DNA of 64,000 nucleotides, taken from assembly GCA_002831545.1 (NCBI GenBank), contig CP025095.1, forward strand, positions 1,736,001 to 1,800,000. The letters are read 5' to 3'. Shown here piece by piece: positions 1 through 64,000 of this stretch; within the stretch, counting starts at the first letter, position 1; every line of letters begins with the position of its first letter. A program made the translations under genes and the position numbers. This DNA is from Streptococcus suis (GTDB lineage: Bacteria; Bacillota; Bacilli; Lactobacillales; Streptococcaceae). The notes beneath the pieces were generated by a model. It saw nothing but the letters and a program-made list of their open reading frames with translations. It made no database searches and was not told where the DNA came from.

Positions 1-171
<171 letters not shown>

Positions 172-289
172 CTATTTTATCATATTTTCAGCTAAATCAC
201 AAAGCGGTTCTAAATACAAGCCGAGTAGAAAGTTAATGTCTATCTTCTCTATAAAATTATAGTTCTGTTCTTGTCAATTGACGAATAGC

Positions 290-323
290 GAAAAACCGGA
301 ACCAGTTTGGAACTGTTTCCGGT
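290..323 (-). terminator. Rho-independent terminator of the 249-aa membrane protein gene
   Basis: On the minus strand an inverted repeat (ACCGGAAACAGTT paired with a near-complement ending TTCCGGT) is followed by TTTTTC. It ends the transcript of the gene at 328-1077 before metG. The 121-289 stretch otherwise holds only the AT-rich metG leader; I see no gene in it. Confidence 0.75.
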
Positions 324-327
324 GTTC

Positions 328-1077
328 TTATACAATATGGAGCTGTTCAAATACATTTTCCAAATCAGCTATCATTTCTCGATGAAAATCTAAATAATAG
401 GTTTTCTGGTCAGAATCTGGCAGTTTTTCAATATCAGCTAAGATTGCTTGATAACGATGGAGAATTTTCTTACCAGCTTCTTTATCTATCTCGTCAATAT
501 TACCAATACCTGCTGCTATTTCATCCAAACTGTCATATTTTGCAAGTACATCCTCGGTCCACTCACGCTTGTCTTTGTTAAGTGTGACAATCTTTTCTGT
601 CAGCCAGTCTTCATAACTTTCCTCTTCTGTCAAAGACTGGCTATTAGCGGCGGTCTTAGTCACTCGGTCGGATTTACTAGGACGAAGGTAATTCCGATAA
701 AACCAGACGGCAAAAAGAATGACGAGAATGATATTGAATGGAAAAACAAAGCTAAGGGTGAACAGTACGGTCAGCCACAAAATCAACTTGAAATCTCTTG
801 CCGCTTTCTCTGCATGTCTGTTCTTCTCCTCCCACTCATCCAATATAGCTTGGGCTTGTGCAGTATAGGTTTCAACCAATTTTGCCAGTCGTACCTTTTT
901 CTCTGGGTCGTCTTCCAGTTCCATTGCCAGATAGGCTTGGTTCATGCGGGCCTTGGCCACCTCATAAGTCTGGACAGTCGCTAAGTATTCCGCATTGCTA
1001 TTCATCTGATTCAGCAAGCGATCCGTCTGCCCTTTGATAAAAGTCCGATCTCGTGATGTTAATTTACGGTAAGGCAT
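328..1077 (-). CDS. Hypothetical two-TM membrane protein with N-terminal helical/coiled-coil region
   Basis: 249 residues. I do not recognise the family. Residues 1-95 are charged and helix-rich (Ala/Glu/Lys/Gln), residues about 96-130 form two close hydrophobic segments (a TM hairpin ending VWFYRNYLRP), and the C-terminal 115 residues are again soluble and acidic/basic helical. Both soluble parts would be on the same side of the membrane, probably the cytoplasm. The start is supported by GGAAGGGG about 6 nt before the ATG. It is the last gene of the apparent mod-orf-res-small ORF run and ends in its own terminator, so it may be a passenger or an accessory part of the type III locus. No function is claimed. 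Confidence 0.75.
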   Translation of the reverse strand: MPYRKLTSRDRTFIKGQTDRLLNQMNSNAEYLATVQTYEVAKARMNQAYLAMELEDDPEKKVRLAKLVETYTAQAQAILDEWEEKNRHAEKAARDFKLILWLTVLFTLSFVFPFNIILVILFAVWFYRNYLRPSKSDRVTKTAANSQSLTEEESYEDWLTEKIVTLNKDKREWTEDVLAKYDSLDEIAAGIGNIDEIDKEAGKKILHRYQAILADIEKLPDSDQKTYYLDFHREMIADLENVFEQLHIV

Positions 1078-1154
1078 AGCAACCCCTTCCTGTATATCTG
1101 AAATATACTACCATTTTACGATAGGTCACATTCTTTTGCAATGTTTCAATATCA

Positions 1155-1268
1155 TTATTTCCTTCTGCCAAACAATAGGTTTAAAATGACAAAACCACCT
1201 GCCAATGCGACAATGATTACAGGTGAGGCCCAGAGCAAAATCAAAAACCAAATCAAGAGTTTTTCCAT
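1155..1268 (-). CDS. Small hydrophobic protein (37 aa), single TM
   Basis: A short reading frame begins MEKLLIWFLILLWASP and ends LFGRRK. It is almost wholly hydrophobic with a positively charged C-terminus, the pattern of a one-pass membrane peptide. The start has a good SD (TAGGAGAA, spacing about 6). It follows the 30-aa frame at 1281-1373 by 12 nt and precedes the 249-aa membrane protein. Evidence for being real is the RBS, the composition and the repeated architecture with its neighbour; there is no family match I can name. Confidence 0.55.
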   Translation of the reverse strand: MEKLLIWFLILLWASPVIIVALAGGFVILNLLFGRRK

Positions 1269-1280
1269 TTGTCTTTTCTC

Positions 1281-1373
1281 CTACTTCCTACGAAAGAATG
1301 TGAAAGCAATCGTTATGGCGATAATGCCCACCAGATAACAAATCGCAAATGTAAAAAATAGAAATGCACCCAT
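1281..1373 (-). CDS. Small hydrophobic protein (30 aa), single TM
   Basis: The frame reads MGAFLFFTFAICYLVG, then a run of Ile/Ala/Thr/Phe, and ends FFRRK. It is a single TM helix with a basic C-terminal anchor, like the 37-aa neighbour (GRRK end). The SD GAAGGAGAA lies 5-6 nt upstream of the ATG but sits in the 3' arm of a hairpin (1381-1400). It begins 39 nt after the stop codon of res and probably shares its transcript. Possible roles such as toxin-like peptide or membrane accessory are speculation. Confidence 0.55.
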   Translation of the reverse strand: MGAFLFFTFAICYLVGIIAITIAFTFFRRK

Positions 1374-1380
1374 ATATTTC

Positions 1381-1400
1381 TCCTTCTCTTGTGAGAAGGA
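1381..1400 (-). promoter_or_regulatory. Hairpin covering the ribosome binding site of the 30-aa membrane peptide
   Basis: The minus strand reads TCCTTCTC-ACAA-GAGAAGGA, a perfect 8-bp stem with a 4-nt loop whose 3' arm contains the SD of the ORF starting at 1373. There is no U-tract, so it is not a normal terminator. It could limit translation of the small peptide or protect the 3' end of the res message. Confidence 0.55.
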
Positions 1401-1412
1401 TTGCTTGGTAAC

Positions 1413-4400
1413 CTATCCCCTCACGATTTCTAATAATTTTTCATAGGAATCCACCACATCGTACATGTGGTCGTCCGCAATCAAACCTTTTTCTTTCAAG
1501 GCTTTGAAGTGGGCCTTGGCACACTCAATTTTTGCCAACTCTGCCCCTTTCAGTTGCAAACTAGACATGGAACCCTTGGTTTCGGCTACAAAATAAACAT
1601 GCTTAACCGAACCATCTCGAAAGGCAATTGCCCAGTCAGGGTTGTAAGCACCCAGAGGGGTAGAAATCTTAAAATTGCTAGGTAATTTGGTGTAGACCAT
1701 GACATCTTCAAATTGATCCAACTCTTCTTTGAACTTCCGCTCCGTATCCGAATCAACCTTCACATAATTATAGACGCCTTTTTGCGATTCCAGTATCCGT
1801 TTGTCCGACAATTTTCCGCTTTCTGGATTATCCGTAAAAACAGAAGCGTCAAAGGTTTCTTCCAAGATATTGTAGCGGATATGCTCAATCACCTGACTTG
1901 CCTTTTGTTCATTGATTAGGCGGCTTGTTCGTTGGATAAATGCCTCAGGGTTATAGGCGAACATGTCAAACTTGCTTGGTGAGATCTGTTTCAGGATATT
2001 TGCAACTGTTTTTCGTTTCAACTCCGTGCGACTGGCGATTTCACCCAACAAATCATAGCGGAGTTGAATAGAAGACTTGTCCAATTCAGCCTGACGCTTG
2101 CCGTCTTTATTGACCTTGAAATCCAAACCTTGTTCAGCCTTCATTTCCCTAGCCTCAGCCTCTGTAATCATATAGCTTGGCTTTTTGACAAATAGAGCCT
2201 CATTGATAACCTTGACCGATTTTTCAATCAACTCCTCATCGTCAAACTCCACATAATAGGTGGACTTGTGATGAATGCTTTCCCACAGACGTTTAAACTC
2301 TTGACGGTTGTAGTTGTCAGGATTGATTTCTCTAGCAAAGACAACTTCCGAATCATTTTCACGCTCAATCTGGTAACGATTGGCATCGTAAATCGTTTCT
2401 AGAATATCTTTTACAGCCACTTCATAGCCAGCTAGATGTTCAGATAAGGTAAAATGACTTGTTTCTTTTTGTTCAAAGTAAGTGGTGGTCAGATTTCCCT
2501 TGCTGTCAATATAATCTTGCTTAATTAACTGGTGTTCAATCTCTTTAGCCACTTCCTTGGTGACAGTCAGTTTTTGACCAGCTTCATTTTCCAAGACCTC
2601 GTTGACAAAGAGATCCACTTCCACCTTGCTTGGTCGATCAGCCAAGATTTCCTTTAGTTCTCTTTGCAAGTTCTTGGCAAAGTCCTCGTAGCTTTCATTG
2701 GCAATGACGGTCAATTTGTTAATGTTATGAACATCAGCACCTAAAAGTTCCTCATCCTGACGGACACCTTTTTGGTCAACAGCAAGACGCATCCCACGAC
2801 CAATCTTTTGCCGTTTTTCTGTCTCCGTACCCGTATTTTTCAGAGTACAAATCTGGAAGACATTAGGATTGTCCCAGCCTTCTTTAAGGGCTGAGTGGGA
2901 GAAGATAAAGCGTACTGGCTCATCAAAGGACAGCAGACGCTCCTTGTCCTTCATAATCAAATCAAAGGCATCCTTGTCGTTAGATTGATTATTTCTCTTC
3001 TCAGTTGCCGATTTGTAATCCACAAACTTGACCTTGTCCGATTTTTTCACCTTATCAACGGAGAAATAACCTGCGTGAACGGGATTGCCTTCCTGATGAT
3101 TATTTAGATAGTGCCAAAAGTTGCTGCCATGAAGGTTGGGATCTGCCAACAAGGCCTTGACCTGGGCTTCATACTCCTCTTCAAACATCTGGGCATAGGT
3201 GCCATTGTAGGCATCATTTTGCTCGTCGTAGCACTTATACTTGGCAACTTCATCGATGAAGAAGAGAGAAAGTACCTTGATGCCTCGTTTATATAGGCCT
3301 TCTTCTTTTTGCAGGTGACTGGCAATGGTTTCCCGAATCTGGATACGACGAATGTCATCTTCGTTGGTTTCCCCAATCACTTCGCCCACATGGAGTTTGC
3401 GATTGGCACCGATTTGAATGGAATTTTCACCCTCACGCGCATCAAAATGACTCAAGGTCCAACCATCTTGATAGGCTGGAAGATTCCCAGACTCTTCATA
3501 GAGGGCAAACGGTTCTTCAACCAGCTTGGTCACTCGTTTGACATCGCCTGACTTGGTCCGCACCTCAAACTCAATCCGAGCTTTAGGGTAACCTGATTTT
3601 TGCGGAACCAGTTCTTGCAGATAAAGGTAGCCTTGTGTACCTGTGGTAGAAGTCTGCTCCACGGTCTTAACGGCAATCTTTTTAACCAACTTTTTATTAT
3701 AAGCGTCCAAGGCATCCAGACGATAAATCATATCGTGCTTGTCCTTATGAGTCGCTGAATAGCGGAGGGTAAATAGGGGCTTGAAGTCCTCCAAGCGTTC
3801 TTTAGTCTTTTTCCCCTCAACCGACTGAGGCTCATCAATGATCAAAATGGGATTGGTCGCTGCGATAACATCGATGGGCTTTCTCCAGCGAAAACTTTCC
3901 TGCTCGGTGTGAATGCGACGGGCATCTGCTCCAGTGGCATTAAAGGCCTGGGAGTTGATAATCATGACCTGAATGTCCGAGGAATTGGCAAACTTGTCCA
4001 GCTCTCCCAAACGGCTAGAGTCATAGACAAAGTAACGTGGTTTCTTGCCGTACTCCATCTGGAAATGGTCTGCCATAATCTCAAAGGACTTGAGCACCCC
4101 CTCACGAATGGCGATGCTCGGCACCACGATGATAAACTTGAGCCAGCCATACTGCTTATTGAGCTCCATCAAGGTGCGGATATAGGTATAGGTCTTCCCT
4201 GTCCCTGTCTCCATCTCAATGGTCAAATTGTAAGACGGACGACCATCCACTTTTTGGATGGATAGGTTTTCTGAAGGTTTAAGTCCATAGCGGAGCTGCT
4301 GACTTCGTACCTGCTGGCTGATAGTATCCTGTGAAAGCTGGATGCGAGCATTGCGGAAACCGATAAAATTCATATCCAGTTCCGCACCTGTACCTTGTCC

Positions 4401-4511
4401 TTTATCCATGTGGTAATCAAAACCGCTATGTTTGCCCTGACCAGCAAAAACATCCACAACAGAGGCCACCGCATCTAACTGAAATTGCTGCTGCTTAAAT
4501 TGAAGTTTCAT
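1413..4511 (-). CDS. Type III restriction enzyme, Res (helicase/endonuclease) subunit
   Basis: 1,032 residues, the usual size for type III Res. SF2 helicase motifs are visible in order: motif I ETGTGKTYT near residue 100, motif II DEPQS near 226, motif III SATHK near 252 and motif VI QKIGRGMRL near 580. The C-terminus carries a PD-(D/E)XK nuclease motif: NPDWAIAF near 958 and AETKG near 976. Res translocates or slides on DNA with ATP and cuts when it meets a second head-to-head complex; it needs Mod for site recognition. The ATG overlaps the end of the upstream 306-aa gene by 17 nt, with SD GGAGG inside that gene, so translation is coupled. No frameshift or missing motif is seen. Confidence 0.95.
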   Translation of the reverse strand: MKLQFKQQQFQLDAVASVVDVFAGQGKHSGFDYHMDKGQGTGAELDMNFIGFRNARIQLSQDTISQQVRSQQLRYGLKPSENLSIQKVDGRPSYNLTIEMETGTGKTYTYIRTLMELNKQYGWLKFIIVVPSIAIREGVLKSFEIMADHFQMEYGKKPRYFVYDSSRLGELDKFANSSDIQVMIINSQAFNATGADARRIHTEQESFRWRKPIDVIAATNPILIIDEPQSVEGKKTKERLEDFKPLFTLRYSATHKDKHDMIYRLDALDAYNKKLVKKIAVKTVEQTSTTGTQGYLYLQELVPQKSGYPKARIEFEVRTKSGDVKRVTKLVEEPFALYEESGNLPAYQDGWTLSHFDAREGENSIQIGANRKLHVGEVIGETNEDDIRRIQIRETIASHLQKEEGLYKRGIKVLSLFFIDEVAKYKCYDEQNDAYNGTYAQMFEEEYEAQVKALLADPNLHGSNFWHYLNNHQEGNPVHAGYFSVDKVKKSDKVKFVDYKSATEKRNNQSNDKDAFDLIMKDKERLLSFDEPVRFIFSHSALKEGWDNPNVFQICTLKNTGTETEKRQKIGRGMRLAVDQKGVRQDEELLGADVHNINKLTVIANESYEDFAKNLQRELKEILADRPSKVEVDLFVNEVLENEAGQKLTVTKEVAKEIEHQLIKQDYIDSKGNLTTTYFEQKETSHFTLSEHLAGYEVAVKDILETIYDANRYQIERENDSEVVFAREINPDNYNRQEFKRLWESIHHKSTYYVEFDDEELIEKSVKVINEALFVKKPSYMITEAEAREMKAEQGLDFKVNKDGKRQAELDKSSIQLRYDLLGEIASRTELKRKTVANILKQISPSKFDMFAYNPEAFIQRTSRLINEQKASQVIEHIRYNILEETFDASVFTDNPESGKLSDKRILESQKGVYNYVKVDSDTERKFKEELDQFEDVMVYTKLPSNFKISTPLGAYNPDWAIAFRDGSVKHVYFVAETKGSMSSLQLKGAELAKIECAKAHFKALKEKGLIADDHMYDVVDSYEKLLEIVRG

Positions 4512-5415
4512 TGGCTACCTCCGTTTCATTATAGCCTGTTAGTAATAAATTTATTGTTAAAAGCGTAACTTGAAATAAATAATCTCGTTGTTTCTCACTT
4601 TGTAACGCATCTTGATACACTTCTGTATGCCTAATTTCTGCATTATTTGCTATGGAGGTAATTGAGGTCATGATTGAATCCACAAATGATTGAAACTTCA
4701 CATGTCCCTCTGACACATTCTCTTGTAATTTTGTAACAGATGCACGGATTTCATCTTGGTTCTGGGCATATAACGATTTTGTACGTTGAAAAGCATCAAT
4801 AATTTTTTCTAAACCAAGTTTTCTATTGCCCTCTTCATAAGAACAGATCAGTTTCTTTGAGTCTTGAATGAGATTGTCAATACCTGCTTCAACAGCAGGT
4901 ACAGGTAAATCAAGCAGTTCGTTAAAATCATCTGATACTTTCCTTGAAAAAGTCCCATTATTATCTAAATAGTAGTTTAAATGATTTCGCTCTAACAGTT
5001 GATTTACTTCCGCCACAAACTCGTTTCTCTTTACTGTCCCACCAACAAATTTATAACATTCTTTAGAATAAAAATCTGTCCCAATTTCTTCAATATCGGA
5101 TAGATTCTGAAACAGAAACATAACACTATCAGCAAGCATAGAGATAGGGTACTGTATAAATAGGTCAAATTCAATTTTTGTGCCTCGTCTCATAGGTTGA
5201 ATATCCGGAATAAATGCACATAACTCTGTATAGAAGTTGTCTCTATCAAGTCCAATCTTAGTTTCAGGTCTATTGTAATCTTCTGATTTTTCATGATAAA
5301 TTTTAGAAAGTTCTCTAGAGTATTTTGTCACAAAACTATTTAAGACTTGTGACAGTACTGTTCCATTCACCTCATCAGAATATTCAGTATCTGGATAAAA
5401 TTGATATACCATCAC
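4495..5415 (-). CDS. Unknown protein encoded between mod and res
   Basis: 306 residues (first codon GTG at 5415 or the next ATG at 5412). It begins immediately after the mod stop codon and overlaps res by 17 nt, so it is an integral cistron of the type III operon. The protein is soluble: an N-terminal alpha/beta-looking half rich in aromatic and acidic residues, a proline patch (LDLPVPAVEAG) near 170, then a long helical half. I do not recognise a catalytic motif. A helical C-terminal half with NAEIRH near residue 265 faintly recalls HEPN/Abi-type proteins, but this is too weak to call. Standard type III loci have only mod and res, so an accessory or anti-phage role is a guess from position. 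Confidence 0.85.
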   Translation of the reverse strand: MMVYQFYPDTEYSDEVNGTVLSQVLNSFVTKYSRELSKIYHEKSEDYNRPETKIGLDRDNFYTELCAFIPDIQPMRRGTKIEFDLFIQYPISMLADSVMFLFQNLSDIEEIGTDFYSKECYKFVGGTVKRNEFVAEVNQLLERNHLNYYLDNNGTFSRKVSDDFNELLDLPVPAVEAGIDNLIQDSKKLICSYEEGNRKLGLEKIIDAFQRTKSLYAQNQDEIRASVTKLQENVSEGHVKFQSFVDSIMTSITSIANNAEIRHTEVYQDALQSEKQRDYLFQVTLLTINLLLTGYNETEVANETSI

Positions 5416-5416
5416 C

Positions 5417-7358
5417 CTACACCACCTTCACTTTGGTATTTGGTGCTACTTCTTTGAAGATTTGGCCTAGGTTGATTTTGGCTGCGGAGTTGGCGAAAGA
5501 TTCGTCCTTAAAGACAGCACGGAGTGGCTCTTCTTTGGCAATTTGACGGATGACGCTTTCAGAAATTTCATCTGCAAAGCAGGCAATCAAGGTACCGTCT
5601 GCCACATTGTAAATGTCTGTGCCGTCAATCTGGCTTTTCGCAATCGGAAGAGAAAGCTCCATGCCCCATGTCAGCATAATCTGGAAGAGTAGGTCAAGGT
5701 CTGTCCGACCATCTTTGATGTTGGAAACACTATCAAATAGGCTTTCTTGGCTAAAGCTGTCTGGTATTTGGCTGACTTCCTTGAAGTTTGAACTGTCTAG
5801 CTTATAAGCTCTAAAACCAAAGTCTTGCTTGCCGACGGTTTCTGGATGTTCATCCTGAATCTTTTTAGCTGCCAGACGGATACGTTCGCGAGAAATCTGA
5901 TCAATGGTTTCATAGCCAGCCTCCTTGGCAGCCGATTTGTCTGCCACCTGCTCATCCAGCGTACAGAGAATGTACTTACGGTTGCCACCGTCTTCAGCGT
6001 TCAACTGCATAACTGCATCAGCTGTGGTTGCAGAGCCAGCGAAGAAGTCGAGGACCAGGCCGTCTTTTTCTGAATACAATTGAACAATTTGCTTCATCAA
6101 AGGAACTGGTTTTGGATAGGTGAAATAAGCCTTACCATCAAATATTTTTTTCAAGTCTTGGCTTGCAGACTGAGAATGACCGACATCAGCATACTTCCAA
6201 ATCGTCATTGGTGTTACTGTATTTTTTACCTCTGATAAAAATCTTTTTATCCTAGGCACATTATCTCCATTAGCCCCGAACCAAATACGATTATCAGCAA
6301 TAAATTCTTCAAATCTTTCTTTACTCAGCAACCAACTTCTCCCGCTTGGAGGAAAAATAGATCTTCCGCTAGGAGAAATTATCTCATAAATATTTGAAGG
6401 AACTGCTGGTCCTACTGATAAATCACCACTTGTCCAAGGTCCTCTAACATCATTATCAGGATTTTGGTATCTACTATTTGAGTCTTCGCTTCTAGGTATT
6501 CCACGATTAACAGCAAATTCTACATTTTTTGCATATACTAAAATATAATCATGACTTTCTGAAAAATGCTTTTTCAAATTTACAGGCGCAAATGCTCTCT
6601 CCCAGATGACATCAGCAACAAAATTCTCCTCCCCAAATATCTCATCACAGATAGCTTTGAGGTTGGCTTGTTCGTTATCGTCAATGGAGATAAAGATAAC
6701 GCCACTGTCTTTGAGGAGGTTTCGGGCAAGGACTAGGCGGGGGTACATCATATTGAGCCAGTCGGAGTGATAGCGGGCGGAGGATTTTTCATTCTTGGTC
6801 AAGCCCACTCGTTGCAAACCGTCCTCATCTCGCAGGTCCATCTGATCTGCCAGCTCTTCCTCGCTCATCTGGAATTTATCCGAGTAGACAAAATCCTTGC
6901 CTGTATTGTAAGGTGGGTCGATGTAAATCATATCAATCTTGCCCAGATAAGACTCCTGCAAGACCTTGAGGACTTCAAGGTTGTCCCCTGTTATAAAGAC
7001 ATTTTCAGACTTATCAAAGTCAACACTTTCCTCAAGATCTGGGCGGAGGGTCTGGCTGGTCGGTTTACCTGCCTCCGCAATCGCTCCGCGTTTGCCGACC
7101 CAGGTAAACTCATAGGACTCCCGCCCCTCAACAATCTCTCTTGAAAGGAATTGGCGTAGCTTGTCAAAGTCAATGGCTGGACGCAACCTGCCATTTTCAT
7201 CACTACTTTCTGTCAGAACCTCAGGAAAAAGCTGACCAATCTTTGCAATATTGTCTGATAAAATATCTTTTGAAGTCAGGTCTAACTTTTCAACTTGAGT
7301 GTAGTCTCCAAGCTTTTGCTGTGCTGTGCTGTGCTGTGCTGTGCTGTGCTGTGCTCAT
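5417..7358 (-). CDS. Type III DNA methyltransferase Mod, phase-variable, OFF as sequenced
   Basis: The beta-class adenine methyltransferase order is clear: DPPYNTGKDF (motif IV) comes before FFAGSATTADAV (motif I), with a variable recognition domain between. The gene starts at the ATG at 7358 with SD AAGGAG, followed at once by seven AGCAC units. With seven units the ATG frame hits TGA shortly after the tract, while the Mod frame (QKLGDYTQVEKLDLTSKD...) is one nucleotide out; in the Mod frame a TGA overlaps the ATG. Counts of 5, 8 or 11 units would restore a protein of about 648 residues at 8 units. A weak internal TTG at 7186 could give an N-terminally shortened protein lacking about 59 residues. 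Mod methylates the recognition site and gives specificity to Res. Phase-variable type III mod genes (modS and others) are known in S. suis; I cannot assign this allele. Confidence 0.93.
7318..7355 (-). repeat. Pentanucleotide simple sequence repeat (AGCAC)7 at the start of mod
   Basis: Seven exact AGCAC units (minus strand) directly follow the ATG, with a partial eighth (AGC). The unit length is not a multiple of three, so each slip moves the frame; ON requires unit number = 2 mod 3. It lies inside the coding sequence, so it controls translation, not transcription. Confidence 0.96.
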
Positions 7359-7412
7359 GGTAATCTCCTTTTCTTAGGCTGTCAAGCCTTTTTTGATGAT
7401 GTAGATAAAAAA

Positions 7413-7442
7413 TTGTCAAACGATTTTAGTTTGTGGTATAAT
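7413..7442 (+). promoter_or_regulatory. Promoter of antisense RNA 1
   Basis: TTGTCA at 7413-7418 and TATAAT at 7437-7442 are separated by 18 nt. A nearly identical promoter (TTGTCA-18-TATAAT) recurs at 7867-7896 for the second module. Both fire on the plus strand. Confidence 0.85.
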
Positions 7443-7448
7443 GGTTTT

Positions 7449-7629
7449 GAAAAAGGGATTGAGCGGCAACTCAATCCGCCGTATTCGTTTCCTTCCGTTT
7501 TCGAGAAACGACCTCAAACAGTCTCCCAGACTGTTTGAGCATTTTAAAGACGGGACGAATGAAGATTACAGTCAACCTGCTAGTTCACTCTGTCAAAGTT
7601 TCATAGCGGTTGACTGTCTTTTATTTTTT
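7449..7629 (+). ncRNA. Candidate type I antitoxin RNA 1, convergent with a holin-like toxin
   Basis: A strong promoter upstream, no convincing frame, several stem-loops (for example AAACAGTCTCCCAGACTGTTT around 7518-7540) and a terminator stem at 7568-7617 (ACAGTCAACC with GGTTGACTGT) followed by CTTTTATTTTTT define the unit. Its 3' end runs into the 3' end of the toxin ORF at 7621-7713 on the opposite strand, so it would pair with the toxin mRNA 3' region, as in TxpA/RatA or BsrG/SR4-type pairs. A sister RNA with the same 5' half is at 7903. The start point is estimated from the -10 box. Confidence 0.7.
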
Positions 7630-7713
7630 ACGATTGTTAAAAATAAATGTCAGTAGCACGATTAGTAACGTGCCAAACTGAAACATCAGCCCGAGGGCCT
7701 CTGCGACAGACAT
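7621..7713 (-). CDS. Putative holin-like toxin (type I TA), 30 aa
   Basis: The frame begins MSVAEALGLMFQFGTLLIVL and ends NNRKK. A short acidic N-terminus, the pattern EAL-LM--FGTL-I-LL and a basic C-terminus match the Hol_Tox/TxpA/BsrG type of membrane toxins. The promoter is on the minus strand (TATAAT at 7807-7802 in a TGn-extended context). A stronger SD (AGGAGGTGG) precedes a second, out-of-frame 35-aa frame at 7637-7744 that overlaps the toxin; the toxin itself has AGAAAGG 9 nt upstream. The upstream frame may be a leader that couples or limits toxin translation. Confidence 0.7.
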   Translation of the reverse strand: MSVAEALGLMFQFGTLLIVLLTFIFNNRKK

Positions 7714-7801
7714 TGCGGCAAACCTTTCTAGTTCGGTACTGCATAGGCACCACCTCCTAAAATAGATTTCCACCCCGCTTTTGGAACTTTTCTACTGTTC
7801 T

Positions 7802-7807
7802 ATTATA
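7802..7807 (-). promoter_or_regulatory. -10 box of holin-like toxin 1
   Basis: TGGTATAAT on the minus strand, an extended -10; no clear -35. The same block, followed by AGAACAGTAGAAAAG, recurs at 8361-8366 for the second module, showing that the two modules are duplicates including their promoters. Confidence 0.65.
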
Positions 7808-7902
7808 CCATGTTTTTTTACAGAATTCACATGGATTTTAATGCTTACTAAAATTTCATGTAGCATTTGTCAAACGATTTTAGTTTGTGATATAATAAGG
7901 GT

Positions 7903-8060
7903 GAAACGCCAACTCAATCCGCCGTATTCGTTTCCTTCCGTTTTTTGGGAAACGACCTAAACAGTCTCCCAGACTGTTTGAGCATTTTAAAACGGTGGCT
8001 CATTTTTAACTATTCAGAAATAGCCGTCACTCCCCAAAGTTTTGACGGCTATTTCTTTTG
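7903..8060 (+). ncRNA. Candidate type I antitoxin RNA 2
   Basis: The promoter at 7867-7896 and the first 100 nt closely repeat RNA 1, including the CGCCAACTCAATCCGCCG-type segment and the CAGTCTCCCAGACTG palindrome. It ends in a near-perfect terminator, GAAATAGCCGTCA paired with TGACGGCTATTTC, then TTTT (8017-8058). The terminator stem overlaps the last codons of toxin remnant 2 on the other strand. The end is well defined, the start is inferred. Confidence 0.7.
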
Positions 8061-8156
8061 GTCATCATCTTTGAAGATTTTATAGCACAATCCTATCAAG
8101 GCGATGGTAAAACCACCAAAACTCAATAAAGTTTGTACCACTTCAATTGATGATAA
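8049..8156 (-). pseudogene. Second holin-like toxin, start codon missing
   Basis: The frame contains SIEVVQTLLSFGGFTIALIG then a basic/acidic tail KIFKDDDQKK, the same toxin family as 7621-7713. Upstream in frame there is no ATG: the frame runs LSS back to a TGA through a stretch of stem-loops (8162-8290). A GTG inside (EVV) is the only ordinary start and would remove the N-terminus. Its promoter (minus, TATAAT at 8366-8361) is intact, so the RNA may still be made. It appears inactivated by insertion or deletion at its 5' end; a non-canonical start cannot be excluded. Confidence 0.6.
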
Positions 8157-8161
8157 CCCCG

Positions 8162-8290
8162 CGTCCGACGTTCAATTTTTGAAACGATATTCTTCAAAAA
8201 TTGAACTAGTGCGAACCTTAGACAAATCGCTTAGGATTTGTCGTTACTTGATGAGCAAGTTTACTTGTCATCAAGTTTAGGTTAGCCTCT
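8162..8290. repeat. Cluster of three stem-loops in the leader of toxin 2 (small insertion or repeat element?)
   Basis: Three perfect or near-perfect hairpins lie in a row: 8170-8206 (GTTCAATTTTTGAA with its complement), 8221-8242 (GACAAATC...GATTTGTC) and 8246-8276 (ACTTGATGA...TCATCAAGT). They lie between the promoter of toxin 2 and its truncated frame, where module 1 has only a short leader. This is the likely cause of the lost start codon. The rest of 8157-8473 is the toxin 2 promoter (8361-8366) and AT-rich spacer without a gene. Confidence 0.6.
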
Positions 8291-8473
8291 CACTTAGAAA
8301 GTAACCACCGTCTTTCTCCTACATCCATTCATGGATACAGGAGCGCTTTTCTACTGTTCTATTATATCATATCGTCCACAGAATTTACTGTGGATTTTTT
8401 TGAACCTGTATTCACTTATACTTATAAAGTAATTTTCTATAAGAGATTGTATACCATCTTTAGTCAAGGATTT

Positions 8474-9073
8474 CTAGCTCTCCATCTCCTCCATATCATA
8501 GTCAAAAAGCAGGTCCTGGCAATCCGTAAAGAGCTGACGACGCTTGTCATCATCCACCACCGCGATATCCACTCCCCTATCGTCATAGCAATGATAAATG
8601 ACTTTTTCCTTACTGGATAGGAAGAATACAGAAGATGAAAGGTAGTTAAAGCCACCATGATCAGCCTTGATAATCTCCCGCAAGAGAGCATTCAAATCTT
8701 GGTCAGCGACCGAAAAGAGATAGCGCTCAAAGACTAGCACATCTCCCGTCCAATCCTCCACTTCTATCAACTCAGGCTCAGGGACTTTGTCGAAGTTAAA
8801 TTTCGATGAAAAATGCCAGAGGTAGGTGTCTATATCCCTATCTTCCTGTCGAAGGAGCGAAAGGAGCACATAGTCGTATTCTGAACTAGCCTGCTCCAAA
8901 AGTTCAACCGCACGCGCGTAAGCTCGGTCCAGATAAACTTTCTTAGGAAGGGTTTCAGCCTCCTCTGCAGGCCCAATTTCAAATTTCAAAGCGAGCGGGG
9001 TTGCATAGAAAAATGGACCTACCAATTGGTGTTCTCCAAATTGAAAATCTGATAGCCAATCCTGTAATTGCAT
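8474..9073 (-). CDS. DUF3885 domain protein
   Basis: 199 residues from the ATG at 9073, chosen because GAAGGAG stands 7 nt upstream; a longer frame to 9199 lacks an RBS. The protein shows the DUF3885 pattern: GPFFYATPLALKFEIGP near the N-terminus, an acidic YDRA-like segment and a C-terminal HCYDDRGVDIAV stretch that describes a conserved DDRG motif. Function of the family is unknown. It is a soluble, acidic, single-gene unit divergent from the CPBP protease gene. Confidence 0.8.
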   Translation of the reverse strand: MQLQDWLSDFQFGEHQLVGPFFYATPLALKFEIGPAEEAETLPKKVYLDRAYARAVELLEQASSEYDYVLLSLLRQEDRDIDTYLWHFSSKFNFDKVPEPELIEVEDWTGDVLVFERYLFSVADQDLNALLREIIKADHGGFNYLSSSVFFLSSKEKVIYHCYDDRGVDIAVVDDDKRRQLFTDCQDLLFDYDMEEMES

Positions 9074-9186
9074 GATGTATCTCCTTCTATACTTTTGTAT
9101 CATTATATCACGCTTATCAAAATTCTGTCTAGTTTTCCATAGGAAAATATGATAGACTGGTACTAAACACAAACTAAGAGAAAAAT

Positions 9187-10068
9187 ATGAAAACAGCATT
9201 CATTTCAGAAAAAGCCAAATCACGCTTTAACCTCAATTTTATCCTATCGCCTATCACAGCACTGGTCTTGATGGCAGTAGCTGAAACAGTTGGTTACTTT
9301 GCCTTTATGCCCTTATTTTTCATTTTCATAGATAATGCCTTTGTGACACTCAGTCTTGAATTATTGGCCTTTTCCTTCATCAGTCTTGCCATCATACTCT
9401 GGGCAAGATTTGTAGAAAAAAGTCCTTGGCTTGGGCTTGGGATGACAAAAAAAGGAGCCTTCAAAGACTTCATACTTGGATGGGGAATTGGTGCAGCCAT
9501 GTTGATAACCTGTGTCTTGCTTATGTGGGGATTTGGTGCTATTCAAGTGACTAGTTTTCAATTCTCAGCGAATTTAGTAGGAGAATTTCTTATCCTCGTA
9601 CTTGCTTGGTCCATTCAAGGCACAGCAGAGGAATTATTGACTAGAGGCTGGATGTTTTCATCCCTAGCTGCCAAGCACAATATCCCTGTCGGTATCCTTG
9701 TTTCCTCCCTCTTTTTTACCTTTCTCCATCTTGGTAACGACGGGATTTCCCTCATTCCCCTTCTCGACCTAACACTCTTTGCCATTTTAGCCTGCTTAGT
9801 CATGTTAAAAACCGGTAATCTTTGGGTAATAGGTGGTATCCATGCTGCCTGGAATTGTTTCCAAGGAAATGTCTTTGCCTTTCCAGTGAGCGGAACACAG
9901 GCTGGCCAAGCCTTTATCTCCGTAATTACAACCGGCCCAGACTGGTTGTCAGGTGGTGCATTTGGTGTGGAAGGCTCAGTTATCAGCCTCCTTATCCAAG
10001 CTGGTATGATCACTTGGTTGGTATATGAGCTCTATTTCACATCACCATCAAACCAACATGAACTTTAG
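9187..10068 (+). CDS. CPBP family intramembrane glutamic endopeptidase
   Basis: 293 residues with about eight hydrophobic segments. The three signature motifs of CAAX/CPBP (Abi) proteases are present: EELLTRGW (EExxxR) near residue 150, FTFLHLG (FxxxH) near 180 and GGIHAAWN near 218. Such proteins cleave peptides in the membrane; in streptococci some act in bacteriocin immunity. There is no bacteriocin gene nearby, so the substrate is unknown. One of very few plus-strand genes here; it is monocistronic and ends at a bidirectional terminator. Confidence 0.88.
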   Translation: MKTAFISEKAKSRFNLNFILSPITALVLMAVAETVGYFAFMPLFFIFIDNAFVTLSLELLAFSFISLAIILWARFVEKSPWLGLGMTKKGAFKDFILGWGIGAAMLITCVLLMWGFGAIQVTSFQFSANLVGEFLILVLAWSIQGTAEELLTRGWMFSSLAAKHNIPVGILVSSLFFTFLHLGNDGISLIPLLDLTLFAILACLVMLKTGNLWVIGGIHAAWNCFQGNVFAFPVSGTQAGQAFISVITTGPDWLSGGAFGVEGSVISLLIQAGMITWLVYELYFTSPSNQHEL

Positions 10069-10080
10069 CAATGATGATAA

Positions 10081-10140
10081 AAAATACAGACAAAATCTTG
10101 CTGATTACTAAATCCAGCAGAAACTGTCTGTATTTTTATT
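10081..10140. terminator. Bidirectional terminator between CPBP and DUF975 genes
   Basis: AAAATACAGACA (10081) pairs with TGTCTGTATTTTTA (10126 on), with a second inner stem CTGCTGGATT-like. A-run on one side and T-run on the other serve both convergent genes. Confidence 0.8.
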
Positions 10141-10166
10141 TCAATGTAGCTGTATAAAATCTATGC

Positions 10167-11048
10167 TTATCCTAGTTCCGAAGACCAAATGGAATCTACC
10201 CTCGAAAGTAACAAAGGATTTTTGGCAATTAAATCCTCATAAAACAGGGCTTGGCAGGTCCAATAATAAGGATAAACATACAAGGCCAACAAACCAAAAG
10301 TCAGTAAAATACCGATGAACCAACCAATAAATGACAAGTCAAGCATGAATCGACGCCACTTATTACCTTTCATCAATTGCCAACTTTGTTTGAATAATTT
10401 AAACGGAGAAGAATAAATATTATTTTCCAAATGATCATAAAGAAGAAATTGAACCTGACTGAGACCATAATCTACTAATAGACCACAAACCAAGCCAATC
10501 ACGACTAAGATTACTCCTATTTGAAAATAGGAGGAACTAAAAAATCCTGAAAAATCAGGTTGATAGCCAACCGGAGCCCCAACAATGAAAACTGTACTGA
10601 AAAATGAAATACTAAGTAAAGCCATCCCAATGACAGCTGGGAAACCAGCTATATAAATAACGAGCATTTTCAAAAAGGTCGTGACCAGAATAGGTAAAAA
10701 ATTCTTCCCATCCAGTAGACTAAAACACTCTGAAAAGCTGACCTTGTCTCGCTGCTTTCTTACGACTCTTATGAGTTGAAAACAAGCTGTCACAATTAAA
10801 CATTGTGCAATAAAATCAAATATGATTGACGGGCCAAGCGATATATAATTGTGACTCCATGTTACCCCATCTTTTACAATGGTACTTCCCCAAAAGACGA
10901 TACCCGTTCGTCCCCAGATTTGTTTCAAGCCATAGTTAAGCATGCCTGACAGAAATGAAATCAAGACGGGAGCCATAAATAAGGCTAACATTCCCTCTGT
11001 ATTCTCCCGAATAAGAGTAGCCCTTGCACGAATATCACTATTAGTCAT
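10167..11048 (-). CDS. DUF975 family integral membrane protein
   Basis: 293 residues with about six TM segments. The N-terminus (SDIRARA, then a helix before the first TM) and the C-terminal YPYYWTCQALFYEDL segment are typical of DUF975 proteins of Firmicutes, whose function is unknown. ATG at 11048 is preceded by AAAGGAG. Transcribed alone, convergent with the CPBP gene. Confidence 0.82.
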   Translation of the reverse strand: MTNSDIRARATLIRENTEGMLALFMAPVLISFLSGMLNYGLKQIWGRTGIVFWGSTIVKDGVTWSHNYISLGPSIIFDFIAQCLIVTACFQLIRVVRKQRDKVSFSECFSLLDGKNFLPILVTTFLKMLVIYIAGFPAVIGMALLSISFFSTVFIVGAPVGYQPDFSGFFSSSYFQIGVILVVIGLVCGLLVDYGLSQVQFLLYDHLENNIYSSPFKLFKQSWQLMKGNKWRRFMLDLSFIGWFIGILLTFGLLALYVYPYYWTCQALFYEDLIAKNPLLLSRVDSIWSSELG

Positions 11049-11125
11049 AAGAAAACTCCTTTCTCTTTTGTTACATATATTATACTACTTTATTTAAAAA
11101 TGCACCACAAATATATAAAATTGTA

Positions 11126-11153
11126 GAAAAAATCCCTTCAAATTACGAAGGGA
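11126..11153 (-). terminator. Terminator of the amino-acid permease gene
   Basis: Minus strand TCCCTTCGTAATTTGAAGGGA followed by TTTTTTC, directly after the permease stop codon. Confidence 0.8.
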
Positions 11154-11159
11154 GGCAAC

Positions 11160-12548
11160 CTATTTCACTTCCGAATGACGATAGCCATAGAATAGATAAA
11201 TCAAACTTCCTACGATGAGTGCCACTCCAAAGGCTAGCCAAGTATCAAAGCTGTATTGAAACATAAAGGACAGACAGATAATGATGGAAAGGATTGGCAA
11301 AACCGGTACAAATGGCGTTTTAAATTGTCCTGCTTTTGGCAAGCCCTCAACCTGACGCAGACGAATAATACCCAACGCCAGCATAATCAAATAAGCTAAG
11401 GTACAGATATTGAGGAAGGAAGCAATACTTGCTAGTGGGAAAATACCTGCACAAATGGCTGCAAAAATCCCCACAAGAATGGTCGCATTTTTAGGAACCT
11501 TGCTTGTTTGTGTCAATCGGCTCAATGATTTCGGTAGCAAACCATCACGACTGATGGAATAGACCATTCTCGACAAGGCGTAGGTCATGGAAATACATAC
11601 TGTAATCAATGTTAGGATTGCAACAATAGAAATATAACTCGCTGCCCAATCCAATCCAACTTCTCGAAGTGCAAAGGCAACCGCATCTGCCACATTCAAC
11701 TTAGTATAGTGAACCATACCAGTCAATACTAATGTCACTACAATATAAAGAATTGTTACAATGGATAGAGACAACACGATTCCCTTTGGTACATTCTTCT
11801 CAGGTTTTTTCACCTCATCAATCGCTAATGAAATAGACTCAAATCCCAGGAAGGCAAAGAACATAAGGGACGCTCCTGCCATAATTCCCGCCTGTCCACC
11901 ATAAATGGCACCAAAACCAAAAGGAGAGAAGTTCGACCAGTTTTCTGGTTTGATAAAGAATAACCCTACTAAAATAAATAAAGCCAACGCTGAAAATTTC
12001 AAAACTACCAAGGCTGAATTGAAACGAAGAGCTGCCTTAGAATTAAGCAAGACCACTCCTACCACAAAAATCAAGACGAGAACTGGTAAGAGGTCTACAT
12101 AGGTACCTGCAGCGGGGTTAAAAGTTCCATTCAGAGCTGTCGGCATAGCGATACCAAAATTAGCCAGCAGTCCTTTCAAATAAGCTCCCCAACCAGATGC
12201 AACACTCGATACAGCAGTCAAGAATTCCATGATTGTCAGCCAGCCAGCAATCCAGGCAGGAAATTCACCAAAAACCGAGTAGAGATAACCATAGGCACCA
12301 CCGTTAGTCGGTATACGCGAGGCAAATTCTGCGTAAAACAAGGCTGTTAGTCCGACTGAAATTGCTGCAATAACAATTGAGATGATCAGAGCTGGCCCTG
12401 CATACTGGGCTGCTGCCAAACCAGTTACCGTAAAGATACCTGTTCCAACCATCGAACCGATACCTAAAAATATCAGATCAACAAGCCCCAAATGCCGCCG
12501 CATCTGACTGCTGCGAGCCACTGCTTGTTTTTTTCTAAATAAACTCAC
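11160..12548 (-). CDS. APC superfamily amino-acid permease (cationic amino-acid transporter type)
   Basis: 462 residues with twelve TM segments. The N-terminal motif GIGSMVGTGIFTVTGLAA is the APC substrate/cation-binding helix 1, and PTNGGAYGYLYSVFGEFPAWIAG is the usual TM3 region of the CAT (YfnA/CtrA-like) branch. It probably imports amino acids by proton symport; the exact substrate cannot be read from sequence. It has its own terminator and about 150 nt of upstream sequence, so it is likely monocistronic. Confidence 0.9.
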   Translation of the reverse strand: MSLFRKKQAVARSSQMRRHLGLVDLIFLGIGSMVGTGIFTVTGLAAAQYAGPALIISIVIAAISVGLTALFYAEFASRIPTNGGAYGYLYSVFGEFPAWIAGWLTIMEFLTAVSSVASGWGAYLKGLLANFGIAMPTALNGTFNPAAGTYVDLLPVLVLIFVVGVVLLNSKAALRFNSALVVLKFSALALFILVGLFFIKPENWSNFSPFGFGAIYGGQAGIMAGASLMFFAFLGFESISLAIDEVKKPEKNVPKGIVLSLSIVTILYIVVTLVLTGMVHYTKLNVADAVAFALREVGLDWAASYISIVAILTLITVCISMTYALSRMVYSISRDGLLPKSLSRLTQTSKVPKNATILVGIFAAICAGIFPLASIASFLNICTLAYLIMLALGIIRLRQVEGLPKAGQFKTPFVPVLPILSIIICLSFMFQYSFDTWLAFGVALIVGSLIYLFYGYRHSEVK

Positions 12549-12670
12549 AAAATACTCCTTCAGAATAAGAATATGGATACTCGACAGAATAATCTACGGA
12601 TTCCTGTCAAAGAACCATAACACCCCATTATACCATAAGTTGAAATATTTCGCATGGGTGATGACAAGCA

Positions 12671-12700
12671 AAAGAGCAAGGCTTTTCTACCTCACTCTTT
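12671..12700 (-). terminator. Terminator after the 553-aa membrane protein gene
   Basis: Minus strand AAAGAGTGAGG...CCTTGCTCTTTTGCTT, an imperfect stem followed by a T-rich run. Confidence 0.6.
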
Positions 12701-12707
12701 CTTCTTA

Positions 12708-14369
12708 TTATTCTGGATTAACCTTAAAGTTTTTAAGATAATTTTTCTTATCTAACTGACCGCTAAAGTGATCTCCTACTTTGATAAACGGTAATCGATC
12801 TGTACTATCTTCCGTTGCTTTGACTTTGTAAATCTTGCCCTCAGACTCAATATAGTAGATTGTCGCGCCGCCAATTATTTGACTCGCTAAAGCTTCTACT
12901 TTTCCACTGATAACCTCAGTCTGTTCACCAACTTCTCCATTTTCAGTCACCGTCAATCCTGAAAGGCTAGAAGCATCCGTTCCTGTGACTTGAGAAATTA
13001 AGAGCGCAATATCGTTGTTAACAGTAACCTGTTGATAATCTTCGGCATCAACAAGAGCGTATGATTTAACCAAGCCGGCATCATCTTTCAAGGATACTAA
13101 ATAGTAGGCTGTATCAGCCAACTTAACTAGGCTTGGAGCAGTGGCTTTATAGCCTTTTTCCTGTACTTCACCTTCTGCGGACTCTTGCGCTGCTGTTTCA
13201 GTCGCCGAAGCCAATTTGTAGTTGGTAATTTCACGAGTTCGCATATTGACAAGAATGAATCCAAGGTTGGATGAATCAGCAGTTGCTGAGGTGATACCTG
13301 TGTAGAGATAAATATCTGAGCTGATAGAAATATAATTATAGCTGTCTGTTGTATTTTTCACACCAGTTTGACTGAAAATAGTATTCCAGAAACCATTTTG
13401 ATAAGTATAGTGGTCATCTACACGGCTGATAACATTGTTTGCCGAATAAACACGGTCTACCCACTCTGGAATATCTTCCAGACTATACTTCTTACTTTCG
13501 CCTGTTACTGCATCCAATACAATAGCACCAATCGGATCATTTGATGAAAGTCCAAATTTTGGCTCGTAAATCGTTGCAATATAATATGGATTTCCTTGGT
13601 CATCCACTTCGAAGGATGGTTTCCCAAAAATAGTTGTCGGGTATTGCAGGCGAAGATGACGTAGGGTATCATTCAGCAAAAATTCGGAATCTGAATAGTG
13701 CATGGCTTTGCTCAGCTTGGCAAGTTCTGCCTTCCCTGTGGTCTGATTAACCTTCACGTAGTAACCAATCCCATCTTGATGGTTGCTCAGCCATTTCCAA
13801 AAATTCTTATATTCCAAAGGCGATACGCGAAACGGCTGCTGACCGATAGTAATCTGGCGATAATCATCCGAAATGCCAAACTGAGAGACCTTGTCAATGG
13901 TACCTAGATAAGTATCACCGATTTTTTCGGCTGAGGCACGATCTAGGAGGGCCAATTTGGATATGTCTGTTTCAGGAAAATCTGCTTTAAAATCCGCATC
14001 CTTGACGCTTATGACAGCAGCGTAATCCTTAGCACGAAATACACGTGAGTTGATAAGCCCCAGCCCCAACAAACCCAGGACAACCAATATCCAAATTCGT
14101 CCCAACCATTTTAAGTAAGCTGGCAGTTGCGAGGTTTTAATCTGATAGGTATCTACTTGTCTCTGGCGACCGGAAATCTTAGTCACCTTTTGAAAAGCAC
14201 CTTTGGAGCTGAACATGGAAAGTATGAGCCAGACCAATCCGACAGATTGAAGGAAAAATATCCAGAAGTCCACACTCAAAATATTTAAAGCAGGCAACTG
14301 GTACCAGTAGTAGATTAGCATTTCCAAAACTAGGGCTAACCAGGCAAAAACAAATAATTTTCTTTTCAT
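12708..14369 (-). CDS. Membrane protein with large extracytoplasmic domain, function unknown
   Basis: 553 residues. Two TM segments lie in the first 55 residues, a cytoplasmic basic loop follows (KVTKISGRQRQVDTYQ), and a third TM lies at about 92-110. The remaining 440 residues are soluble and should be outside; they resemble a beta-rich propeptide-like fold with repeated YxxTIYEPKFG/VLDAVTGESKKY phrases of the PepSY/cell-surface sort, but I do not recognise a named family with confidence. Divergent from exoA with about 155 nt between them that hold both promoters. In other streptococci a similar hypothetical protein is next to exoA. Confidence 0.75.
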   Translation of the reverse strand: MKRKLFVFAWLALVLEMLIYYWYQLPALNILSVDFWIFFLQSVGLVWLILSMFSSKGAFQKVTKISGRQRQVDTYQIKTSQLPAYLKWLGRIWILVVLGLLGLGLINSRVFRAKDYAAVISVKDADFKADFPETDISKLALLDRASAEKIGDTYLGTIDKVSQFGISDDYRQITIGQQPFRVSPLEYKNFWKWLSNHQDGIGYYVKVNQTTGKAELAKLSKAMHYSDSEFLLNDTLRHLRLQYPTTIFGKPSFEVDDQGNPYYIATIYEPKFGLSSNDPIGAIVLDAVTGESKKYSLEDIPEWVDRVYSANNVISRVDDHYTYQNGFWNTIFSQTGVKNTTDSYNYISISSDIYLYTGITSATADSSNLGFILVNMRTREITNYKLASATETAAQESAEGEVQEKGYKATAPSLVKLADTAYYLVSLKDDAGLVKSYALVDAEDYQQVTVNNDIALLISQVTGTDASSLSGLTVTENGEVGEQTEVISGKVEALASQIIGGATIYYIESEGKIYKVKATEDSTDRLPFIKVGDHFSGQLDKKNYLKNFKVNPE

Positions 14370-14486
14370 AATAACCTCCTTGACACAGATTTATTAGTTC
14401 TATTGTATCACAATTTTAATGTTATAATACAAGAATTATAAAATTTTTTTCAAGTTCCCTTGTTCGCCTACAAGTTTGATTTTTGG

Positions 14487-14492
14487 TATAAT
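14487..14492 (+). promoter_or_regulatory. Extended -10 promoter of exoA
   Basis: TTGGTATAATG, an extended -10 element about 32 nt before the exoA ATG; the -35 region is not obvious. Confidence 0.6.
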
Positions 14493-14524
14493 GTAAAACA
14501 GTAACAGACTAGAAAAGGAAAATT

Positions 14525-15352
14525 ATGAAACTCATTTCTTGGAACATTGATTCTCTTAACGCTGCATTAACTGCAGAGTCTCCTCGCGCCCTATTATCAC
14601 GCGCAGTCATCGATACACTTGTGACAGAAGACGCTGATATTATCGCCATTCAGGAAACAAAATTGTCAGATAAGGGACCGACTAAAAAGCATCTAGAAAT
14701 TTTGGAAAGCTACTTCCCTGGATATGCCAATACCTGGCGTTCCTCTGTAGAACCAGCTCGCAAAGGCTATGCTGGTACACTCTTCCTCTACAAAAACCAT
14801 CTAACTCCAACCATTACCTTCCCTGAGATTGGTGCTCCAACAACCATGGATTCTGAAGGGCGCATCATCACGCTAGAATTTGATGACTTCTATGTCACAC
14901 AAGTTTATACGCCAAATGCTGGTGATGGCTTGAAACGGCTTGCTGACCGTCAAATCTGGGATGTACAGTATGCCAAATACCTATCACAGCTTGACAGCCA
15001 AAAACCAGTCCTAGCCACAGGTGACTACAACGTTGCCCACAAGGAGATCGACCTGGCTAACCCATCCAGCAACCGCCAGTCACCAGGATTTACAGACGAA
15101 GAACGTCAAGGTTTTACAAATCTACTTGCTAAAGGTTTCACTGATACATTCCGCCACTTGCATGGGGATGTCCTCAACGCCTATACTTGGTGGGCTCAAC
15201 GCAGCCGTACTAGCAAAATCAACAACACAGGCTGGAGGATTGATTACTGGCTTGTCAGCGACCGCATCGCCGACAAAGTAAGTAAGTCAGATATGATTGA
15301 CTCAGGTGCTCGTCAAGACCATACACCGATTGTTATGGAAATTGAGCTATAA
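14525..15352 (+). CDS. exoA: Exodeoxyribonuclease III / AP endonuclease
   Basis: 275 residues of the ExoA/Xth family. Catalytic motifs: SWNIDSLNA at the N-terminus, AIQETKL (metal-binding Glu), GDYNVAHKEIDL (Asp-Asn), GWRIDYWL, and DHTPI (His) near the C-terminus. It repairs abasic sites and removes blocked 3' ends. ATG preceded by AAAAGGAAAA. Monocistronic, ending in a strong terminator. Confidence 0.96.
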   Translation: MKLISWNIDSLNAALTAESPRALLSRAVIDTLVTEDADIIAIQETKLSDKGPTKKHLEILESYFPGYANTWRSSVEPARKGYAGTLFLYKNHLTPTITFPEIGAPTTMDSEGRIITLEFDDFYVTQVYTPNAGDGLKRLADRQIWDVQYAKYLSQLDSQKPVLATGDYNVAHKEIDLANPSSNRQSPGFTDEERQGFTNLLAKGFTDTFRHLHGDVLNAYTWWAQRSRTSKINNTGWRIDYWLVSDRIADKVSKSDMIDSGARQDHTPIVMEIEL

Positions 15353-15371
15353 ATAATAATACAGTTCACCC

Positions 15372-15422
15372 AAAAAAGACTTAGAACAGCCATCAGAAAC
15401 GGTGGTTCTCTAAGTCTTTTTT
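15372..15422. terminator. Bidirectional terminator between exoA and the sortase gene
   Basis: AAAAAAGACTTAGA pairs with TCTAAGTCTTTTTT, with an inner ACCACCG-like stem; it serves exoA on plus and the sortase transcript on minus. Confidence 0.85.
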
Positions 15423-15445
15423 CTTTTATTCCTGTTACACTCTAC

Positions 15446-16294
15446 CTATCGTACTTTAGTAACTCGACATACTCTCACAAGCTTGCCCAACTTGTAGGCA
15501 AGATAGACAAACAAGAACCAGCCAAAAAGGGTCAGATAGGCGATGAAACTTACACCTTTCTTGCGATAAGATTCCAGCACTGCTTGACTAGACTGTGTTT
15601 TTTCTTCTGAAGCTGCTACCTGCTCGCTACTATCATGATGACGATAGGCATTGACCAAAAGACGATAATCAAAGGGCGGAACCAGAGGATCGCAGGTCAA
15701 AAGGGTCAAGACATCCTGTTTTTCTATCGGAAGCAATTTTTGCCAATCGGTTGCCTTGATGATTTCTGTATTTTTGACCCGATAGGTGACTACTTTTTCA
15801 CCAATTTCAACAAAAATCTCATCGCCCTCACGCATTTCATTCAATCGGAAAAAACGCAAATCACTATACCAACTTCTGTGGCCAGCCAGCACACTACGAC
15901 GATCCCGACCTCCGAAAGGCAAGTCCGTTCCTGACACCACCGCTACACCCTGATCAAGATGGGAATCACTGGCTCCCACCCGAATAGGTTGGCGGATTTC
16001 AAGACTAGGAATACTTACATAGCCGATGATGGTATCTCCAAAATCAGATACGGACTGCTCATCTTTCCTAGTCTCAGCAAAGGGATCAACTGTTGCCAGT
16101 TGACCACTCCGCACTACTTCCTGATAGTGTTCGATGATCTCTTCCTCTTTCTGGGAAAATCCTGACTCCGACTTTTTATAACTCTGGTAAGCAAAAAATT
16201 CCCGCACCTCATGAACTGTCATATTGCTGAACAATAATAAGGGCAACAATAATCCCACTATCATCAATAGATAGCCAACAATTTTCAACCTCAT
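15446..16294 (-). CDS. Class C (pilin-polymerising) sortase
   Basis: 282 residues: N-terminal TM (LKIVGYLLMIVGLLLPL), a lid with the DPF motif (VDPFAETRKD) that marks class C enzymes, catalytic His in LAGHRSWY, Cys in TLLTCDPL and Arg in DYRLLVNAYR, then a C-terminal TM and basic tail. Class C sortases link pilin subunits through Lys isopeptide bonds. The SD is weak (GAGTGAG). It lies 43 nt after the last Rpn-tail ORF and about 1.9 kb from the nearest pilin gene, separated by a terminator at 18148. It could belong to one of the S. suis srt pilus clusters; I cannot say which. Confidence 0.93.
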   Translation of the reverse strand: MRLKIVGYLLMIVGLLLPLLLFSNMTVHEVREFFAYQSYKKSESGFSQKEEEIIEHYQEVVRSGQLATVDPFAETRKDEQSVSDFGDTIIGYVSIPSLEIRQPIRVGASDSHLDQGVAVVSGTDLPFGGRDRRSVLAGHRSWYSDLRFFRLNEMREGDEIFVEIGEKVVTYRVKNTEIIKATDWQKLLPIEKQDVLTLLTCDPLVPPFDYRLLVNAYRHHDSSEQVAASEEKTQSSQAVLESYRKKGVSFIAYLTLFGWFLFVYLAYKLGKLVRVCRVTKVR

Positions 16295-16337
16295 GACCGT
16301 CTCACTCAGTTGCTCTTTGGATGCTCAACATTCAATT

Positions 16338-16589
16338 CTAGAAATCAGCTTTTGTCGCATCCAATCCTCCAGTCTTCAAACCATCCAAGTCTTCCTGGCT
16401 TAGTCCTGTCAGTTCCTTTATCAGCTCATCCGTGAAATTCTTCACCAACATCTGACGAGCAATCTTGAGCTGACCTTCTGCCCGTCCTTCTAACCGGCCT
16501 TCTTCCTGACCACGTCTTCTTCCTAGTATGAACGATGTTTCCAATTCACCAAAATGATTGGCGGCACTATAGGCTAGTTGATCAATCAT
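16338..16589 (-). CDS. Free-standing Rpn C-terminal tail protein, copy 3 (83 aa)
   Basis: Begins MIDQLAYSAANHFGELETSF and continues ILGRRRGQEEG, identical over the first 31 residues to an internal segment of the full-length Rpn at 17112-18029, then two 4-residue RLEG/RAEG units, QLKIARQMLV and the TGLSQEDLDGL end. Its C-terminus (KTGGLDATKADF) differs from the other copies. Its ATG overlaps the previous stop as ATGA and has SD AAAGGTGAA upstream. Lacks the nuclease domain. A candidate RpnS-type antitoxin or regulatory partner; see findings. Confidence 0.75.
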   Translation of the reverse strand: MIDQLAYSAANHFGELETSFILGRRRGQEEGRLEGRAEGQLKIARQMLVKNFTDELIKELTGLSQEDLDGLKTGGLDATKADF

Positions 16590-16840
16590 TTATGTTCACC
16601 TTTCAAACCATCCAAATCTTCCTGGCTTAGTCCTGTCAGTTCCTTTATCAGCTCATCCGTGAAATGCTTCACCAACATTTGACGAGCAACCTTGAGCTGA
16701 CCATCCAGCATACCTTCTGCTCGACCTTTTTGAAGTCCTTGAGCCATACCTTCTTCCTGACCACGTCTTCTTCCTAGTATGAAAGAAGTCTCCAATTCAC
16801 CAAAATGATTGGCGGCACTATAGGCTAATTGATCAATCAT
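16586..16840 (-). CDS. Free-standing Rpn C-terminal tail protein, copy 2 (84 aa)
   Basis: Same N-terminal 31 residues as copies 1 and 3, but the repeat segment is diverged (MAQG-LQKG-RAEG-MLDG, four units) before QLKVARQMLVKHFTDE. Ends LKGEHK; stop and next start overlap as ATGA. SD AAAGGTGAACAT precedes the ATG. The different repeat units argue that the copies have been kept and have diverged, not just arisen by recent slippage. Confidence 0.75.
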   Translation of the reverse strand: MIDQLAYSAANHFGELETSFILGRRRGQEEGMAQGLQKGRAEGMLDGQLKVARQMLVKHFTDELIKELTGLSQEDLDGLKGEHK

Positions 16841-17115
16841 TTATGTTCACCTTTCAAACCATCCAAGTCTTCCTGACTTAGTCCTGTCAGTTCCTTTATC
16901 ATCTCATCCGTGAAATTCTTCACCAACATCTGCCGAGCAATCTTGAGCTGACCTTCTAATCGACCTTCTGCCCGGCCTTCTAACCGACCTTCTGCCCGGC
17001 CTTCTAACCGACCTTCTAACCGGCCTTCTTCCTGACCACGTCTTCTTCCTAGTATGAACGATGTTTCCAATTCACCAAAATGATTGGCGGCACTATAGGC
17101 TAATTGATCAATCAT
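16837..17115 (-). CDS. Free-standing Rpn C-terminal tail protein, copy 1 (92 aa)
   Basis: Starts at the ATG that overlaps the stop codon of full-length rpn (ATGA) with SD AAAGGTGAG. It has the same first 31 residues and then six RLEG/RAEG units (12-nt DNA repeats at about 16950-17020), the longest repeat of the family here. Ends LKGEHK. Probably translated by coupling from rpn. Confidence 0.78.
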   Translation of the reverse strand: MIDQLAYSAANHFGELETSFILGRRRGQEEGRLEGRLEGRAEGRLEGRAEGRLEGQLKIARQMLVKNFTDEMIKELTGLSQEDLDGLKGEHK

Positions 17116-17354
17116 CTTCGCTCACCTTTCAAGCCATCCAAATCTTCCTGACTTAGTCCTGTCAGTCTCGCTATCATTTCATCAGCGAAACCTTCTACTA
17201 ACATCTGCCGAGCAATCTTGAGCTGACCTTCTAATCTGCCTTCTGCCCGGCCTTCTAACCGACCTTCTTCCTGACCACGTCTTCTTCCTAGTATGAACGA
17301 TGTTTCCAATTCACCAAAATGATTGGCGGCACTATAGGCTAATTGATCAATCAT
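17112..17354 (-). CDS. Possible intragenic start: RpnS-like 80-aa product inside rpn
   Basis: Inside rpn, the ATG at 17354 is preceded by GAGGAGGAAAGGAAG, a near-ideal SD placed 8 nt upstream. It is exactly the residue at which all three downstream tail copies begin (MIDQLAYSAAN). An internal product of 80 residues is therefore likely, as described for E. coli rpn genes where the short form inhibits the full-length nuclease. In-frame with rpn, so it cannot be proved from sequence alone. Confidence 0.6.
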   Translation of the reverse strand: MIDQLAYSAANHFGELETSFILGRRRGQEEGRLEGRAEGRLEGQLKIARQMLVEGFADEMIARLTGLSQEDLDGLKGERR

Positions 17355-18029
17355 CTTCCTTTCCTCCTCTGTCCATGTATTTCTATCCAGCAGGTGTTCG
17401 GCCCTGCTGATAGCGTCTGTTTGTTGCTGGCTAAATTCACGATTGGCAAAAAATTCCATCCACAAGCGTTGGTTCTTAGCCAATTTTCCCTCACTCAGCT
17501 TGTTCAATTCAATAATAACCATTTCAAATGGTTTCTTCATCTCCCCTTGCTCTCCAAACGGAATTTCCAACACCTGTCCATTTTCCTCAGCTGTCAAGAC
17601 AAAGGAATGGATGGGCTGCTTATCGTCGAAATACTGGGTGGCGACCAAGGCTATGGAATAAACTGGTGAAATCTTGTCGTACATGTCATGGGTTCGTTTG
17701 ACCTTGTCCCGAACATTGGGCAAATCCTTGACCAAGTGCTGACAAGAGTAAGTCCAGAGACGTTTGATAAAGCTGTGTTGGTGAACCACCTGAATTTCAA
17801 TGATAACCTGAGTGCCATCATCCAGTCTGGCTAGAATGTCCACGGTGGTGCTAAAATAACCCTCCCGTTCTTTCTTCAAATCAGCAATCGTTCCATTTAA
17901 AATCTGAACAGACTTGGGACGAAAGCCCAGAAAGGTCTCAATGAAATCAATGGTAATTTCGTGGTCATTAAATATCTTTTTTGCCACGATATCAATCATG
18001 GGATTGATGCTATGTCGAAATTTTGTCAA
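17112..18029 (-). CDS. Rpn family PD-(D/E)XK nuclease, full length
   Basis: 305 residues from the TTG at 18029, chosen because GGAGG lies 7 nt upstream; the longer frame to 18131 has no RBS and would start upstream of the promoter -10. The N-terminal domain carries the PD-(D/E)XK variant: VDILARLDDG then IIEIQV (Asp ... Glu-x-Gln), preceded by NPMIDIVAKKIF. A middle helical region leads to MIDQLAYSAANHF and GRRRGQEEG, three RLEG/RAEG units and a C-terminal helix. Rpn proteins are often labelled transposases, but in E. coli they are DNA nucleases with anti-phage and toxic activity. Flanked by pilin and sortase genes and by three tail copies. Confidence 0.9.
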   Translation of the reverse strand: MTKFRHSINPMIDIVAKKIFNDHEITIDFIETFLGFRPKSVQILNGTIADLKKEREGYFSTTVDILARLDDGTQVIIEIQVVHQHSFIKRLWTYSCQHLVKDLPNVRDKVKRTHDMYDKISPVYSIALVATQYFDDKQPIHSFVLTAEENGQVLEIPFGEQGEMKKPFEMVIIELNKLSEGKLAKNQRLWMEFFANREFSQQQTDAISRAEHLLDRNTWTEEERKMIDQLAYSAANHFGELETSFILGRRRGQEEGRLEGRAEGRLEGQLKIARQMLVEGFADEMIARLTGLSQEDLDGLKGERR

Positions 18030-18095
18030 TTGTGTTCCTCCGATAAATAGAATTGAGCATGACTCTCTATCTATTAATTCGAAGTTCCTAGTAAT

Positions 18096-18124
18096 ATTAT
18101 AGCACTTGAGAGAATTTTTTTCCA
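18096..18124 (-). promoter_or_regulatory. Promoter of the rpn array
   Basis: Minus strand TGCTATAAT (extended -10 at 18101-18096) with TGGAAA 17 nt upstream. It lies downstream of the pilin terminator and shows that the array has its own transcription. Confidence 0.65.
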
Positions 18125-18147
18125 GAGACACTCGGTGTTTTCAAGAA

Positions 18148-18187
18148 AAAATACACCTGCTGATACTTGATTCCAGCAGGTGTATTC
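18148..18187 (-). terminator. Terminator of the pilin genes, separating them from rpn and the sortase
   Basis: Minus strand ATACACCTGCTG, loop, CAGCAGGTGTAT then TTTTTTC: a 12-bp perfect stem with a U-run. Confidence 0.9.
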
Positions 18188-18212
18188 TGTCAACAATATG
18201 ACCAAAGGTAGA

Positions 18213-19076
18213 CTAAGTCTTTTCCCCTTTCTTGTATGTGACCAAGCGGTAGCCTAGCAAGAAGAGAATAATGCCTAGCGATAAAACCGCTATGACCACC
18301 GCATTTCCGGTATATGGGATTTCAATACCGGGAGGTGTAACGGGTTTGTTCTTTATGCGGATGACATCCGAAACATGCGAATCCAGACTAATCTCAAAGG
18401 GAATGGTATCCTGACTGAGAAGATAGCCCTTGGGAGCCTTGATTTCCTGGAGATAGTAACTACCATAGGGAAGCGGTCCTACTTTGAGGTGACCTCCATT
18501 TTCCGAGGTCAGATGATAGGGTTTGCCGTCAATCATCACTTGCCTCAGTTGACCGTCCACCTCTTCCAAGACTTGGAAAGTCGCTCCTGCCAAGGGGGCA
18601 GTACTTGTAGAAACCTTGAGAAAATTCCTATAACCCACTTTTTCCCCCGGTAGTCCAACCTTAGCCTGTATGGTCTGTAGGCGTCCGTCTACCTGGAGGA
18701 CAAAGGGAATGACCTCAATGGTAGTTGCTGACCCCTGCTGTCGAATGTAGTACCAGCCCTTTTTCAGACCAGAAAAACCTACAAATCCTTGAGGAGTCAT
18801 GGGGTCAGAAAGCTGGGCTTGTCCATACAGCTGACTTAGCTCCGCTCGACTCAAGGCATAGAGTTTCTCTGCCAGTTGCTCGGGAGTCTCTCGATCCCCC
18901 TCCGGCAGATACCAGGCTTCAAGACTCAAATCTAGCTTGCCCGCATCCATATGCTCTGGCAAGGAAATGCCGACCTGAATAGAATAGGTATCCTCTGCTT
19001 GAACCAAAAGAGAGGGCAGAGACAACGAACAGACCAGTGCAATTATGCAACAGACTAGCTGTTTAATAATCCTCAT
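18213..19076 (-). CDS. Minor pilin, LPXTG-like (IPYTG) anchored
   Basis: 287 residues: signal peptide ending VQAED, an N-terminal beta domain, a SpaA/Cna-B-like domain (APLAGATFQVLEEVDG to the E-box SYYLQEIKAPKGY), a sorting signal IPYTGN, TM and tail YKKGEKT. The small size, position next to the sortase side and E-box Glu suggest the base pilin that anchors the shaft to the wall, but this role is inferred. It starts 24 nt after the backbone pilin stop and ends in a strong terminator. Confidence 0.88.
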   Translation of the reverse strand: MRIIKQLVCCIIALVCSLSLPSLLVQAEDTYSIQVGISLPEHMDAGKLDLSLEAWYLPEGDRETPEQLAEKLYALSRAELSQLYGQAQLSDPMTPQGFVGFSGLKKGWYYIRQQGSATTIEVIPFVLQVDGRLQTIQAKVGLPGEKVGYRNFLKVSTSTAPLAGATFQVLEEVDGQLRQVMIDGKPYHLTSENGGHLKVGPLPYGSYYLQEIKAPKGYLLSQDTIPFEISLDSHVSDVIRIKNKPVTPPGIEIPYTGNAVVIAVLSLGIILFLLGYRLVTYKKGEKT

Positions 19077-19100
19077 CAGACCCTCCTTTTCTACTCTATC

Positions 19101-21119
19101 CTAGGCTTCTTCTGCCTGACGTTTTTTCATAGCGATGAATGCAAATACCATTGTACTCAAACCAACCACTGTGAAGACAAGGGTACCAATACCACCGGTT
19201 TGTGGAATGGTTACTTTCTTGTTACGAATTTGAGTATGCTGATCAATTGATAATTTAGCTCTATTATCATTCCAGCTACCTTGTTGAACTTGGAATTCAA
19301 TACCTGTACTCAATAATGCATAACCTTCTGGCGCCTTGGTTTCTTCCAAGGTATAGGTACCTTGTTTTAAACCCTTGACTTCAAATTTACCATCCGTAGA
19401 GGAGATAAACGTAAAGGCTTGAGATTTATCATTAACCCATGTCCACTGCATATTCAAGGCTTCATAAGCTGCATCACGTGCTGATTTTTCAGTTTCAGCG
19501 TTTCCATTTTTCAAGGCTGCTCGATACGCTTCCTCTGATTGCTTATATCTGGTCAATTGTTCTTGTTGAGTTTGACTATCCTTCAGTGCAAGGTATTTGT
19601 TTTCTTGGTTTTTCACCACAAACTCTGCACCAAGGAGTTTCTCAATTCCCTGTACATCTGCTTCCTTATCATCTGTCTTGATGAAGCGTTTACCATAAGT
19701 GATAACTTTTGGCTGTTCTGGAACGATTGGTGGTGGGTTGTCCGAAGGGTTGTTGGTTACGGTGAGGATATGACCTTTATCAGCTCCAGGTTCAACAGTA
19801 TAAGTTGGAATGTAACCGTTAATATCCTTTTCGACAACTATGTATTCTTTTGTTGATTTTAAATCAGCATGAGTAAACTCAATTTCTGTTTGACCTGGTT
19901 GAATTGTAATTTCTTCACCAATCTTTTTACCAGTTTCTTTTTCGTAAACAACAAAAGTCGCTGATTTATCTCGACTGCCATCTTTCCAAGTTTTATTGAT
20001 TTTAATTTTCAGCTGACCACCATCTTCTTTTGGTGTAACCGGATCTGGCTCATCATTTTTATCTTCACGTGGGCGGTTACCATAGTGGAAGGTCACTTTG
20101 TTAGGGATTTCAGTATCAACCTTCGCTGAGTCGTTGAGAACACCCTTATAGGTCAACGTAATGTTAACATCCCGATCTTTAGCCGCTGTCTCAATAGCAG
20201 CTAGACCCGCCTCATTCACTTTCACCATGAAGCCACGCTTATCGTCAGTTACTGTATAATGAGTACCTTTCTCTAAACCCGCAACTTCTTTAGAAGCCAC
20301 AGTTAATGAACCTTGGACAAAGTCCAAACCTTCAACCATCAAGTCTTCCCAGACAATTGTCTTGTAAGAAGAGCCTTTTGGAATTTTTGTAGTGATTTTA
20401 TAGTCTATTTCTTCGCCAATTGCGACATTTTTAGTTTGAGTGCCACCTTCAGCAAACTCTTTCGTCACTGTCGGCTTATCCTCTGTGTTCTTTGGATAAA
20501 CGTGGAGAGGGTTATTTGTGCTATCAAAATATCCTGTTCCATCTGGACGAGTAACTGGTAAAACGAGACGGAATGGAACGGCTTTAGCCTCTGTCAATTC
20601 ACTACCTTTATCATTACCTTCTTGCTTGTTGTAGTAAGGTGATGCTACCTTATCTTCTACAAAGATATAAGTGCCATTCGGAAGTGTAAATTCTGCACCA
20701 GTATCACCTGCCTTAGTATTTACACCTGTAGTTCCGTACTCACCATCCATTAGTTGATAGTTTTCATCAATACCTTCACCAGTAATCCCTAGTTCAGTAC
20801 CAGTTTTTGTTACATTACCTTGAGCTTGATCAACTTTCTTCCAAACCTTAAAGTTGACACCCTCAATTTCTTTCGCACTTGTACCGAAATAGTTTGTGAA
20901 CGTACCTTGTTGAATTTGTGTTCCATCATACTTGTGAGTTTGTTGCTTAGCAGCATGGTCAAATGATTCTAAATCCTGTTTACTCATCAAGACCTTATGC
21001 ACCACAACCTTAGTTTGATGCGTATCATCTGCATGTACTAAATGTCGAAGATTTCCCAATGGACCGAAAATCGTTAGAAGAACGGTCAAAAGGGAGAATA
21101 CTTTTGTTAACTTTTTCAC
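19101..21119 (-). CDS. Pilus backbone (major) pilin
   Basis: 672 residues: signal peptide to about 30, an N-terminal domain with VVVHKVLMSKQDLESFD, the pilin motif NPLHVYPKN near residue 205 whose Lys is the polymerisation site, Cna-B domains, an E-box (GTYTLEETKAPEGY), and the sorting signal IPQTGGIGT with TM and tail KKRQAEEA. Intramolecular Lys-Asn bonds are expected. It lies between giant adhesin and minor pilin genes, as in streptococcal pilus islands. SD AAGGAG is seen about 7 nt before the ATG. Confidence 0.93.
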   Translation of the reverse strand: MKKLTKVFSLLTVLLTIFGPLGNLRHLVHADDTHQTKVVVHKVLMSKQDLESFDHAAKQQTHKYDGTQIQQGTFTNYFGTSAKEIEGVNFKVWKKVDQAQGNVTKTGTELGITGEGIDENYQLMDGEYGTTGVNTKAGDTGAEFTLPNGTYIFVEDKVASPYYNKQEGNDKGSELTEAKAVPFRLVLPVTRPDGTGYFDSTNNPLHVYPKNTEDKPTVTKEFAEGGTQTKNVAIGEEIDYKITTKIPKGSSYKTIVWEDLMVEGLDFVQGSLTVASKEVAGLEKGTHYTVTDDKRGFMVKVNEAGLAAIETAAKDRDVNITLTYKGVLNDSAKVDTEIPNKVTFHYGNRPREDKNDEPDPVTPKEDGGQLKIKINKTWKDGSRDKSATFVVYEKETGKKIGEEITIQPGQTEIEFTHADLKSTKEYIVVEKDINGYIPTYTVEPGADKGHILTVTNNPSDNPPPIVPEQPKVITYGKRFIKTDDKEADVQGIEKLLGAEFVVKNQENKYLALKDSQTQQEQLTRYKQSEEAYRAALKNGNAETEKSARDAAYEALNMQWTWVNDKSQAFTFISSTDGKFEVKGLKQGTYTLEETKAPEGYALLSTGIEFQVQQGSWNDNRAKLSIDQHTQIRNKKVTIPQTGGIGTLVFTVVGLSTMVFAFIAMKKRQAEEA

Positions 21120-21296
21120 TATTTTCTCCTTTTCTTTTTTAATCTTTCAGTTTGCTTTTATTACTAGCACCAACTATCTGGGAGATAGTTGGTGGGTGGA
21201 AATCGAACGAACGCAGTTCTTGTCAAAATCTGCAGACTGTACTAAAGTACGTCAAAACCAGTTAACCAAGTAATAAAAGATAAAATGATATGTAGC
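21120..21296 (-). other. Spacer between giant adhesin and backbone pilin
   Basis: 177 nt with a 10-bp hairpin (CCAACTATCT...AGATAGTTGG) and no gene. No U-run follows, so it is more likely an mRNA processing or stabilising site that allows more backbone than adhesin to be made. Confidence 0.5.
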
Positions 21297-24200
21297 CTAT
21301 TTACGTATATGTTTCCAACGTTTTTCTTTTCCTAGCTCGACGGCAAGAGCCAGTAACATCATCACCCCCCCTAATGCAATATAAGGAATAATTCCTATAC
21401 CACCCGTTTTCGGATATTCTCCTTTGCGGAGGTTTTTCACGATAATCAGGTGACTATCCGTATTGTCTAGACTGACGAGGTCGCCTCCATCTTGGATAGT
21501 GATGGCTCCATCTGCGCCTATATCAATATGGATTTCTTTTTCAATCTTTTGATAGCCGTCTGGTGCTACCGTCTCTTTCAAAATGTACGATTTCCCTACT
21601 GGCAAATTGTCAAAGAGAACTTCATCTCCTGTTGTCGTTGTTCTCTTAACAACTGCTGTCGCTTGTGCATTCCCACTTTCTTTCAATTCAAATGTCGCTT
21701 CTAGACGTTGAGCTGAATCACGATACGAGCGTTTTGCCAACTTGAACTGAGAGGTTGTTCGGGTATTTTTCATAGTAAAGACGACAAGACGATTCGTGTC
21801 TGCTCGAGACAATGATACCGTCTCGTCAGGATCATGAAGAAGGATGGAGCCATCATGGTTAATCTGGAAACGGTACTCCTTCTGATTGAGGAGATAGCCA
21901 GATGGAGCCTGTTCTTCCTTCAGAATATAGTATCCGTGTTCAAGATTAATCTGATAGATACCAGCACTTGTCACACCTTGAGCCAATGCCGTATCCCCTT
22001 TTGTCCAGTTAACATCTGTCTTGTAGATAGAGAAGCGAGCATTGTCTAGAAGAGTTGTCTCGTTTGCACTATCTATCTTTTTGACTTGGAAGTTAAAAGT
22101 ACGAATGTTTTTAGCAACCATGACAAGCGTATCCCCCTGCCCTGTCTCAACGGATACAAAAGCCTGATCTGCATCAAGGAGCGTCAAGCGTCCGTCCTCC
22201 CCAATCTGGAGGCGCGTATCTCTGATTTTTGTGTAGCCTGATGGAGCTTGTATCTCTCTAAGGACGTATTCTCCAGGTGGGATATTTGGAAAATCAATCG
22301 TATTATCAAAATGAGAATAGCTGTTACCCTCAAGGGCTTTCATCTGACCATTGATGAGCACTTGCACCTTATTGCTACCATCTGCGTTTGGACCTTCAGA
22401 TGGATAGAGAGCAAATCGAGCATCAGATACTCCGTTAGTTGGATTATCATAGTCGCGCTTCTTAATCTTCAAGCGATAGGTCTTCACCTTGTTTTTCACC
22501 GTGATTTGAATGACTTTGTCATCCGAAAGTGGCGCGACAGCAATAAGGTCGTTGCCATTCTCTACAGTTGTTGTGCCATCCGCAGCAATGATCAATTTGT
22601 ACTTGGTTCCATTTGTCTGGAAGCCTGCTGGGGACTGGGTTTCTTGTAAATAGTAGGTACCCGGTGTCAAGGCTGGAGTTTCTATCTCTCCAGTAGCGCC
22701 TGTCACCAAGTCACTTCCAACCTGCGTGCGTCCATCCTCACCAAAGAGTTTGAAGGTTGCATTTTCAAGCTTGCGGTTCTCATCCCTGCTATCAACCTTG
22801 ATAATCTTCAGTTTCGGTTTGAAGATGTTGGTGAGTTTGAGATTTATCCGTCCATCTTTTGTATTGATTTCCGCATTGGTCGGTGCGCCGTTTGCCAACC
22901 GAACTTGACCATCTGCTCCAACGATAATATCAAACGGTTGAAGCAATTCGTAACCAGCTGGTGCAACTAACTCACTAATCGTATACGTTCCCTGAGGAAG
23001 TTTAAAGACAGCGTTGCCAACGTCATTGGATTGGGTCCACCAGGTCAAGGATTTGTTTGCGGTATCAATCGTTGCACGATACTGTTGTCTATGCAAATCA
23101 TTATCGCTAAATAGCGGAGCTGGTCCATTATTTTTTGCCTTGATTTGCAGCTGAACACCTGCCAAATTGATCGTCGGCGTTAGGTTGCTAACCTTTTCGA
23201 TACTGAAATCTGTAAATGGTCTGTTCTTGACGACAAGTTCTATCTCGTTATTGGCATTCACAGCTTGACCTTCCAACAAGTCTTGTGGTCCTTCCACAAT
23301 CGTAATTTGTCCATCTAGACTGATGGTCAATTTGATTTTCTGGATCGGATTGTAGCCTGTTGGGGCTGTGACCTCTTTGAGGACGTAAGTGCCCGGGCGC
23401 AAATTGCGGAAGGTGAGGCTATTTTCTGCCTGTGTAGTATTGCCTTGGCCCAGTGGCGGCCTCGTCTCGTTCTCATCGTAGAGTTCAAAACGGGCATCAA
23501 GTCCTGTATTTGGATTCGCAAGGTCTCGTTTCTTGATAAGCAAATTGTAGGTGAGTAATTCGTTTTTCACGAAGATTTTCAATACATTTTCAGTAGCGGT
23601 GTCAATCCTAACCTTATCATTTGTTCCAACGAGGGTGAAGCGGCTCACTGTCTTCATCTGCCTTCCGCTATGGGGTCGCTGTAGTGTCTGCAAGTCTAGT
23701 AAGACTGGACCAGCTAAAGCACGATAACCAGTTGGCGGTGCGACTTCGACAAGGGCATAGCGTCCCAGTACCTTGGCTTGTAAAGCCTGACTTACTTGAC
23801 CGTTTGTCAATGTAAAGGTTTGGACGAGATTTTGATCTGTCAGAGCGCCTGTCACCGTTTGTGACGTTGCATCATCTGGAACTTTATAGAGCTTAAATGT
23901 CACTTCTTGTTGGATAGTACGGTTATTCATATCCTGCTTCTCGATTTGAATCTCAGGATGTTGAATATTCCCAATTGGGAATGTCTGCCCACCTTGAAGA
24001 CTTACGGACTCCGCTTCTTGGGCTGAGATACGTAGCTCACGAACCCCATACCATTTGTTTACGACTTGCTCTTCATTTCTCACACGAATGTAGCGAGCCA
24101 CTATGTCCGTGTTCAAATCGACCAATCCATGCTCTGTATAAGTAGACAGTGGGAAATAGGTGCGTCCATCTATTGAGTACTCAAGTGTGAAGCGGTTGAA

Positions 24201-27200
24201 TCTATCTAGCGGATTGTGCAGAGTGCCTTGCAAGTAGTGAATGTGTCGAACACGTTTGACGCCTTGTAAGTCAACCCCTAGATAAGCTCCAGCAGGAATA
24301 TTATCTCCTTGACCATTGAAATTCTGGTAGGTCACAGAAGTTGTATCACTTCCATCAATTGCGTCTCCATCTTGTCCTGACTGGATATTGGATAAGTCAG
24401 GGGACTTGAAGAGGGTTGCACCTGCGACACGTTCGATCTGAGCTGCGTTCGCTACTTTATAGAGAGAAACTCCTGAGCGACTCACGGATACCTTATAGGT
24501 AATCGGCTCGACCATATAGCCCGCTGGTGGTGCTGTCTCGACTAGGGTATAAGAACCGTAGGTCAGGTTAGTAAACACGAAGTCTTCTGTCGCAGCATGT
24601 GTCTGAACGGCTGATACTGCGGTTGCGTCATTGTCCTTGGTCAATGTAAAGGTCATCTGACCCGTGATAAGACTCGGCAAGTCTTCCAATCCCTTGATGC
24701 GTTTGGAAATGCGCAGGGTTTTCTTACTGTCGTTTTTCACCGTCAGTTGAAGCGTATTGCCACTTGATGCACCAACTTGTAGAAGCTCCGTATCTCCTGA
24801 CAGGATTCGTAATTGACCTGCCTGCGTGATTTCAAGTCGAACTGGATCTACTTGAATATAACCTGACGGCGGTGTTACTTCTTTGAGGACATAAGTGCCA
24901 GGGAGCAACTGGCTAAAGGTATGTGAATGGTCACTTTCGTTGGTCTGACCTTCCGTAATCTTACTTATCCCATCTGCATTATACAGTCCAAATGTCGCTA
25001 TCAATCCTTGTTGAGCATTCTGGGCATCCCGTTTCAAAATCTTGAGGTCATAGGTTTCTCTCTCATTTTTAACGGTGATTGGGATAATCTTATCCGCACC
25101 CTGATCTTGACTAGCTCCAACCTCAATCTTACCATCAGCATTAGTAATCTGAGCCGAACCATTGTCAGCAATGACAATTCGGTATTTCAGACTATTGGCC
25201 TGATAATCTGTCGGAGGCTGACTTTCTTGCAAATAGTAGGTACCTGGTTCCACGCCTGGAAGCGTGATTTCACCGTTGGTGTCTGTCGTCACTTCCTGAC
25301 CTATCTGCGTATTTTCATCCGGTCCAAATAGCTTGAAGCGAGCACCTGCTAGCTTACGGTTGACATCACGGCTGTCGACTTTGGTAATCTTTATCTTAGG
25401 CTTAAAGACGTTGGTGAGTTTGATATTGATCCGTCCATCTTTTGTACCTTGACTGACCTGCTCAGTATTTGTTCCCTGAGCAAGCTGGACACTACCATCT
25501 TCTGCCACAGTGATATCGAAAGGCTGTAGCTGCTCGTAACCTGCTGGTGCAGAGAGTTCGCTGATGGTATAGGTTCCTTGTGGTAGCTGGAAGACAGCAT
25601 TTCCTGCTGCGGAAGTATTCCATTCAAGGGCCTTTTCAGTGTCAATCACACGACCCTGATAGTTTGTTTCATGCCAGCTTCGATTACTAAATTGCGGCAT
25701 CTGATTGCCATTCTTAGCCTGAATCCGCAACCGCACACCTGTCAAGGTTGTCTCGTTGCTACGTTTGTCCACCTTCTGAATACTGATTGGCGTATAGGTG
25801 CGGTTTTTGATAGTGAGGCTAATGGTAGTATCAACTGTGTTACCCACTTCTACCATTCTGGTTGGGGTATCCAGTACACTGACCTGACCATTGTTCGCAA
25901 TGACAATCTTGAAGTCTCTTAATGGATTATAATTGATTGGCGTTTGCAACTCTTTGAGAATATAGGTACCCGGTCTTAGCTGACTAAAGGTATAGGAATG
26001 ATCGCTTTCGTTGGTCTGACCTTCTGCAATCTTGTTTGTCCCATCTGCATTAAAGAGACCAAATGTCGCAGTCAAACCTTGTTGAGCATTCTGGGCATCC
26101 CGTTTCAAAATCTTAAGGTTATAGACTTTCTGTCTGTTTTTCACCTGCAATTTCAAAACATTGTCATTTGCTGTGCTGCTGGTATCGACAGTCACCTTAT
26201 CTCTAGAGGATAGGACCGCAAACCGTGTCACATGTTTGTTTTTTGTATCTGAATGTGCCTGACGTGCCTCGGTTGCCTCAAGTAGGACTGGCTGGCTCAA
26301 TCCAATATAGCCATCTGGGGCTTGGGTTTCGACCAAGGCATACTTGCCAAGTTCCTTGATGAGCAAGGTTTCATTACCAGTCTGTCCATTGGCTAGTTGG
26401 AAGGTTTGAATGAGATTGTTATCATTAATGGCAGTGGACAGGGTAGTTTCTGTAGTATCTTCCGGAACCTTATAGAGCTTGAAGGTCGCTGTTCCTTGGA
26501 TAATGGCACCTGTCTCACTATCTCGTTTTTCCATTCGGATAAATGGATGTTGGATATTTCCGATTGGAAATGCCTGCCCACCTTGAAGACTTACGGACTC
26601 CGCTTCTTGTGCTGTGATACGTAGCTCACGAACCGCATACCATTTGTTGACGACTTGTTCTTCATTTCTCACACGGATGTAACGAGCAAGAAGGTCGGTA
26701 GACTGTTCAAAGCGTTCAGCCGTTGCTGATGAAGTGATTGGGTAGTAGGTCTCACCATCAATAGAATATTCTACTGTATAGCGATTCATCCTATCCGTTA
26801 CATTACTCTGGTTTCCTTGTAAGTAGAAAACATTTCGAACTCGTTTGACGCTTTGGAGGTCAACGCCTAGATAGGCACCGACTGGGATGGTATTTCCCTG
26901 ACCATTGAAATTATAATAGGTCACAGAAGTTGTTTCACTTCCATCAATGGCATTGCTCTCAGGACCACTCTGAATATTGCTCAAATCAGGAGATGTGATT
27001 AGGCTCGCCCTTTCAACTCGACTCGGTGTCACTTGGTCACTTGTTCGATAAAGGGATACTCCTGCTCGACTGACCGCAACTTTATAAACAATCGGTTCCA
27101 CCATGTAGCCTGCTGGTGGCGCTGTCTCGACTAGGGTATAAGAACCGTAGGTCAGGTTATTAAAGACGAAGTCTTCTGTCGCAGCATGGGTCTGGACGGC

Positions 27201-30200
27201 TGGTACTGCGGCCGCATCATTATCCTTGGTCAATGTAAATGTCATCTGTCCTTGAATCAATGCTGGTATCGTTTCCAAGCCCTTGATACGTTTGGAAATA
27301 CGCAAGGTTTTTAATCGGTCGTTTTTGACTTTGATTTGTACTGTATCTGGAGATGTTGCACTGGTGGCTATTCCGTCCGCAAACTCTTCACTCACTGTTA
27401 CACGTCCATCTGAGTGGATTGTAAATGGTATTAAGTTTGTCAGTCGTGTATACCCTTGCGGTGCTCGGATTTCTTTAAGATAGTAGGTTCCTGCTTCAAA
27501 TCCAGAATTAGCACCGCTTCCATTTGTGAATGTAAACATACCATTTTGCAGATTGGCAATTTGACCATTAAGCGTGTCTCCTGTAGCATTTGTCACCGTG
27601 AAACGTGGAGCGGTATCGTTGACGCCTTCCGTAATCGTTTGTCCTGTCTCCGCATCGATTTTTACAATCTTAACCTTAAATTTCGGTGGAGAGTTAACGA
27701 TAGTCGAACTGCCACGAGTAAAGCGGGCTGTTCCATCTTCGTTTACAGTAAACTGAGCCACTGCTTGAGTTGGTTTTGCATAGCCATCTGGTGCACGAGT
27801 TTCCCACAGTTCATAGGTGGTATTTGGCAAGAGACCTTTCAGGACAAATTGTCCATTGGCTTTAGAGAAGAGGTTTGTTCGTACAACTGTAAAGCCAGTT
27901 GAGTGTATCTGACGCAATTCAAAGATTGCATTTTCCAATGGTTCTCCCTGAGCATTTTGCTTCGTAAACGTTAGTTCAAGCGGTTGATTATAGATATCCA
28001 GAGTCACCACACCATTGGTCAGTTGAGGAGTACTGGTCTGGCTGTTAGCCGTGTCTGCCTGTTTACGCAGTTTAAGCGTTCCATTTTCTTCATAAACCGT
28101 TAAGTTGATCTGCCCCATTCCACGATAGCCTGTGGGTGCTCTTACTTCCTCCAGCGTGTAGTTCCCTACTGTCAACTCATTAAAGAGGAACTCGTCTGAT
28201 TCAAATGTATTTCCGAGCGTCTCATCATATGGCTGACCACCATCTGTTTTTCTCAGGCGGAAAACAGCACCTTTCAATGGAGTATTTGCCAGATCTTTTT
28301 TCTTGAGTTTGAGGCTGAGTTTCGCATCCTTCTTGTTTATAATTTCAAACGGTGCTTGGGCAGTATAGGATTGTCCATCAATCGTTATATTGTCTGAATT
28401 TCTAATAATCAATCTATGGACTGTCGTATCTAGCGTATAACCCGCTGGTGCTTCAACTTCCTTGAAAGTGTACTCTCCTCCTAAGATATTTGTAAATTCA
28501 AGAATACCTTGTTCATTTGAACGAATGGTTTGATAAGGGCGCTGTTTCGAGTCGTAGAGAGTAAAGACCGCGCCTTCTAACGGACGATTTTGCTGATCTA
28601 CTTTCTTGACTTGGAAGGCATACCAGTCTGTCGGATAAGCTCCACCATTGGCAATCGTATCTCCTCCAACGAAAAAATTATCAGGTTTCAGACCACCACC
28701 AAGCACCACACTATTCCAGTTAACGCTTGTAGCATTCCTAAAACTTGTCTTACCAGAAGATTTTCGTTGCTTGAGACGAACAACGATTGTCTTATTTCTA
28801 AAACCGCTTCCCTCGTGATAAATTTCAAGAGTGTAGTTTGATTGGTAATTAAATTCGTTATTGTTCCAAGTCTCGCGTTTCAGTAGAACCGCAACCCCCA
28901 TATCCGTACCTTTAACCTCGTAGTGATATGTTGTCTCCTCACCACTTCTTGAAGTTCCTTTAAATGTTAGTGGTACCATCTCTGATCTAGTATAGGAAGC
29001 TGCCGGATTTCCATCCGCAACAAAAATCTCTATATTTTTTGGAATACTTGTATGAGTATTTCCATCATACAAGGGCGAGTCCACATGAAGGCGATCCCAA
29101 ATCTTACGGGCATTAGGACCGCTACCGCCAGTAATATCCTTTCTCCCTCCATTGTAGACTAGTTCCCAAGTAACAGAATCAGCTGTTTGATGAAAAACTT
29201 CTTTATGTACAGTACTAAACTGACGCAGACTTCCTTGAAGACCATGGCTACCGTTTTCAGTCGCATTAAGAGTTCCGTTAGCAGTCACCGTATGGCTACA
29301 ATCAAAGTTTCCTCCCTTGTAGCTAGTCTTATATTTCAATTTTTTATTGACTATATTGGACTGGGTATCGATTGGATTTTCTAAATCAAACGAATACCAC
29401 TCTGGTACAACTGGACGAACTCCAGTTAAATATGGTCCTCTGATATTTGTATCGTTATTGATTTGTACTAAATTTTGACTGCCGTCACTACCAATCTGAA
29501 ACCATCCACTATACTCACTTACTGAATAGGCTGCCGATGTCAAAACAAACTTGATTTTTCTGTCTTCTACATGATAGGTACGAGCAAGGATTTCATTTGT
29601 ACCGCTTTTATAAACCGGTGTCCATTCAACAGATGGATTGGCCAAATGGTCTAATTTTAACTCTTTTGGCAACTCAATCGTAAAGCTATCACCTTCTCTA
29701 GCAAAAGCTGGCAATTTGAAATAGAATTTTAGTGAACCATGAAATCCTCCCCATCTCTGCCCATTACGTTGCCAAGTTAACCAGTTGATATTGACTGGTT
29801 CAACACTAGTCACTCCATACGATTCACAAGAACCTGGTGGCGTAGGTGTTACAGGATTGCTAGTATCCTTTTTATTCGTAAAGACATACTGCAAATTTTT
29901 CCAATCCATCTGTGCAGTAGAAAGCGCATAGCCACCTGGAACATCTTCGGTCACTTCATAGTATATTCGTGTTTTTGTGGCAGTACTGCCTGTTCCAGAA
30001 AACTTTTCGACATTTGGAACGGTTACCTGTGTCTGATTCGCTTGCAAGGTTACTTTATGGTTTCTATAACTTCCACCATTGACAGAAAAAGTGACAGCGG
30101 TCTTCTCCGTACCAGTTGCCCATTTTTTCTGTATTGTAATATCACCTTTTAGAGCTTCTAGTGATGCACCCGTAATCGTATGATTTGCTTTTTCATTTGT

Positions 30201-32306
30201 CACATTGGTAATTGTCTCGACTACTGCAATACCTCCTGCTGGAACATCATTTACGGTAATTTGACTTTGCGTTTTATCAACTGTTTGCGTACTCTTTCGC
30301 CTATAATTCCCTCCCTCAGTAGGTTCATAGACATAGACAATCTTTGAATGAACTGTTTGTGTATTCTTATCTTCAGCAACGTCAAATGTATACGTTTGTA
30401 CACTATCTGTCGTATTGAGACGAGAGGTATACCACTCAATCACCTTATTATTAGACTCGCGATAGCGACCATTCACTCGAATAGTATCTGATAATTTTGG
30501 TGTATCATAAGGTGAGGTGGTTTGATCACTTGGCAAGGTCAAACTACCTGCACTTTTAATGTTTCGCTCCTCCTCCCTAGTTAATACAATCGTTTGTCCA
30601 TTTTGTGTCAAACGGGAACGTTCCGGCGCTTGCACCTTAACATCCGAATAATAATCCAGTGTGTAGTTCTCACTTGGAAGAAGAATCGGTGTTTCAATGG
30701 TGTACACATATGTGCCATCTTGAATCGGCAACTGATTTGTAACAGAATCAAATCTACCAGAATCACTATACCGACTCGTCTCAGGATTTCCAATCGTTTG
30801 TCCTTGGTTGTGGATAATAGATGTAATCTTAGGTGCTCCAAGTCCTGAGTCAACTGGTACCATAAAAGTATTTGCAATTTGTTTGATATATCTATCATTT
30901 GCTCCAGTAACAGTTGTAATATATTCCCAAATAATCTTCTTTTCACCAGTAGAGGTAACCTGAATTTCTTTCTTGCGTAAATCTCCTCCCTGTCTAAAAT
31001 GACGTGTTACCCCCGGAATCTCAATCCGAATCGGGTCAAAAATATCCTTGGTGATTTCCTCTTCTTTCGTAACAGTAGTGGTTGTTCCATTCGGATTATT
31101 GATAATGGTCGTTGTTCTATCCGTATTCGTTTCTGTAATAGCCCTCCTAGTCCGAGCAGAGCGCAACATACTACCAATCCGTCCTTCCAACCCATTCTTT
31201 TTAGCATTGGTGACATGGATTATTTTTTCGGCTCCACTTTCTTGCAACTGAATGACTGTCAGCTGTTTCTCTACTTCGTAACCTTGAGCTGTTGACAATT
31301 GACTGATTTGGTACTCACCCAAAGGTAAGTCTTTCCAGTCTAAAATCCCCTGCTCATCAGTGCGACCGTTATAACTTATTTCTGGATTTTCTACCGATGT
31401 AATGATAAACTCCGCACCTGCGATGGGCTTGCTAGGTTGCAAGACACCTTCTTCATGTTCTCGTAATACCAAGCGTAGATTAGCTGTTTGAATGGCTAAA
31501 GCTTGTTCTTCTTGTATCACCTCTTCGCCTTCAGGTACTGGATTAGGCTGCGTGTTGTCAGAAGTAGATTCAGAAGTTTCTGGAATTGGCTGCTCGGTAT
31601 CGGAGGCTACGGAATCAGTCACCATCTCTATACTATTCCTTTTGACCAATTCTTCAAATGTTTTCCAGTCTTCTGTTAAGATGGTCTTATAATCTGATGA
31701 CAGAACGGCCATAAATTGACCAGTTTGTAGCGGCTTCTTTATCTTCAAGCGTAGCAGAATTTCCTCGTATCTCCGCTCAGGCTTCTCTTCATCTACCTTC
31801 CACTCTATATGGCGTTCAGGCTCTGGCTTGATTTTGATGGAGTAATAGCCTAGACCATATACAGGCAAGGAAGATTCTAGAGAATCCTGTGTTGCAACAG
31901 TTGGGGCAACTTCCTGCTCAGGAAATTCCTTGGGCACATCTTCTTCACGATAGTCTTCATCCTTGACAAAACCTGGTGGAAGTTTTTCCTTTGGAACCCC
32001 TTGCTCATCCAGCTGACTTTCCAGTTCCAGCTCATTCTGGACTACCAAGCTAAGCCCCTTGCTGATGTCTACTCCCTCTTCAATCTGGACAATCACATCT
32101 AGCCTATCGAGCTGCTTTTGACTGGTATCTAGCTTAATGGCCAGCTTTTGACCATCTTCCTTCAGATGTTCTATATACTTAGTCCGAATGGTTAGTGGCG
32201 TTGTAGCACTAACTGTTTCCGAAAAAATTGTTATCGGTAACCGAATAATATCCAGACATAGAACAAGTAATAAGAAAGAACTAAAAAAGTATCTTACCTT
32301 TTTCAT
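21297..32306 (-). CDS. Giant ancillary pilin / adhesin, 3,669 aa, SpaA/Cna-B and discoidin domains
   Basis: Start set at the ATG at 32306 (MKKVRYFFSSFLLLV, signal peptide) because ATGGAGAAAAGTT gives an SD; a longer frame reaches 32354 without one. After a Pro/Glu/Thr-rich stretch (about 30-290) comes an adhesin head of two parts: about 420-650, and about 830-1160 with one Cys at each end of a likely disulphide (GSCESYG; NFDCSH). Then about twenty prealbumin-like domains, each with an E-box such as YTLVETAPPAGY. Two F5/8 type C (discoidin) domains lie at about 1762-1902 and 2625-2765 (IRVRNEEQVVNKWY near their ends), which can bind glycans or phospholipids. The end is YPKTGG, TM and basic tail. 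It is the tip or shaft-bound adhesin of the pilus. No frameshift over 11 kb. Confidence 0.92.
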   Translation of the reverse strand: MKKVRYFFSSFLLLVLCLDIIRLPITIFSETVSATTPLTIRTKYIEHLKEDGQKLAIKLDTSQKQLDRLDVIVQIEEGVDISKGLSLVVQNELELESQLDEQGVPKEKLPPGFVKDEDYREEDVPKEFPEQEVAPTVATQDSLESSLPVYGLGYYSIKIKPEPERHIEWKVDEEKPERRYEEILLRLKIKKPLQTGQFMAVLSSDYKTILTEDWKTFEELVKRNSIEMVTDSVASDTEQPIPETSESTSDNTQPNPVPEGEEVIQEEQALAIQTANLRLVLREHEEGVLQPSKPIAGAEFIITSVENPEISYNGRTDEQGILDWKDLPLGEYQISQLSTAQGYEVEKQLTVIQLQESGAEKIIHVTNAKKNGLEGRIGSMLRSARTRRAITETNTDRTTTIINNPNGTTTTVTKEEEITKDIFDPIRIEIPGVTRHFRQGGDLRKKEIQVTSTGEKKIIWEYITTVTGANDRYIKQIANTFMVPVDSGLGAPKITSIIHNQGQTIGNPETSRYSDSGRFDSVTNQLPIQDGTYVYTIETPILLPSENYTLDYYSDVKVQAPERSRLTQNGQTIVLTREEERNIKSAGSLTLPSDQTTSPYDTPKLSDTIRVNGRYRESNNKVIEWYTSRLNTTDSVQTYTFDVAEDKNTQTVHSKIVYVYEPTEGGNYRRKSTQTVDKTQSQITVNDVPAGGIAVVETITNVTNEKANHTITGASLEALKGDITIQKKWATGTEKTAVTFSVNGGSYRNHKVTLQANQTQVTVPNVEKFSGTGSTATKTRIYYEVTEDVPGGYALSTAQMDWKNLQYVFTNKKDTSNPVTPTPPGSCESYGVTSVEPVNINWLTWQRNGQRWGGFHGSLKFYFKLPAFAREGDSFTIELPKELKLDHLANPSVEWTPVYKSGTNEILARTYHVEDRKIKFVLTSAAYSVSEYSGWFQIGSDGSQNLVQINNDTNIRGPYLTGVRPVVPEWYSFDLENPIDTQSNIVNKKLKYKTSYKGGNFDCSHTVTANGTLNATENGSHGLQGSLRQFSTVHKEVFHQTADSVTWELVYNGGRKDITGGSGPNARKIWDRLHVDSPLYDGNTHTSIPKNIEIFVADGNPAASYTRSEMVPLTFKGTSRSGEETTYHYEVKGTDMGVAVLLKRETWNNNEFNYQSNYTLEIYHEGSGFRNKTIVVRLKQRKSSGKTSFRNATSVNWNSVVLGGGLKPDNFFVGGDTIANGGAYPTDWYAFQVKKVDQQNRPLEGAVFTLYDSKQRPYQTIRSNEQGILEFTNILGGEYTFKEVEAPAGYTLDTTVHRLIIRNSDNITIDGQSYTAQAPFEIINKKDAKLSLKLKKKDLANTPLKGAVFRLRKTDGGQPYDETLGNTFESDEFLFNELTVGNYTLEEVRAPTGYRGMGQINLTVYEENGTLKLRKQADTANSQTSTPQLTNGVVTLDIYNQPLELTFTKQNAQGEPLENAIFELRQIHSTGFTVVRTNLFSKANGQFVLKGLLPNTTYELWETRAPDGYAKPTQAVAQFTVNEDGTARFTRGSSTIVNSPPKFKVKIVKIDAETGQTITEGVNDTAPRFTVTNATGDTLNGQIANLQNGMFTFTNGSGANSGFEAGTYYLKEIRAPQGYTRLTNLIPFTIHSDGRVTVSEEFADGIATSATSPDTVQIKVKNDRLKTLRISKRIKGLETIPALIQGQMTFTLTKDNDAAAVPAVQTHAATEDFVFNNLTYGSYTLVETAPPAGYMVEPIVYKVAVSRAGVSLYRTSDQVTPSRVERASLITSPDLSNIQSGPESNAIDGSETTSVTYYNFNGQGNTIPVGAYLGVDLQSVKRVRNVFYLQGNQSNVTDRMNRYTVEYSIDGETYYPITSSATAERFEQSTDLLARYIRVRNEEQVVNKWYAVRELRITAQEAESVSLQGGQAFPIGNIQHPFIRMEKRDSETGAIIQGTATFKLYKVPEDTTETTLSTAINDNNLIQTFQLANGQTGNETLLIKELGKYALVETQAPDGYIGLSQPVLLEATEARQAHSDTKNKHVTRFAVLSSRDKVTVDTSSTANDNVLKLQVKNRQKVYNLKILKRDAQNAQQGLTATFGLFNADGTNKIAEGQTNESDHSYTFSQLRPGTYILKELQTPINYNPLRDFKIVIANNGQVSVLDTPTRMVEVGNTVDTTISLTIKNRTYTPISIQKVDKRSNETTLTGVRLRIQAKNGNQMPQFSNRSWHETNYQGRVIDTEKALEWNTSAAGNAVFQLPQGTYTISELSAPAGYEQLQPFDITVAEDGSVQLAQGTNTEQVSQGTKDGRINIKLTNVFKPKIKITKVDSRDVNRKLAGARFKLFGPDENTQIGQEVTTDTNGEITLPGVEPGTYYLQESQPPTDYQANSLKYRIVIADNGSAQITNADGKIEVGASQDQGADKIIPITVKNERETYDLKILKRDAQNAQQGLIATFGLYNADGISKITEGQTNESDHSHTFSQLLPGTYVLKEVTPPSGYIQVDPVRLEITQAGQLRILSGDTELLQVGASSGNTLQLTVKNDSKKTLRISKRIKGLEDLPSLITGQMTFTLTKDNDATAVSAVQTHAATEDFVFTNLTYGSYTLVETAPPAGYMVEPITYKVSVSRSGVSLYKVANAAQIERVAGATLFKSPDLSNIQSGQDGDAIDGSDTTSVTYQNFNGQGDNIPAGAYLGVDLQGVKRVRHIHYLQGTLHNPLDRFNRFTLEYSIDGRTYFPLSTYTEHGLVDLNTDIVARYIRVRNEEQVVNKWYGVRELRISAQEAESVSLQGGQTFPIGNIQHPEIQIEKQDMNNRTIQQEVTFKLYKVPDDATSQTVTGALTDQNLVQTFTLTNGQVSQALQAKVLGRYALVEVAPPTGYRALAGPVLLDLQTLQRPHSGRQMKTVSRFTLVGTNDKVRIDTATENVLKIFVKNELLTYNLLIKKRDLANPNTGLDARFELYDENETRPPLGQGNTTQAENSLTFRNLRPGTYVLKEVTAPTGYNPIQKIKLTISLDGQITIVEGPQDLLEGQAVNANNEIELVVKNRPFTDFSIEKVSNLTPTINLAGVQLQIKAKNNGPAPLFSDNDLHRQQYRATIDTANKSLTWWTQSNDVGNAVFKLPQGTYTISELVAPAGYELLQPFDIIVGADGQVRLANGAPTNAEINTKDGRINLKLTNIFKPKLKIIKVDSRDENRKLENATFKLFGEDGRTQVGSDLVTGATGEIETPALTPGTYYLQETQSPAGFQTNGTKYKLIIAADGTTTVENGNDLIAVAPLSDDKVIQITVKNKVKTYRLKIKKRDYDNPTNGVSDARFALYPSEGPNADGSNKVQVLINGQMKALEGNSYSHFDNTIDFPNIPPGEYVLREIQAPSGYTKIRDTRLQIGEDGRLTLLDADQAFVSVETGQGDTLVMVAKNIRTFNFQVKKIDSANETTLLDNARFSIYKTDVNWTKGDTALAQGVTSAGIYQINLEHGYYILKEEQAPSGYLLNQKEYRFQINHDGSILLHDPDETVSLSRADTNRLVVFTMKNTRTTSQFKLAKRSYRDSAQRLEATFELKESGNAQATAVVKRTTTTGDEVLFDNLPVGKSYILKETVAPDGYQKIEKEIHIDIGADGAITIQDGGDLVSLDNTDSHLIIVKNLRKGEYPKTGGIGIIPYIALGGVMMLLALAVELGKEKRWKHIRK
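22490..27300 (-). repeat. Large internal duplication in the giant adhesin (863-codon period)
   Basis: Matching segments lie exactly 2,589 nt (863 codons) apart: KTLRISKRIKGLE at about 27300 and 24711, and the discoidin blocks at about 26600-27020 and 24010-24430. Each module is SpaA (ETAPPAGY) - discoidin - SpaA - SpaA - SpaA (YTISEL) - SpaA (YYLQE). DNA identity is high, so homologous recombination could expand or shrink the protein. Confidence 0.85.
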
Positions 32307-32398
32307 AACTTTTCTCCATTTCATATACTTATATTCATCATTATTCTTTATCACGTTGTCATTACGTTGTCATTTCACCTAATTTGGCGTTTCAGTTG

Positions 32399-32404
32399 AT
32401 TATA
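32399..32404 (-). promoter_or_regulatory. -10 box of the pilus operon
   Basis: Minus strand AGTATAATCAAC about 95 nt before the ATG at 32306; the -35 region is T-rich and weak (TTTTAT). Confidence 0.55.
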
Positions 32405-32462
32405 CTAAATTTTTCAAAAAAATAAAAGTAGTTTACAGCAAAAAAACAAACAAATTCCACCG

Positions 32463-32480
32463 ATATATATATATATATAT
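32463..32480. repeat. (AT)9 dinucleotide tract upstream of the pilus operon
   Basis: Nine perfect AT units lie about 60 nt upstream of the presumed -10 of the giant adhesin gene, in an AT-rich region where no gene is seen (32407-32615). Length changes could alter DNA curvature or an upstream binding site. Confidence 0.8.
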
Positions 32481-32615
32481 GCAAATGCGATTTTTTCAGC
32501 AGTTTTTAGGGAATTATGAAAAAATTTTTGAAATTTTCTTGGTTTCAATCATACAAATATATATAGTTTTCATATATGTTTATTATGTTTATTTATACTC
32601 GTTTCATGATTGGTA

Positions 32616-32719
32616 ATACTCTTCGAAAATCAAACTCAAACGTTGTTGACTTGATTTGATGAACTTCAGTTCTATCTTCATCTTCGTCGCCTAGTTTGAT
32701 TTTGATTTTCATTGAGTAT
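32616..32719. mobile_element. MITE-like inverted-repeat element (104 bp)
   Basis: Left end ATACTCTTCGAAAATCAAA and right end, read on the other strand, ATACTCAATGAAAATCAAA are imperfect terminal inverted repeats. The interior is a short hairpin-prone segment. The ends resemble a small repeat often found in streptococci. No coding capacity. Confidence 0.55.
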
Positions 32720-32751
32720 AACTATTGCCTTTATAGACTTTTATAGTCAAT

Positions 32752-32782
32752 AAAAAAATCCCGACCTTATAAGCCGAGATTT
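32752..32782 (-). terminator. Terminator of the serine operon
   Basis: Minus strand AATCTCGGC-TTATAA-GGTCGGGATT followed by TTTTTTTA. The stem overlaps the last codons of the Spx/ArsC-like gene. Confidence 0.75.
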
Positions 32783-33120
32783 TCATATTTTGTGCGATAG
32801 CCAATCTGTAAGATTTTCCCATCTTGAATCAAGAGAGGACGTTTGATCAACATGCCATCATTAGCTAATAAGTCTAATGCTTGATCCACCGTCAAACTAT
32901 CAAATTTATCCTTCAGACCAAGTTGACGGTAACTGTTTCCTGAAGTATTGAAATATTTTTTCAAGTCTAAACCTGTTGCCTCCATCCAGGATTTGAGCTG
33001 GTCAGCACTAGGAGGAGTTGACTTGATATCAATAGCTTCAAATTCCAAGCCCAAACTCTTCAGCTCTGCTTTTGCTGCTCGACAGGTCGAACACTTGGGA
33101 TATTCATAAAATAAAATCAT
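32767..33120 (-). CDS. Spx/MgsR/ArsC-family thioredoxin-fold protein
   Basis: 117 residues with the N-terminal redox motif PKCSTCRAAKAEL (CxxC). RPLLIQDGKILQIGYRTKYE near the C-terminus is typical of the ArsC/Spx superfamily. Annotated variously as arsenate reductase-like or Spx-like. No arsenic genes are nearby and no RNA polymerase-binding Spx signature is obvious, so a general thiol role is possible. Last gene of the serC-GNAT-serA-ogt operon; its ATG overlaps the ogt stop codon. Confidence 0.85.
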   Translation of the reverse strand: MILFYEYPKCSTCRAAKAELKSLGLEFEAIDIKSTPPSADQLKSWMEATGLDLKKYFNTSGNSYRQLGLKDKFDSLTVDQALDLLANDGMLIKRPLLIQDGKILQIGYRTKYENLGL

Positions 33121-33611
33121 ATCTTCACCTCAAAGTATGGATTTTCGTGTTGCAAGAGCCAGATTTTTTTATCCAGTCCTCCAGCATAGCCTGTCAACTG
33201 CCCTTTTTGATTGAGAACACGATGACAGGGAACGATGACAGAATAGGGATTTCGCCCAACTGCTCCTCCTACTGCCTGACCAGAACAAAGGCCCAGTTGC
33301 TGGGCAAGTTGCCCATAGCTAGTCGTCTGACCATGAGGGATTTCTTTCAATAAAGCCCAGACTTTTTCCTGAAATTCAGTCCCAATAGCATCAAGTTGAA
33401 GGGCAGTAAAATCCACCTCCTCACCTGAAAAATAAGCATCCAGCAAGAGACTGGTCTGGTCTAAAATAGGGTGCGAGCCTAGAACTGGTTCTTCAGTTAG
33501 TCCTCGTTCAAAATACTTTTGGTCCTCAAACCAAGCTCCTCGCAAGCCTTTATCACTTGTAACCAAGGACATAGGCCCAAGTGGACTTTGATAGATTTGT
33601 TTATACAGCAT
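33117..33611 (-). CDS. ogt: Methylated-DNA-[protein]-cysteine S-methyltransferase
   Basis: 164 residues with the active-site motif VIVPCHRVL (Cys acceptor) and GYAGGLDKK downstream. It removes O6-alkyl groups from guanine by suicide transfer. The HTH region (GQTTSYGQLAQQLG) is intact. It starts 2 nt after serA stops and overlaps the thioredoxin-fold gene by 4 nt, so it is co-translated with the serine genes. Confidence 0.94.
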   Translation of the reverse strand: MLYKQIYQSPLGPMSLVTSDKGLRGAWFEDQKYFERGLTEEPVLGSHPILDQTSLLLDAYFSGEEVDFTALQLDAIGTEFQEKVWALLKEIPHGQTTSYGQLAQQLGLCSGQAVGGAVGRNPYSVIVPCHRVLNQKGQLTGYAGGLDKKIWLLQHENPYFEVKI

Positions 33612-33613
33612 GA

Positions 33614-34795
33614 TTAGTTTTTATTCTGAATGACACGCACTTTGACAATTGCATCAGTCGCTTCAAAGTTAGCAACTAACTGATCAATCTTTTCCTTATC
33701 TGCTTCATCCAAGTCTAACAAGGTATAAGCATAGTCACCTTTTGACTTGTTGATAATGTTGTCAATGTTGATGCCCAATTCAGACACGGCTGTGGTGATT
33801 TTTGCCACCATGTTTGGAATATTTTTGTTGATGAGAGTAATCCGATACGGTGCATCTAGGAATTGTTTGACATTTGGGAAGTTAACTGAGTTGATAATTT
33901 CACCCGTCTCCATAAAACGACGAATGGTCTGACCAGCCGCAATGGCACAGTTAAGCTCCGCTTCTTCTGTTGACCCACCAACGTGCGGGAAGACGATAAT
34001 GTTGTCTTTGTTGAGCACTTCTTCTGTTCCAAAGTCAGTGATGTAGTTCTTGATAACTCCTGCTTCGATAGCTTCAAACAGGTCAGCGTTATTGACCAAC
34101 TCACCACGGGCGAAGTTAATCAAAGTCGTTCCTTTCTTCATTTGGCCAAAACTGTCTGCATTGAACAAATCACGGGTCTTGTCTGTCAAAGGAACATGGA
34201 CTGTGATATAGTCAGCGTTGTTAAAGATTTCTTTCAAATCATCCACACGTTTGACATGGCTGGAAATGCTCCATGCTGTTTCAATCGACACATATGGATC
34301 GTAACCAAGCACATTCATCCCCAGACGACGAGCATCGTTGGCAATACGCGCACCGATAGCACCCAACCCGATAACGCCCAAAGTTTTGCCTGAAATCTCT
34401 GTCCCAGCAAACTGCTTCTTACCTGCTTCAACCTGCTTAGGTACATCATCTCCTGACAATGTATTTGCCCATGCCGTCGCTCCGATATAGTCACGGGCAG
34501 ACAAGAGAATAGAAGCAAGCACAGCTTCTTTTACGGCGTTGGCATTGGCACCTGGGGTATTAAAAACCACAATCCCTTTCTCAGTCGCTTCATCAATAGG
34601 AATATTGTTTGTCCCTGCACCCGCACGTGCAATGGCTTTCAGATTTTCGGGAAAATCAAAGCCATGCAAGTTTTCAGAACGGATGATAAAGGCATCTGGA
34701 TTGGCCGCATGGTCCCCATCAATCTGGAATTTATTGCCCAATTCCTTCAAACCAACCTGGTTAATATTGTTAAAAGTACGTACGCTAAATACCAT
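33614..34795 (-). CDS. serA: D-3-phosphoglycerate dehydrogenase
   Basis: 393 residues, the short streptococcal form. The NAD-binding motif GVIGLGAIGARIAND, the catalytic region with ARGELVNNADL and HVGGSTEEAE, and a C-terminal ACT domain (ITLINKNIPNMVAKITTAV) are seen. Catalyses the first step of serine synthesis from 3-phosphoglycerate. It is preceded by a terminator-like hairpin, so expression relative to serC may be attenuated. Confidence 0.96.
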   Translation of the reverse strand: MVFSVRTFNNINQVGLKELGNKFQIDGDHAANPDAFIIRSENLHGFDFPENLKAIARAGAGTNNIPIDEATEKGIVVFNTPGANANAVKEAVLASILLSARDYIGATAWANTLSGDDVPKQVEAGKKQFAGTEISGKTLGVIGLGAIGARIANDARRLGMNVLGYDPYVSIETAWSISSHVKRVDDLKEIFNNADYITVHVPLTDKTRDLFNADSFGQMKKGTTLINFARGELVNNADLFEAIEAGVIKNYITDFGTEEVLNKDNIIVFPHVGGSTEEAELNCAIAAGQTIRRFMETGEIINSVNFPNVKQFLDAPYRITLINKNIPNMVAKITTAVSELGINIDNIINKSKGDYAYTLLDLDEADKEKIDQLVANFEATDAIVKVRVIQNKN

Positions 34796-34806
34796 TATTC
34801 TTACCC

Positions 34807-34832
34807 AAAAAGGCGGAAGAGCCTCCGCCTAA
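34807..34832 (-). terminator. Attenuator-like hairpin between GNAT gene and serA
   Basis: Minus strand AGGCGGAGGCTCTTCCGCCTTTTTGG: a 7-bp GC-rich stem with a T-run, in the 52-nt gap before serA. It looks like an internal terminator that would limit serA, ogt and the last gene. Confidence 0.75.
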
Positions 34833-34847
34833 CTTTCTTTCATATTT

Positions 34848-35405
34848 TTAATTATTTCCGAGTAACCAACGGTCGTCTTCACTGATTTCCTGGTAAAGAC
34901 TCCGCTCGCTCTTGTGCTTGATTTTTTGATAGGCTAGACGTTCTCCATCTATTGGGACTTTACCACAATAGACATAGCCTAATTTTTTTAGAATGTGCTG
35001 CATTGTCTTATTCTGCTCGTGGGTATCACAGCGGAAATCCGGTCCTTTTTGACCTTCAATTAAACCTTGCAAAAAAGTTTGTATGATTCCTTGACCACGA
35101 AATTCGTCAGCTGCTGCAATTCTATGAAATGTTGTATATACAGGATGATTGTGCTGCCATTTTCCTTCATATATGGCCTCATATTCTGCTTCTTGACCAC
35201 GATGAACGGCGGCATAAGCTGCCACCTTACCGTCAACTAGACCAACGTAACCTCTGCCAGAAAGAATGTCATCAAAGATATCCTCTTTATTAGGATACTC
35301 TCCCTGCCATTGATTGATACCGGAGGTTGCTAGAAATGCACGAGCATCTTCAAGAATATTGACAATAGCCTCCAGCTCATTGGGATGTGCTAATCTAATT
35401 TCCAT
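34848..35405 (-). CDS. GNAT family N-acetyltransferase
   Basis: 185 residues of GNAT fold: the acetyl-CoA loop FRGQGIIQTFLQGL fits the R/Q-x-x-G-x-G/A motif, and the N-terminus [14 protein letters not shown] is the usual beta1/alpha1. The substrate is unknown. It lies between serC and serA, and its ATG overlaps the serC stop codon, which suggests coupled translation but not a direct role in serine synthesis. The pairing is common in streptococci. Confidence 0.88.
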   Translation of the reverse strand: MEIRLAHPNELEAIVNILEDARAFLATSGINQWQGEYPNKEDIFDDILSGRGYVGLVDGKVAAYAAVHRGQEAEYEAIYEGKWQHNHPVYTTFHRIAAADEFRGQGIIQTFLQGLIEGQKGPDFRCDTHEQNKTMQHILKKLGYVYCGKVPIDGERLAYQKIKHKSERSLYQEISEDDRWLLGNN

Positions 35406-36496
35406 TAAGCATTCTCCGCTGCAAATTTTTTCATGAATTCAATCAATTCAACCACACCTTGACATGGGAAGGCATTGTAGAGGGATGCCCGCATCCCACC
35501 TACTGAACGGTGACCTTTGATGTTTTTAAAACCAGCTGCTGTTGCTTCTTTGACAAATTTGGCATCTAATTCTTCACTTGGTGAGACAAAAGGAATGTTC
35601 GCTACTGAACGCTCTTCTTTTTTACGAACAGGGTTGCTGTAAAAAGCTGACGCGTCAATGTAATCGTAAAGCAAACCAGATTTTTCACGGTTGATTTTTT
35701 CCATTTCGTCCACACCACCGATTTCCTTGACCCATTCAAAGACAAGTTTAGAAATGTAGATAGAGTAAGCTGGCGGTGTATTATAAAGAGAGTCATTTTC
35801 TGCTTGAATGCGGTAATCCAACATGCTTGAAAGCATTGGTTGGTCGTTGAGGAAATCCTCACGCACAATGACAACTGTTACTCCAGCTGGACCAATGTTC
35901 TTCTGAGCACCTGCATAAATCATGGCAAAGTCTTCCACATTGTAGCGAGCCGCCAAGATGTTTGAAGACATATCACCAATAACTGGAACACCGTTGGTAT
36001 CTGGAATATCGTAAACAGCTGTACCTTCAATGGTATTGTTGGTTGTCAAATGTACATAGGCAGCGTTTGGATCGATATCATTTTTATCGAAGGTTGGCAA
36101 TTCTGCATAGGTGATATCTTCTGTAGAGCCAAGCAAGATTGGTTCAAAGTCAATTGTTTTAGACAGCTTCACAGCCTCAGTATAGGCTTTTTTACCCCAT
36201 GAGCCACCGACAAGATAGTAGGCTTTTTTACCTTGGGCAAAGTTGAGAGGAATCATGGTAAATTCCAAAGATGCTCCACCTTGTAAGAACAACACCTTGT
36301 AGTTATCAGGAATAGCCATCAATTCACGAAGCGTCGCTTCAGCACCTTTAATAATATCATCGAAGTCCTTGGAGCGATGGGACATCTCCAAAACACTCAT
36401 TCCCGAACCATTGTAGTCCAAGAATTCAGCTTGAGCACGTTCAAGCACTGGTTTTGGCAATACTGCAGGACCTGCAGAGAAGTTGTAGATTGTCAT
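35405..36496 (-). CDS. serC: Phosphoserine aminotransferase
   Basis: 363 residues, PLP class V aminotransferase. The N-terminus [11 protein letters not shown], the Lys that binds PLP in [12 protein letters not shown] and the C-terminal [15 protein letters not shown] segment are typical. Makes O-phosphoserine in the second step of serine synthesis. First gene of the operon, with SD GGAGG and a TGATATAAT extended -10 about 30 nt upstream. No serB is visible here. Confidence 0.96.
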
Positions 36497-36615
36497 AAAA
36501 TCCCTCCATTAAGTTAGTCTGTTCATTATATCACAAATATTCAGACAATTCCATAAAATATGCTGAGTTCTCAGAAAAGGTACGGAAAATACCTAAAAAC
36601 CAAAAAGACCAAGCA

Positions 36616-37482
36616 TTAGCCTAGTCCATGATATATATCGTATACTTCTTGTTTTTTGAGTTGGTAGCGTTTGGCCACTTCTTTGATAGCCTGATTAGGC
36701 TTGAGGCCTGCTGCAATTCGCTCTTCTACTTGGGCAATCAGGTCCACTTCTTTCACTGACTCAACCAAGTCTTCTTCAGAAGCACCTGCCACAATAATCA
36801 GACATTCCCCCTTGAGAGCATGATCTTCTAAATAGGCTACTATTTCTGAAATGCTTCCTCTCTGGTATTCTTCGTATAACTTGGTCAATTCTCGAACAAC
36901 CGTTACCTGACGATCACCATAAACTGTCAACATATTTTCTAAGGTATCTGCCACACGATATGGAGATTCATAGAAAATTTGCGTCTCAGGATAGGTCTTT
37001 TTTTCTTGGAAAAATTCTTTTTGCTGCCCCGCTTTTCTCGGTAAAAATCCATAAAAAATATGTGGCTGGGGTGCCAAACCAGATGCAATCAAGGCTGTAA
37101 TTCCCGCCGATGCTCCTGGAAGTGCTACAACAGGAATATCTTCCGCAATCGCTGCCCCTACCAGATCATGACCAGGATCCGAAATGGAAGGCAAGCCTGC
37201 ATCAGAAACTTGCGCAATGGACTGACCAGATTTGAGCCAATCAATCAAAACTGGAATTTTTTCATGGGCATTGTGTTCATGAAAGGATATTTGCTTGGTT
37301 TCTACTTCAAAATGTTTGAGTAGGAGGCCTGTATTTCTCGTATCTTCCGCTGCAATTATATCCACCTCTTTCAAAATCTGAACAGCTCGGAATGTCATAT
37401 CCTGTAAGTTTCCAATAGGCGTTGGCACCAGGTATAAAGTCCCAAAACTCGTCTGTCCCTTAAATGATTTTTGTACTTTCAT
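36616..37482 (-). CDS. rsmI: 16S rRNA (cytidine(1402)-2'-O)-methyltransferase
   Basis: 288 residues. Motifs LYLVPTPIGNLQDMTFRA, EDTRNTG, DAGLPSISDPG and LPGASA are diagnostic for RsmI. It methylates C1402 in the decoding centre. It follows yabA by 1 nt in a tmk-holB-yabA-rsmI operon, the usual Firmicutes order. Confidence 0.96.
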   Translation of the reverse strand: MKVQKSFKGQTSFGTLYLVPTPIGNLQDMTFRAVQILKEVDIIAAEDTRNTGLLLKHFEVETKQISFHEHNAHEKIPVLIDWLKSGQSIAQVSDAGLPSISDPGHDLVGAAIAEDIPVVALPGASAGITALIASGLAPQPHIFYGFLPRKAGQQKEFFQEKKTYPETQIFYESPYRVADTLENMLTVYGDRQVTVVRELTKLYEEYQRGSISEIVAYLEDHALKGECLIIVAGASEEDLVESVKEVDLIAQVEERIAAGLKPNQAIKEVAKRYQLKKQEVYDIYHGLG

Positions 37483-37483
37483 C

Positions 37484-37801
37484 CTAATCTCGATTCAATA
37501 ATTCTACACAGAACATACAAGGTTCATCATTATCCCTACGTTGACCATAAGAGAAGGTACAAATATGGAAACCATCTTCGTAAATATTCTCCAAATTCTC
37601 CTTACCAAAGTTGGAAGATTTATGGCCTGTCTTATCATCTTTTTCCAAACGTTCGCGCAACTTGGAATTTTCCAAACGGAGGGTCGTATTTTCATCAATA
37701 ACTCCCTGTAAATGCTTTTTGATAGCATCCACTTCTGCCAACGTGGTTAGAAGATTCTGCGAAAAATCATCTAGGGCATCAAAAATTTCTTTTTTATCCA
37801 T
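37484..37801 (-). CDS. yabA: Replication initiation control protein YabA
   Basis: 105 residues: an N-terminal coiled coil ([17 protein letters not shown] to RLRERLEK region) that tetramerises, and a C-terminal zinc-binding part [20 protein letters not shown]. It restrains initiation by contacting DnaA and DnaN. Lies between holB and rsmI as usual. Confidence 0.94.
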
Positions 37802-37820
37802 TATCTCCCTTTCTTTTATT

Positions 37821-38705
37821 TTACAGAGTTATATACTCTAGACTATTTTGTAGACTTACGTTTGCCTGCCACATCTTCTTAGCCTTAAGAACAGCATCCA
37901 TTTTTTCACGTACGTTTGCCGATTCCATCATTTTCTCAGATAATATCAGACTCAGAAGGTCAAATAAACGTCCCTGCTCAGCTTTTTCCACAGCTAAAGA
38001 CACTAGGATTCCAACTTGCAAATAAGCACGTGTAGGCTCCACCAAGAGCAAGTCTGTAAATTTCTTTGCCTGTCCCATCAAATCTAAAAAGTTTTTATTT
38101 TCTGCTAACTTTTTCGCTTCTTCTTGACTTGAAACCAGTTGAGCTAAAAGATTCGCTTGTGTTTTTAACAAGCCCTCCTCTTCTAACATTCGCTCCATGG
38201 CCGGAATATTTTTAGGAAAACCTATAATCTGTGTCCGACTCTTGATAGTAGGAAGGACAGCTTCTTCCTGATTGGTCAATAAGAAGATGTGAATGGCTGA
38301 CTGAGGTTCTTCAATCACTTTTAGCAAAGAGTTGGCTGCGTTAGCATGCATTTTCTCAGCATCACGAATAATGAAAACCTGCTTATTGGATTCAAATCCA
38401 GATTGTGAAAAATTCTTAACTAATTCACGTATCGTATCTGTTTTGATAACATTTCCCTGCGGTGCAATAACAGTAAAATCTGAAAACTCATTTGCTTCAA
38501 TTAGGCGACAAGACCGACACTTCTGACAAGGAAGGGCGCCTTCTTTCTCCTGACAAAATAACGATTGACTGAGAAAAATTGCCATATCAAAACTAGCAAA
38601 GTCACCTGAAAATAGATAGGCATGCGCCAAACGTCTCTGCTCTAAAATTGTCACAAAACGTTGAAATACATTGGGTTGTAAGTTTCTAAGTTCTTCAATC
38701 TTCAT
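37821..38705 (-). CDS. holB: DNA polymerase III subunit delta'
   Basis: 294 residues, clamp-loader AAA+ subunit. A zinc module [15 protein letters not shown] near residue 60 and the segment [13 protein letters not shown], the usual delta' signature, are present. The P-loop is degenerate (FSGDFASF), as expected for delta', which does not hydrolyse ATP. The ATG overlaps the tmk stop codon. Confidence 0.94.
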
Positions 38706-39340
38706 GTTCTTTCTGCAAACCGTTTCCTAATGACCGCCAGAGCATCTGCAACAACAGCCTCTAGTGGCTGGCTGGCATCAATCTTTACAAACCGCTCTGG
38801 TTCCTGCTCTAAAATACTAAGATAGCCTTGACGCACCCGTCTATGCATATCTGCTTTTTCCATATCCAAGCGATCCACATCACGGTCAGCATTGCGGGCA
38901 ATTCGAGCCAGCCCCTCTTCTGTATCAATATCAAAATAGAGGGTTAAATCTGGCTTTAAACCATCTGTTGCAAACTGGTTAAGCCAATGAATGTCGTCTA
39001 TATCCAAACCCCGTCCAAATCCTTGATAGGCAATAGAGGAATCGATAAAACGATCAATCAAGAGCAATTTCCCCTGTGCCAAGGGTGGAAGAATCTTCTC
39101 TTTCAAATGCTGACGTCGTGCTGCAATGAACAATAACAGCTCCGTCTTATCATCCATCGCTGTATTTGCAGGATTGAGAATTATATTGCGAATTTCTTCT
39201 GCAATAGCCACCCCACCTGGCTCTCTAGTTGTGACTACTTCTGGCCCCAATTCCTGCAAGGCTGGCAATAACTGTTGCAATACCGTTGTTTTCCCTGCCC
39301 CATCTGGACCTTCAAATGTAATAAAAAAACCGTTTCTCAT
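38702..39340 (-). CDS. tmk: Thymidylate kinase
   Basis: 212 residues from the ATG at 39340, chosen over an upstream ATG because GAGGGAAAG is the only SD and the frame then starts at [19 protein letters not shown]-loop [23 protein letters not shown] and the lid segment [11 protein letters not shown] are present. It phosphorylates dTMP. First gene of the tmk-holB-yabA-rsmI run. Confidence 0.96.
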
Positions 39341-39514
39341 CTTTCCCTCGCTCTTAGTACCAGTATGCACAGTCCAGCACTTCACTTGTGAAGACTGGTT
39401 CTTAGATATTCATTCCATTTTACCAAAAATTAGTCAAAAAATCACTTGAAAATTGACTTGTTTTTATGGAGAAAATCTTTTAAAATTGATATATACACAT
39501 ATTCGGAGGTGCTT

Positions 39515-40381
39515 ATGGTTCGTTTGAAAAATATTTTACTTATTTTGCTTGGTGCAGGGCTATTTGCCTTTGGGCTAAATTATTTAATCATGCCCAATCG
39601 TCTATTCGAGGGTGGCGCAACTGGATTGACGCTGATTATTTACTACCTTTTTCATATTCAACCTTGGATAATGAACATTGTAATTAATATTCCATTGTTC
39701 ATCCTCGGGTGGAAAATACTCGGAAAGAAAACTCTCTATCTCAGTATCTTAGGAACCTTTAGTGTTACCTTTTGGTTGGCCATTTTTGAAAAAATCCATT
39801 TTTCAATCAATCTACAACAAGATTTGATACTCGTTAGTATCCTGGGTGGGATTCTTATGGGACTAGGATTAGGAACCATCTTCCGTGCTGGCGGAACGAC
39901 TGGGGGAAGCGATATTATTGCTCGTATAGGTCATAAATTCCTACCTTACTCCATTGGACAAATCATTCTTGCAGTTGACATCCTCATCCTAACTCTGATT
40001 GTTATTGTTTTTAAAGACCTTCGTACCGTACTCTATACCTTAATGATGCTGACAATTGCTTCTAGAATGATTGATTTTGTTACAGAGGGCGGATATGGTA
40101 GCAAGGGTGTTATGATTGTTTCTCAAAAATCTGACCAATTGGCTCAGGCTATTGATTGTGAAATCGAGCGTGGTGTCACCTTTATCAAGGCACAAGGTTT
40201 CTACAGCAAAGCCGATGTCAACATGATTTACTCGGTCATATATAAGAGCCAACTCCAAGAGATGAAGGAGCTTATTCACCGCATTGACCCCCACGCATTT
40301 ATCACCATTACAGACGCACATGAAGTGCTCGGTGAGGGATTTACTTTAGATCGAGATAAAAAACCAATAGAACGCCATTAA
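39515..40381 (+). CDS. YitT family membrane protein (DUF161/DUF2179)
   Basis: 288 residues from the ATG at 39515, selected by SD CGGAGG; an upstream start at 39446 has none. Five or six TM segments (LKNILLILLGAGLFAFGLN, NEXT helices) are followed by a soluble DUF2179 domain (KSDQLAQAIDCEIERGVTFI, ending near DAHEVLGEGF). Streptococci carry several paralogues of unknown function. Divergent from tmk, convergent with telA, with a shared terminator. Confidence 0.88.
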   Translation: MVRLKNILLILLGAGLFAFGLNYLIMPNRLFEGGATGLTLIIYYLFHIQPWIMNIVINIPLFILGWKILGKKTLYLSILGTFSVTFWLAIFEKIHFSINLQQDLILVSILGGILMGLGLGTIFRAGGTTGGSDIIARIGHKFLPYSIGQIILAVDILILTLIVIVFKDLRTVLYTLMMLTIASRMIDFVTEGGYGSKGVMIVSQKSDQLAQAIDCEIERGVTFIKAQGFYSKADVNMIYSVIYKSQLQEMKELIHRIDPHAFITITDAHEVLGEGFTLDRDKKPIERH

Positions 40382-40382
40382 A

Positions 40383-40415
40383 CAAACCTGCAGTTTCGCT
40401 GAACTGCAGGTTTTA
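40383..40415. terminator. Bidirectional terminator between yitT and telA
   Basis: AAACCTGCAGTT-TCGCTG-AACTGCAGGTTTT, a perfect stem with T-runs both ways. Confidence 0.9.
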
Positions 40416-40417
40416 TA

Positions 40418-41689
40418 TTATTGATTGGTTTCAAGTGCTTGCTCTGCCTCAGACTGTGCTTCTTTGCCTTGCTCCAGCAAAGCAGCAATGATTTTTTGGT
40501 CACGTAGCTTAACAGAATCGTTGATAGTCTCTGCTGACCGTACAATAGCTGCTTCCAACTCCCGACGTTTCTGACGCCCTTCATCTATAGCTGCAATAAT
40601 GCCATTATTTTGGGCAACCAAACTTTCTGCCAATTTGGTAACAGATGCTACTGAAAGGGTCGGATTCTGAGCTGTGCGTTCCATCATCGGGATGGCTTCT
40701 TTTGATGTATCCGCAAGCATTTGAAGGGCAGCATTATTAGCATTGACAATCGCATCTGCCGTCTGGCTAGACTTGATAGATTGTTGTAAGATGCCCAACT
40801 GTGCAATGGACAATTTCATTGTTGGAATAGTATTGCGACGTAACATCCCAAGGCGCTGTTTCATATCCGAAGAAACCTTGACCAGATTACGCATCTGCGG
40901 TGTCGTTGTCCACGCGACATACAAGCGACTCATATACTCAGAATGTTGTTGTTCGAGGATATTAGCAACCTCTGTTACACGTGCTAACTTCTCAGAAGCT
41001 ACTTGATAATCTACCGTAGTTGGTTGCAGACCTGCCAAGCGTTCTTGCTCTGCTTTTGCTCGCTGGGCAGCCTCTTGACCAGTCGCTTCAATAAAGGCGA
41101 TGACCCCCACCAAATTCTCGATAGACTTGGTATTATTTTCAATCAAAAGCTCTGCAGAAACAATATTGCGCGCCAACACCTCTTCCTGCTTGACCACACT
41201 GGCTGCCATGCTGTCCATTTTCTTTTCAATGGTCTGCGAATCGAAGTAAAATTCCTGCAAATCATTCTTGGTCTGCTTGAAGAGACGTTGGAAAAAGCCT
41301 GGTTTCTTCTCTAACTCGGCAGTTGTTGAAATGTCCTTATACTTAGCCACAAAGCCATTCAATTCACGGTTAGTATTGGCCAACAGCTCATCCACCTGTG
41401 GAATTTCTATCTTTTTCTGTTCAGACAGAATGTGGTTGACCGTCGCATTGACTTCTTCTACGGCTTCCTTACCAAAGTCCAAGAGAGCATTCTGGTTGGC
41501 CAAGAAATTATCTACCAATTGCGGTGCCTTAGCACGAATACCTGTCTGTTGTTCTGGTTTCAACTGTGCCAAGAAAGATACCTTGGTAGTATCCCCAGCT
41601 GGTGTTGCTTGAATGATCTCTGTGGTCTTGTCCTTGGTTGACAAACTATTGTTGGCAATCTGATCAATATCGAAATTAAATCCTGACAT
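40418..41689 (-). CDS. TelA-like toxic anion resistance protein
   Basis: 423 residues, almost wholly helical. It matches the TelA/KlaA family: FLAQLKPEQQTGIRAKAPQLV near the N-terminus, EKKPGFFQRLF region, VAWTTTPQMRNLV and MLGMLRRNTIPTMK-like segment. Roles proposed include tellurite and peptide stress response. It follows XpaC by 1 nt and the two form the usual pair. Confidence 0.9.
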   Translation of the reverse strand: MSGFNFDIDQIANNSLSTKDKTTEIIQATPAGDTTKVSFLAQLKPEQQTGIRAKAPQLVDNFLANQNALLDFGKEAVEEVNATVNHILSEQKKIEIPQVDELLANTNRELNGFVAKYKDISTTAELEKKPGFFQRLFKQTKNDLQEFYFDSQTIEKKMDSMAASVVKQEEVLARNIVSAELLIENNTKSIENLVGVIAFIEATGQEAAQRAKAEQERLAGLQPTTVDYQVASEKLARVTEVANILEQQHSEYMSRLYVAWTTTPQMRNLVKVSSDMKQRLGMLRRNTIPTMKLSIAQLGILQQSIKSSQTADAIVNANNAALQMLADTSKEAIPMMERTAQNPTLSVASVTKLAESLVAQNNGIIAAIDEGRQKRRELEAAIVRSAETINDSVKLRDQKIIAALLEQGKEAQSEAEQALETNQ

Positions 41690-41690
41690 T

Positions 41691-42518
41691 TTATCCCTCT
41701 TTCTTCTTCATCATGCGCAGGCTGATTTCAAAATCCTGCATACCTGCTTCGTTAAATTGTTTAATGGTATCGTCCAAATCCTTATCAAACATTTCCATGG
41801 CTGATTTTGCCTGCACCAGTCGTTCTTCTGCGTTAAAATAATCTTTCGGTGATTTTTTGATTTTCAAATACCCCTGTAAAATATCGTTAAACCGATTCAT
41901 ATTGGCCTCATGGATAGCTGTCAATTCTTCCCGCTTATCTGTCGCCTTTTCCAGCTTTTCAAGAATAACAAGATTGTCTCTTTGAATATTACAATAGGTT
42001 TCTAGAATTTCAGGAGCTATATCCGCTATCATGCCTTGTTCATCCATCACAGCATTACCACCAGTAGAAAACTGTGTGTCAGTATTTTTTTCTGTTTTAG
42101 CTTCTGGCAGTTTTAAATGATATTTTAGTTGCAAGGTATCTACAACTTCTTTACTTTCATATCCATTCAGATATTTTCCAACTTTTTGATAGAGCTGATC
42201 TAATTCAAATAATTGTCCTAACAGTCTGTTTCGCAACTGTAACACAACCTTATCCTCACTCTTTTCCACCAAGAGCTCTTGATGCTTTTCATAGCCCGAA
42301 CGAATAGATAGCGTTAATGCCTGCAAGCGTTTTATAGAATCTCCATTCAAAAAACGCTGGATAGCCTCTCTCTTGTAAAAATAGCCAATTAAGAGCCCAA
42401 TGGGCAATAAGATATACCAGAAACTCATGACAAAACCGATTGCCAATAAAACAAGGAGGGCCACAAGTCCTGAATTATTTTTACCATATTTCTTATACTT
42501 TTTATATTTGTACCCCAT
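41691..42518 (-). CDS. XpaC / 5-bromo-4-chloroindolyl phosphate hydrolysis family protein
   Basis: 275 residues: two N-terminal TM segments (LVALLVLLAIGFVMSFW and an adjacent one), then helical cytoplasmic part. Paired with TelA as in many Firmicutes. The enzymatic name of the family is historical; no hydrolase motif is seen. First gene of the pair, just after a dispersed repeat. Confidence 0.85.
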   Translation of the reverse strand: MGYKYKKYKKYGKNNSGLVALLVLLAIGFVMSFWYILLPIGLLIGYFYKREAIQRFLNGDSIKRLQALTLSIRSGYEKHQELLVEKSEDKVVLQLRNRLLGQLFELDQLYQKVGKYLNGYESKEVVDTLQLKYHLKLPEAKTEKNTDTQFSTGGNAVMDEQGMIADIAPEILETYCNIQRDNLVILEKLEKATDKREELTAIHEANMNRFNDILQGYLKIKKSPKDYFNAEERLVQAKSAMEMFDKDLDDTIKQFNEAGMQDFEISLRMMKKKEG

Positions 42519-42533
42519 AGAGCCTCCTCATAC

Positions 42534-42986
42534 GAGGCTGGGCAAAAAGCCCAGCACCGCTTCTCAAAGTTAGTGTCAACATCTCAGCGCAGTGGTTGAT
42601 TGGGTTTAACAGTCCAGTGGACTGTTAAAGGTTGGAGATAGGATTTGCGAAGCAAATCTCAGCAATTCGTGTTTTACACTCCAAATCTAACCACTACGAC
42701 TGATGCGAACAGAGTTCGCCTTATCTCCAACCTCAAACTGTCTCCCAGACAGTTTTGTAGCGAACTTTGTTCGCTCTATTTCCAACTTCCAACTGTCCCC
42801 CAGACAGTTTTGTAGCGAACTTTGTTCGCTCTATTTCCAACTTCCAACTGTCCCCCAGACAGTTGGAACTATGCGGGGGTGGGAGTGAAACAGTCTGGGA
42901 ATAGACTGTTTCAGCTCAACAACTAGAAATAAAGACTTGTTGACGAACTCTTCTATGAATGGTTGAGTTCTTTCCCACTCCCATTC
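42534..42986. repeat. Dispersed structured repeat, copy 1
   Basis: About 450 bp, starting GAGGCTGGGCAAAAAG and ending near TTCCCACTCCC. It shares its first 200 nt and last 130 nt with 46704-47047. It is dense in inverted repeats: AACAGTCCAGTGGACTGTT, GATTTGC-GAA-GCAAATC, CTGTCTCCCAGACAG and AACAGTCTGGG...AGACTGTT. No open reading frame with an RBS is present, and no gene lies in 42519-43018. Confidence 0.8.
42753..42862. repeat. 55-bp tandem repeat, two perfect copies
   Basis: Units 42753-42807 and 42808-42862 are identical, each holding GCGAA-CTTTG-TTCGC and a TGTCCCCCAGACA hairpin. They occur only in repeat copy 1. A third, shorter copy of the CAGACAG hairpin lies upstream. Confidence 0.92.
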
Positions 42987-43017
42987 CCCTAAAATACTAG
43001 AATGATAGCTAAAGAAA

Positions 43018-43040
43018 ACAACCGAGAAATCTCGGTTTTT
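43018..43040 (-). terminator. Terminator of the CBS/ACT protein gene
   Basis: Minus strand AACCGAGATTTCTCGGTT then GTTTTC, overlapping the last codon. Confidence 0.7.
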
Positions 43041-43695
43041 AAATGTTTTTAGCAACAGTCGGAACCAAGCTATCCACTTGGATACCTGCACCCTCGAAAA
43101 GAGTTCGAACTTCTTCAACATCAACTTTTCCGTCAATCTGCACTTCGATGACAACTTTTCCAGACTTGGTAGCAAGTTGCACAGTAGATACAATATTATA
43201 ATCCTTATCTGCCACCAATCGAATAATTTTTTCTAACTCCCCTGCCTTATTTTCAACAAGGAACCGAGCGCGTACTCCTTCTTCTCCATAACCTGAGACA
43301 TGAAGAAAAGCTGCAAAAATATCACGATCAGTAATAACTCCATAGAGTTGACCATTATCCACGACTGGTAAGATACCGACCTTGTTTTTGTACATGAGAT
43401 AGACTGCATCTTCTAGACTGGCATAGCCAGAAACGGTAATGACGTTCTTAATCATCACATCCTTGACCTTAGTCTTATTCAAAAGGTAGTTCATCTCGTA
43501 AATAGATAGGCTAGTTGCCTTCGATGGACTAGCTTCTGCGATCGTTCCCTCAGTGACCAAACCAACCAACTTATCATTTTCAATAACAGGTAGACGGTGC
43601 AAATCCTGTTCACGCATAATATCTGCAGCGTGTGCAATGGTTGTATCTGGTGAAATGTAAACAACTTTACGGGTCATAAAATCTTTAACTGACAT
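43039..43695 (-). CDS. CBS-pair and ACT domain protein (AcuB-like)
   Basis: 218 residues: two CBS domains (about 7-60 and 78-132, each with the pattern MTRKVVYISPDTTI / MIKNVITVSGYASL) and a C-terminal ACT-like domain (ARFLVENKAGELEKIIRLV). CBS pairs bind adenosine nucleotides. It stands near the liv operon in other streptococci; the IS and repeats now separate them. Its promoter lies inside the 73-bp repeat at 43726. Confidence 0.9.
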   Translation of the reverse strand: MSVKDFMTRKVVYISPDTTIAHAADIMREQDLHRLPVIENDKLVGLVTEGTIAEASPSKATSLSIYEMNYLLNKTKVKDVMIKNVITVSGYASLEDAVYLMYKNKVGILPVVDNGQLYGVITDRDIFAAFLHVSGYGEEGVRARFLVENKAGELEKIIRLVADKDYNIVSTVQLATKSGKVVIEVQIDGKVDVEEVRTLFEGAGIQVDSLVPTVAKNI

Positions 43696-43725
43696 AGGAC
43701 TTCCTCCTTTGGTAAATCATACTTT

Positions 43726-43798
43726 ATTATACCACAAATCCGAAAACGATTTCAATATTTAATGAAAAGAAATGAAAATCAATTCTTATCCAATACCT
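43726..43798. repeat. 73-bp direct repeat flanking the IS, left copy
   Basis: Identical to 45716-45788, bases ATTATACCACAAATCC at one end and TTATCCAATACCT at the other. It carries the -10 (TATAAT, minus) and a TTGAAA -35 of the CBS/ACT gene plus a duplicated tail of queH, so it is a target duplication and not an IS end. Confidence 0.95.
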
Positions 43799-45715
43799 CC
43801 CGACTTTCTCACTTATTTTTTCAAAAAAATGCCATAAGTGCTTGATATAGTTGAATTTTTTGAATAATTTTTATCATTATTCTTGTTGTATATGGTTATG
43901 TATGTTATAATGTAACTATGGCATTTATCAAAACAACAACGAACAAAGAAGGTCGGACCCATGTCTACCTAGTCGAGGGATATCGTAAAGATGGCAAGGT
44001 CAAACAACGGATCCTAAAAAAATATGGCTTATTGGACGAACTTGAAAAAGACGATCCCGCTATTCTTGACCGATTAAAACAAGAAGCTAAGCAAGGGATT
44101 TTAACAGATAAGAAAACTCTAACAGTTGACTATGATTTGCTTGCTCCTATGTATGAACCAGATAAGTCTTATGGTTGGATGGTACTAGATGGTTTGTTTG
44201 AGGAATTGGAGTTATCTCATTTTTTAAAATCCCGACCTCATAAGGCTGACTACGACTTGGTTCAAGTGCTAAAGCTACTTGTCTTTCAGCGTATCTTACA
44301 TCCGAATAGTAAACTTGCGACATATGCTTCTCAGGGTGATTTGTTTGGAGATTGGTCAGTTAGTCGCAATGCTATCTACCGTTCTTTGGATCTCTTGAAC
44401 TCACTAAAAGAGGACCTTCAACTACATCTGCACAAGGAAGTAAGTCGACTGACAAAGCGTGAAGCTCGTCTGGTTTTCTATGATGTTACTAACTATTACT
44501 TTGAAACAGATATCCCTGATAGTGAAGAGGTATCAGAGAGCGGAACAATTCTCAAAGAGGGCTTGCGTAGGAGGGGACCGAGTAAGGAACACAGACCTAA
44601 GCCTATAGTGCAACTGGGATTGTTTATGGATACCAACGGTATTCCAATCAGCTATAAATTATTCAGAGGCAATCAGACAGACCCTGTGACTTATCTTCCT
44701 GCTGTTGAAGAAGTAAAGAAACAATTTGGGATTGAACGAATTGTAGTTGTGGCAGATAAGGCAATGAATAGTCAAAATAATGTTTCAGCTATGGAGAAGC
44801 AAGGAGATGGCTGGATCTTCTCACAAAAGCACCGTGGGAAACGTGGTGCTCCGAAGGATATTCAAGAAAAAATATTGGAAGAATCTGGTTGGCAGTTTAA
44901 TCAAGAGATCACTTTCGCTAAAAAGTCTTACATTCGAGAGAGAAAACTTGGGACCAAGAAGGATTCTCCAACCGTTAGAGAAAAAGTACTAATGACCTGG
45001 TCAAAGAAATATGAAGATAGAGAACGGATTCGACGTGAAGGGGCTCTTGACTATGCCAATAAGCTAACTGATGCGGAATTGTTTCGACAAACGAGTAAGA
45101 AGGGCGGAAAGAAATATCTTGAATTGAGCTATTTGGATAAGGAAACCGGAGAGGTTAAACCATTTTCGCCACTTATCCGAATTGACCAAGAACAGGTCGA
45201 ATTTGATGCTCAATTTGATGGAGTTCATGTCCTTGTGACCAGTGAGACTGAGATGAGCGATGAGGCTATGCTTGCTTCCTACAAGGAACTGTCTAAAATT
45301 GAGGATTGCTTCCGTGTAACTAAGATGGAGTTAGAAAGTCGTCCAGTCTATGTTTGGACAGAAGAACATATTCAAGCACACTTTTTAACATGCTTTATTG
45401 CCTTGGTTCACTTACGCTTACTCCAACATCAGATCGACTGGAAAATGAGTCCAGAACGGATTACTTCTGCTCTAAATAGTGCAAAGGCCACAAGATTGAG
45501 GGATGATTACTATAGGCTTCAAGAGAATTCCGATATGCAGGAGTTAAATAAGCTTTTGGGGTTTGATTGGACCAATGGAATTGTCAAATTTGAAACGCTT
45601 AAGAAGTATGGGAAACGTCCATACACAACAAAAAAATAAGAGAAAAGAACAGTGAAATCCCTTGATAGACAAGGGGTTAGCTGTTCTTTATGCTTTTTTA
45701 AGTGATAAACTTGGG
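43799..45715 (+). mobile_element. IS1634-family insertion sequence, complete, 1,917 bp
   Basis: Terminal inverted repeats CCCGACTTTCTCACTTA (43799) and CCCAAGTTTATCACTTA (from 45715 on the minus strand) match at 14 of 17 positions. One long transposase gene fills the element, followed by a terminator hairpin (AGAACAG...CTGTTCT). A 73-bp direct repeat flanks it; IS1634-type elements are known for long, variable target duplications. The element appears recent: the two 73-bp copies are identical. Confidence 0.92.
43918..45639 (+). CDS. IS1634-family transposase
   Basis: 573 residues, full length. DDE segments: YDVTNYYFETDI (first Asp), VVVADKAMNSQNN (second Asp) and ELSKIEDCFRVTKMELESRP (Glu with the Y/R-K/E-x-x signature). 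The N-terminus AFIKTTTNKEGRTHVYLVEG YRKDG is typical of this family. No frameshift, so probably active. Promoter TATAATG about 10 nt before the ATG gives a short leader. Confidence 0.94.
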   Translation: MAFIKTTTNKEGRTHVYLVEGYRKDGKVKQRILKKYGLLDELEKDDPAILDRLKQEAKQGILTDKKTLTVDYDLLAPMYEPDKSYGWMVLDGLFEELELSHFLKSRPHKADYDLVQVLKLLVFQRILHPNSKLATYASQGDLFGDWSVSRNAIYRSLDLLNSLKEDLQLHLHKEVSRLTKREARLVFYDVTNYYFETDIPDSEEVSESGTILKEGLRRRGPSKEHRPKPIVQLGLFMDTNGIPISYKLFRGNQTDPVTYLPAVEEVKKQFGIERIVVVADKAMNSQNNVSAMEKQGDGWIFSQKHRGKRGAPKDIQEKILEESGWQFNQEITFAKKSYIRERKLGTKKDSPTVREKVLMTWSKKYEDRERIRREGALDYANKLTDAELFRQTSKKGGKKYLELSYLDKETGEVKPFSPLIRIDQEQVEFDAQFDGVHVLVTSETEMSDEAMLASYKELSKIEDCFRVTKMELESRPVYVWTEEHIQAHFLTCFIALVHLRLLQHQIDWKMSPERITSALNSAKATRLRDDYYRLQENSDMQELNKLLGFDWTNGIVKFETLKKYGKRPYTTKK

Positions 45716-45788
45716 ATTATACCACAAATCCGAAAACGATTTCAATATTTAATGAAAAGAAATGAAAATCAATTCTTATCCAATACCT
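45716..45788. repeat. 73-bp direct repeat flanking the IS, right copy
   Basis: Identical to 43726-43798. It includes the last 20 nt of queH and a copy of the CBS/ACT promoter, which here points leftward into the 3' end of the IS, antisense to the transposase. Confidence 0.95.
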
Positions 45789-46524
45789 TGAAAGGAATGT
45801 GGGAATAATCTCTGTGCGTTTTTAAAAATTCCAAGGCTTCTTTTTTTACCTGTACGAGATTGACACCTTGGGCATTGGCTCCATAGACACAGCCACAATA
45901 GCACTGGCGATAAATGTCATACTCTTCACACATTTGAACTGAACGCTGATAGCCTCCATTTTTCTTAAAGTCACTCGGAAGATACTGGGTATCGTATAAT
46001 TTCTGCACCTCAATCCCAACAGCATTGATGGTCTGCGAATTCTTATGTGGACTGATTGTCAAAGCCGAACCAAAATAGTCAAAACCAAGCTCAACTGCCT
46101 TCTCCGCAGTCTTATCCAACCGATAATCATAGCAAACCTTACACCGATCTCCCCCCTCTGGCTCATTGGCAAGATGCTGAGTTTTTTTGAAAAATTCCTG
46201 AGGGCTATAGTCAGCTTCTAGGTAGCCTACCGACTGTCCAGTTTTCTGATTAAATTCTTTGACAAACTGGGCCGTCACGGCTGCCCGCCGCTGGTACTCC
46301 GCCTTTGGATGAATATTGGAATTCGCAAAATAGATGGTTACATCTGCATATTGAGTCAAGTACTCCAATGTATAGGTCGAGCATGGGGCACAACAGACAT
46401 GCATGAGAATGTTCGGTCGAAGCCCAGCTTCCTGCCACGTGCTTGCCATTTTTTGAAACACTTTATCATAGTTAACCTTTTGATTCGGTGATAGAGTCGA
46501 TAAAATCTCTTCAACTTTAATCAT
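45769..46524 (-). CDS. queH: Epoxyqueuosine reductase QueH
   Basis: 251 residues from the ATG at 46524, which has GGAGG 7 nt upstream; a longer frame to 46752 has no RBS and reads into repeat DNA. Cys motifs HVCCAPCSTYT near residue 40 and QCYCGCVYG near the C-terminus match QueH, which makes the last step of queuosine in tRNA. The IS inserted just beyond its stop without damaging it (target duplication covers the last codons). Confidence 0.92.
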   Translation of the reverse strand: MIKVEEILSTLSPNQKVNYDKVFQKMASTWQEAGLRPNILMHVCCAPCSTYTLEYLTQYADVTIYFANSNIHPKAEYQRRAAVTAQFVKEFNQKTGQSVGYLEADYSPQEFFKKTQHLANEPEGGDRCKVCYDYRLDKTAEKAVELGFDYFGSALTISPHKNSQTINAVGIEVQKLYDTQYLPSDFKKNGGYQRSVQMCEEYDIYRQCYCGCVYGANAQGVNLVQVKKEALEFLKTHRDYSHIPFKVLDKN

Positions 46525-46610
46525 ACAAACCTCCAAATATACATTCATTATACTATATTTGAAGACCACTGCATAGATAGCAATAACATGAGAGAACACT
46601 CCCCATTTCC

Positions 46611-47206
46611 ACCTAAAAAGGTACCCCGGACCTTGATATAAAGAAAAACGCCTGCCAGCGTTTCTCATCTCCAACTTAAAACGTGGGGTAACCCACTTAT
46701 AAAGAGGCTGGGCAAAAAGACCAACCTCGCTTCTCAGGGTTCGTGTCAACATCTCAGCGCAGTGGTTGATTGGGTTTAACAGTCCAGTGGACTGTTAAAG
46801 GTTGGAGATAAGATTTGCGAAGCAAATCTCAGCAGTTCGTGTTTTACACTCCAAATCTGACCATTACGACTGATGCGAACAGAGTTCGCTTCATTTCCAA
46901 CCTCCAACAGTCACTACTCTGACTGTTGGAGCTATGCGGGGGTGGGAGTAAAACAGTCAGAGTAGTGACTGTTTCAGCTCAACAACTAGAAATAAAGACT
47001 TGTTGACGAACTCTTTTTTTGACCAGTCGAGTTCTTTCCCGCTCCCATTTCCAACCTAAAAAGGTCCCCCGGACCTTGATATAAAGAAAAACGCCTGCCG
47101 GCGTTTCTCATCTCCAACTTAAAACGTGGGGTAACCCATTTATAAAGAAAACCGCTTACCAGCGGTTCTCATTTCCAACCTAAAAAGGTCCCTCGGACCT
47201 TTTTAG
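46611..47206. repeat. Dispersed structured repeat, copy 2, bounded by 93-bp direct repeats
   Basis: The central part 46704-47047 matches 42534-42986. On each side is a 93-bp direct repeat (46611-46703 and 47054-47147, period 443), each with AAACGC-CTGCCA-GCGTTT and GTGGG-GTAA-CCCAC hairpins and a GGTCC...GGACC stem. The last stem (47182-47203, AAAAAGGTCC...GGACCTTTTTA) is the terminator of livF. Copy 2 lacks the 55-bp tandem. The 46525-46610 stretch has only the queH promoter; no gene is seen in the region. Confidence 0.8.
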
Positions 47207-47913
47207 CCACCCAGATATGCTTTTTTGACTTCTTCTGAGGCGAGGAGTTCTTTTCCTGTTCCTGAGAGGACGACTTTTCCTGTTTCTAGGACGTAGCCAC
47301 GATCTGCGATAGCAAGGGCTTTGTTGGCATTTTGCTCAATCAAGAGGACAGTTGTTCCTTGTTTTTGAATATCTTGGATGATATCAAAAATTTCTTGGAT
47401 AAAGATCGGAGCCAAGCCCATTGATGGTTCATCAAGGAGCAAGAGCTTTGGTTGACTCATTAGGGCACGTCCCATGGCCAACATCTGTTGCTCACCACCT
47501 GAAAGGGTAGCGGCATCTTGGTTCTTACGCTCCTCCAAACGTGGGAAGCGCGCAAAGATCTTTTTCAAGTTTGCTTGGTTTTCTTCACGATTGTTACGAA
47601 GGAAGGCACCCATTTCCAAGTTTTCCATAACAGTCAAGCCTGCAAAGACATGTCGACCTTCTGGAACTTGCGCCAAACCGTCCGCAACGATTTTACGAGC
47701 AGGAACTTTTTGAATCTCATTTCCAAGGAAGGAAATGGTTCCAGCTGATGGACGGACAAGTCCTGAAATAGTACGAAGGATAGAGGTTTTACCAGCACCA
47801 TTAGCACCGATAAGGGTTACAACTTCACCTTCATTAACCTCAAAGCTAACATCTTTAACAGCTTCGATAACACCGTAGTTAACGGAAAGATTTTTTACTT
47901 CTAACATTGCCAT
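47203..47913 (-). CDS. livF: Branched-chain amino-acid ABC transporter, ATPase LivF
   Basis: 236 residues: Walker A GANGAGKTS, signature LSGGEQQM and Walker B LLLLDEPSMGL. LivF and LivG form the ATPase pair of the Leu/Ile/Val importer. ATG overlaps the livG stop by one base, last gene of the livHMGF run. Confidence 0.95.
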   Translation of the reverse strand: MAMLEVKNLSVNYGVIEAVKDVSFEVNEGEVVTLIGANGAGKTSILRTISGLVRPSAGTISFLGNEIQKVPARKIVADGLAQVPEGRHVFAGLTVMENLEMGAFLRNNREENQANLKKIFARFPRLEERKNQDAATLSGGEQQMLAMGRALMSQPKLLLLDEPSMGLAPIFIQEIFDIIQDIQKQGTTVLLIEQNANKALAIADRGYVLETGKVVLSGTGKELLASEEVKKAYLGG

Positions 47914-48677
47914 TAAGCTTCACCTCCAAGGTAGGCTTCAATTACACGCTTATTATTACGAATTTCTTCTGGTGTACCATGGGCAATCAAACGACCGTAC
48001 TCCAATACGTATATCCGCTCCGTTACTTCCATAACCAAGCTCATATCGTGTTCGATCAAGATGATAGTAATGCCAAATTCTTCTTTGATTTTACGGATGA
48101 GTTGGGTCAATTCTGCCGTTTCTTGTGGGTTCATACCAGCCGCTGGCTCATCCAAGAAAAGAATTTTTGGTTCAGTCGCAAGGGCACGAACGATTTCCAA
48201 ACGTCGTTGTTGGCCGTAAGGAAGATTTTTAGCTAATGTATCTGCATCTCCATTCAAATCGAAGATTTTCAAAAGTTCAATCGCTTTTGTTTTCAACGCT
48301 TCTTCATTCTTATAGAATGCTGGAAGACGGAAGAAACTTGCAAATACTTCTGATTTACCATGGTTGCCAAGACCAATCAAGACATTTTCCAAAACGGTCA
48401 TATTTTTGAACAAACGAATGTTCTGGAAAGTACGACCAAGACCAAGCGAAGCAATTTTTGATGGTGCTTTACCGTTCAAAATAGTCCCTGCAAGAGAAAT
48501 TGTCCCCTCGCTTGGCTCATAAACACCTGTTAAGAGGTTGAAAAGAGTCGTTTTACCAGCACCGTTTGGACCGATAAGACCAACCAATTCCCCTTCATGA
48601 AGTTCCATGGTCACGTCACCAACGGCAGTCAGGCCACCGAAGTTCTTGGTTAAATCTTTTACTTCAAGTAATGCCAT
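47913..48677 (-). CDS. livG: Branched-chain amino-acid ABC transporter, ATPase LivG
   Basis: 254 residues: Walker A GPNGAGKTT, signature PYGQQRRLEI, Walker B ILFLDEPAAGM and the LivG C-terminus GTPEEIRNNKRVIEAYLG. Overlaps livM and livF by one base each. Confidence 0.95.
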   Translation of the reverse strand: MALLEVKDLTKNFGGLTAVGDVTMELHEGELVGLIGPNGAGKTTLFNLLTGVYEPSEGTISLAGTILNGKAPSKIASLGLGRTFQNIRLFKNMTVLENVLIGLGNHGKSEVFASFFRLPAFYKNEEALKTKAIELLKIFDLNGDADTLAKNLPYGQQRRLEIVRALATEPKILFLDEPAAGMNPQETAELTQLIRKIKEEFGITIILIEHDMSLVMEVTERIYVLEYGRLIAHGTPEEIRNNKRVIEAYLGGEA

Positions 48678-49624
48678 TACTTAACCTCCTTCTTCTTGAG
48701 TAGAGCCGCTACGCTGAATTCCTTAGTTCCCAAAAGACCTCCAGGACGGAAAATCATCAAGAGAATAAGAGCTAATGAATAGATAATCATTGAAATATCA
48801 GAATAACTCTTGAGGAATACGTTCAAAATACCAAGTACAATGGCTGCTACAAAGGTACCTGTGATAGAGCCCAAACCACCCAATACAATGATAATCAAAA
48901 CGTTAACGGAAGTCATAAAGGCAAAGTCTTTCGGAACAATTGTCCCAACGTATCCTGCATGGAGACCACCTGCAATGGCCGCTGTCATAGCACCAAATAC
49001 GAAAGCTGAAACTTTCATGAAAGTCGGATTGACACCTACAGATTCTGCCGCAATTTCATCCTCACGAACAGAAATTGTAGCACGTCCCATTGGACTACGT
49101 AGGAAGTTAACTGTCACCAAGGTTGTGATGATTACAAAAATATAAACTAAAGGCCAGCTTGTAAAGAGTGGAATAGACATAATACCTGCTGCACCATTCG
49201 TTACACTACCACCATTGATAATTAAAATACGAATAATCTCTGCAACACCAAGGGTCGCAATTGCAAGGTAGTCACCTTTCAAACGCAATGTTGGAAGACC
49301 TACTAAGAGGGCTACTGCACCTGAGATTAACATACCAACAAGCAAGGCAATAGCAAAACCACCATAAGATGGCATCATTTTCCCAAGAATACCTACTGCA
49401 TAAGCACCAATAGCCATAAAACCAGCATGACCAAGTGAAAATTGACCTGAGAAACCAACAATCAAGTTTAAACCAACTGCCAAGATTATCTGAATTCCGA
49501 TTTGCTGAACAATCTGGATGTAGTAAAAATTCAGAATCCCTGCTGATACAAGACCTTGAATAAGTCCAAAACCAGCCAATAAGATAGCCAACCAAATTGC
49601 ATTAACTTTTAAATTTTGCTTCAT
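48677..49624 (-). CDS. livM: Branched-chain amino-acid ABC transporter, permease LivM
   Basis: 315 residues, eight to nine TM segments, with the family motifs GFSGQFSLGHAGFMAIGAY and GGLGSITGTFVAAIVLGIL. Pairs with LivH in the membrane. Confidence 0.94.
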   Translation of the reverse strand: MKQNLKVNAIWLAILLAGFGLIQGLVSAGILNFYYIQIVQQIGIQIILAVGLNLIVGFSGQFSLGHAGFMAIGAYAVGILGKMMPSYGGFAIALLVGMLISGAVALLVGLPTLRLKGDYLAIATLGVAEIIRILIINGGSVTNGAAGIMSIPLFTSWPLVYIFVIITTLVTVNFLRSPMGRATISVREDEIAAESVGVNPTFMKVSAFVFGAMTAAIAGGLHAGYVGTIVPKDFAFMTSVNVLIIIVLGGLGSITGTFVAAIVLGILNVFLKSYSDISMIIYSLALILLMIFRPGGLLGTKEFSVAALLKKKEVK

Positions 49625-49626
49625 GG

Positions 49627-50514
49627 TTACACCTTCTCTTTCACATTTTTACCAAGAATACCACTTGGACGAACAAGGAGTATGATGATTAATACAGCAT
49701 AAACAATCGCATCACGGAAAGTATCCAAACCGATTACATATGTAAATGTTTCAATAATACCGATAACAAATCCACCAAGTGCTGCACCTGGAATAATACC
49801 GATACCGCCCAATACTGCCGCTACAAAGGCTTTCAGACCTGGGGTCATCCCCATCAAAGGTTCAATCTGGTTGTAGTAGAGACCTAGGAGAACACCCGCA
49901 GCACCCGCAAGAGCCGACCCAAGAGCAAAAGTAAAGCTGATTGTACGGTTTACGTTAATCCCCATCAACTGAGCTGCATCGCTATCTACAGAGACCGCAC
50001 GCATGGCTTTCCCCATTTTTGTACGTTTGACAATTAATTGAAGAGCGACCATCAACACAAGCGATACACCAAGAATAATCAACTGTATATTGGTTACAGA
50101 AACTGGGCCAAGGTTAAAGGTCACAGCCTCGATGGCTTGTGGAAAGGCTTTTACGTCTGCTGTAAAAAATTTGACCATAGTGTATTCCAAGAAGAAGGAT
50201 ACACCGATAGCCGTAATCAAAGCTGCTATACGCGTTGAATTACGCAAAGGACGATAGGCTAAAAACTCTATAACGACACCGAGAATAGCCGTCCCTACCA
50301 TCGCTAGAATGAGAGCAACAAAGAAACGCGTTCCACCATCTGCAATAAAAGTTAAATTGTTTAATAGGAAGTACCCCATAAAAGCACCCATCATATACAA
50401 ATCACCATGGGCGAAGTTAATGAGTTTGATAATTCCGTACACCATGGTATAACCAAGGGCCAAAAGGGCATAAACAGAACCAAGAATCAAACCATTGACA
50501 AGTTGTTGAAGCAT
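49627..50514 (-). CDS. livH: Branched-chain amino-acid ABC transporter, permease LivH
   Basis: 295 residues, about eight TM segments; GLILGSVYALLALGYTMVYG, LINFAHGDLYMMGA and VLGGIGIIPGAALGG motifs. It has its own promoter with a CodY-like box, separated from livJ by a terminator. Confidence 0.95.
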   Translation of the reverse strand: MLQQLVNGLILGSVYALLALGYTMVYGIIKLINFAHGDLYMMGAFMGYFLLNNLTFIADGGTRFFVALILAMVGTAILGVVIEFLAYRPLRNSTRIAALITAIGVSFFLEYTMVKFFTADVKAFPQAIEAVTFNLGPVSVTNIQLIILGVSLVLMVALQLIVKRTKMGKAMRAVSVDSDAAQLMGINVNRTISFTFALGSALAGAAGVLLGLYYNQIEPLMGMTPGLKAFVAAVLGGIGIIPGAALGGFVIGIIETFTYVIGLDTFRDAIVYAVLIIILLVRPSGILGKNVKEKV

Positions 50515-50563
50515 AGGTTCACCAATCTTTCTAAATATTTTTCGAGCTCAATAGCATTGTTAC

Positions 50564-50592
50564 ATTATACAAAATTTTCTGAAAATAAGCAA
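50564..50592 (-). promoter_or_regulatory. livH promoter with CodY-like box
   Basis: TATAAT (50569-50564), TTGCTT 17 nt upstream, and in the spacer AATTTTCTGAAAATA (plus, 50573-50587), 14 of 15 to the CodY consensus AATTTTCWGAAAATT. CodY binding would block the promoter when branched-chain amino acids are plentiful. Confidence 0.8.
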
Positions 50593-50682
50593 GTTAGATA
50601 GGGAGTCTAATCATTAATATTACAGAAATTTTAACCAAATTTTATATCCGCATGTATACTATTCTATACATTCTGACAAGTG

Positions 50683-50705
50683 AAAAAGAGGGAATTCCCT
50701 CTTTT
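50683..50705. terminator. Terminator of livJ
   Basis: AAAAAGAGGGAATTCCCTCTTTT, palindromic, with T-run in both senses. Confidence 0.9.
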
Positions 50706-50714
50706 CATCCACTA

Positions 50715-51884
50715 TTAGTCAATAGAGATAGTATCTACAGATGATTCTTCTCCGTTTGTTAAACCAACAACATAAACTGATTTAACGACATTGTGCTCTT
50801 TGTCAACAGACATTGTACCAGTCACACCTTCAAAGTCTTTCAGAGCTGCAAGATTAGCCTTCACTGCTGCTGAATCAGCTGTACCTTTTGCTGCTTCTGC
50901 TGCCATGTAAACTGAGTCGTAAGCTAGAGCTGAGAACATTGATGGCTCTTCATTGTATTCTTTCTTATATGCATCATAGAATGCTTTGGCTTTTTCACTT
51001 GCTGATGTTACAAATGCAGAAAGGTAGTAAACATTTGATGCTGCTGATGCAGTTGCCAATTCAGTAAATTGTGGTGAGTCAAAACCATCTGAACCAAGAA
51101 TTGGTTGATTCAAGCCAAGTCCACGAGCTTGCTTCACAATTGTACCTGTTTCATTGTAGTAACCAGGCATGATGATAGCATCAAATTCCTTATCTTTCAA
51201 TTTTGTCAAAGCAGCTTGGAAATCTTTATCGCCAGAAGCAAATGTGATTTCTGAAACGATTTCTCCTGTGTATGCTTTCTTGAACGCCTCTGCTACACCC
51301 TTACCATAATCAGAAGAGTTGTCAAAGTAAAGCACAACTTTCTTAGCTGACAAGTTTTCAGTAGCGTATTTAGCCATGATTTGACCTTGGTATCCATCTG
51401 TAAAGGTTGCACGGAAGAAGTATTCTTGGACCTCACCTTTATCGTTCACAACCAAGTTTGTTTGAGTTCCTGAAGGAGTAATCATAGGAACACCAGCAGA
51501 TGTCAATGCTGGAATAGAGGCTGCTGAAGCTCCTGATGTAGCTGGGCCAATCACAACGTTTGCCCCTTCACTTGCCAAGCTTGTTGCGACAGTAGCTGCC
51601 TCTGCTGTTTCAGACTTGTTGTCTTTTGTGATAACTTCGATTTTTTTGCCGTCAATACCACCCGCAGCATTGATTTCTTTCACGGCAAGGTTGGCACCTT
51701 TTTCCTCTGTTTGACCATAAGATGAGACAGCACCTGACAACTCCAAGTTGTAGCCGATTTTAAATGTATCACCTACAGAAGAAACTGCGGCTGAAGTATT
51801 GGTTGTCGAAACATTACCACATGCAGCGAGTAGAGCTGCAGAGGCAAATGTAGCAAGCGCTACTGCAAATTTTCTTGTTTTCAT
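50715..51884 (-). CDS. livJ: Branched-chain amino-acid binding lipoprotein LivJ
   Basis: 389 residues: signal peptide with lipobox LLAACGN (Cys about 22), then type I periplasmic-binding fold starting FKIGYNLELSGAVSSYGQ. Captures Leu/Ile/Val at the cell surface. First gene of the cluster with its own terminator, so it can be made in excess over the permease. Confidence 0.95.
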   Translation of the reverse strand: MKTRKFAVALATFASAALLAACGNVSTTNTSAAVSSVGDTFKIGYNLELSGAVSSYGQTEEKGANLAVKEINAAGGIDGKKIEVITKDNKSETAEAATVATSLASEGANVVIGPATSGASAASIPALTSAGVPMITPSGTQTNLVVNDKGEVQEYFFRATFTDGYQGQIMAKYATENLSAKKVVLYFDNSSDYGKGVAEAFKKAYTGEIVSEITFASGDKDFQAALTKLKDKEFDAIIMPGYYNETGTIVKQARGLGLNQPILGSDGFDSPQFTELATASAASNVYYLSAFVTSASEKAKAFYDAYKKEYNEEPSMFSALAYDSVYMAAEAAKGTADSAAVKANLAALKDFEGVTGTMSVDKEHNVVKSVYVVGLTNGEESSVDTISID

Positions 51885-51924
51885 GAAAACTCCTTAAATC
51901 TTTCTTAAATTTTACGATGTATCC

Positions 51925-51953
51925 AATATACTGAATTATCTGAAAATTGTCAA
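51925..51953 (-). promoter_or_regulatory. livJ promoter with CodY box
   Basis: TTGACA (51953-51948), 17-nt spacer, TATATT (51930-51925). The spacer contains AATTTTCAGATAATT (minus, 51948-51934), 14 of 15 to the CodY consensus. Repression by CodY under amino-acid excess is expected. Confidence 0.85.
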
Positions 51954-51975
51954 CAAAAAAAGAAAAAAATTTTAA

Positions 51976-52011
51976 AATAAAAAATTAGCAGGGAATACAT
52001 ACCTGCTAATT
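51976..52011 (-). terminator. Terminator of ylbG
   Basis: Minus strand AATTAGCAGG...CCTGCTAATT then TTTTATTTT. Confidence 0.85.
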
Positions 52012-52015
52012 CCGA

Positions 52016-52288
52016 CTATCCTACAACTGATGGTTCTTCATCTCTCCATAGATTACCTACAAAGTTTTGGTCTAATTCCTTAATGTATGAAGGAATCACT
52101 TTTTTTACAAAACGTTCCTTTTTCAATTTTAATATGGTAGCTTCTACTAGTTCTTGATCCATATACACCAAAACATATCGCAAGCGTTTGGAATGGTAAA
52201 CAATATCTCCATATTGGCTGAGTTTACGCGCATCACGATTGTAGTGTAAATAGACAGTTAAGCAAGTGCGATTTTTCTTCTCAAACAT
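52016..52288 (-). CDS. ylbG: YlbG family protein (DUF2129)
   Basis: 90 residues. The pattern VYLHYNRDARKLSQYGDIVYHSKRLRYVLVYMD is the DUF2129 core. Cytosolic, unknown function. Located between livJ and clpP as in other streptococci. SD GAGGAGA. Confidence 0.88.
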   Translation of the reverse strand: MFEKKNRTCLTVYLHYNRDARKLSQYGDIVYHSKRLRYVLVYMDQELVEATILKLKKERFVKKVIPSYIKELDQNFVGNLWRDEEPSVVG

Positions 52289-52342
52289 GTCTTCTCCTCT
52301 AAAAATTCTCTTTCTATATTATACCGTTTTCAATGATAAATG

Positions 52343-52376
52343 AAAAGCTCCAACTACCTGTAAAAGAGTTGGAGCT
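52343..52376 (-). terminator. Terminator of clpP
   Basis: Minus strand AGCTCCAACT...AGTTGGAGCT then TTTCATTT. Confidence 0.85.
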
Positions 52377-52414
52377 AATAGGAATAGTCAGTACTATTAC
52401 ATATTTGTCACTGC

Positions 52415-53005
52415 TTATTTGACTTTTGTATTGTCCATAATCTGGTCAATAAATCCGTAAGCCAAGGTTTCTTCAGCTGACATCCAGTAATCACGTTCGG
52501 CATCCTTGTGGATTTGTTTCACTGTCTTACCTGAGTTGTCTGCCAAGATTTTTTCTAGCTTATTACGTGTTTTTAATAGGTGTTCTGCAGCAATGGCCAT
52601 ATCCGTTTGCTGAGTACCGCCACCAGTTCCACCCATTGGCTGGTGAATCATGTATTCCGCATTTGGCAACATGAAACGTTTGCCCTTGGCACCGCTTGAC
52701 GCAATGATGGTTCCCATGCTCGCAGCTGTTCCCATAACGATGGTTTGAACATCAGCTTTAATGAAATTCATCGTGTCTACAATGGCAAGACCTGCTGACA
52801 CCGATCCTCCTGGCGTATTAACATAGAGGTAAATATCCTTTGTAGGGTCTTGGGCATCAAGGAAAAGCAATTGTGCAATGATAGAGTTTGCCATGTTGTC
52901 CTCAACTGGTCCTGTCAACATGATAATGCGGTCTTTCAAAAGGCGTGAGTAAATATCATAAGAACGCTCACCACGGCTAGTTTGTTCAATAACTACTGGA
53001 ATCAT
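52415..53005 (-). CDS. clpP: ATP-dependent Clp protease, proteolytic subunit
   Basis: 196 residues. Catalytic Ser in [14 protein letters not shown], His in YMIHQPMGG and a downstream Asp. Forms the 14-mer chamber for ClpC/ClpE/ClpX. Monocistronic; heat-shock regulation is predicted by the CtsR box at its promoter. Confidence 0.97.
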
Positions 53006-53037
53006 AAAATTACTCCTTTTCGAGATTTTCTGTACTC

Positions 53038-53067
53038 ATTATATATGAATAGTCAAAATTGGTCAAA
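53038..53067 (-). promoter_or_regulatory. clpP promoter with CtsR operator
   Basis: TATAAT at 53043-53038, 17-nt spacer, TTGACC at 53066-53061. The plus strand reads AGTCAAAATTGGTCAAA (53051-53067), two heptads of the CtsR type (RGTCAAA-3nt-RGTCAAA) overlapping the -35. CtsR would repress until heat or protein stress. Confidence 0.85.
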
Positions 53068-53089
53068 TAAAAAACACGATTTCAGGAAA

Positions 53090-53118
53090 TGAAAAAGAAA
53101 CCAGCAGAGCTGATTTCT
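53090..53118 (-). terminator. Terminator of upp
   Basis: Minus strand GAAATCAGC-TCT-GCTGGTTTC then TTTTTC. Confidence 0.8.
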
Positions 53119-53121
53119 TAA

Positions 53122-53751
53122 TTATTTTGTACCGAACAAGCGGTCACCTGCATCTCCCAAACCTGGTACGATGTAGCCTTTTTCATTGAGTTTTTCATCC
53201 AAGGCTGCCGTGTAGATATCAATATCTGGATGTGCTTCTTGAAGAGCTTTTACACCTTCTGGAGCTGAAACAAGAGCAACAAATTTGATATTTGAAGCAC
53301 CACGTTTTTTCAATGAATCAACTGCAAGAATAGCTGAACCACCAGTCGCCAACATTGGATCAACGACAAAAATATGGCGTTGGTCAATGTCGTCAGGTAA
53401 TTTTACGAGGTACTCGACTGGTTGAAGTGTCTCTTCATCACGGTACATACCAATATGACCAACCTTTGCAGCTGGCACAAGGCTAAGCAAGCCGTCAACC
53501 ATACCAACACCTGCACGAAGAATTGGTACAATAGCCAATTTTTTACCGGCAATTTGTTTTTGAACTGTTTTCGTAATTGGTGTTTCAATCTCCACATCTT
53601 CCAGTGGCAAGTCACGCAAAACTTCGTAACCCATTAGCATTGCGATTTCATTTACCAACTCACGAAAATCCTTAGTAGAAGTCGATGTGCGACGAAGGAT
53701 TGACAACTTATGCTGAATGAGTGGGTGTGAAATGACTTGGAATTTACCCAT
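53122..53751 (-). CDS. upp: Uracil phosphoribosyltransferase
   Basis: 209 residues from the ATG at 53751, the standard length; the frame extends to 53784 without need. [17 protein letters not shown] start, [14 protein letters not shown] and [11 protein letters not shown] (PRPP-binding) motifs. Salvages uracil to UMP. Confidence 0.97.
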
Positions 53752-53828
53752 GATGATAAAACCTCTCTTTTTTGTTTTTTCCATTTTACCAAAAATTCAT
53801 GAAAAAAGCATGGGAAAAGAAAAGGAAT

Positions 53829-55445
53829 TTATTTTTTGAGAACGATTGCCTCATACGGTCTTAATAATTGTCTATCCAAAAATGTAGCTTCATCGTAATT
53901 ATGCATAAACAATGAATACCCTTCGCTTGATACGTCAAATGCTTGCTCATCACTGGTGAAATTTACCAGAATGAGGAAATCATCCTGATCATCATATTTA
54001 CGGTAGGCCATTACCAAGCTATTTCCAGTCTCCATCACTTCATATTTTCCTTCAGACATACAAGGATACTCTTTCCGAAGAGCGATCAATTTTTGATAGG
54101 TATAGAAAAGCGATTGTTTGTCTGCAAGTGCTTTTTCAACGTTGATGTCTTTGACAGTATCTCCCAAAGCCAGCCAGGCTTGACCTGTACTGAAACCTGC
54201 ACCTTCTGCCCCTGTCCATTGCATTGGACGGCGAGCATTATCACGACCTTTAGCATTAATAGCAGTAATCAATTCCTCCTTGGTGAAGCCATTTTCAATC
54301 CGCTCCGCATACATGCGACGTGTTTCAATATCATCCGCTTGGCTAATATCAGTAATTGGTGTGTTAATCATACCAATTTCCTCACCTTGGTAGATATAAG
54401 GTGTCCCTGACATAAAATGAAGATAAATAGCTAACATTTTACCACTTAGTTCACGAAATGCAGGTCGATCATCACCGAAGCGAGAAATGGCACGAGGTAA
54501 ATCGTGGTTATTCCAGAAAAGCGAGTTCCAGCCTTTACCAACCAGTTCAGTCTGCCATTTGGAGAGAACCTTATGCAAACGTGCTGGATCAAGCGGTGCC
54601 AAATCCCACTTTTCTTTCCCTTCCTGCTGATCAAGTCCGACATGTTCAAATTGGAAAATCATCGAAAATTCTTTTCGATCAGGATGCGAATATAACTGAG
54701 CATTTTCTGGATTGGCACTCCAGGTTTCCCCAACAGTCACTAAGTCGTAAGCACCAAAGGTTTTCTCATTTAATTCCTGAATAAGAGGATGGAGAGTCGG
54801 TCCATCGGCTGTAATTAATTTTTCCGGTTCTTTTCCAATCAAATCAATCACATCTAGCCTGAAACCGCCGACACCTTTTTCAATCCAAAAATTGATCATG
54901 TCCCAGATTTCTTGTTTCAGAGCAGGATTTTTCCAGTTCAGATCCGGTTGCTTAACAGAGAATTGGTGGAGATAGTATTTGTTCAGATGTGGAACGTATT
55001 CCCATGCAGAGCCTGAGAAGGTCGAACGTAATTCATTCGGCTCATCAGCCCAAACATAATAGTCATAATAGGGATTATCTGGTCCTTTGAGGGCTTCTTG
55101 AAACCAGAAATGTTCATCCGAGGTATGATTAAGCACCAAATCCATGATTATTTTGATATTGCGCTTATGGCCTTCTGCAATCAGCTCTTCCATATCTTCC
55201 ATGGTCCCAAATTCTGGAGCAATTCCTTGGTAGTCACTGATGTCGTAACCATTGTCATCCATGGGTGACTGATAAACAGGACTGAGCCAAATAGCATCAA
55301 TTCCAAGCTCGTGAAGATAATCTAATCGGCTGATAATCCCTCGAATATCCCCTACTCCATCTCCATTTGAATCTTGAAAACTACGAGGGTAAATTTGGTA
55401 AATGACGGACTTCTTCCACCAATCTGTCTTTTGTATTTCTGGCAT
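53829..55445 (-). CDS. dexB: Glucan 1,6-alpha-glucosidase (GH13)
   Basis: 538 residues from the ATG at 55445 (SD AAAGGA). GH13 regions: DLVLNHTSDEH, GGFRLDVIDLIG (nucleophile Asp), VGETW (acid Glu) and FWNNHDLPR. Fits DexB, which releases glucose from isomaltosaccharides in the cytosol. Last gene of the msm-type operon; a hairpin at 55482-55506 before it could reduce read-through from gtfA. Confidence 0.92.
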   Translation of the reverse strand: MPEIQKTDWWKKSVIYQIYPRSFQDSNGDGVGDIRGIISRLDYLHELGIDAIWLSPVYQSPMDDNGYDISDYQGIAPEFGTMEDMEELIAEGHKRNIKIIMDLVLNHTSDEHFWFQEALKGPDNPYYDYYVWADEPNELRSTFSGSAWEYVPHLNKYYLHQFSVKQPDLNWKNPALKQEIWDMINFWIEKGVGGFRLDVIDLIGKEPEKLITADGPTLHPLIQELNEKTFGAYDLVTVGETWSANPENAQLYSHPDRKEFSMIFQFEHVGLDQQEGKEKWDLAPLDPARLHKVLSKWQTELVGKGWNSLFWNNHDLPRAISRFGDDRPAFRELSGKMLAIYLHFMSGTPYIYQGEEIGMINTPITDISQADDIETRRMYAERIENGFTKEELITAINAKGRDNARRPMQWTGAEGAGFSTGQAWLALGDTVKDINVEKALADKQSLFYTYQKLIALRKEYPCMSEGKYEVMETGNSLVMAYRKYDDQDDFLILVNFTSDEQAFDVSSEGYSLFMHNYDEATFLDRQLLRPYEAIVLKK

Positions 55446-55481
55446 GTGATTGATCCTTTCTGTACAATCTAATTTACGCAA

Positions 55482-55506
55482 GAAAAAGGGGAATCCCCCT
55501 CTTTCT
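55482..55506 (-). terminator. Intra-operon hairpin between gtfA and dexB
   Basis: Minus strand AAAGAGGGGGATTCCCCTTTTTC: a short GC stem with a T-run, terminator-like, in the 72-nt gap. Confidence 0.65.
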
Positions 55507-55517
55507 ATATAATCATA

Positions 55518-56966
55518 TTATAACTCAATTGTGGTAATTTTGCCCTCTTCTATTTCAACAATTTCAAAGGTTTTTTCTTTTAGGTTTGCTATTAGGCGGG
55601 CAGATACCCCTGCATCTTGATTATTCCAGAAAATTTCCATACTTGTTTCATCCAGCATCTTAACAGAGAACTCTCCGTCGAAAGCTGGACTTGTATTGCG
55701 GAATTTAAGGAGTCTGAACAAGGATTGTACAACTGGCCGTTGTACTTCGTGCTCAATTTCTTCCAAATCATAGTAATGGCGATTGATATTACGACCTTCC
55801 TTACTTGATTCTAAAAGTTCAATATCATTTTCGCCTGCAAGTAAACCAACATAGTAAATCTGTGGAATACCTGGTGCAAAACATTGAAGAACTCGCGCTA
55901 ATAGGTAATCTTGATCGTTATTGCCAAGGGCAGAATAATATGTACAGTTAATCTGATAAATATCCAAATTATTATAGGCTTCTGTACTATAAATTTTCTT
56001 CACATTAGCACCTTGTGCATATAAGGCTTCACGCGTTTCCTCTGTCTCCTCATCCGTCAGCAAATCCTTAACGTCCACAACCCCTATTCCATCATGTGTA
56101 TCAAGAGTTGTAAATTGCTTACGAGGGCAAATCTCCATCCAGTGAACCAGACGATTGACATGACCAGAATACAAAGCGTGGAGAACCAGCATTGGCAAGG
56201 CAAAGTCATAAACATAATAATCCTGTTCCGCAATTTTTTGCTGAATGGTGTAGTGTTCATGAATTTCTGGTAAGATTTCTACATCTTTTGGTGCCAATAA
56301 CTGACGTGGAAAATGGAGCATTTCCCAAATATCAGGCTCCACAAAGAAACAGTTGGTTCCTATTTTTTTATTGGCATAAGCAAAGGCGTCCAAACGAATG
56401 ATCGAAGCTCCATGTTCTGCCAACTGTTCCAGATTTTCTTGGATGAACTGGCGTGTTGTCTCTGTAGTCACATCCAAGTCAATCTGCTCTTCATCAAAGG
56501 TACACCATACCTTCTCCTCGCTACCATCAGCAAATGTTGCAATTCGATATGGAGCACGAGGTTTACGTTTGTATATCAAATCAACATCTTCTTGCGTTGG
56601 TTCACCATTTGGCCAAAAGTTTTTATAGCGAATAAACAAATCCGCATAAGCTGATTCATCTTTCTTTTCAAGAAAATCAAGAAAATAAGGAGATTTTGCA
56701 GAAATATGATTGATCATAAAATCGAACATTAGATAATAGTCCTTGCTCAATGCTTCAATATCTGACCAATCTCCAAATGCAGGATCTACCTTTGTATAAT
56801 CCATTGGCGCAAACCCACGGTCACCTGATGATGGGAAAAACGGCAGAATATGGATACCTCCCACAACATCCTTTAATGGCCCCTCAAGAACTTTTTTCAA
56901 ATCCTTGAGATTCTTTCCTAAACTATCCGAATAAGTAATCAACATCGCTTGATTTTTAATTTTCAT
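55518..56966 (-). CDS. gtfA: Sucrose phosphorylase (GH13)
   Basis: 482 residues from the ATG at 56966 (SD AAGGAGAA). Motifs [15 protein letters not shown] (nucleophile), LPEIHEHY and LDTHDGIGV are typical of GH13 subfamily 18. It splits sucrose with phosphate into glucose-1-phosphate and fructose. Order after msmEFG as in S. mutans. A hairpin (AAAGGTTGA...TTCAACCTTT) at 57003-57033 lies just before it. Confidence 0.94.
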
Positions 56967-57035
56967 AGATTTTCTCCTTTGTAAGCCTTTTCTTTTTTCA
57001 TTGTTAGAAAAGGTTGAACAAGTCAACCTTTCGAT

Positions 57036-57866
57036 TTATTTGACAGAACCACTCGTCATACCTGAAATAATATGTTTTTGGAAGACAAGATAGACAAGTA
57101 AGATTGGAATAATTCCCACCACATAGGATGCAAATGATGGTCCATAATCACTGAAATACATGCCTTGATAGTTGTATTGGAAAAGTGGTAAAGTCCACAT
57201 GCTTTGGTCACGGTTCAATACCAATAGGGGCAAGAGGAAATCGTTCCAGACCCAGAGGGCATTGATAATCAAAACAGTTGCATGCATAGGTTTCATGAGT
57301 GGGAAAATGATTTTCCAGTACATGGTAAATTTATCACAGCCATCAATAGCTGCCGCCTCATCCATTTCCTCAGGAACAATGGTCTTAATATAGCCGACAT
57401 AGAGGAAGAGTGCCTGAGGAACTGCATAGGTCAAATAGAGGATAATCAAGCCGACAATATTGTTCAAGCCAAGGCTAGACATCAATTTGGTCATTGGGAG
57501 CATAATCACCTGGAAAGGTACAAAAATCCCAATAATCAAGAAAAAGTAGATAAAGTTAAATACTGTCTGGCGTTTCATTTGACGGGCTACGGCGAAAGCT
57601 GCCATTGGAATAACAAGTAAAATCAAGCCAACAGCTACAATCGTAATCAAGGCAGAATTGCCAAAATATTGAACAATCCCGTCATTAAACAAGCGTTCGT
57701 AGTTATTTAAGGTGAAATGTTCAGGAAGACCAAAGAAATTGCTCGTGATTTCCTTGGTTGGTTTGAACGAACTTATAATCGTCACAAGTAGCGGAATAAA
57801 CATGAAGAGAATACCGCTGAAGAGCACGAGATAGACCCACCAATTATTCTGTTTTTGAGTATTCAT
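57036..57866 (-). CDS. msmG: Sugar ABC transporter permease (MsmG-like)
   Basis: 276 residues from the ATG at 57866 (SD AGGAGG). Six TM segments and the EAA loop MDEAAAIDGCDKFTMYWKII that docks the ATPase. CUT1 class, partner of MsmF. No msmK ATPase is in this window, so a shared MsmK from elsewhere is expected. Confidence 0.9.
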   Translation of the reverse strand: MNTQKQNNWWVYLVLFSGILFMFIPLLVTIISSFKPTKEITSNFFGLPEHFTLNNYERLFNDGIVQYFGNSALITIVAVGLILLVIPMAAFAVARQMKRQTVFNFIYFFLIIGIFVPFQVIMLPMTKLMSSLGLNNIVGLIILYLTYAVPQALFLYVGYIKTIVPEEMDEAAAIDGCDKFTMYWKIIFPLMKPMHATVLIINALWVWNDFLLPLLVLNRDQSMWTLPLFQYNYQGMYFSDYGPSFASYVVGIIPILLVYLVFQKHIISGMTSGSVK

Positions 57867-57876
57867 GACAGTCCTC

Positions 57877-58752
57877 CTAAATTTCAAATTTCTTCGAAAT
57901 TCTCATCTGAATCAATGAGATGACAATAATGAAGATGAAGAGTACTACAGCCAAAGCATTGGCATAAGAGAATTTGTTGTCTACAAAGGCATAGTTGTAA
58001 ACGAGTAAGCCCAAGGACTCTGTTTTCCCATCAGGACCACCACTTGTCAGTGCAAAGATAAGGTCAAATGCTGTCAAACCTGATTTCATTGCCAAGATGA
58101 AAACCATACTGATGGACGGTAACAAGAAGGGCAGCTCAATGTTGAAAAACTGTTGAGAACGAGTCGCACCATCAATAGCAGCTGCTTCTTTCACATCTTC
58201 TGGAATACTTTGTAAACCAGACAAGAAGATGATGACTGGCATTGCCAACCCTTGCCAAAGAGCCACAAAAAGTACGGCTGGAATGACACTATTTTCTTGA
58301 ACCAATAAGTTTTCCATCAACCAATCGATATGCAGAATCTCACCAATTTGTGTGAAACCATAGTTGAACAATTGGACAAAAATCAATCCTAACGTAACTG
58401 TGGATAGCACTGCTGGGAAGAAATACCAGGTTCTAAAGAAACCAACCGCTTTAATCTTACGATTTAGGAGACTAGCCAACCAAATCCCAATAACAATTTC
58501 TCCGATGACCAAACCAATGGTGAAGATAATGGTAAAGGTCATGGAAGTATAAAAATCAGGATTTTTTAAGATGTCTAGATAGTTTTGAATACCAATTAAA
58601 CTAAAATCCGATGTCAATCCATTCCAATCCGTCAAGCTATAATAGATACCTGTAAATAGGGGATAGAAGAAAAAGATTAACTGTAAGCCAATTGGTATGG
58701 CAACAAATAGATAGGGCCAATATTTAGCAATAAATCCTTTTTGATTCATCAT
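57877..58752 (-). CDS. msmF: Sugar ABC transporter permease (MsmF-like)
   Basis: 291 residues, six TM segments, EAA motif VKEAAAIDGATRSQQFF. Two adjacent ATGs (58752 and 58749) lie behind GGAG; the second has better spacing. CUT1 permease paired with MsmG. Confidence 0.9.
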   Translation of the reverse strand: MMNQKGFIAKYWPYLFVAIPIGLQLIFFFYPLFTGIYYSLTDWNGLTSDFSLIGIQNYLDILKNPDFYTSMTFTIIFTIGLVIGEIVIGIWLASLLNRKIKAVGFFRTWYFFPAVLSTVTLGLIFVQLFNYGFTQIGEILHIDWLMENLLVQENSVIPAVLFVALWQGLAMPVIIFLSGLQSIPEDVKEAAAIDGATRSQQFFNIELPFLLPSISMVFILAMKSGLTAFDLIFALTSGGPDGKTESLGLLVYNYAFVDNKFSYANALAVVLFIFIIVISLIQMRISKKFEI

Positions 58753-58832
58753 GGTACTCCTTTTTGATAAAGTTATAGTTACTTAGTCTCAGTTCAAGGA
58801 ATCCCATAGGATTACTAAAACTGACACTAGGC

Positions 58833-58876
58833 AACTATAAGGAGGCTAGGCTGCAACTAGCCTCTGCTTATAGTTT
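58833..58876. promoter_or_regulatory. Strong hairpin between msmE and msmF
   Basis: AACTATAAGGAGGCTAG and CTAGCCTCTGCTTATAGTT pair around a 7-nt loop. In the operon sense no U-run follows, so it probably stabilises the 3' end of the msmE message and lets the binding protein exceed the permease. Confidence 0.65.
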
Positions 58877-58883
58877 TTCGGAA

Positions 58884-60125
58884 TTATTTTTTCATTGGGT
58901 CAAAGAATGCATTCAATTCGTCCGCAAGCTTATCTGCCTTTGGATCTTTGATTGTTTCTACAGCAATGGTCCAGAAATCATTTTGCGATGTCCATTCTTT
59001 ATGCAACCATGCAATTTGCTTATCAGTAAAGGCATATTGGGCAACTCCTTCAATTTCTGGGAACTTTCCTTCTGTTTCAACTCCCTCGACAGAGGTTGGC
59101 GAACCGTCTACATCATAATATTTTTGCATGACTTCTTTGCTAGACATATAAGCGAGGAACTTTTTAGCTTCTTCTGGGTGTTCCGTCTTGGCACTGATTG
59201 ACAAAGCTAAGTCGGCACCACCGATAGTCACATCATCCCCTTCTTTTTCTCCAGGGAAAGCAAAGATACCATAATCCAAATCAGCATTCTGTTGATTGAT
59301 GACTGCAGCAGCCCAGCTACCTTGTGGCATCATGAGAGCTTTGCCATCTGCAAATGCTGCGACAGCATCGGCATACTTAGCTCCAGAAAATCCTGATTGA
59401 CCATTGTCATGTAATAAGTCGAATGATTTAACAACTGCTTGAGTAACTGGGTTATCAGCTGAGATACTTCCTTTGCCACTACGAACAAGTATATCTTGAG
59501 CTTGATCATAACCACCAGCTGCGCTCACCCATGCCAATTGATGGAAACCATTTAGTGACCAAGAGTCAGCCAATGATAATGCAAACGGTGTTTCCCCTTT
59601 TTCTTTGATTGTTGCTACTAATTTCTCAAATTCAGCAGTCGTTTTAGGAACATCTAACCCTAACTCTTTAAATTTAGTCTTGTTATAATAAATACCATAA
59701 ACATTAGTATTTAATGGAAGTGAATAAATTTTATTATCAACAGCATAGCTCTCCGCAGCGCCTGCTTTCAAATTTCCAACACCGGCATCCTCTCCAAGTT
59801 CCAAGAACCGACCATCTTTTGCCCATGCCTCAAAATCTGCGGCAACTGGGTAAACGTTGATAATATCTGGTTCTTCATTATTAGCCATACGGGTTTTTAA
59901 AATCGTTTCTGCATCTGGAACACTTGAAAATTTAATACTAATATTCGGATTAGCTTTTTCAAAATCAGTAATTATTTCCTGCAAAGTCGCTTGCATCTCT
60001 GGTTTTTGCGAGAAATATTCTAGTTCAACTTTATCGCTAGACCCCGCTGAACCATTCCCACATGCTGCTAGCAAACTAGCAAAAGCAATCACAGATGCAC
60101 TTTTAACGAATTTTGTAAATTTCAT
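58884..60125 (-). CDS. msmE: Sugar-binding lipoprotein (MsmE-like)
   Basis: 413 residues: signal peptide with lipobox LLAACGN, family 1 solute-binding fold (EYFSQKPEMQATLQEIITDFE, NNEEPDIINVYP, EGKFPEIEGV AQYAF end). Binds the imported sugar. Second gene of the operon after the GH32 gene. A close paralogue is at the right edge (62848-64000). Confidence 0.93.
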   Translation of the reverse strand: MKFTKFVKSASVIAFASLLAACGNGSAGSSDKVELEYFSQKPEMQATLQEIITDFEKANPNISIKFSSVPDAETILKTRMANNEEPDIINVYPVAADFEAWAKDGRFLELGEDAGVGNLKAGAAESYAVDNKIYSLPLNTNVYGIYYNKTKFKELGLDVPKTTAEFEKLVATIKEKGETPFALSLADSWSLNGFHQLAWVSAAGGYDQAQDILVRSGKGSISADNPVTQAVVKSFDLLHDNGQSGFSGAKYADAVAAFADGKALMMPQGSWAAAVINQQNADLDYGIFAFPGEKEGDDVTIGGADLALSISAKTEHPEEAKKFLAYMSSKEVMQKYYDVDGSPTSVEGVETEGKFPEIEGVAQYAFTDKQIAWLHKEWTSQNDFWTIAVETIKDPKADKLADELNAFFDPMKK

Positions 60126-60149
60126 TTTCTTTCTCCTCCTATAAATAGG

Positions 60150-61604
60150 TCATTTGGTAATAATATCGTATTTTTCAACTGATAATGTGACCGTTCCTTG
60201 ACTCTGGAAACGAATGCCATCTGCTTCAAGTGGCGTTTCAATTTCCATACTAAACACTTGCTTCCCTCCATTGATAAACAATTCAATGGAATGACTATCC
60301 AAAATAAAGCGACAGGTGATTGAATCTTGGAGGTCTACCGCTACTTTTCTGAAACAATTCTGATCTAATCTAAGTCCAGAATAGGTTCGATCAACTTCTA
60401 GCGTATTAGTCTGCCGATTAAATTTGAAACTGGTATATAAGTCATCTTTGCAAGCTAGATCAATTTGGAATGTTGTCCATTCTTTACCAGTCAAACTGAG
60501 CTGTAAATCAATAAATCTACCTTTCAAATCTGGTTCTTGATAGGCTCCATCAATGGTGGTTGAAAATTGAAGTTTATTTTGACGATAAGCCTCTAGTTCC
60601 CGAATCGGTTGCTGGATGAGCTTACCATCTTCTAAGCTAAGCTCTCTCGGAAGAGTCATCATAGCCTGCCACTCTAAATTTTCTAAATCAGAAATCGAAT
60701 TCCACGATTTCATCCATCCAATAAGAATCTGTCTCCCATCACTCAGACGACACGTTTGTGGTGCATAAAAATCCAAACCATAATCAAGAGATTTTCCTTC
60801 ACCTTTATCAAATTTATGATTTTCTCTGTCATAATTTCCAATAAAATAGACTGAATTGTGACCATTATGGAATTCTAGGTCTTTAGCTCTCATGTGTTGA
60901 GGTGAGCAGATTAGAACGGATTGACCATCAATTTCAAAAAAGTCCGGGCATTCCCACATGCTACCATACTCTCCTGTATCATTGCTCGCAAGTACTCCCT
61001 TATAGGACCATTCTTGTAAATTCTGACTTGAAAATAGTTGGATTTGACCACGCCCATCTATATCCAAGTTTCCAACAACCAGATTGTATAGTCCATCTTC
61101 TTTCCAAACTTTTGGATCACGAAAATGTTCTCTACTAAAACCGTCAGGCAGTAGATTTCCTGTCAATACTGGATTCGTATTAACTTTTTTATAATCAACT
61201 CCATCTCCAACGGCTAAACATTGGTCTTGAACAACTTCAATCTGCCCACTACTGTTTTCTTGTTTTCGAACCCCTGTATAAATTAGATAGTGTTTTCCCT
61301 CGTGCTCCACTGCACTTCCTGAAAAGCATCCTTCCTGGTCATACCATTGGTCGGGTGCTAGAGCCACGGGCAAATCTTTCCAAACTACCATGTCTTCCGT
61401 CACTTGGTGTCCCCAGTGCATGGGCCCCCACTTGATATCATAAGGATAATACTGATAAAATAGATGGACTTTACCTTGAAATTCTGAAAGTCCATTCGGA
61501 TCATTTAGCCAACCAACAGGTGGGCTAACATGAAATCGTGGCCTTGTATCCGAAGCAACATGATGCTGGGAAACATAATCTCTAGCCTTTTTCAAGTTTT
61601 GCAT
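60150..61604 (-). CDS. GH32 sucrose-6-phosphate hydrolase / beta-fructosidase
   Basis: 484 residues. The GH32 motifs are WLNDPNGLSEF (nucleophile Asp), FRDPKVW (stabiliser) and WECPDFF (acid Glu), with a C-terminal beta-sandwich. No signal peptide, so cytosolic; it cleaves imported sucrose or a fructose-containing oligosaccharide. In S. mutans the msm operon begins with an alpha-galactosidase; here a GH32 enzyme takes that place, as in the pneumococcal sus operon. First gene of the operon. Confidence 0.92.
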   Translation of the reverse strand: MQNLKKARDYVSQHHVASDTRPRFHVSPPVGWLNDPNGLSEFQGKVHLFYQYYPYDIKWGPMHWGHQVTEDMVVWKDLPVALAPDQWYDQEGCFSGSAVEHEGKHYLIYTGVRKQENSSGQIEVVQDQCLAVGDGVDYKKVNTNPVLTGNLLPDGFSREHFRDPKVWKEDGLYNLVVGNLDIDGRGQIQLFSSQNLQEWSYKGVLASNDTGEYGSMWECPDFFEIDGQSVLICSPQHMRAKDLEFHNGHNSVYFIGNYDRENHKFDKGEGKSLDYGLDFYAPQTCRLSDGRQILIGWMKSWNSISDLENLEWQAMMTLPRELSLEDGKLIQQPIRELEAYRQNKLQFSTTIDGAYQEPDLKGRFIDLQLSLTGKEWTTFQIDLACKDDLYTSFKFNRQTNTLEVDRTYSGLRLDQNCFRKVAVDLQDSITCRFILDSHSIELFINGGKQVFSMEIETPLEADGIRFQSQGTVTLSVEKYDIITK

Positions 61605-61631
61605 CCTTCACCCCCGGATGTTATTTGTGAT

Positions 61632-61643
61632 GTAACCGGTTAC
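61632..61643. promoter_or_regulatory. Palindromic operator, LacI type
   Basis: GTAACCGGTTAC, a perfect 12-bp palindrome with central CG, in the 167-nt gap between the GH32 gene and the divergent LacI-family gene. Probable site for that regulator. About 40 nt away, TTGTCAAGCGTTTTCAA resembles a CcpA site but has one extra base. Confidence 0.75.
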
Positions 61644-61716
61644 TTACTGGTATTGTACCCTTTTAGTTTTTGATTGTCAAGCGTTTTCAAAAATATTTTT
61701 CTAAATTGAAAAAAGA

Positions 61717-61745
61717 TTGACACATAGCGATTTTCACTATATAAT
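61717..61745 (+). promoter_or_regulatory. Promoter of the LacI-family regulator gene
   Basis: TTGACA at 61717, 17-nt spacer, TATAAT at 61740, 26 nt before the ATG. Confidence 0.85.
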
Positions 61746-61771
61746 ACTGAAAACAAAGAAAGGCTTTTCAA

Positions 61772-62788
61772 ATGAAGCAACAAAAGGTTACATTTGCGGA
61801 TATTGCAAAACATACAAATTTTTCAAAGACAACCATATCACGATATTTTAATAATCCCGATTCATTAACAGATGCCAGCAAACAAAAGATTGAAAGAGCA
61901 TTAATTGAACTGGGTTACCAAGAAAATAAACTGGCAAAAGTATTAGCCAAAGGTAAAACGGAGTTCATCGGTATTATCATACCAAATCTATTTCTCCACT
62001 TTTATGCGGCTATTTTAGAAGAAATATTAGCTACCTATAAAAAAAATAATTACAAATTCTTAGTTTTCATCGGTGATGACAATATTGAGACCGAACGAGA
62101 GTATATCCAAGAATTATTGGCTTATAATATCGAAGGATTGATTGTATTAAGTCATACCATTACTTCTGAAGAATTAGCCAGTTACAATGTTCCTGTGGTT
62201 TCAATTGAGCGCGAATCACAATATATTTCTAGCATTGAAACCGATAACTATCTCGGAGCCATTCAAGCTACAGGTTCTTTAATCAAGAATAACTGTGATA
62301 TACTTATCCATATTAATGGAAAATTGAAAGAAAATATACCTGCCTATAATCGAGTCAAAGGTTTCGAAACAATGTGTCAGGACAGTGATGTAGAATACAG
62401 AATCTTTGCAACTGACCTAGGTAGTTCTTACCATCAGATTCAAACTGAATTACAGCACCATTTTGAGACGATTGAGGCTAACTATCAAGGTAAGCGCAAA
62501 GGAATTTTCTTTGCTAACGATACCTATGCCTCTATCTTTGTCAATATCCTATTTCAAAAATATGGTCATTTCCCTGAGGATTATCGTATCGTAGGATTTG
62601 ATGATTCTCCGATTGCATCGGAAACAATTATCCCATTGACAACTATCAGACAAGATTTAAAGGCTATTTCTCACACAGCTTTAGAAGTTTTGAGCCAGCA
62701 AATAGAAGAACGAAAGAAAGAAATTATTTCGCCTATCCAACATCGCGAGATTGCTCCAAAATTGATTAAGCGCTCCACAACATTTTAA
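61772..62788 (+). CDS. LacI-family transcriptional regulator of the sugar operon
   Basis: 338 residues: N-terminal HTH (VTFADIAKHTNFSKTTISRYFNN), hinge with EALGYQ-like ALIELGYQENKLAKVL, and a periplasmic-binding fold effector domain (EFIGIIIPNLF, GIFFANDTYAS, GFDDSPIASE). Divergent from the GH32-msm operon and with a palindrome between, so it probably controls both. Similar to ScrR/SusR types. SD AGAAAGG. Confidence 0.93.
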   Translation: MKQQKVTFADIAKHTNFSKTTISRYFNNPDSLTDASKQKIERALIELGYQENKLAKVLAKGKTEFIGIIIPNLFLHFYAAILEEILATYKKNNYKFLVFIGDDNIETEREYIQELLAYNIEGLIVLSHTITSEELASYNVPVVSIERESQYISSIETDNYLGAIQATGSLIKNNCDILIHINGKLKENIPAYNRVKGFETMCQDSDVEYRIFATDLGSSYHQIQTELQHHFETIEANYQGKRKGIFFANDTYASIFVNILFQKYGHFPEDYRIVGFDDSPIASETIIPLTTIRQDLKAISHTALEVLSQQIEERKKEIISPIQHREIAPKLIKRSTTF

Positions 62789-62794
62789 AATAAC

Positions 62795-62838
62795 GGCTAC
62801 CTAGTAGAAATAAAATATCGTTACTAGGTAACCTTTTT
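62795..62838. terminator. Bidirectional terminator between regulator and second binding protein
   Basis: GGCTACCTAGTA pairs with TACTAGGTAACC, followed by TTTTTTA; A-run on the other side. Confidence 0.85.
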
Positions 62839-62847
62839 TATTGTTCA

Positions 62848-64000
62848 TTACTTCATTGGGTCAAAGAATGCATTCAGTTTTTTCACTAATTCTGCTGAGT
62901 TTGGATTTTTAACCATTTCAACAGTGATATTCCAGAACTCTTCTTCTGATTCCCATTCAGATTGCAACCAAACTACGTGTTTGTCAGTGAAGGCATATTG
63001 TGTCACTCCAGCAGTTTCTTCAAACTTACCTTCTGTATCTACACCTTCAACTGAAGTTGGTGAGCCATCTACATCGTAGTATTTCTGGATAACTTCTGGA
63101 CGAGAGAGGTATTCTAGGAATTTTTTAGACTCTTCTGGGTGCTCTGTATCTGCGGAAATAGAGAGAGCAAGGTCAGCTGCACCGATGGTGTAGTCGCCAC
63201 CTTCTTTATCACCAGGGAAGGTAAACATACCATATTCAAATTCTGGTTCTTGTTGGTTAACAGCTGTAGCTGCCCATGTACCTTGTGGAAGCATGAGAGC
63301 ATCTCCTGCCGCAAAAGCTGCCACTGCATCTGCATAGAGCGCGCCTGTCGCACCTTTTTGTCCATTATCTGTCAACAGTTGCAAGCGTTCTAAGACAGCT
63401 TTTGTTGTAGCATCATCTTGAATTGCTCCCTTTGCACTGCGGATTAGAATGTCTTCAGCACCATCAAAACCACCCGCAACAGTTACCCAAGCTAACTGAT
63501 GGTAGCCGTTCAATGACCAAGCATCGTTCAATGAAAGAGCAAACGGTGCTGCACTGCCATCAGCCTTGATTTTGTCTACCAAAGTCACAAATTCTGCATA
63601 GGTAGTTGGAACTTCGAGACCCAACTCTTTGAACTTATCTTTATTATAGTAAATACCATAAGCATTAGCTGTCAAAGGAAGGGTGTAATTTTTTTCATTA
63701 ACAAGATAAGGCGTTACAGCACCATCTTTTAGATGACTAAGACCTGCATCATCACCAATTTCTAGGAAACGACCATCCGCTGCATATGCTTTGAAGTCCG
63801 CATTTTGTGGATAAATGTTGATAACATCTGGCGCTTCGTTATTTGCCATACGGGTTTTCAGAACAGTTCCTGCATCTGGTACATTTGAAAATTTAACATC
63901 AATCGTAGGATTTTCTTTTTCAAAATCATCAATAATTTCCTGAAGAGTCGCTTGCATTTCAGGTTTTTGTGAGAAATATTCAATTTCTACCTTATCGCTA
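62848..64000 (-). CDS. Second MsmE-like sugar-binding protein, N-terminus beyond right edge
   Basis: The frame stays open to the last base (reading SDKVEIEYFSQKPEMQATLQ), so the true start and lipobox are outside the window. It is very similar to MsmE (58884-60125) along its length, including NNEAPDVINIYP, GKFEETAGVTQYAF and NAFFDPMK. It probably heads another ABC transporter for a related oligosaccharide. Duplicate of the neighbour by gene copying is likely. Confidence 0.92.
   Translation of the reverse strand, partial: SDKVEIEYFSQKPEMQATLQEIIDDFEKENPTIDVKFSNVPDAGTVLKTRMANNEAPDVINIYPQNADFKAYAADGRFLEIGDDAGLSHLKDGAVTPYLVNEKNYTLPLTANAYGIYYNKDKFKELGLEVPTTYAEFVTLVDKIKADGSAAPFALSLNDAWSLNGYHQLAWVTVAGGFDGAEDILIRSAKGAIQDDATTKAVLERLQLLTDNGQKGATGALYADAVAAFAAGDALMLPQGTWAATAVNQQEPEFEYGMFTFPGDKEGGDYTIGAADLALSISADTEHPEESKKFLEYLSRPEVIQKYYDVDGSPTSVEGVDTEGKFEETAGVTQYAFTDKHVVWLQSEWESEEEFWNITVEMVKNPNSAELVKKLNAFFDPMK

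Follow-up and report, generated by a model that had tools for sequence, protein, structure and literature searches.

The closest described systems are rpn loci of Escherichia coli, where single free-standing rpnS genes are found: ypaA after rpnE, and a second rpnCS (Zhong et al., 2023, PMC10327210). These duplicates arose separately, each from its own rpn, and their loss by deletion or fusion has been noted (PMC10327210). YpaA protein was detected in E. coli K-12 (PMC10327210). In the one E. coli protein on which the repeat-matching rule is based, RpnC, only an RpnS with an equal number of tetrapeptide repeats blocks the toxin, and a mismatch of one repeat abolishes inhibition (PMC10327210). 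Tandem arrays of whole rpn genes were described in the same study (Zhong et al., 2023, PMC10327210), which leaves open what drives the variation in repeat number and how the free-standing copies originate. Spare C-terminal modules are also found outside the rpn family, as the orphan CdiA-CT and Rhs-CT cassettes of polymorphic toxins (PMC3150448, PMC3482391); this is a working likeness, and no homology is claimed. The tail is the toxin in CdiA-CT and Rhs-CT, whereas the Rpn tail is the antitoxin or oligomerisation part. Orphan modules of the CdiA-CT and Rhs-CT kind can recombine onto the toxin gene.

The array studied here belongs to Streptococcus suis and was found in the window, a stretch of 64,000 nucleotides. 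The features of the array are collected in Table 1. As in E. coli rpnE-ypaA and rpnC with its second rpnCS, a full-length rpn gene with an internal RpnS start (hereafter L) is followed by free-standing rpnS duplicates (hereafter S), and the number of tetrapeptides varies in both groups of bacteria. However, the main text of the preprint describes one downstream copy in E. coli (PMC10327210), whereas three are present in the window. The array is also close to the tandem arrays of whole rpn genes in that the duplication is local and direct, but it multiplies only the antitoxin-coding 3' end; streptococci also mix L and S (locus L072). The initial annotation knew of no description of such an array. 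This holds for multi-copy arrays only, since a single downstream rpnS and tandem rpn genes are already published (PMC10327210). Among the open-licence papers listed, no account of multi-copy rpnS arrays or of Rpn function in S. suis was found, which is weak evidence of absence. What is new here is how common the free-standing copies are in streptococci, their mismatch with the adjacent toxin, and the movement of tails between toxin and free-standing positions. The main text of PMC10327210 mentions neither a difference in repeat number between copy and neighbour nor an exchange between toxin and free-standing genes from strain to strain; signs of both are found here.

Table 1. Features of the rpn array, in window coordinates.
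Feature	Position	Strand	Remark
Sigma-70-type promoter-like site, TGGAAA-17-TATAAT, extended -10	18096..18124	-	Upstream of rpnL; 10/12 consensus matches; a consensus match only, 7 such sites in the region vs 4.8 expected in shuffles
Shine-Dalgarno (SD) GGAGGAA of rpnL	18035..18041	-	
rpnL, full-length Rpn PD-(D/E)XK nuclease, 305 aa	17112..18029	-	TTG start at 18029
Internal SD GAGGAGGAAAGG within rpnL	17358..17369	-	Computed SD pairing -11.9 kcal/mol
Predicted intragenic rpnS, 80 aa	17112..17354	-	Internal ATG at 17354
L tetrapeptide units RLEG RAEG RLEG	17226..17261	-	3 units
SD AAAGGTG of S1	17123..17129	-	In last rpnL codons
S1, free-standing RpnS-like ORF, 92 aa	16837..17115	-	
S1 tetrapeptide units	16951..17022	-	6 units
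SD AAAGGTG of S2	16848..16854	-	In S1 end
S2, free-standing RpnS-like ORF, 84 aa	16586..16840	-	
S2 tetrapeptide units MAQG LQKG RAEG MLDG	16700..16747	-	4 units
SD AAAGGTG of S3	16597..16603	-	In S2 end
S3, free-standing RpnS-like ORF, 83 aa	16338..16589	-	C-terminal end GLKTGGLDATKADF
S3 tetrapeptide units	16473..16496	-	2 units

The initial annotation had read the locus as rpnL with an internal ATG, followed by three ATGA-coupled ORFs, and this reading was borne out. Each of S1, S2 and S3 starts with an ATG overlapping the TGA of the preceding gene. Their SD sequence, encoded by the final codons of that gene, pairs more weakly (-6.9 kcal/mol) than the internal SD of rpnL. All three begin with MIDQLAYSAANHFGELETSFILGRRRGQEEG. 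Their first 31 residues, already reported as shared exactly by the short ORFs, are also those of the internal product; the corresponding 93 nucleotides differ at 1-5 positions between copies. The numbers of tetrapeptide units after QEEG were likewise given correctly (3 in L, then 6, 4 and 2), but those of S2 are not RLEG or RAEG alone. After the repeats, L carries an “alpha” type of segment, VEGFADEMIARLTG, and S1, S2 and S3 all carry a “beta” type, VKNFTDELIKELTG-like. Tandem Repeats Finder (TRF) detects in the window a 251-bp tandem repeat of 3.4 copies (score 1085). S1-S3 match the family model TIGR01784 at its C-terminal end only, from positions 222, 223 and 228 to 271 of 273, with 31-34 bits, below the whole-protein cut-off of 52.1. 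Together, the tandem repeat and these C-terminal matches argue that the array is not due to chance.

The identification of RpnL as an Rpn nuclease stands, since the protein scores above the curated cut-offs of both TIGR01784 (97 bits, cut-off 52.1) and PF12784 (62 bits, cut-off 27.4). Five residues, D13, D64, E78, Q80 and R90, are invariant across 27 aligned L proteins. In E. coli RpnA, the residues reported as needed are D11, D63, E82, Q84 and R94, according to PMC5350276; from a reading of the motifs, the five invariant residues seem to correspond to these catalytic positions. RpnL is a putative growth-inhibiting DNA endonuclease. Among the PADLOC 2023 defence models, RpnL matches PDC-S11 (E=0.0081) and S2 matches C3a178, a “putative invertase” (E=1.5e-5); no match was found there for S1 or S3.

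The intragenic start is well conserved. A methionine occupies the corresponding place in 113 of 114 distinct L genes, and the mean pairing energy of the internal SD ranges from -10.3 to -11.9 kcal/mol depending on the clade, in agreement with the internal RpnS start proposed from the window. When compared with synonymous resamples (threshold <=0.1), the internal SD stands out in 10/10 genes of clade A, 8/12 of clade B, 5/17 of clade F and 5/67 of clade H; this synonymous-codon test is strong in clade A only. rpnL probably makes its own antidote, RpnS, from its tail.

The short ORFs had been read as free-standing relatives of RpnS, and two lines of evidence agree with this. First, S1-S3 closely repeat the tail of RpnL. 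Second, a profile of clade-A S proteins matches RpnAS, an antitoxin with a crystal structure (PDB 7TH0, E=5.4e-4), a match that is modest when taken alone because 8VD6, a helical “CAP repeat” chain that looks unrelated, comes close to it (7.8e-4). With the L profile, 8VD6 scores better (4.8e-7) than 7TH0 (0.044). A free-standing RpnS such as YpaA would be expected to have three helices, the first of them long. The AlphaFold model of S1 is helical (residues 16-32, 38-65, 70-77 and 81-89, the last two helices being short and C-terminal), with a pLDDT of 81-88 over residues 51-90 only, about 46-54 before them and low over most of the repeats.

The initial annotation proposed searching streptococcal genomes for rpn genes followed by ORFs starting at the internal methionine. 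The census carried out here covers 101 stretches (the window, L037-L076 and L125-L184) chosen by the authors among the matches listed, hence a non-random sample. It contains 116 full-length L genes, corresponding to 114 distinct L+S sets. S matches lie downstream of 53 of the 114 distinct L genes: 61 have none, 35 have one, 13 have two and 5 have three, so that 18 have at least two. Three of the three-copy sets are clean (the window, L037 and L061), and the counts for L125 and L127 take in fragments of broken copies. By clade, S copies accompany 8/10 L genes in A, 6/12 in B, 1/1 in C, 1/1 in E, 7/16 in F, 2/2 in G, 27/67 in H and 1/5 in the rest; free-standing copies thus recur in at least 7 Rpn clades. 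The internal-start motif is found in 69 of the 76 S matches, always with an ATG (69/69) and, in 68 of 69, with an SD-like core as defined by a loose list of cores. The remaining seven are four pieces of broken copies and three copies of L061 with a different N-terminus. In the protein database, S1 has 243 relatives at E<=1e-6 with a length of 0.55-1.75 times that of S1. Among the best 120 of these 243, taken by similarity to S1, 10 of 117 rows were unparsed and dropped; of the 107 parsed, 86 start at the internal methionine and 21 are extended at the N-terminus.

At the pilus locus itself, close relatives can be compared. Besides the window, a pilus sortase with at least 95% identity was found only in G252, G254, G255 and G262, among 59 relatives and 15 chosen genomes. 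Each of the four has rpn sequence at this place, broken in G254 and cut by the contig end in G262, and no empty insertion site was found among the same 59 relatives and 15 chosen genomes. G252 carries the same array of L and three copies in the same place, between pilin and sortases, with 3 units in L and 4, 5 and 3 in the copies. G255 has one copy (L 6 units, S 7), G254 has no copy and a broken L, and G262 has no copy but lies at a contig end. The initial annotation had considered that the copies could be strain-specific assembly duplications. An assembly artefact is ruled out, since G252, a single contig, carries the same array at the same locus. The genome of the window is one contig of 2.72 Mb. 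All 19 loci returned from the named genome collection belong to Streptococcus suis.

What, then, could the copies do? The initial annotation put forward a higher antitoxin dose, which means that S1-S3 would be extra cognate antitoxin raising the RpnS:RpnL ratio. Coupled ORFs equipped with SD sequences and 31 first residues identical in all four products are what such a role would call for. However, none of the three copies in the window has the repeat number of L, and each has a beta post-repeat segment where L has alpha. S1, S2 and S3 hence lack, toward RpnL, the equal repeat number on which blocking was reported to depend in RpnC. The same is seen at larger scale. Unit numbers are equal in 10 of 65 L-S pairs versus 7.6 expected when L is shuffled within clades (p=0.21), the 65 pairs being the 76 S matches minus 3 of L061, which dropped out of the pairing together with their L, and minus 8 unparsed. 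With pieces of broken copies included (76 pairs), 11 are equal versus 8.4 expected. At least one match is found at 10 of 50 loci versus 7.1 expected (p=0.14). Repeat-number matching is near chance and is not avoided either; in clades B, F and H, matches are no commoner than chance. In E. coli, rpnE and ypaA differ in unit number at 9 of 9 fetched loci, which were obtained from 10 of 30 records listed out of 5371, plus K-12. The values, seven of them distinct, are 0/1, 3/1, 5/1, 5/2, 8/6, 5/0, 8/4, 0/1 and 8/4, and the ends after the repeats also differ in 9/9.

Clade A behaves differently from this general picture. There, L and its nearest copy differ less than expected by chance (summed minimum differences of 5 versus 11.9, p=0.034), and three single-copy loci, L039, L043 and L044, match exactly with 3/3, 5/5 and 6/6 units. 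It is possible that the dose reading applies within this clade, or that homogenising gene conversion is at work. In their post-repeat segments, adjacent L and S are more alike than shuffled pairs overall (0.777 versus 0.715), and also in clades A, B and F but not in H. The copies are therefore not random with respect to their L. Still, with no match among three copies in the window, 10 of 65 pairs genus-wide, none of nine loci in E. coli, and the published loss of blocking upon a one-repeat mismatch in RpnC, a plain dose role is disfavoured, and we regard it as distinctly unlikely for the window.

The tails themselves appear to circulate. The 99 post-repeat nucleotides of the G262 toxin are 100% identical to those of the G255 S1, versus 87.9% for G255's own L. 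The toxins of G254 and G262 end like S3 of the window (GLKTGGLDATKADF, one residue apart in G262), and no S was found with either of these L genes. The L045 toxin is 99% identical in its post-repeat segment to the S of L042, with the same last residues, and L045 has no S of its own. The post-repeat segment of the L042 toxin (LQQG group) is 97% identical to the S of L039 and 81.8% to the L of L039, the two L bodies being 94.2% identical; this toxin has an S-type segment, yet L-type last residues. From these alignments, the L042 toxin fits the pattern of a conversion and L045 that of a deletion-fusion. In E. coli, rpnE genes without ypaA bear a ypaA-type end in 2 of 2 fetched cases, which fits the fusion reported in PMC10327210. 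More generally, S tails are nearer to a foreign L tail than to their own by at least 5 points in 39 of 64 cases, and the reverse holds in 7 of 64, a contrast inflated by the fact that each S has one own L and many foreign L; 13 of the 64 have an L match of at least 95% elsewhere, and in 6 of these the own L is below 90%. Before the repeats, the window copies are 95.6-100% identical to one another and 88.9-94.4% identical to those of G252, so that these segments are homogenised within a genome between L and its copies. Tails would move between toxin and free-standing positions across strains, and the shared tails fit both replacement and loss of a copy with its end fused to the toxin.

We tentatively favour, as an explanation that comes near to being probable, an RpnL-RpnS toxin-antitoxin gene whose antitoxin-coding 3' end was tandemly duplicated into three free-standing, translationally coupled rpnS genes serving as alternative antitoxins or spare tails. 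In this scheme, duplication of the 3' end would give the free-standing genes, slippage would alter their unit numbers, and recombination would shift segments between L and S. The copies would be translated and may work as alternative antitoxins or as dimer partners whose affinity is set by helix length and is mostly poor for the adjacent toxin. They may also be templates for new toxin tails, and with every tail so acquired the toxin would receive the intragenic antitoxin that matches it. A matched RpnS is already encoded within L; a free-standing copy that matches would then add nothing, and one that does not would do no harm, which would explain the persistence of both states and make the array a stock of tails. 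Since most copies mismatch the adjacent toxin and tails are traded, the copies look less like an extra antidote than like spare parts. Alternative antitoxins together with tail exchange fit the data better than a plain dose role. The data also accommodate the other proposal of the initial annotation, partners with different oligomer contacts. A more specific version seems rather unlikely, though worth stating: the array would be an expressed library of spare tails, and the toxin would recombine with a copy to switch its silencing partner, thereby gaining a matched internal antitoxin, with the remaining copies covering former or alternative tail states. If true, this would be a toxin-antitoxin system with built-in switching of specificity, perhaps escaping phage factors that imitate or titrate one form of the tail.

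These observations bear on the questions left open in PMC10327210. They suggest that tails pass back and forth between the toxin and the free-standing genes and that, in the sampled streptococci and the fetched E. coli loci, a copy as a rule mismatches its neighbour. Should the copies prove unable to block the toxin next to them, “extra antitoxin” would be a wrong label; should they block it, the repeat-matching rule would not be general. Either outcome bears on the specificity of toxin-antitoxin systems.

The copies could also be a by-product of direct repeats at the 3' end whose number rises and falls through slippage and unequal exchange, leaving transient and largely functionless ORFs. Several features are in line with this. 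At one and the same locus, the number of copies is 3, 3, 1, 0 and 0 (window, G252, G255, G254 with its broken L, and G262 at a contig end), broken copies are found at L125, L127 and L178, repeat numbers match at chance level in clades B, F and H, and ypaA carries a pseudo or incomplete flag in RefSeq at 8 of the 9 E. coli loci. Moreover, the copies evolve faster than L: between the window and G252, dN/dS is 0.067/0.429 for concatenated S (40 synonymous and 29 nonsynonymous changes) and 0.011/0.257 for the L body. The S ratio is still well below 1, a value in which constraint on S is not separable from conversion by L, with which the copies are homogenised. In clade H, constraint is equally strong ahead of the internal start and in the S part (dN/dS 0.114 versus 0.113; L 0.05, 0.089), giving no support for constraint on S there. 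Against functionless debris stand this low S ratio, the ATG kept in all 69 motif-bearing copies, the 243 database relatives, the recurrence in at least 7 Rpn clades, and the fact that YpaA is made in E. coli (PMC10327210). A pure by-product is, in our opinion, unlikely.

Finally, the copies could act solely as a shield, guarding against Rpn toxins of other strains, or of former tail states, that arrive by gene transfer. The S copies of the clade have 0-6 units, overlapping the L alleles of the clade with 2, 3, 5 and 7, as counted among the best 120 of 243 relatives, a choice by S1 similarity that biases counts of repeat types. In addition, the first helix differs in the other intact Rpn genes found in the genome of the window, so that any partner with the helix of this array would be foreign. 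However, no plasmid relative of L was found at E<=1e-20, and phage records yielded 7 weak matches out of 50,697, all below 60% identity. A shield function alone is quite improbable. Phage-borne anti-Rpn copies were also considered and set aside, given the same seven weak matches, the viral contigs, in which no close relative was found, and the plasmids, with no L relative at the above threshold.

Some further observations concern the surroundings and relatives of the array. It sits in a pilus-type cluster (window 18213-32354, all on the minus strand) that comprises a backbone pilin, a SpaA-domain protein and an ORF of 3685 aa, and a sortase, also on the minus strand, lies beyond the array. In G255, the rpn copy is separated from the sortase retained in the window by two further ORFs that by eye resemble sortases. 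The window has neither of them, and G252 has one of them broken up into two ORFs (compared regions: window 16294-16338, L038:3512-5196 and L037:5105-6749). The genome of the window contains one more Rpn gene, which belongs to a different tail clade (G000:C1, about 188145-189818; L075:3646-5319), with two free-standing tail ORFs and an additional fragment. It also has an rpn free of stops at 733892 and a broken one at 252485. PF27070 is precomputed for most tails among the database proteins P0001-P0213; a Pfam scan of the window tails did not return it.

Other streptococcal loci show variants of this organisation. The tails of L061, L067 and L068, which belong to another clade, have an N-terminus resembling MATNLEILH or MESKLELIH instead of the internal methionine, and copies within one array carry two different C-terminal halves. 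Clade-A tail genes with no adjacent full-length L found are present at L177:3270-3520 and in L178, where part of the sequence preceding the internal start can still be recognised and the frame is broken. Arrays combining full-length rpn with free-standing tails occur in L072, L071 and L164, and L071 has a row of five full-length rpn genes. In Streptococcus pneumoniae, the Rpn-like gene SPV_2082 and related pseudogenes are discussed with control by ComX (competence) in PMC6560143, and this link is a lead for the regulation of streptococcal rpn genes.
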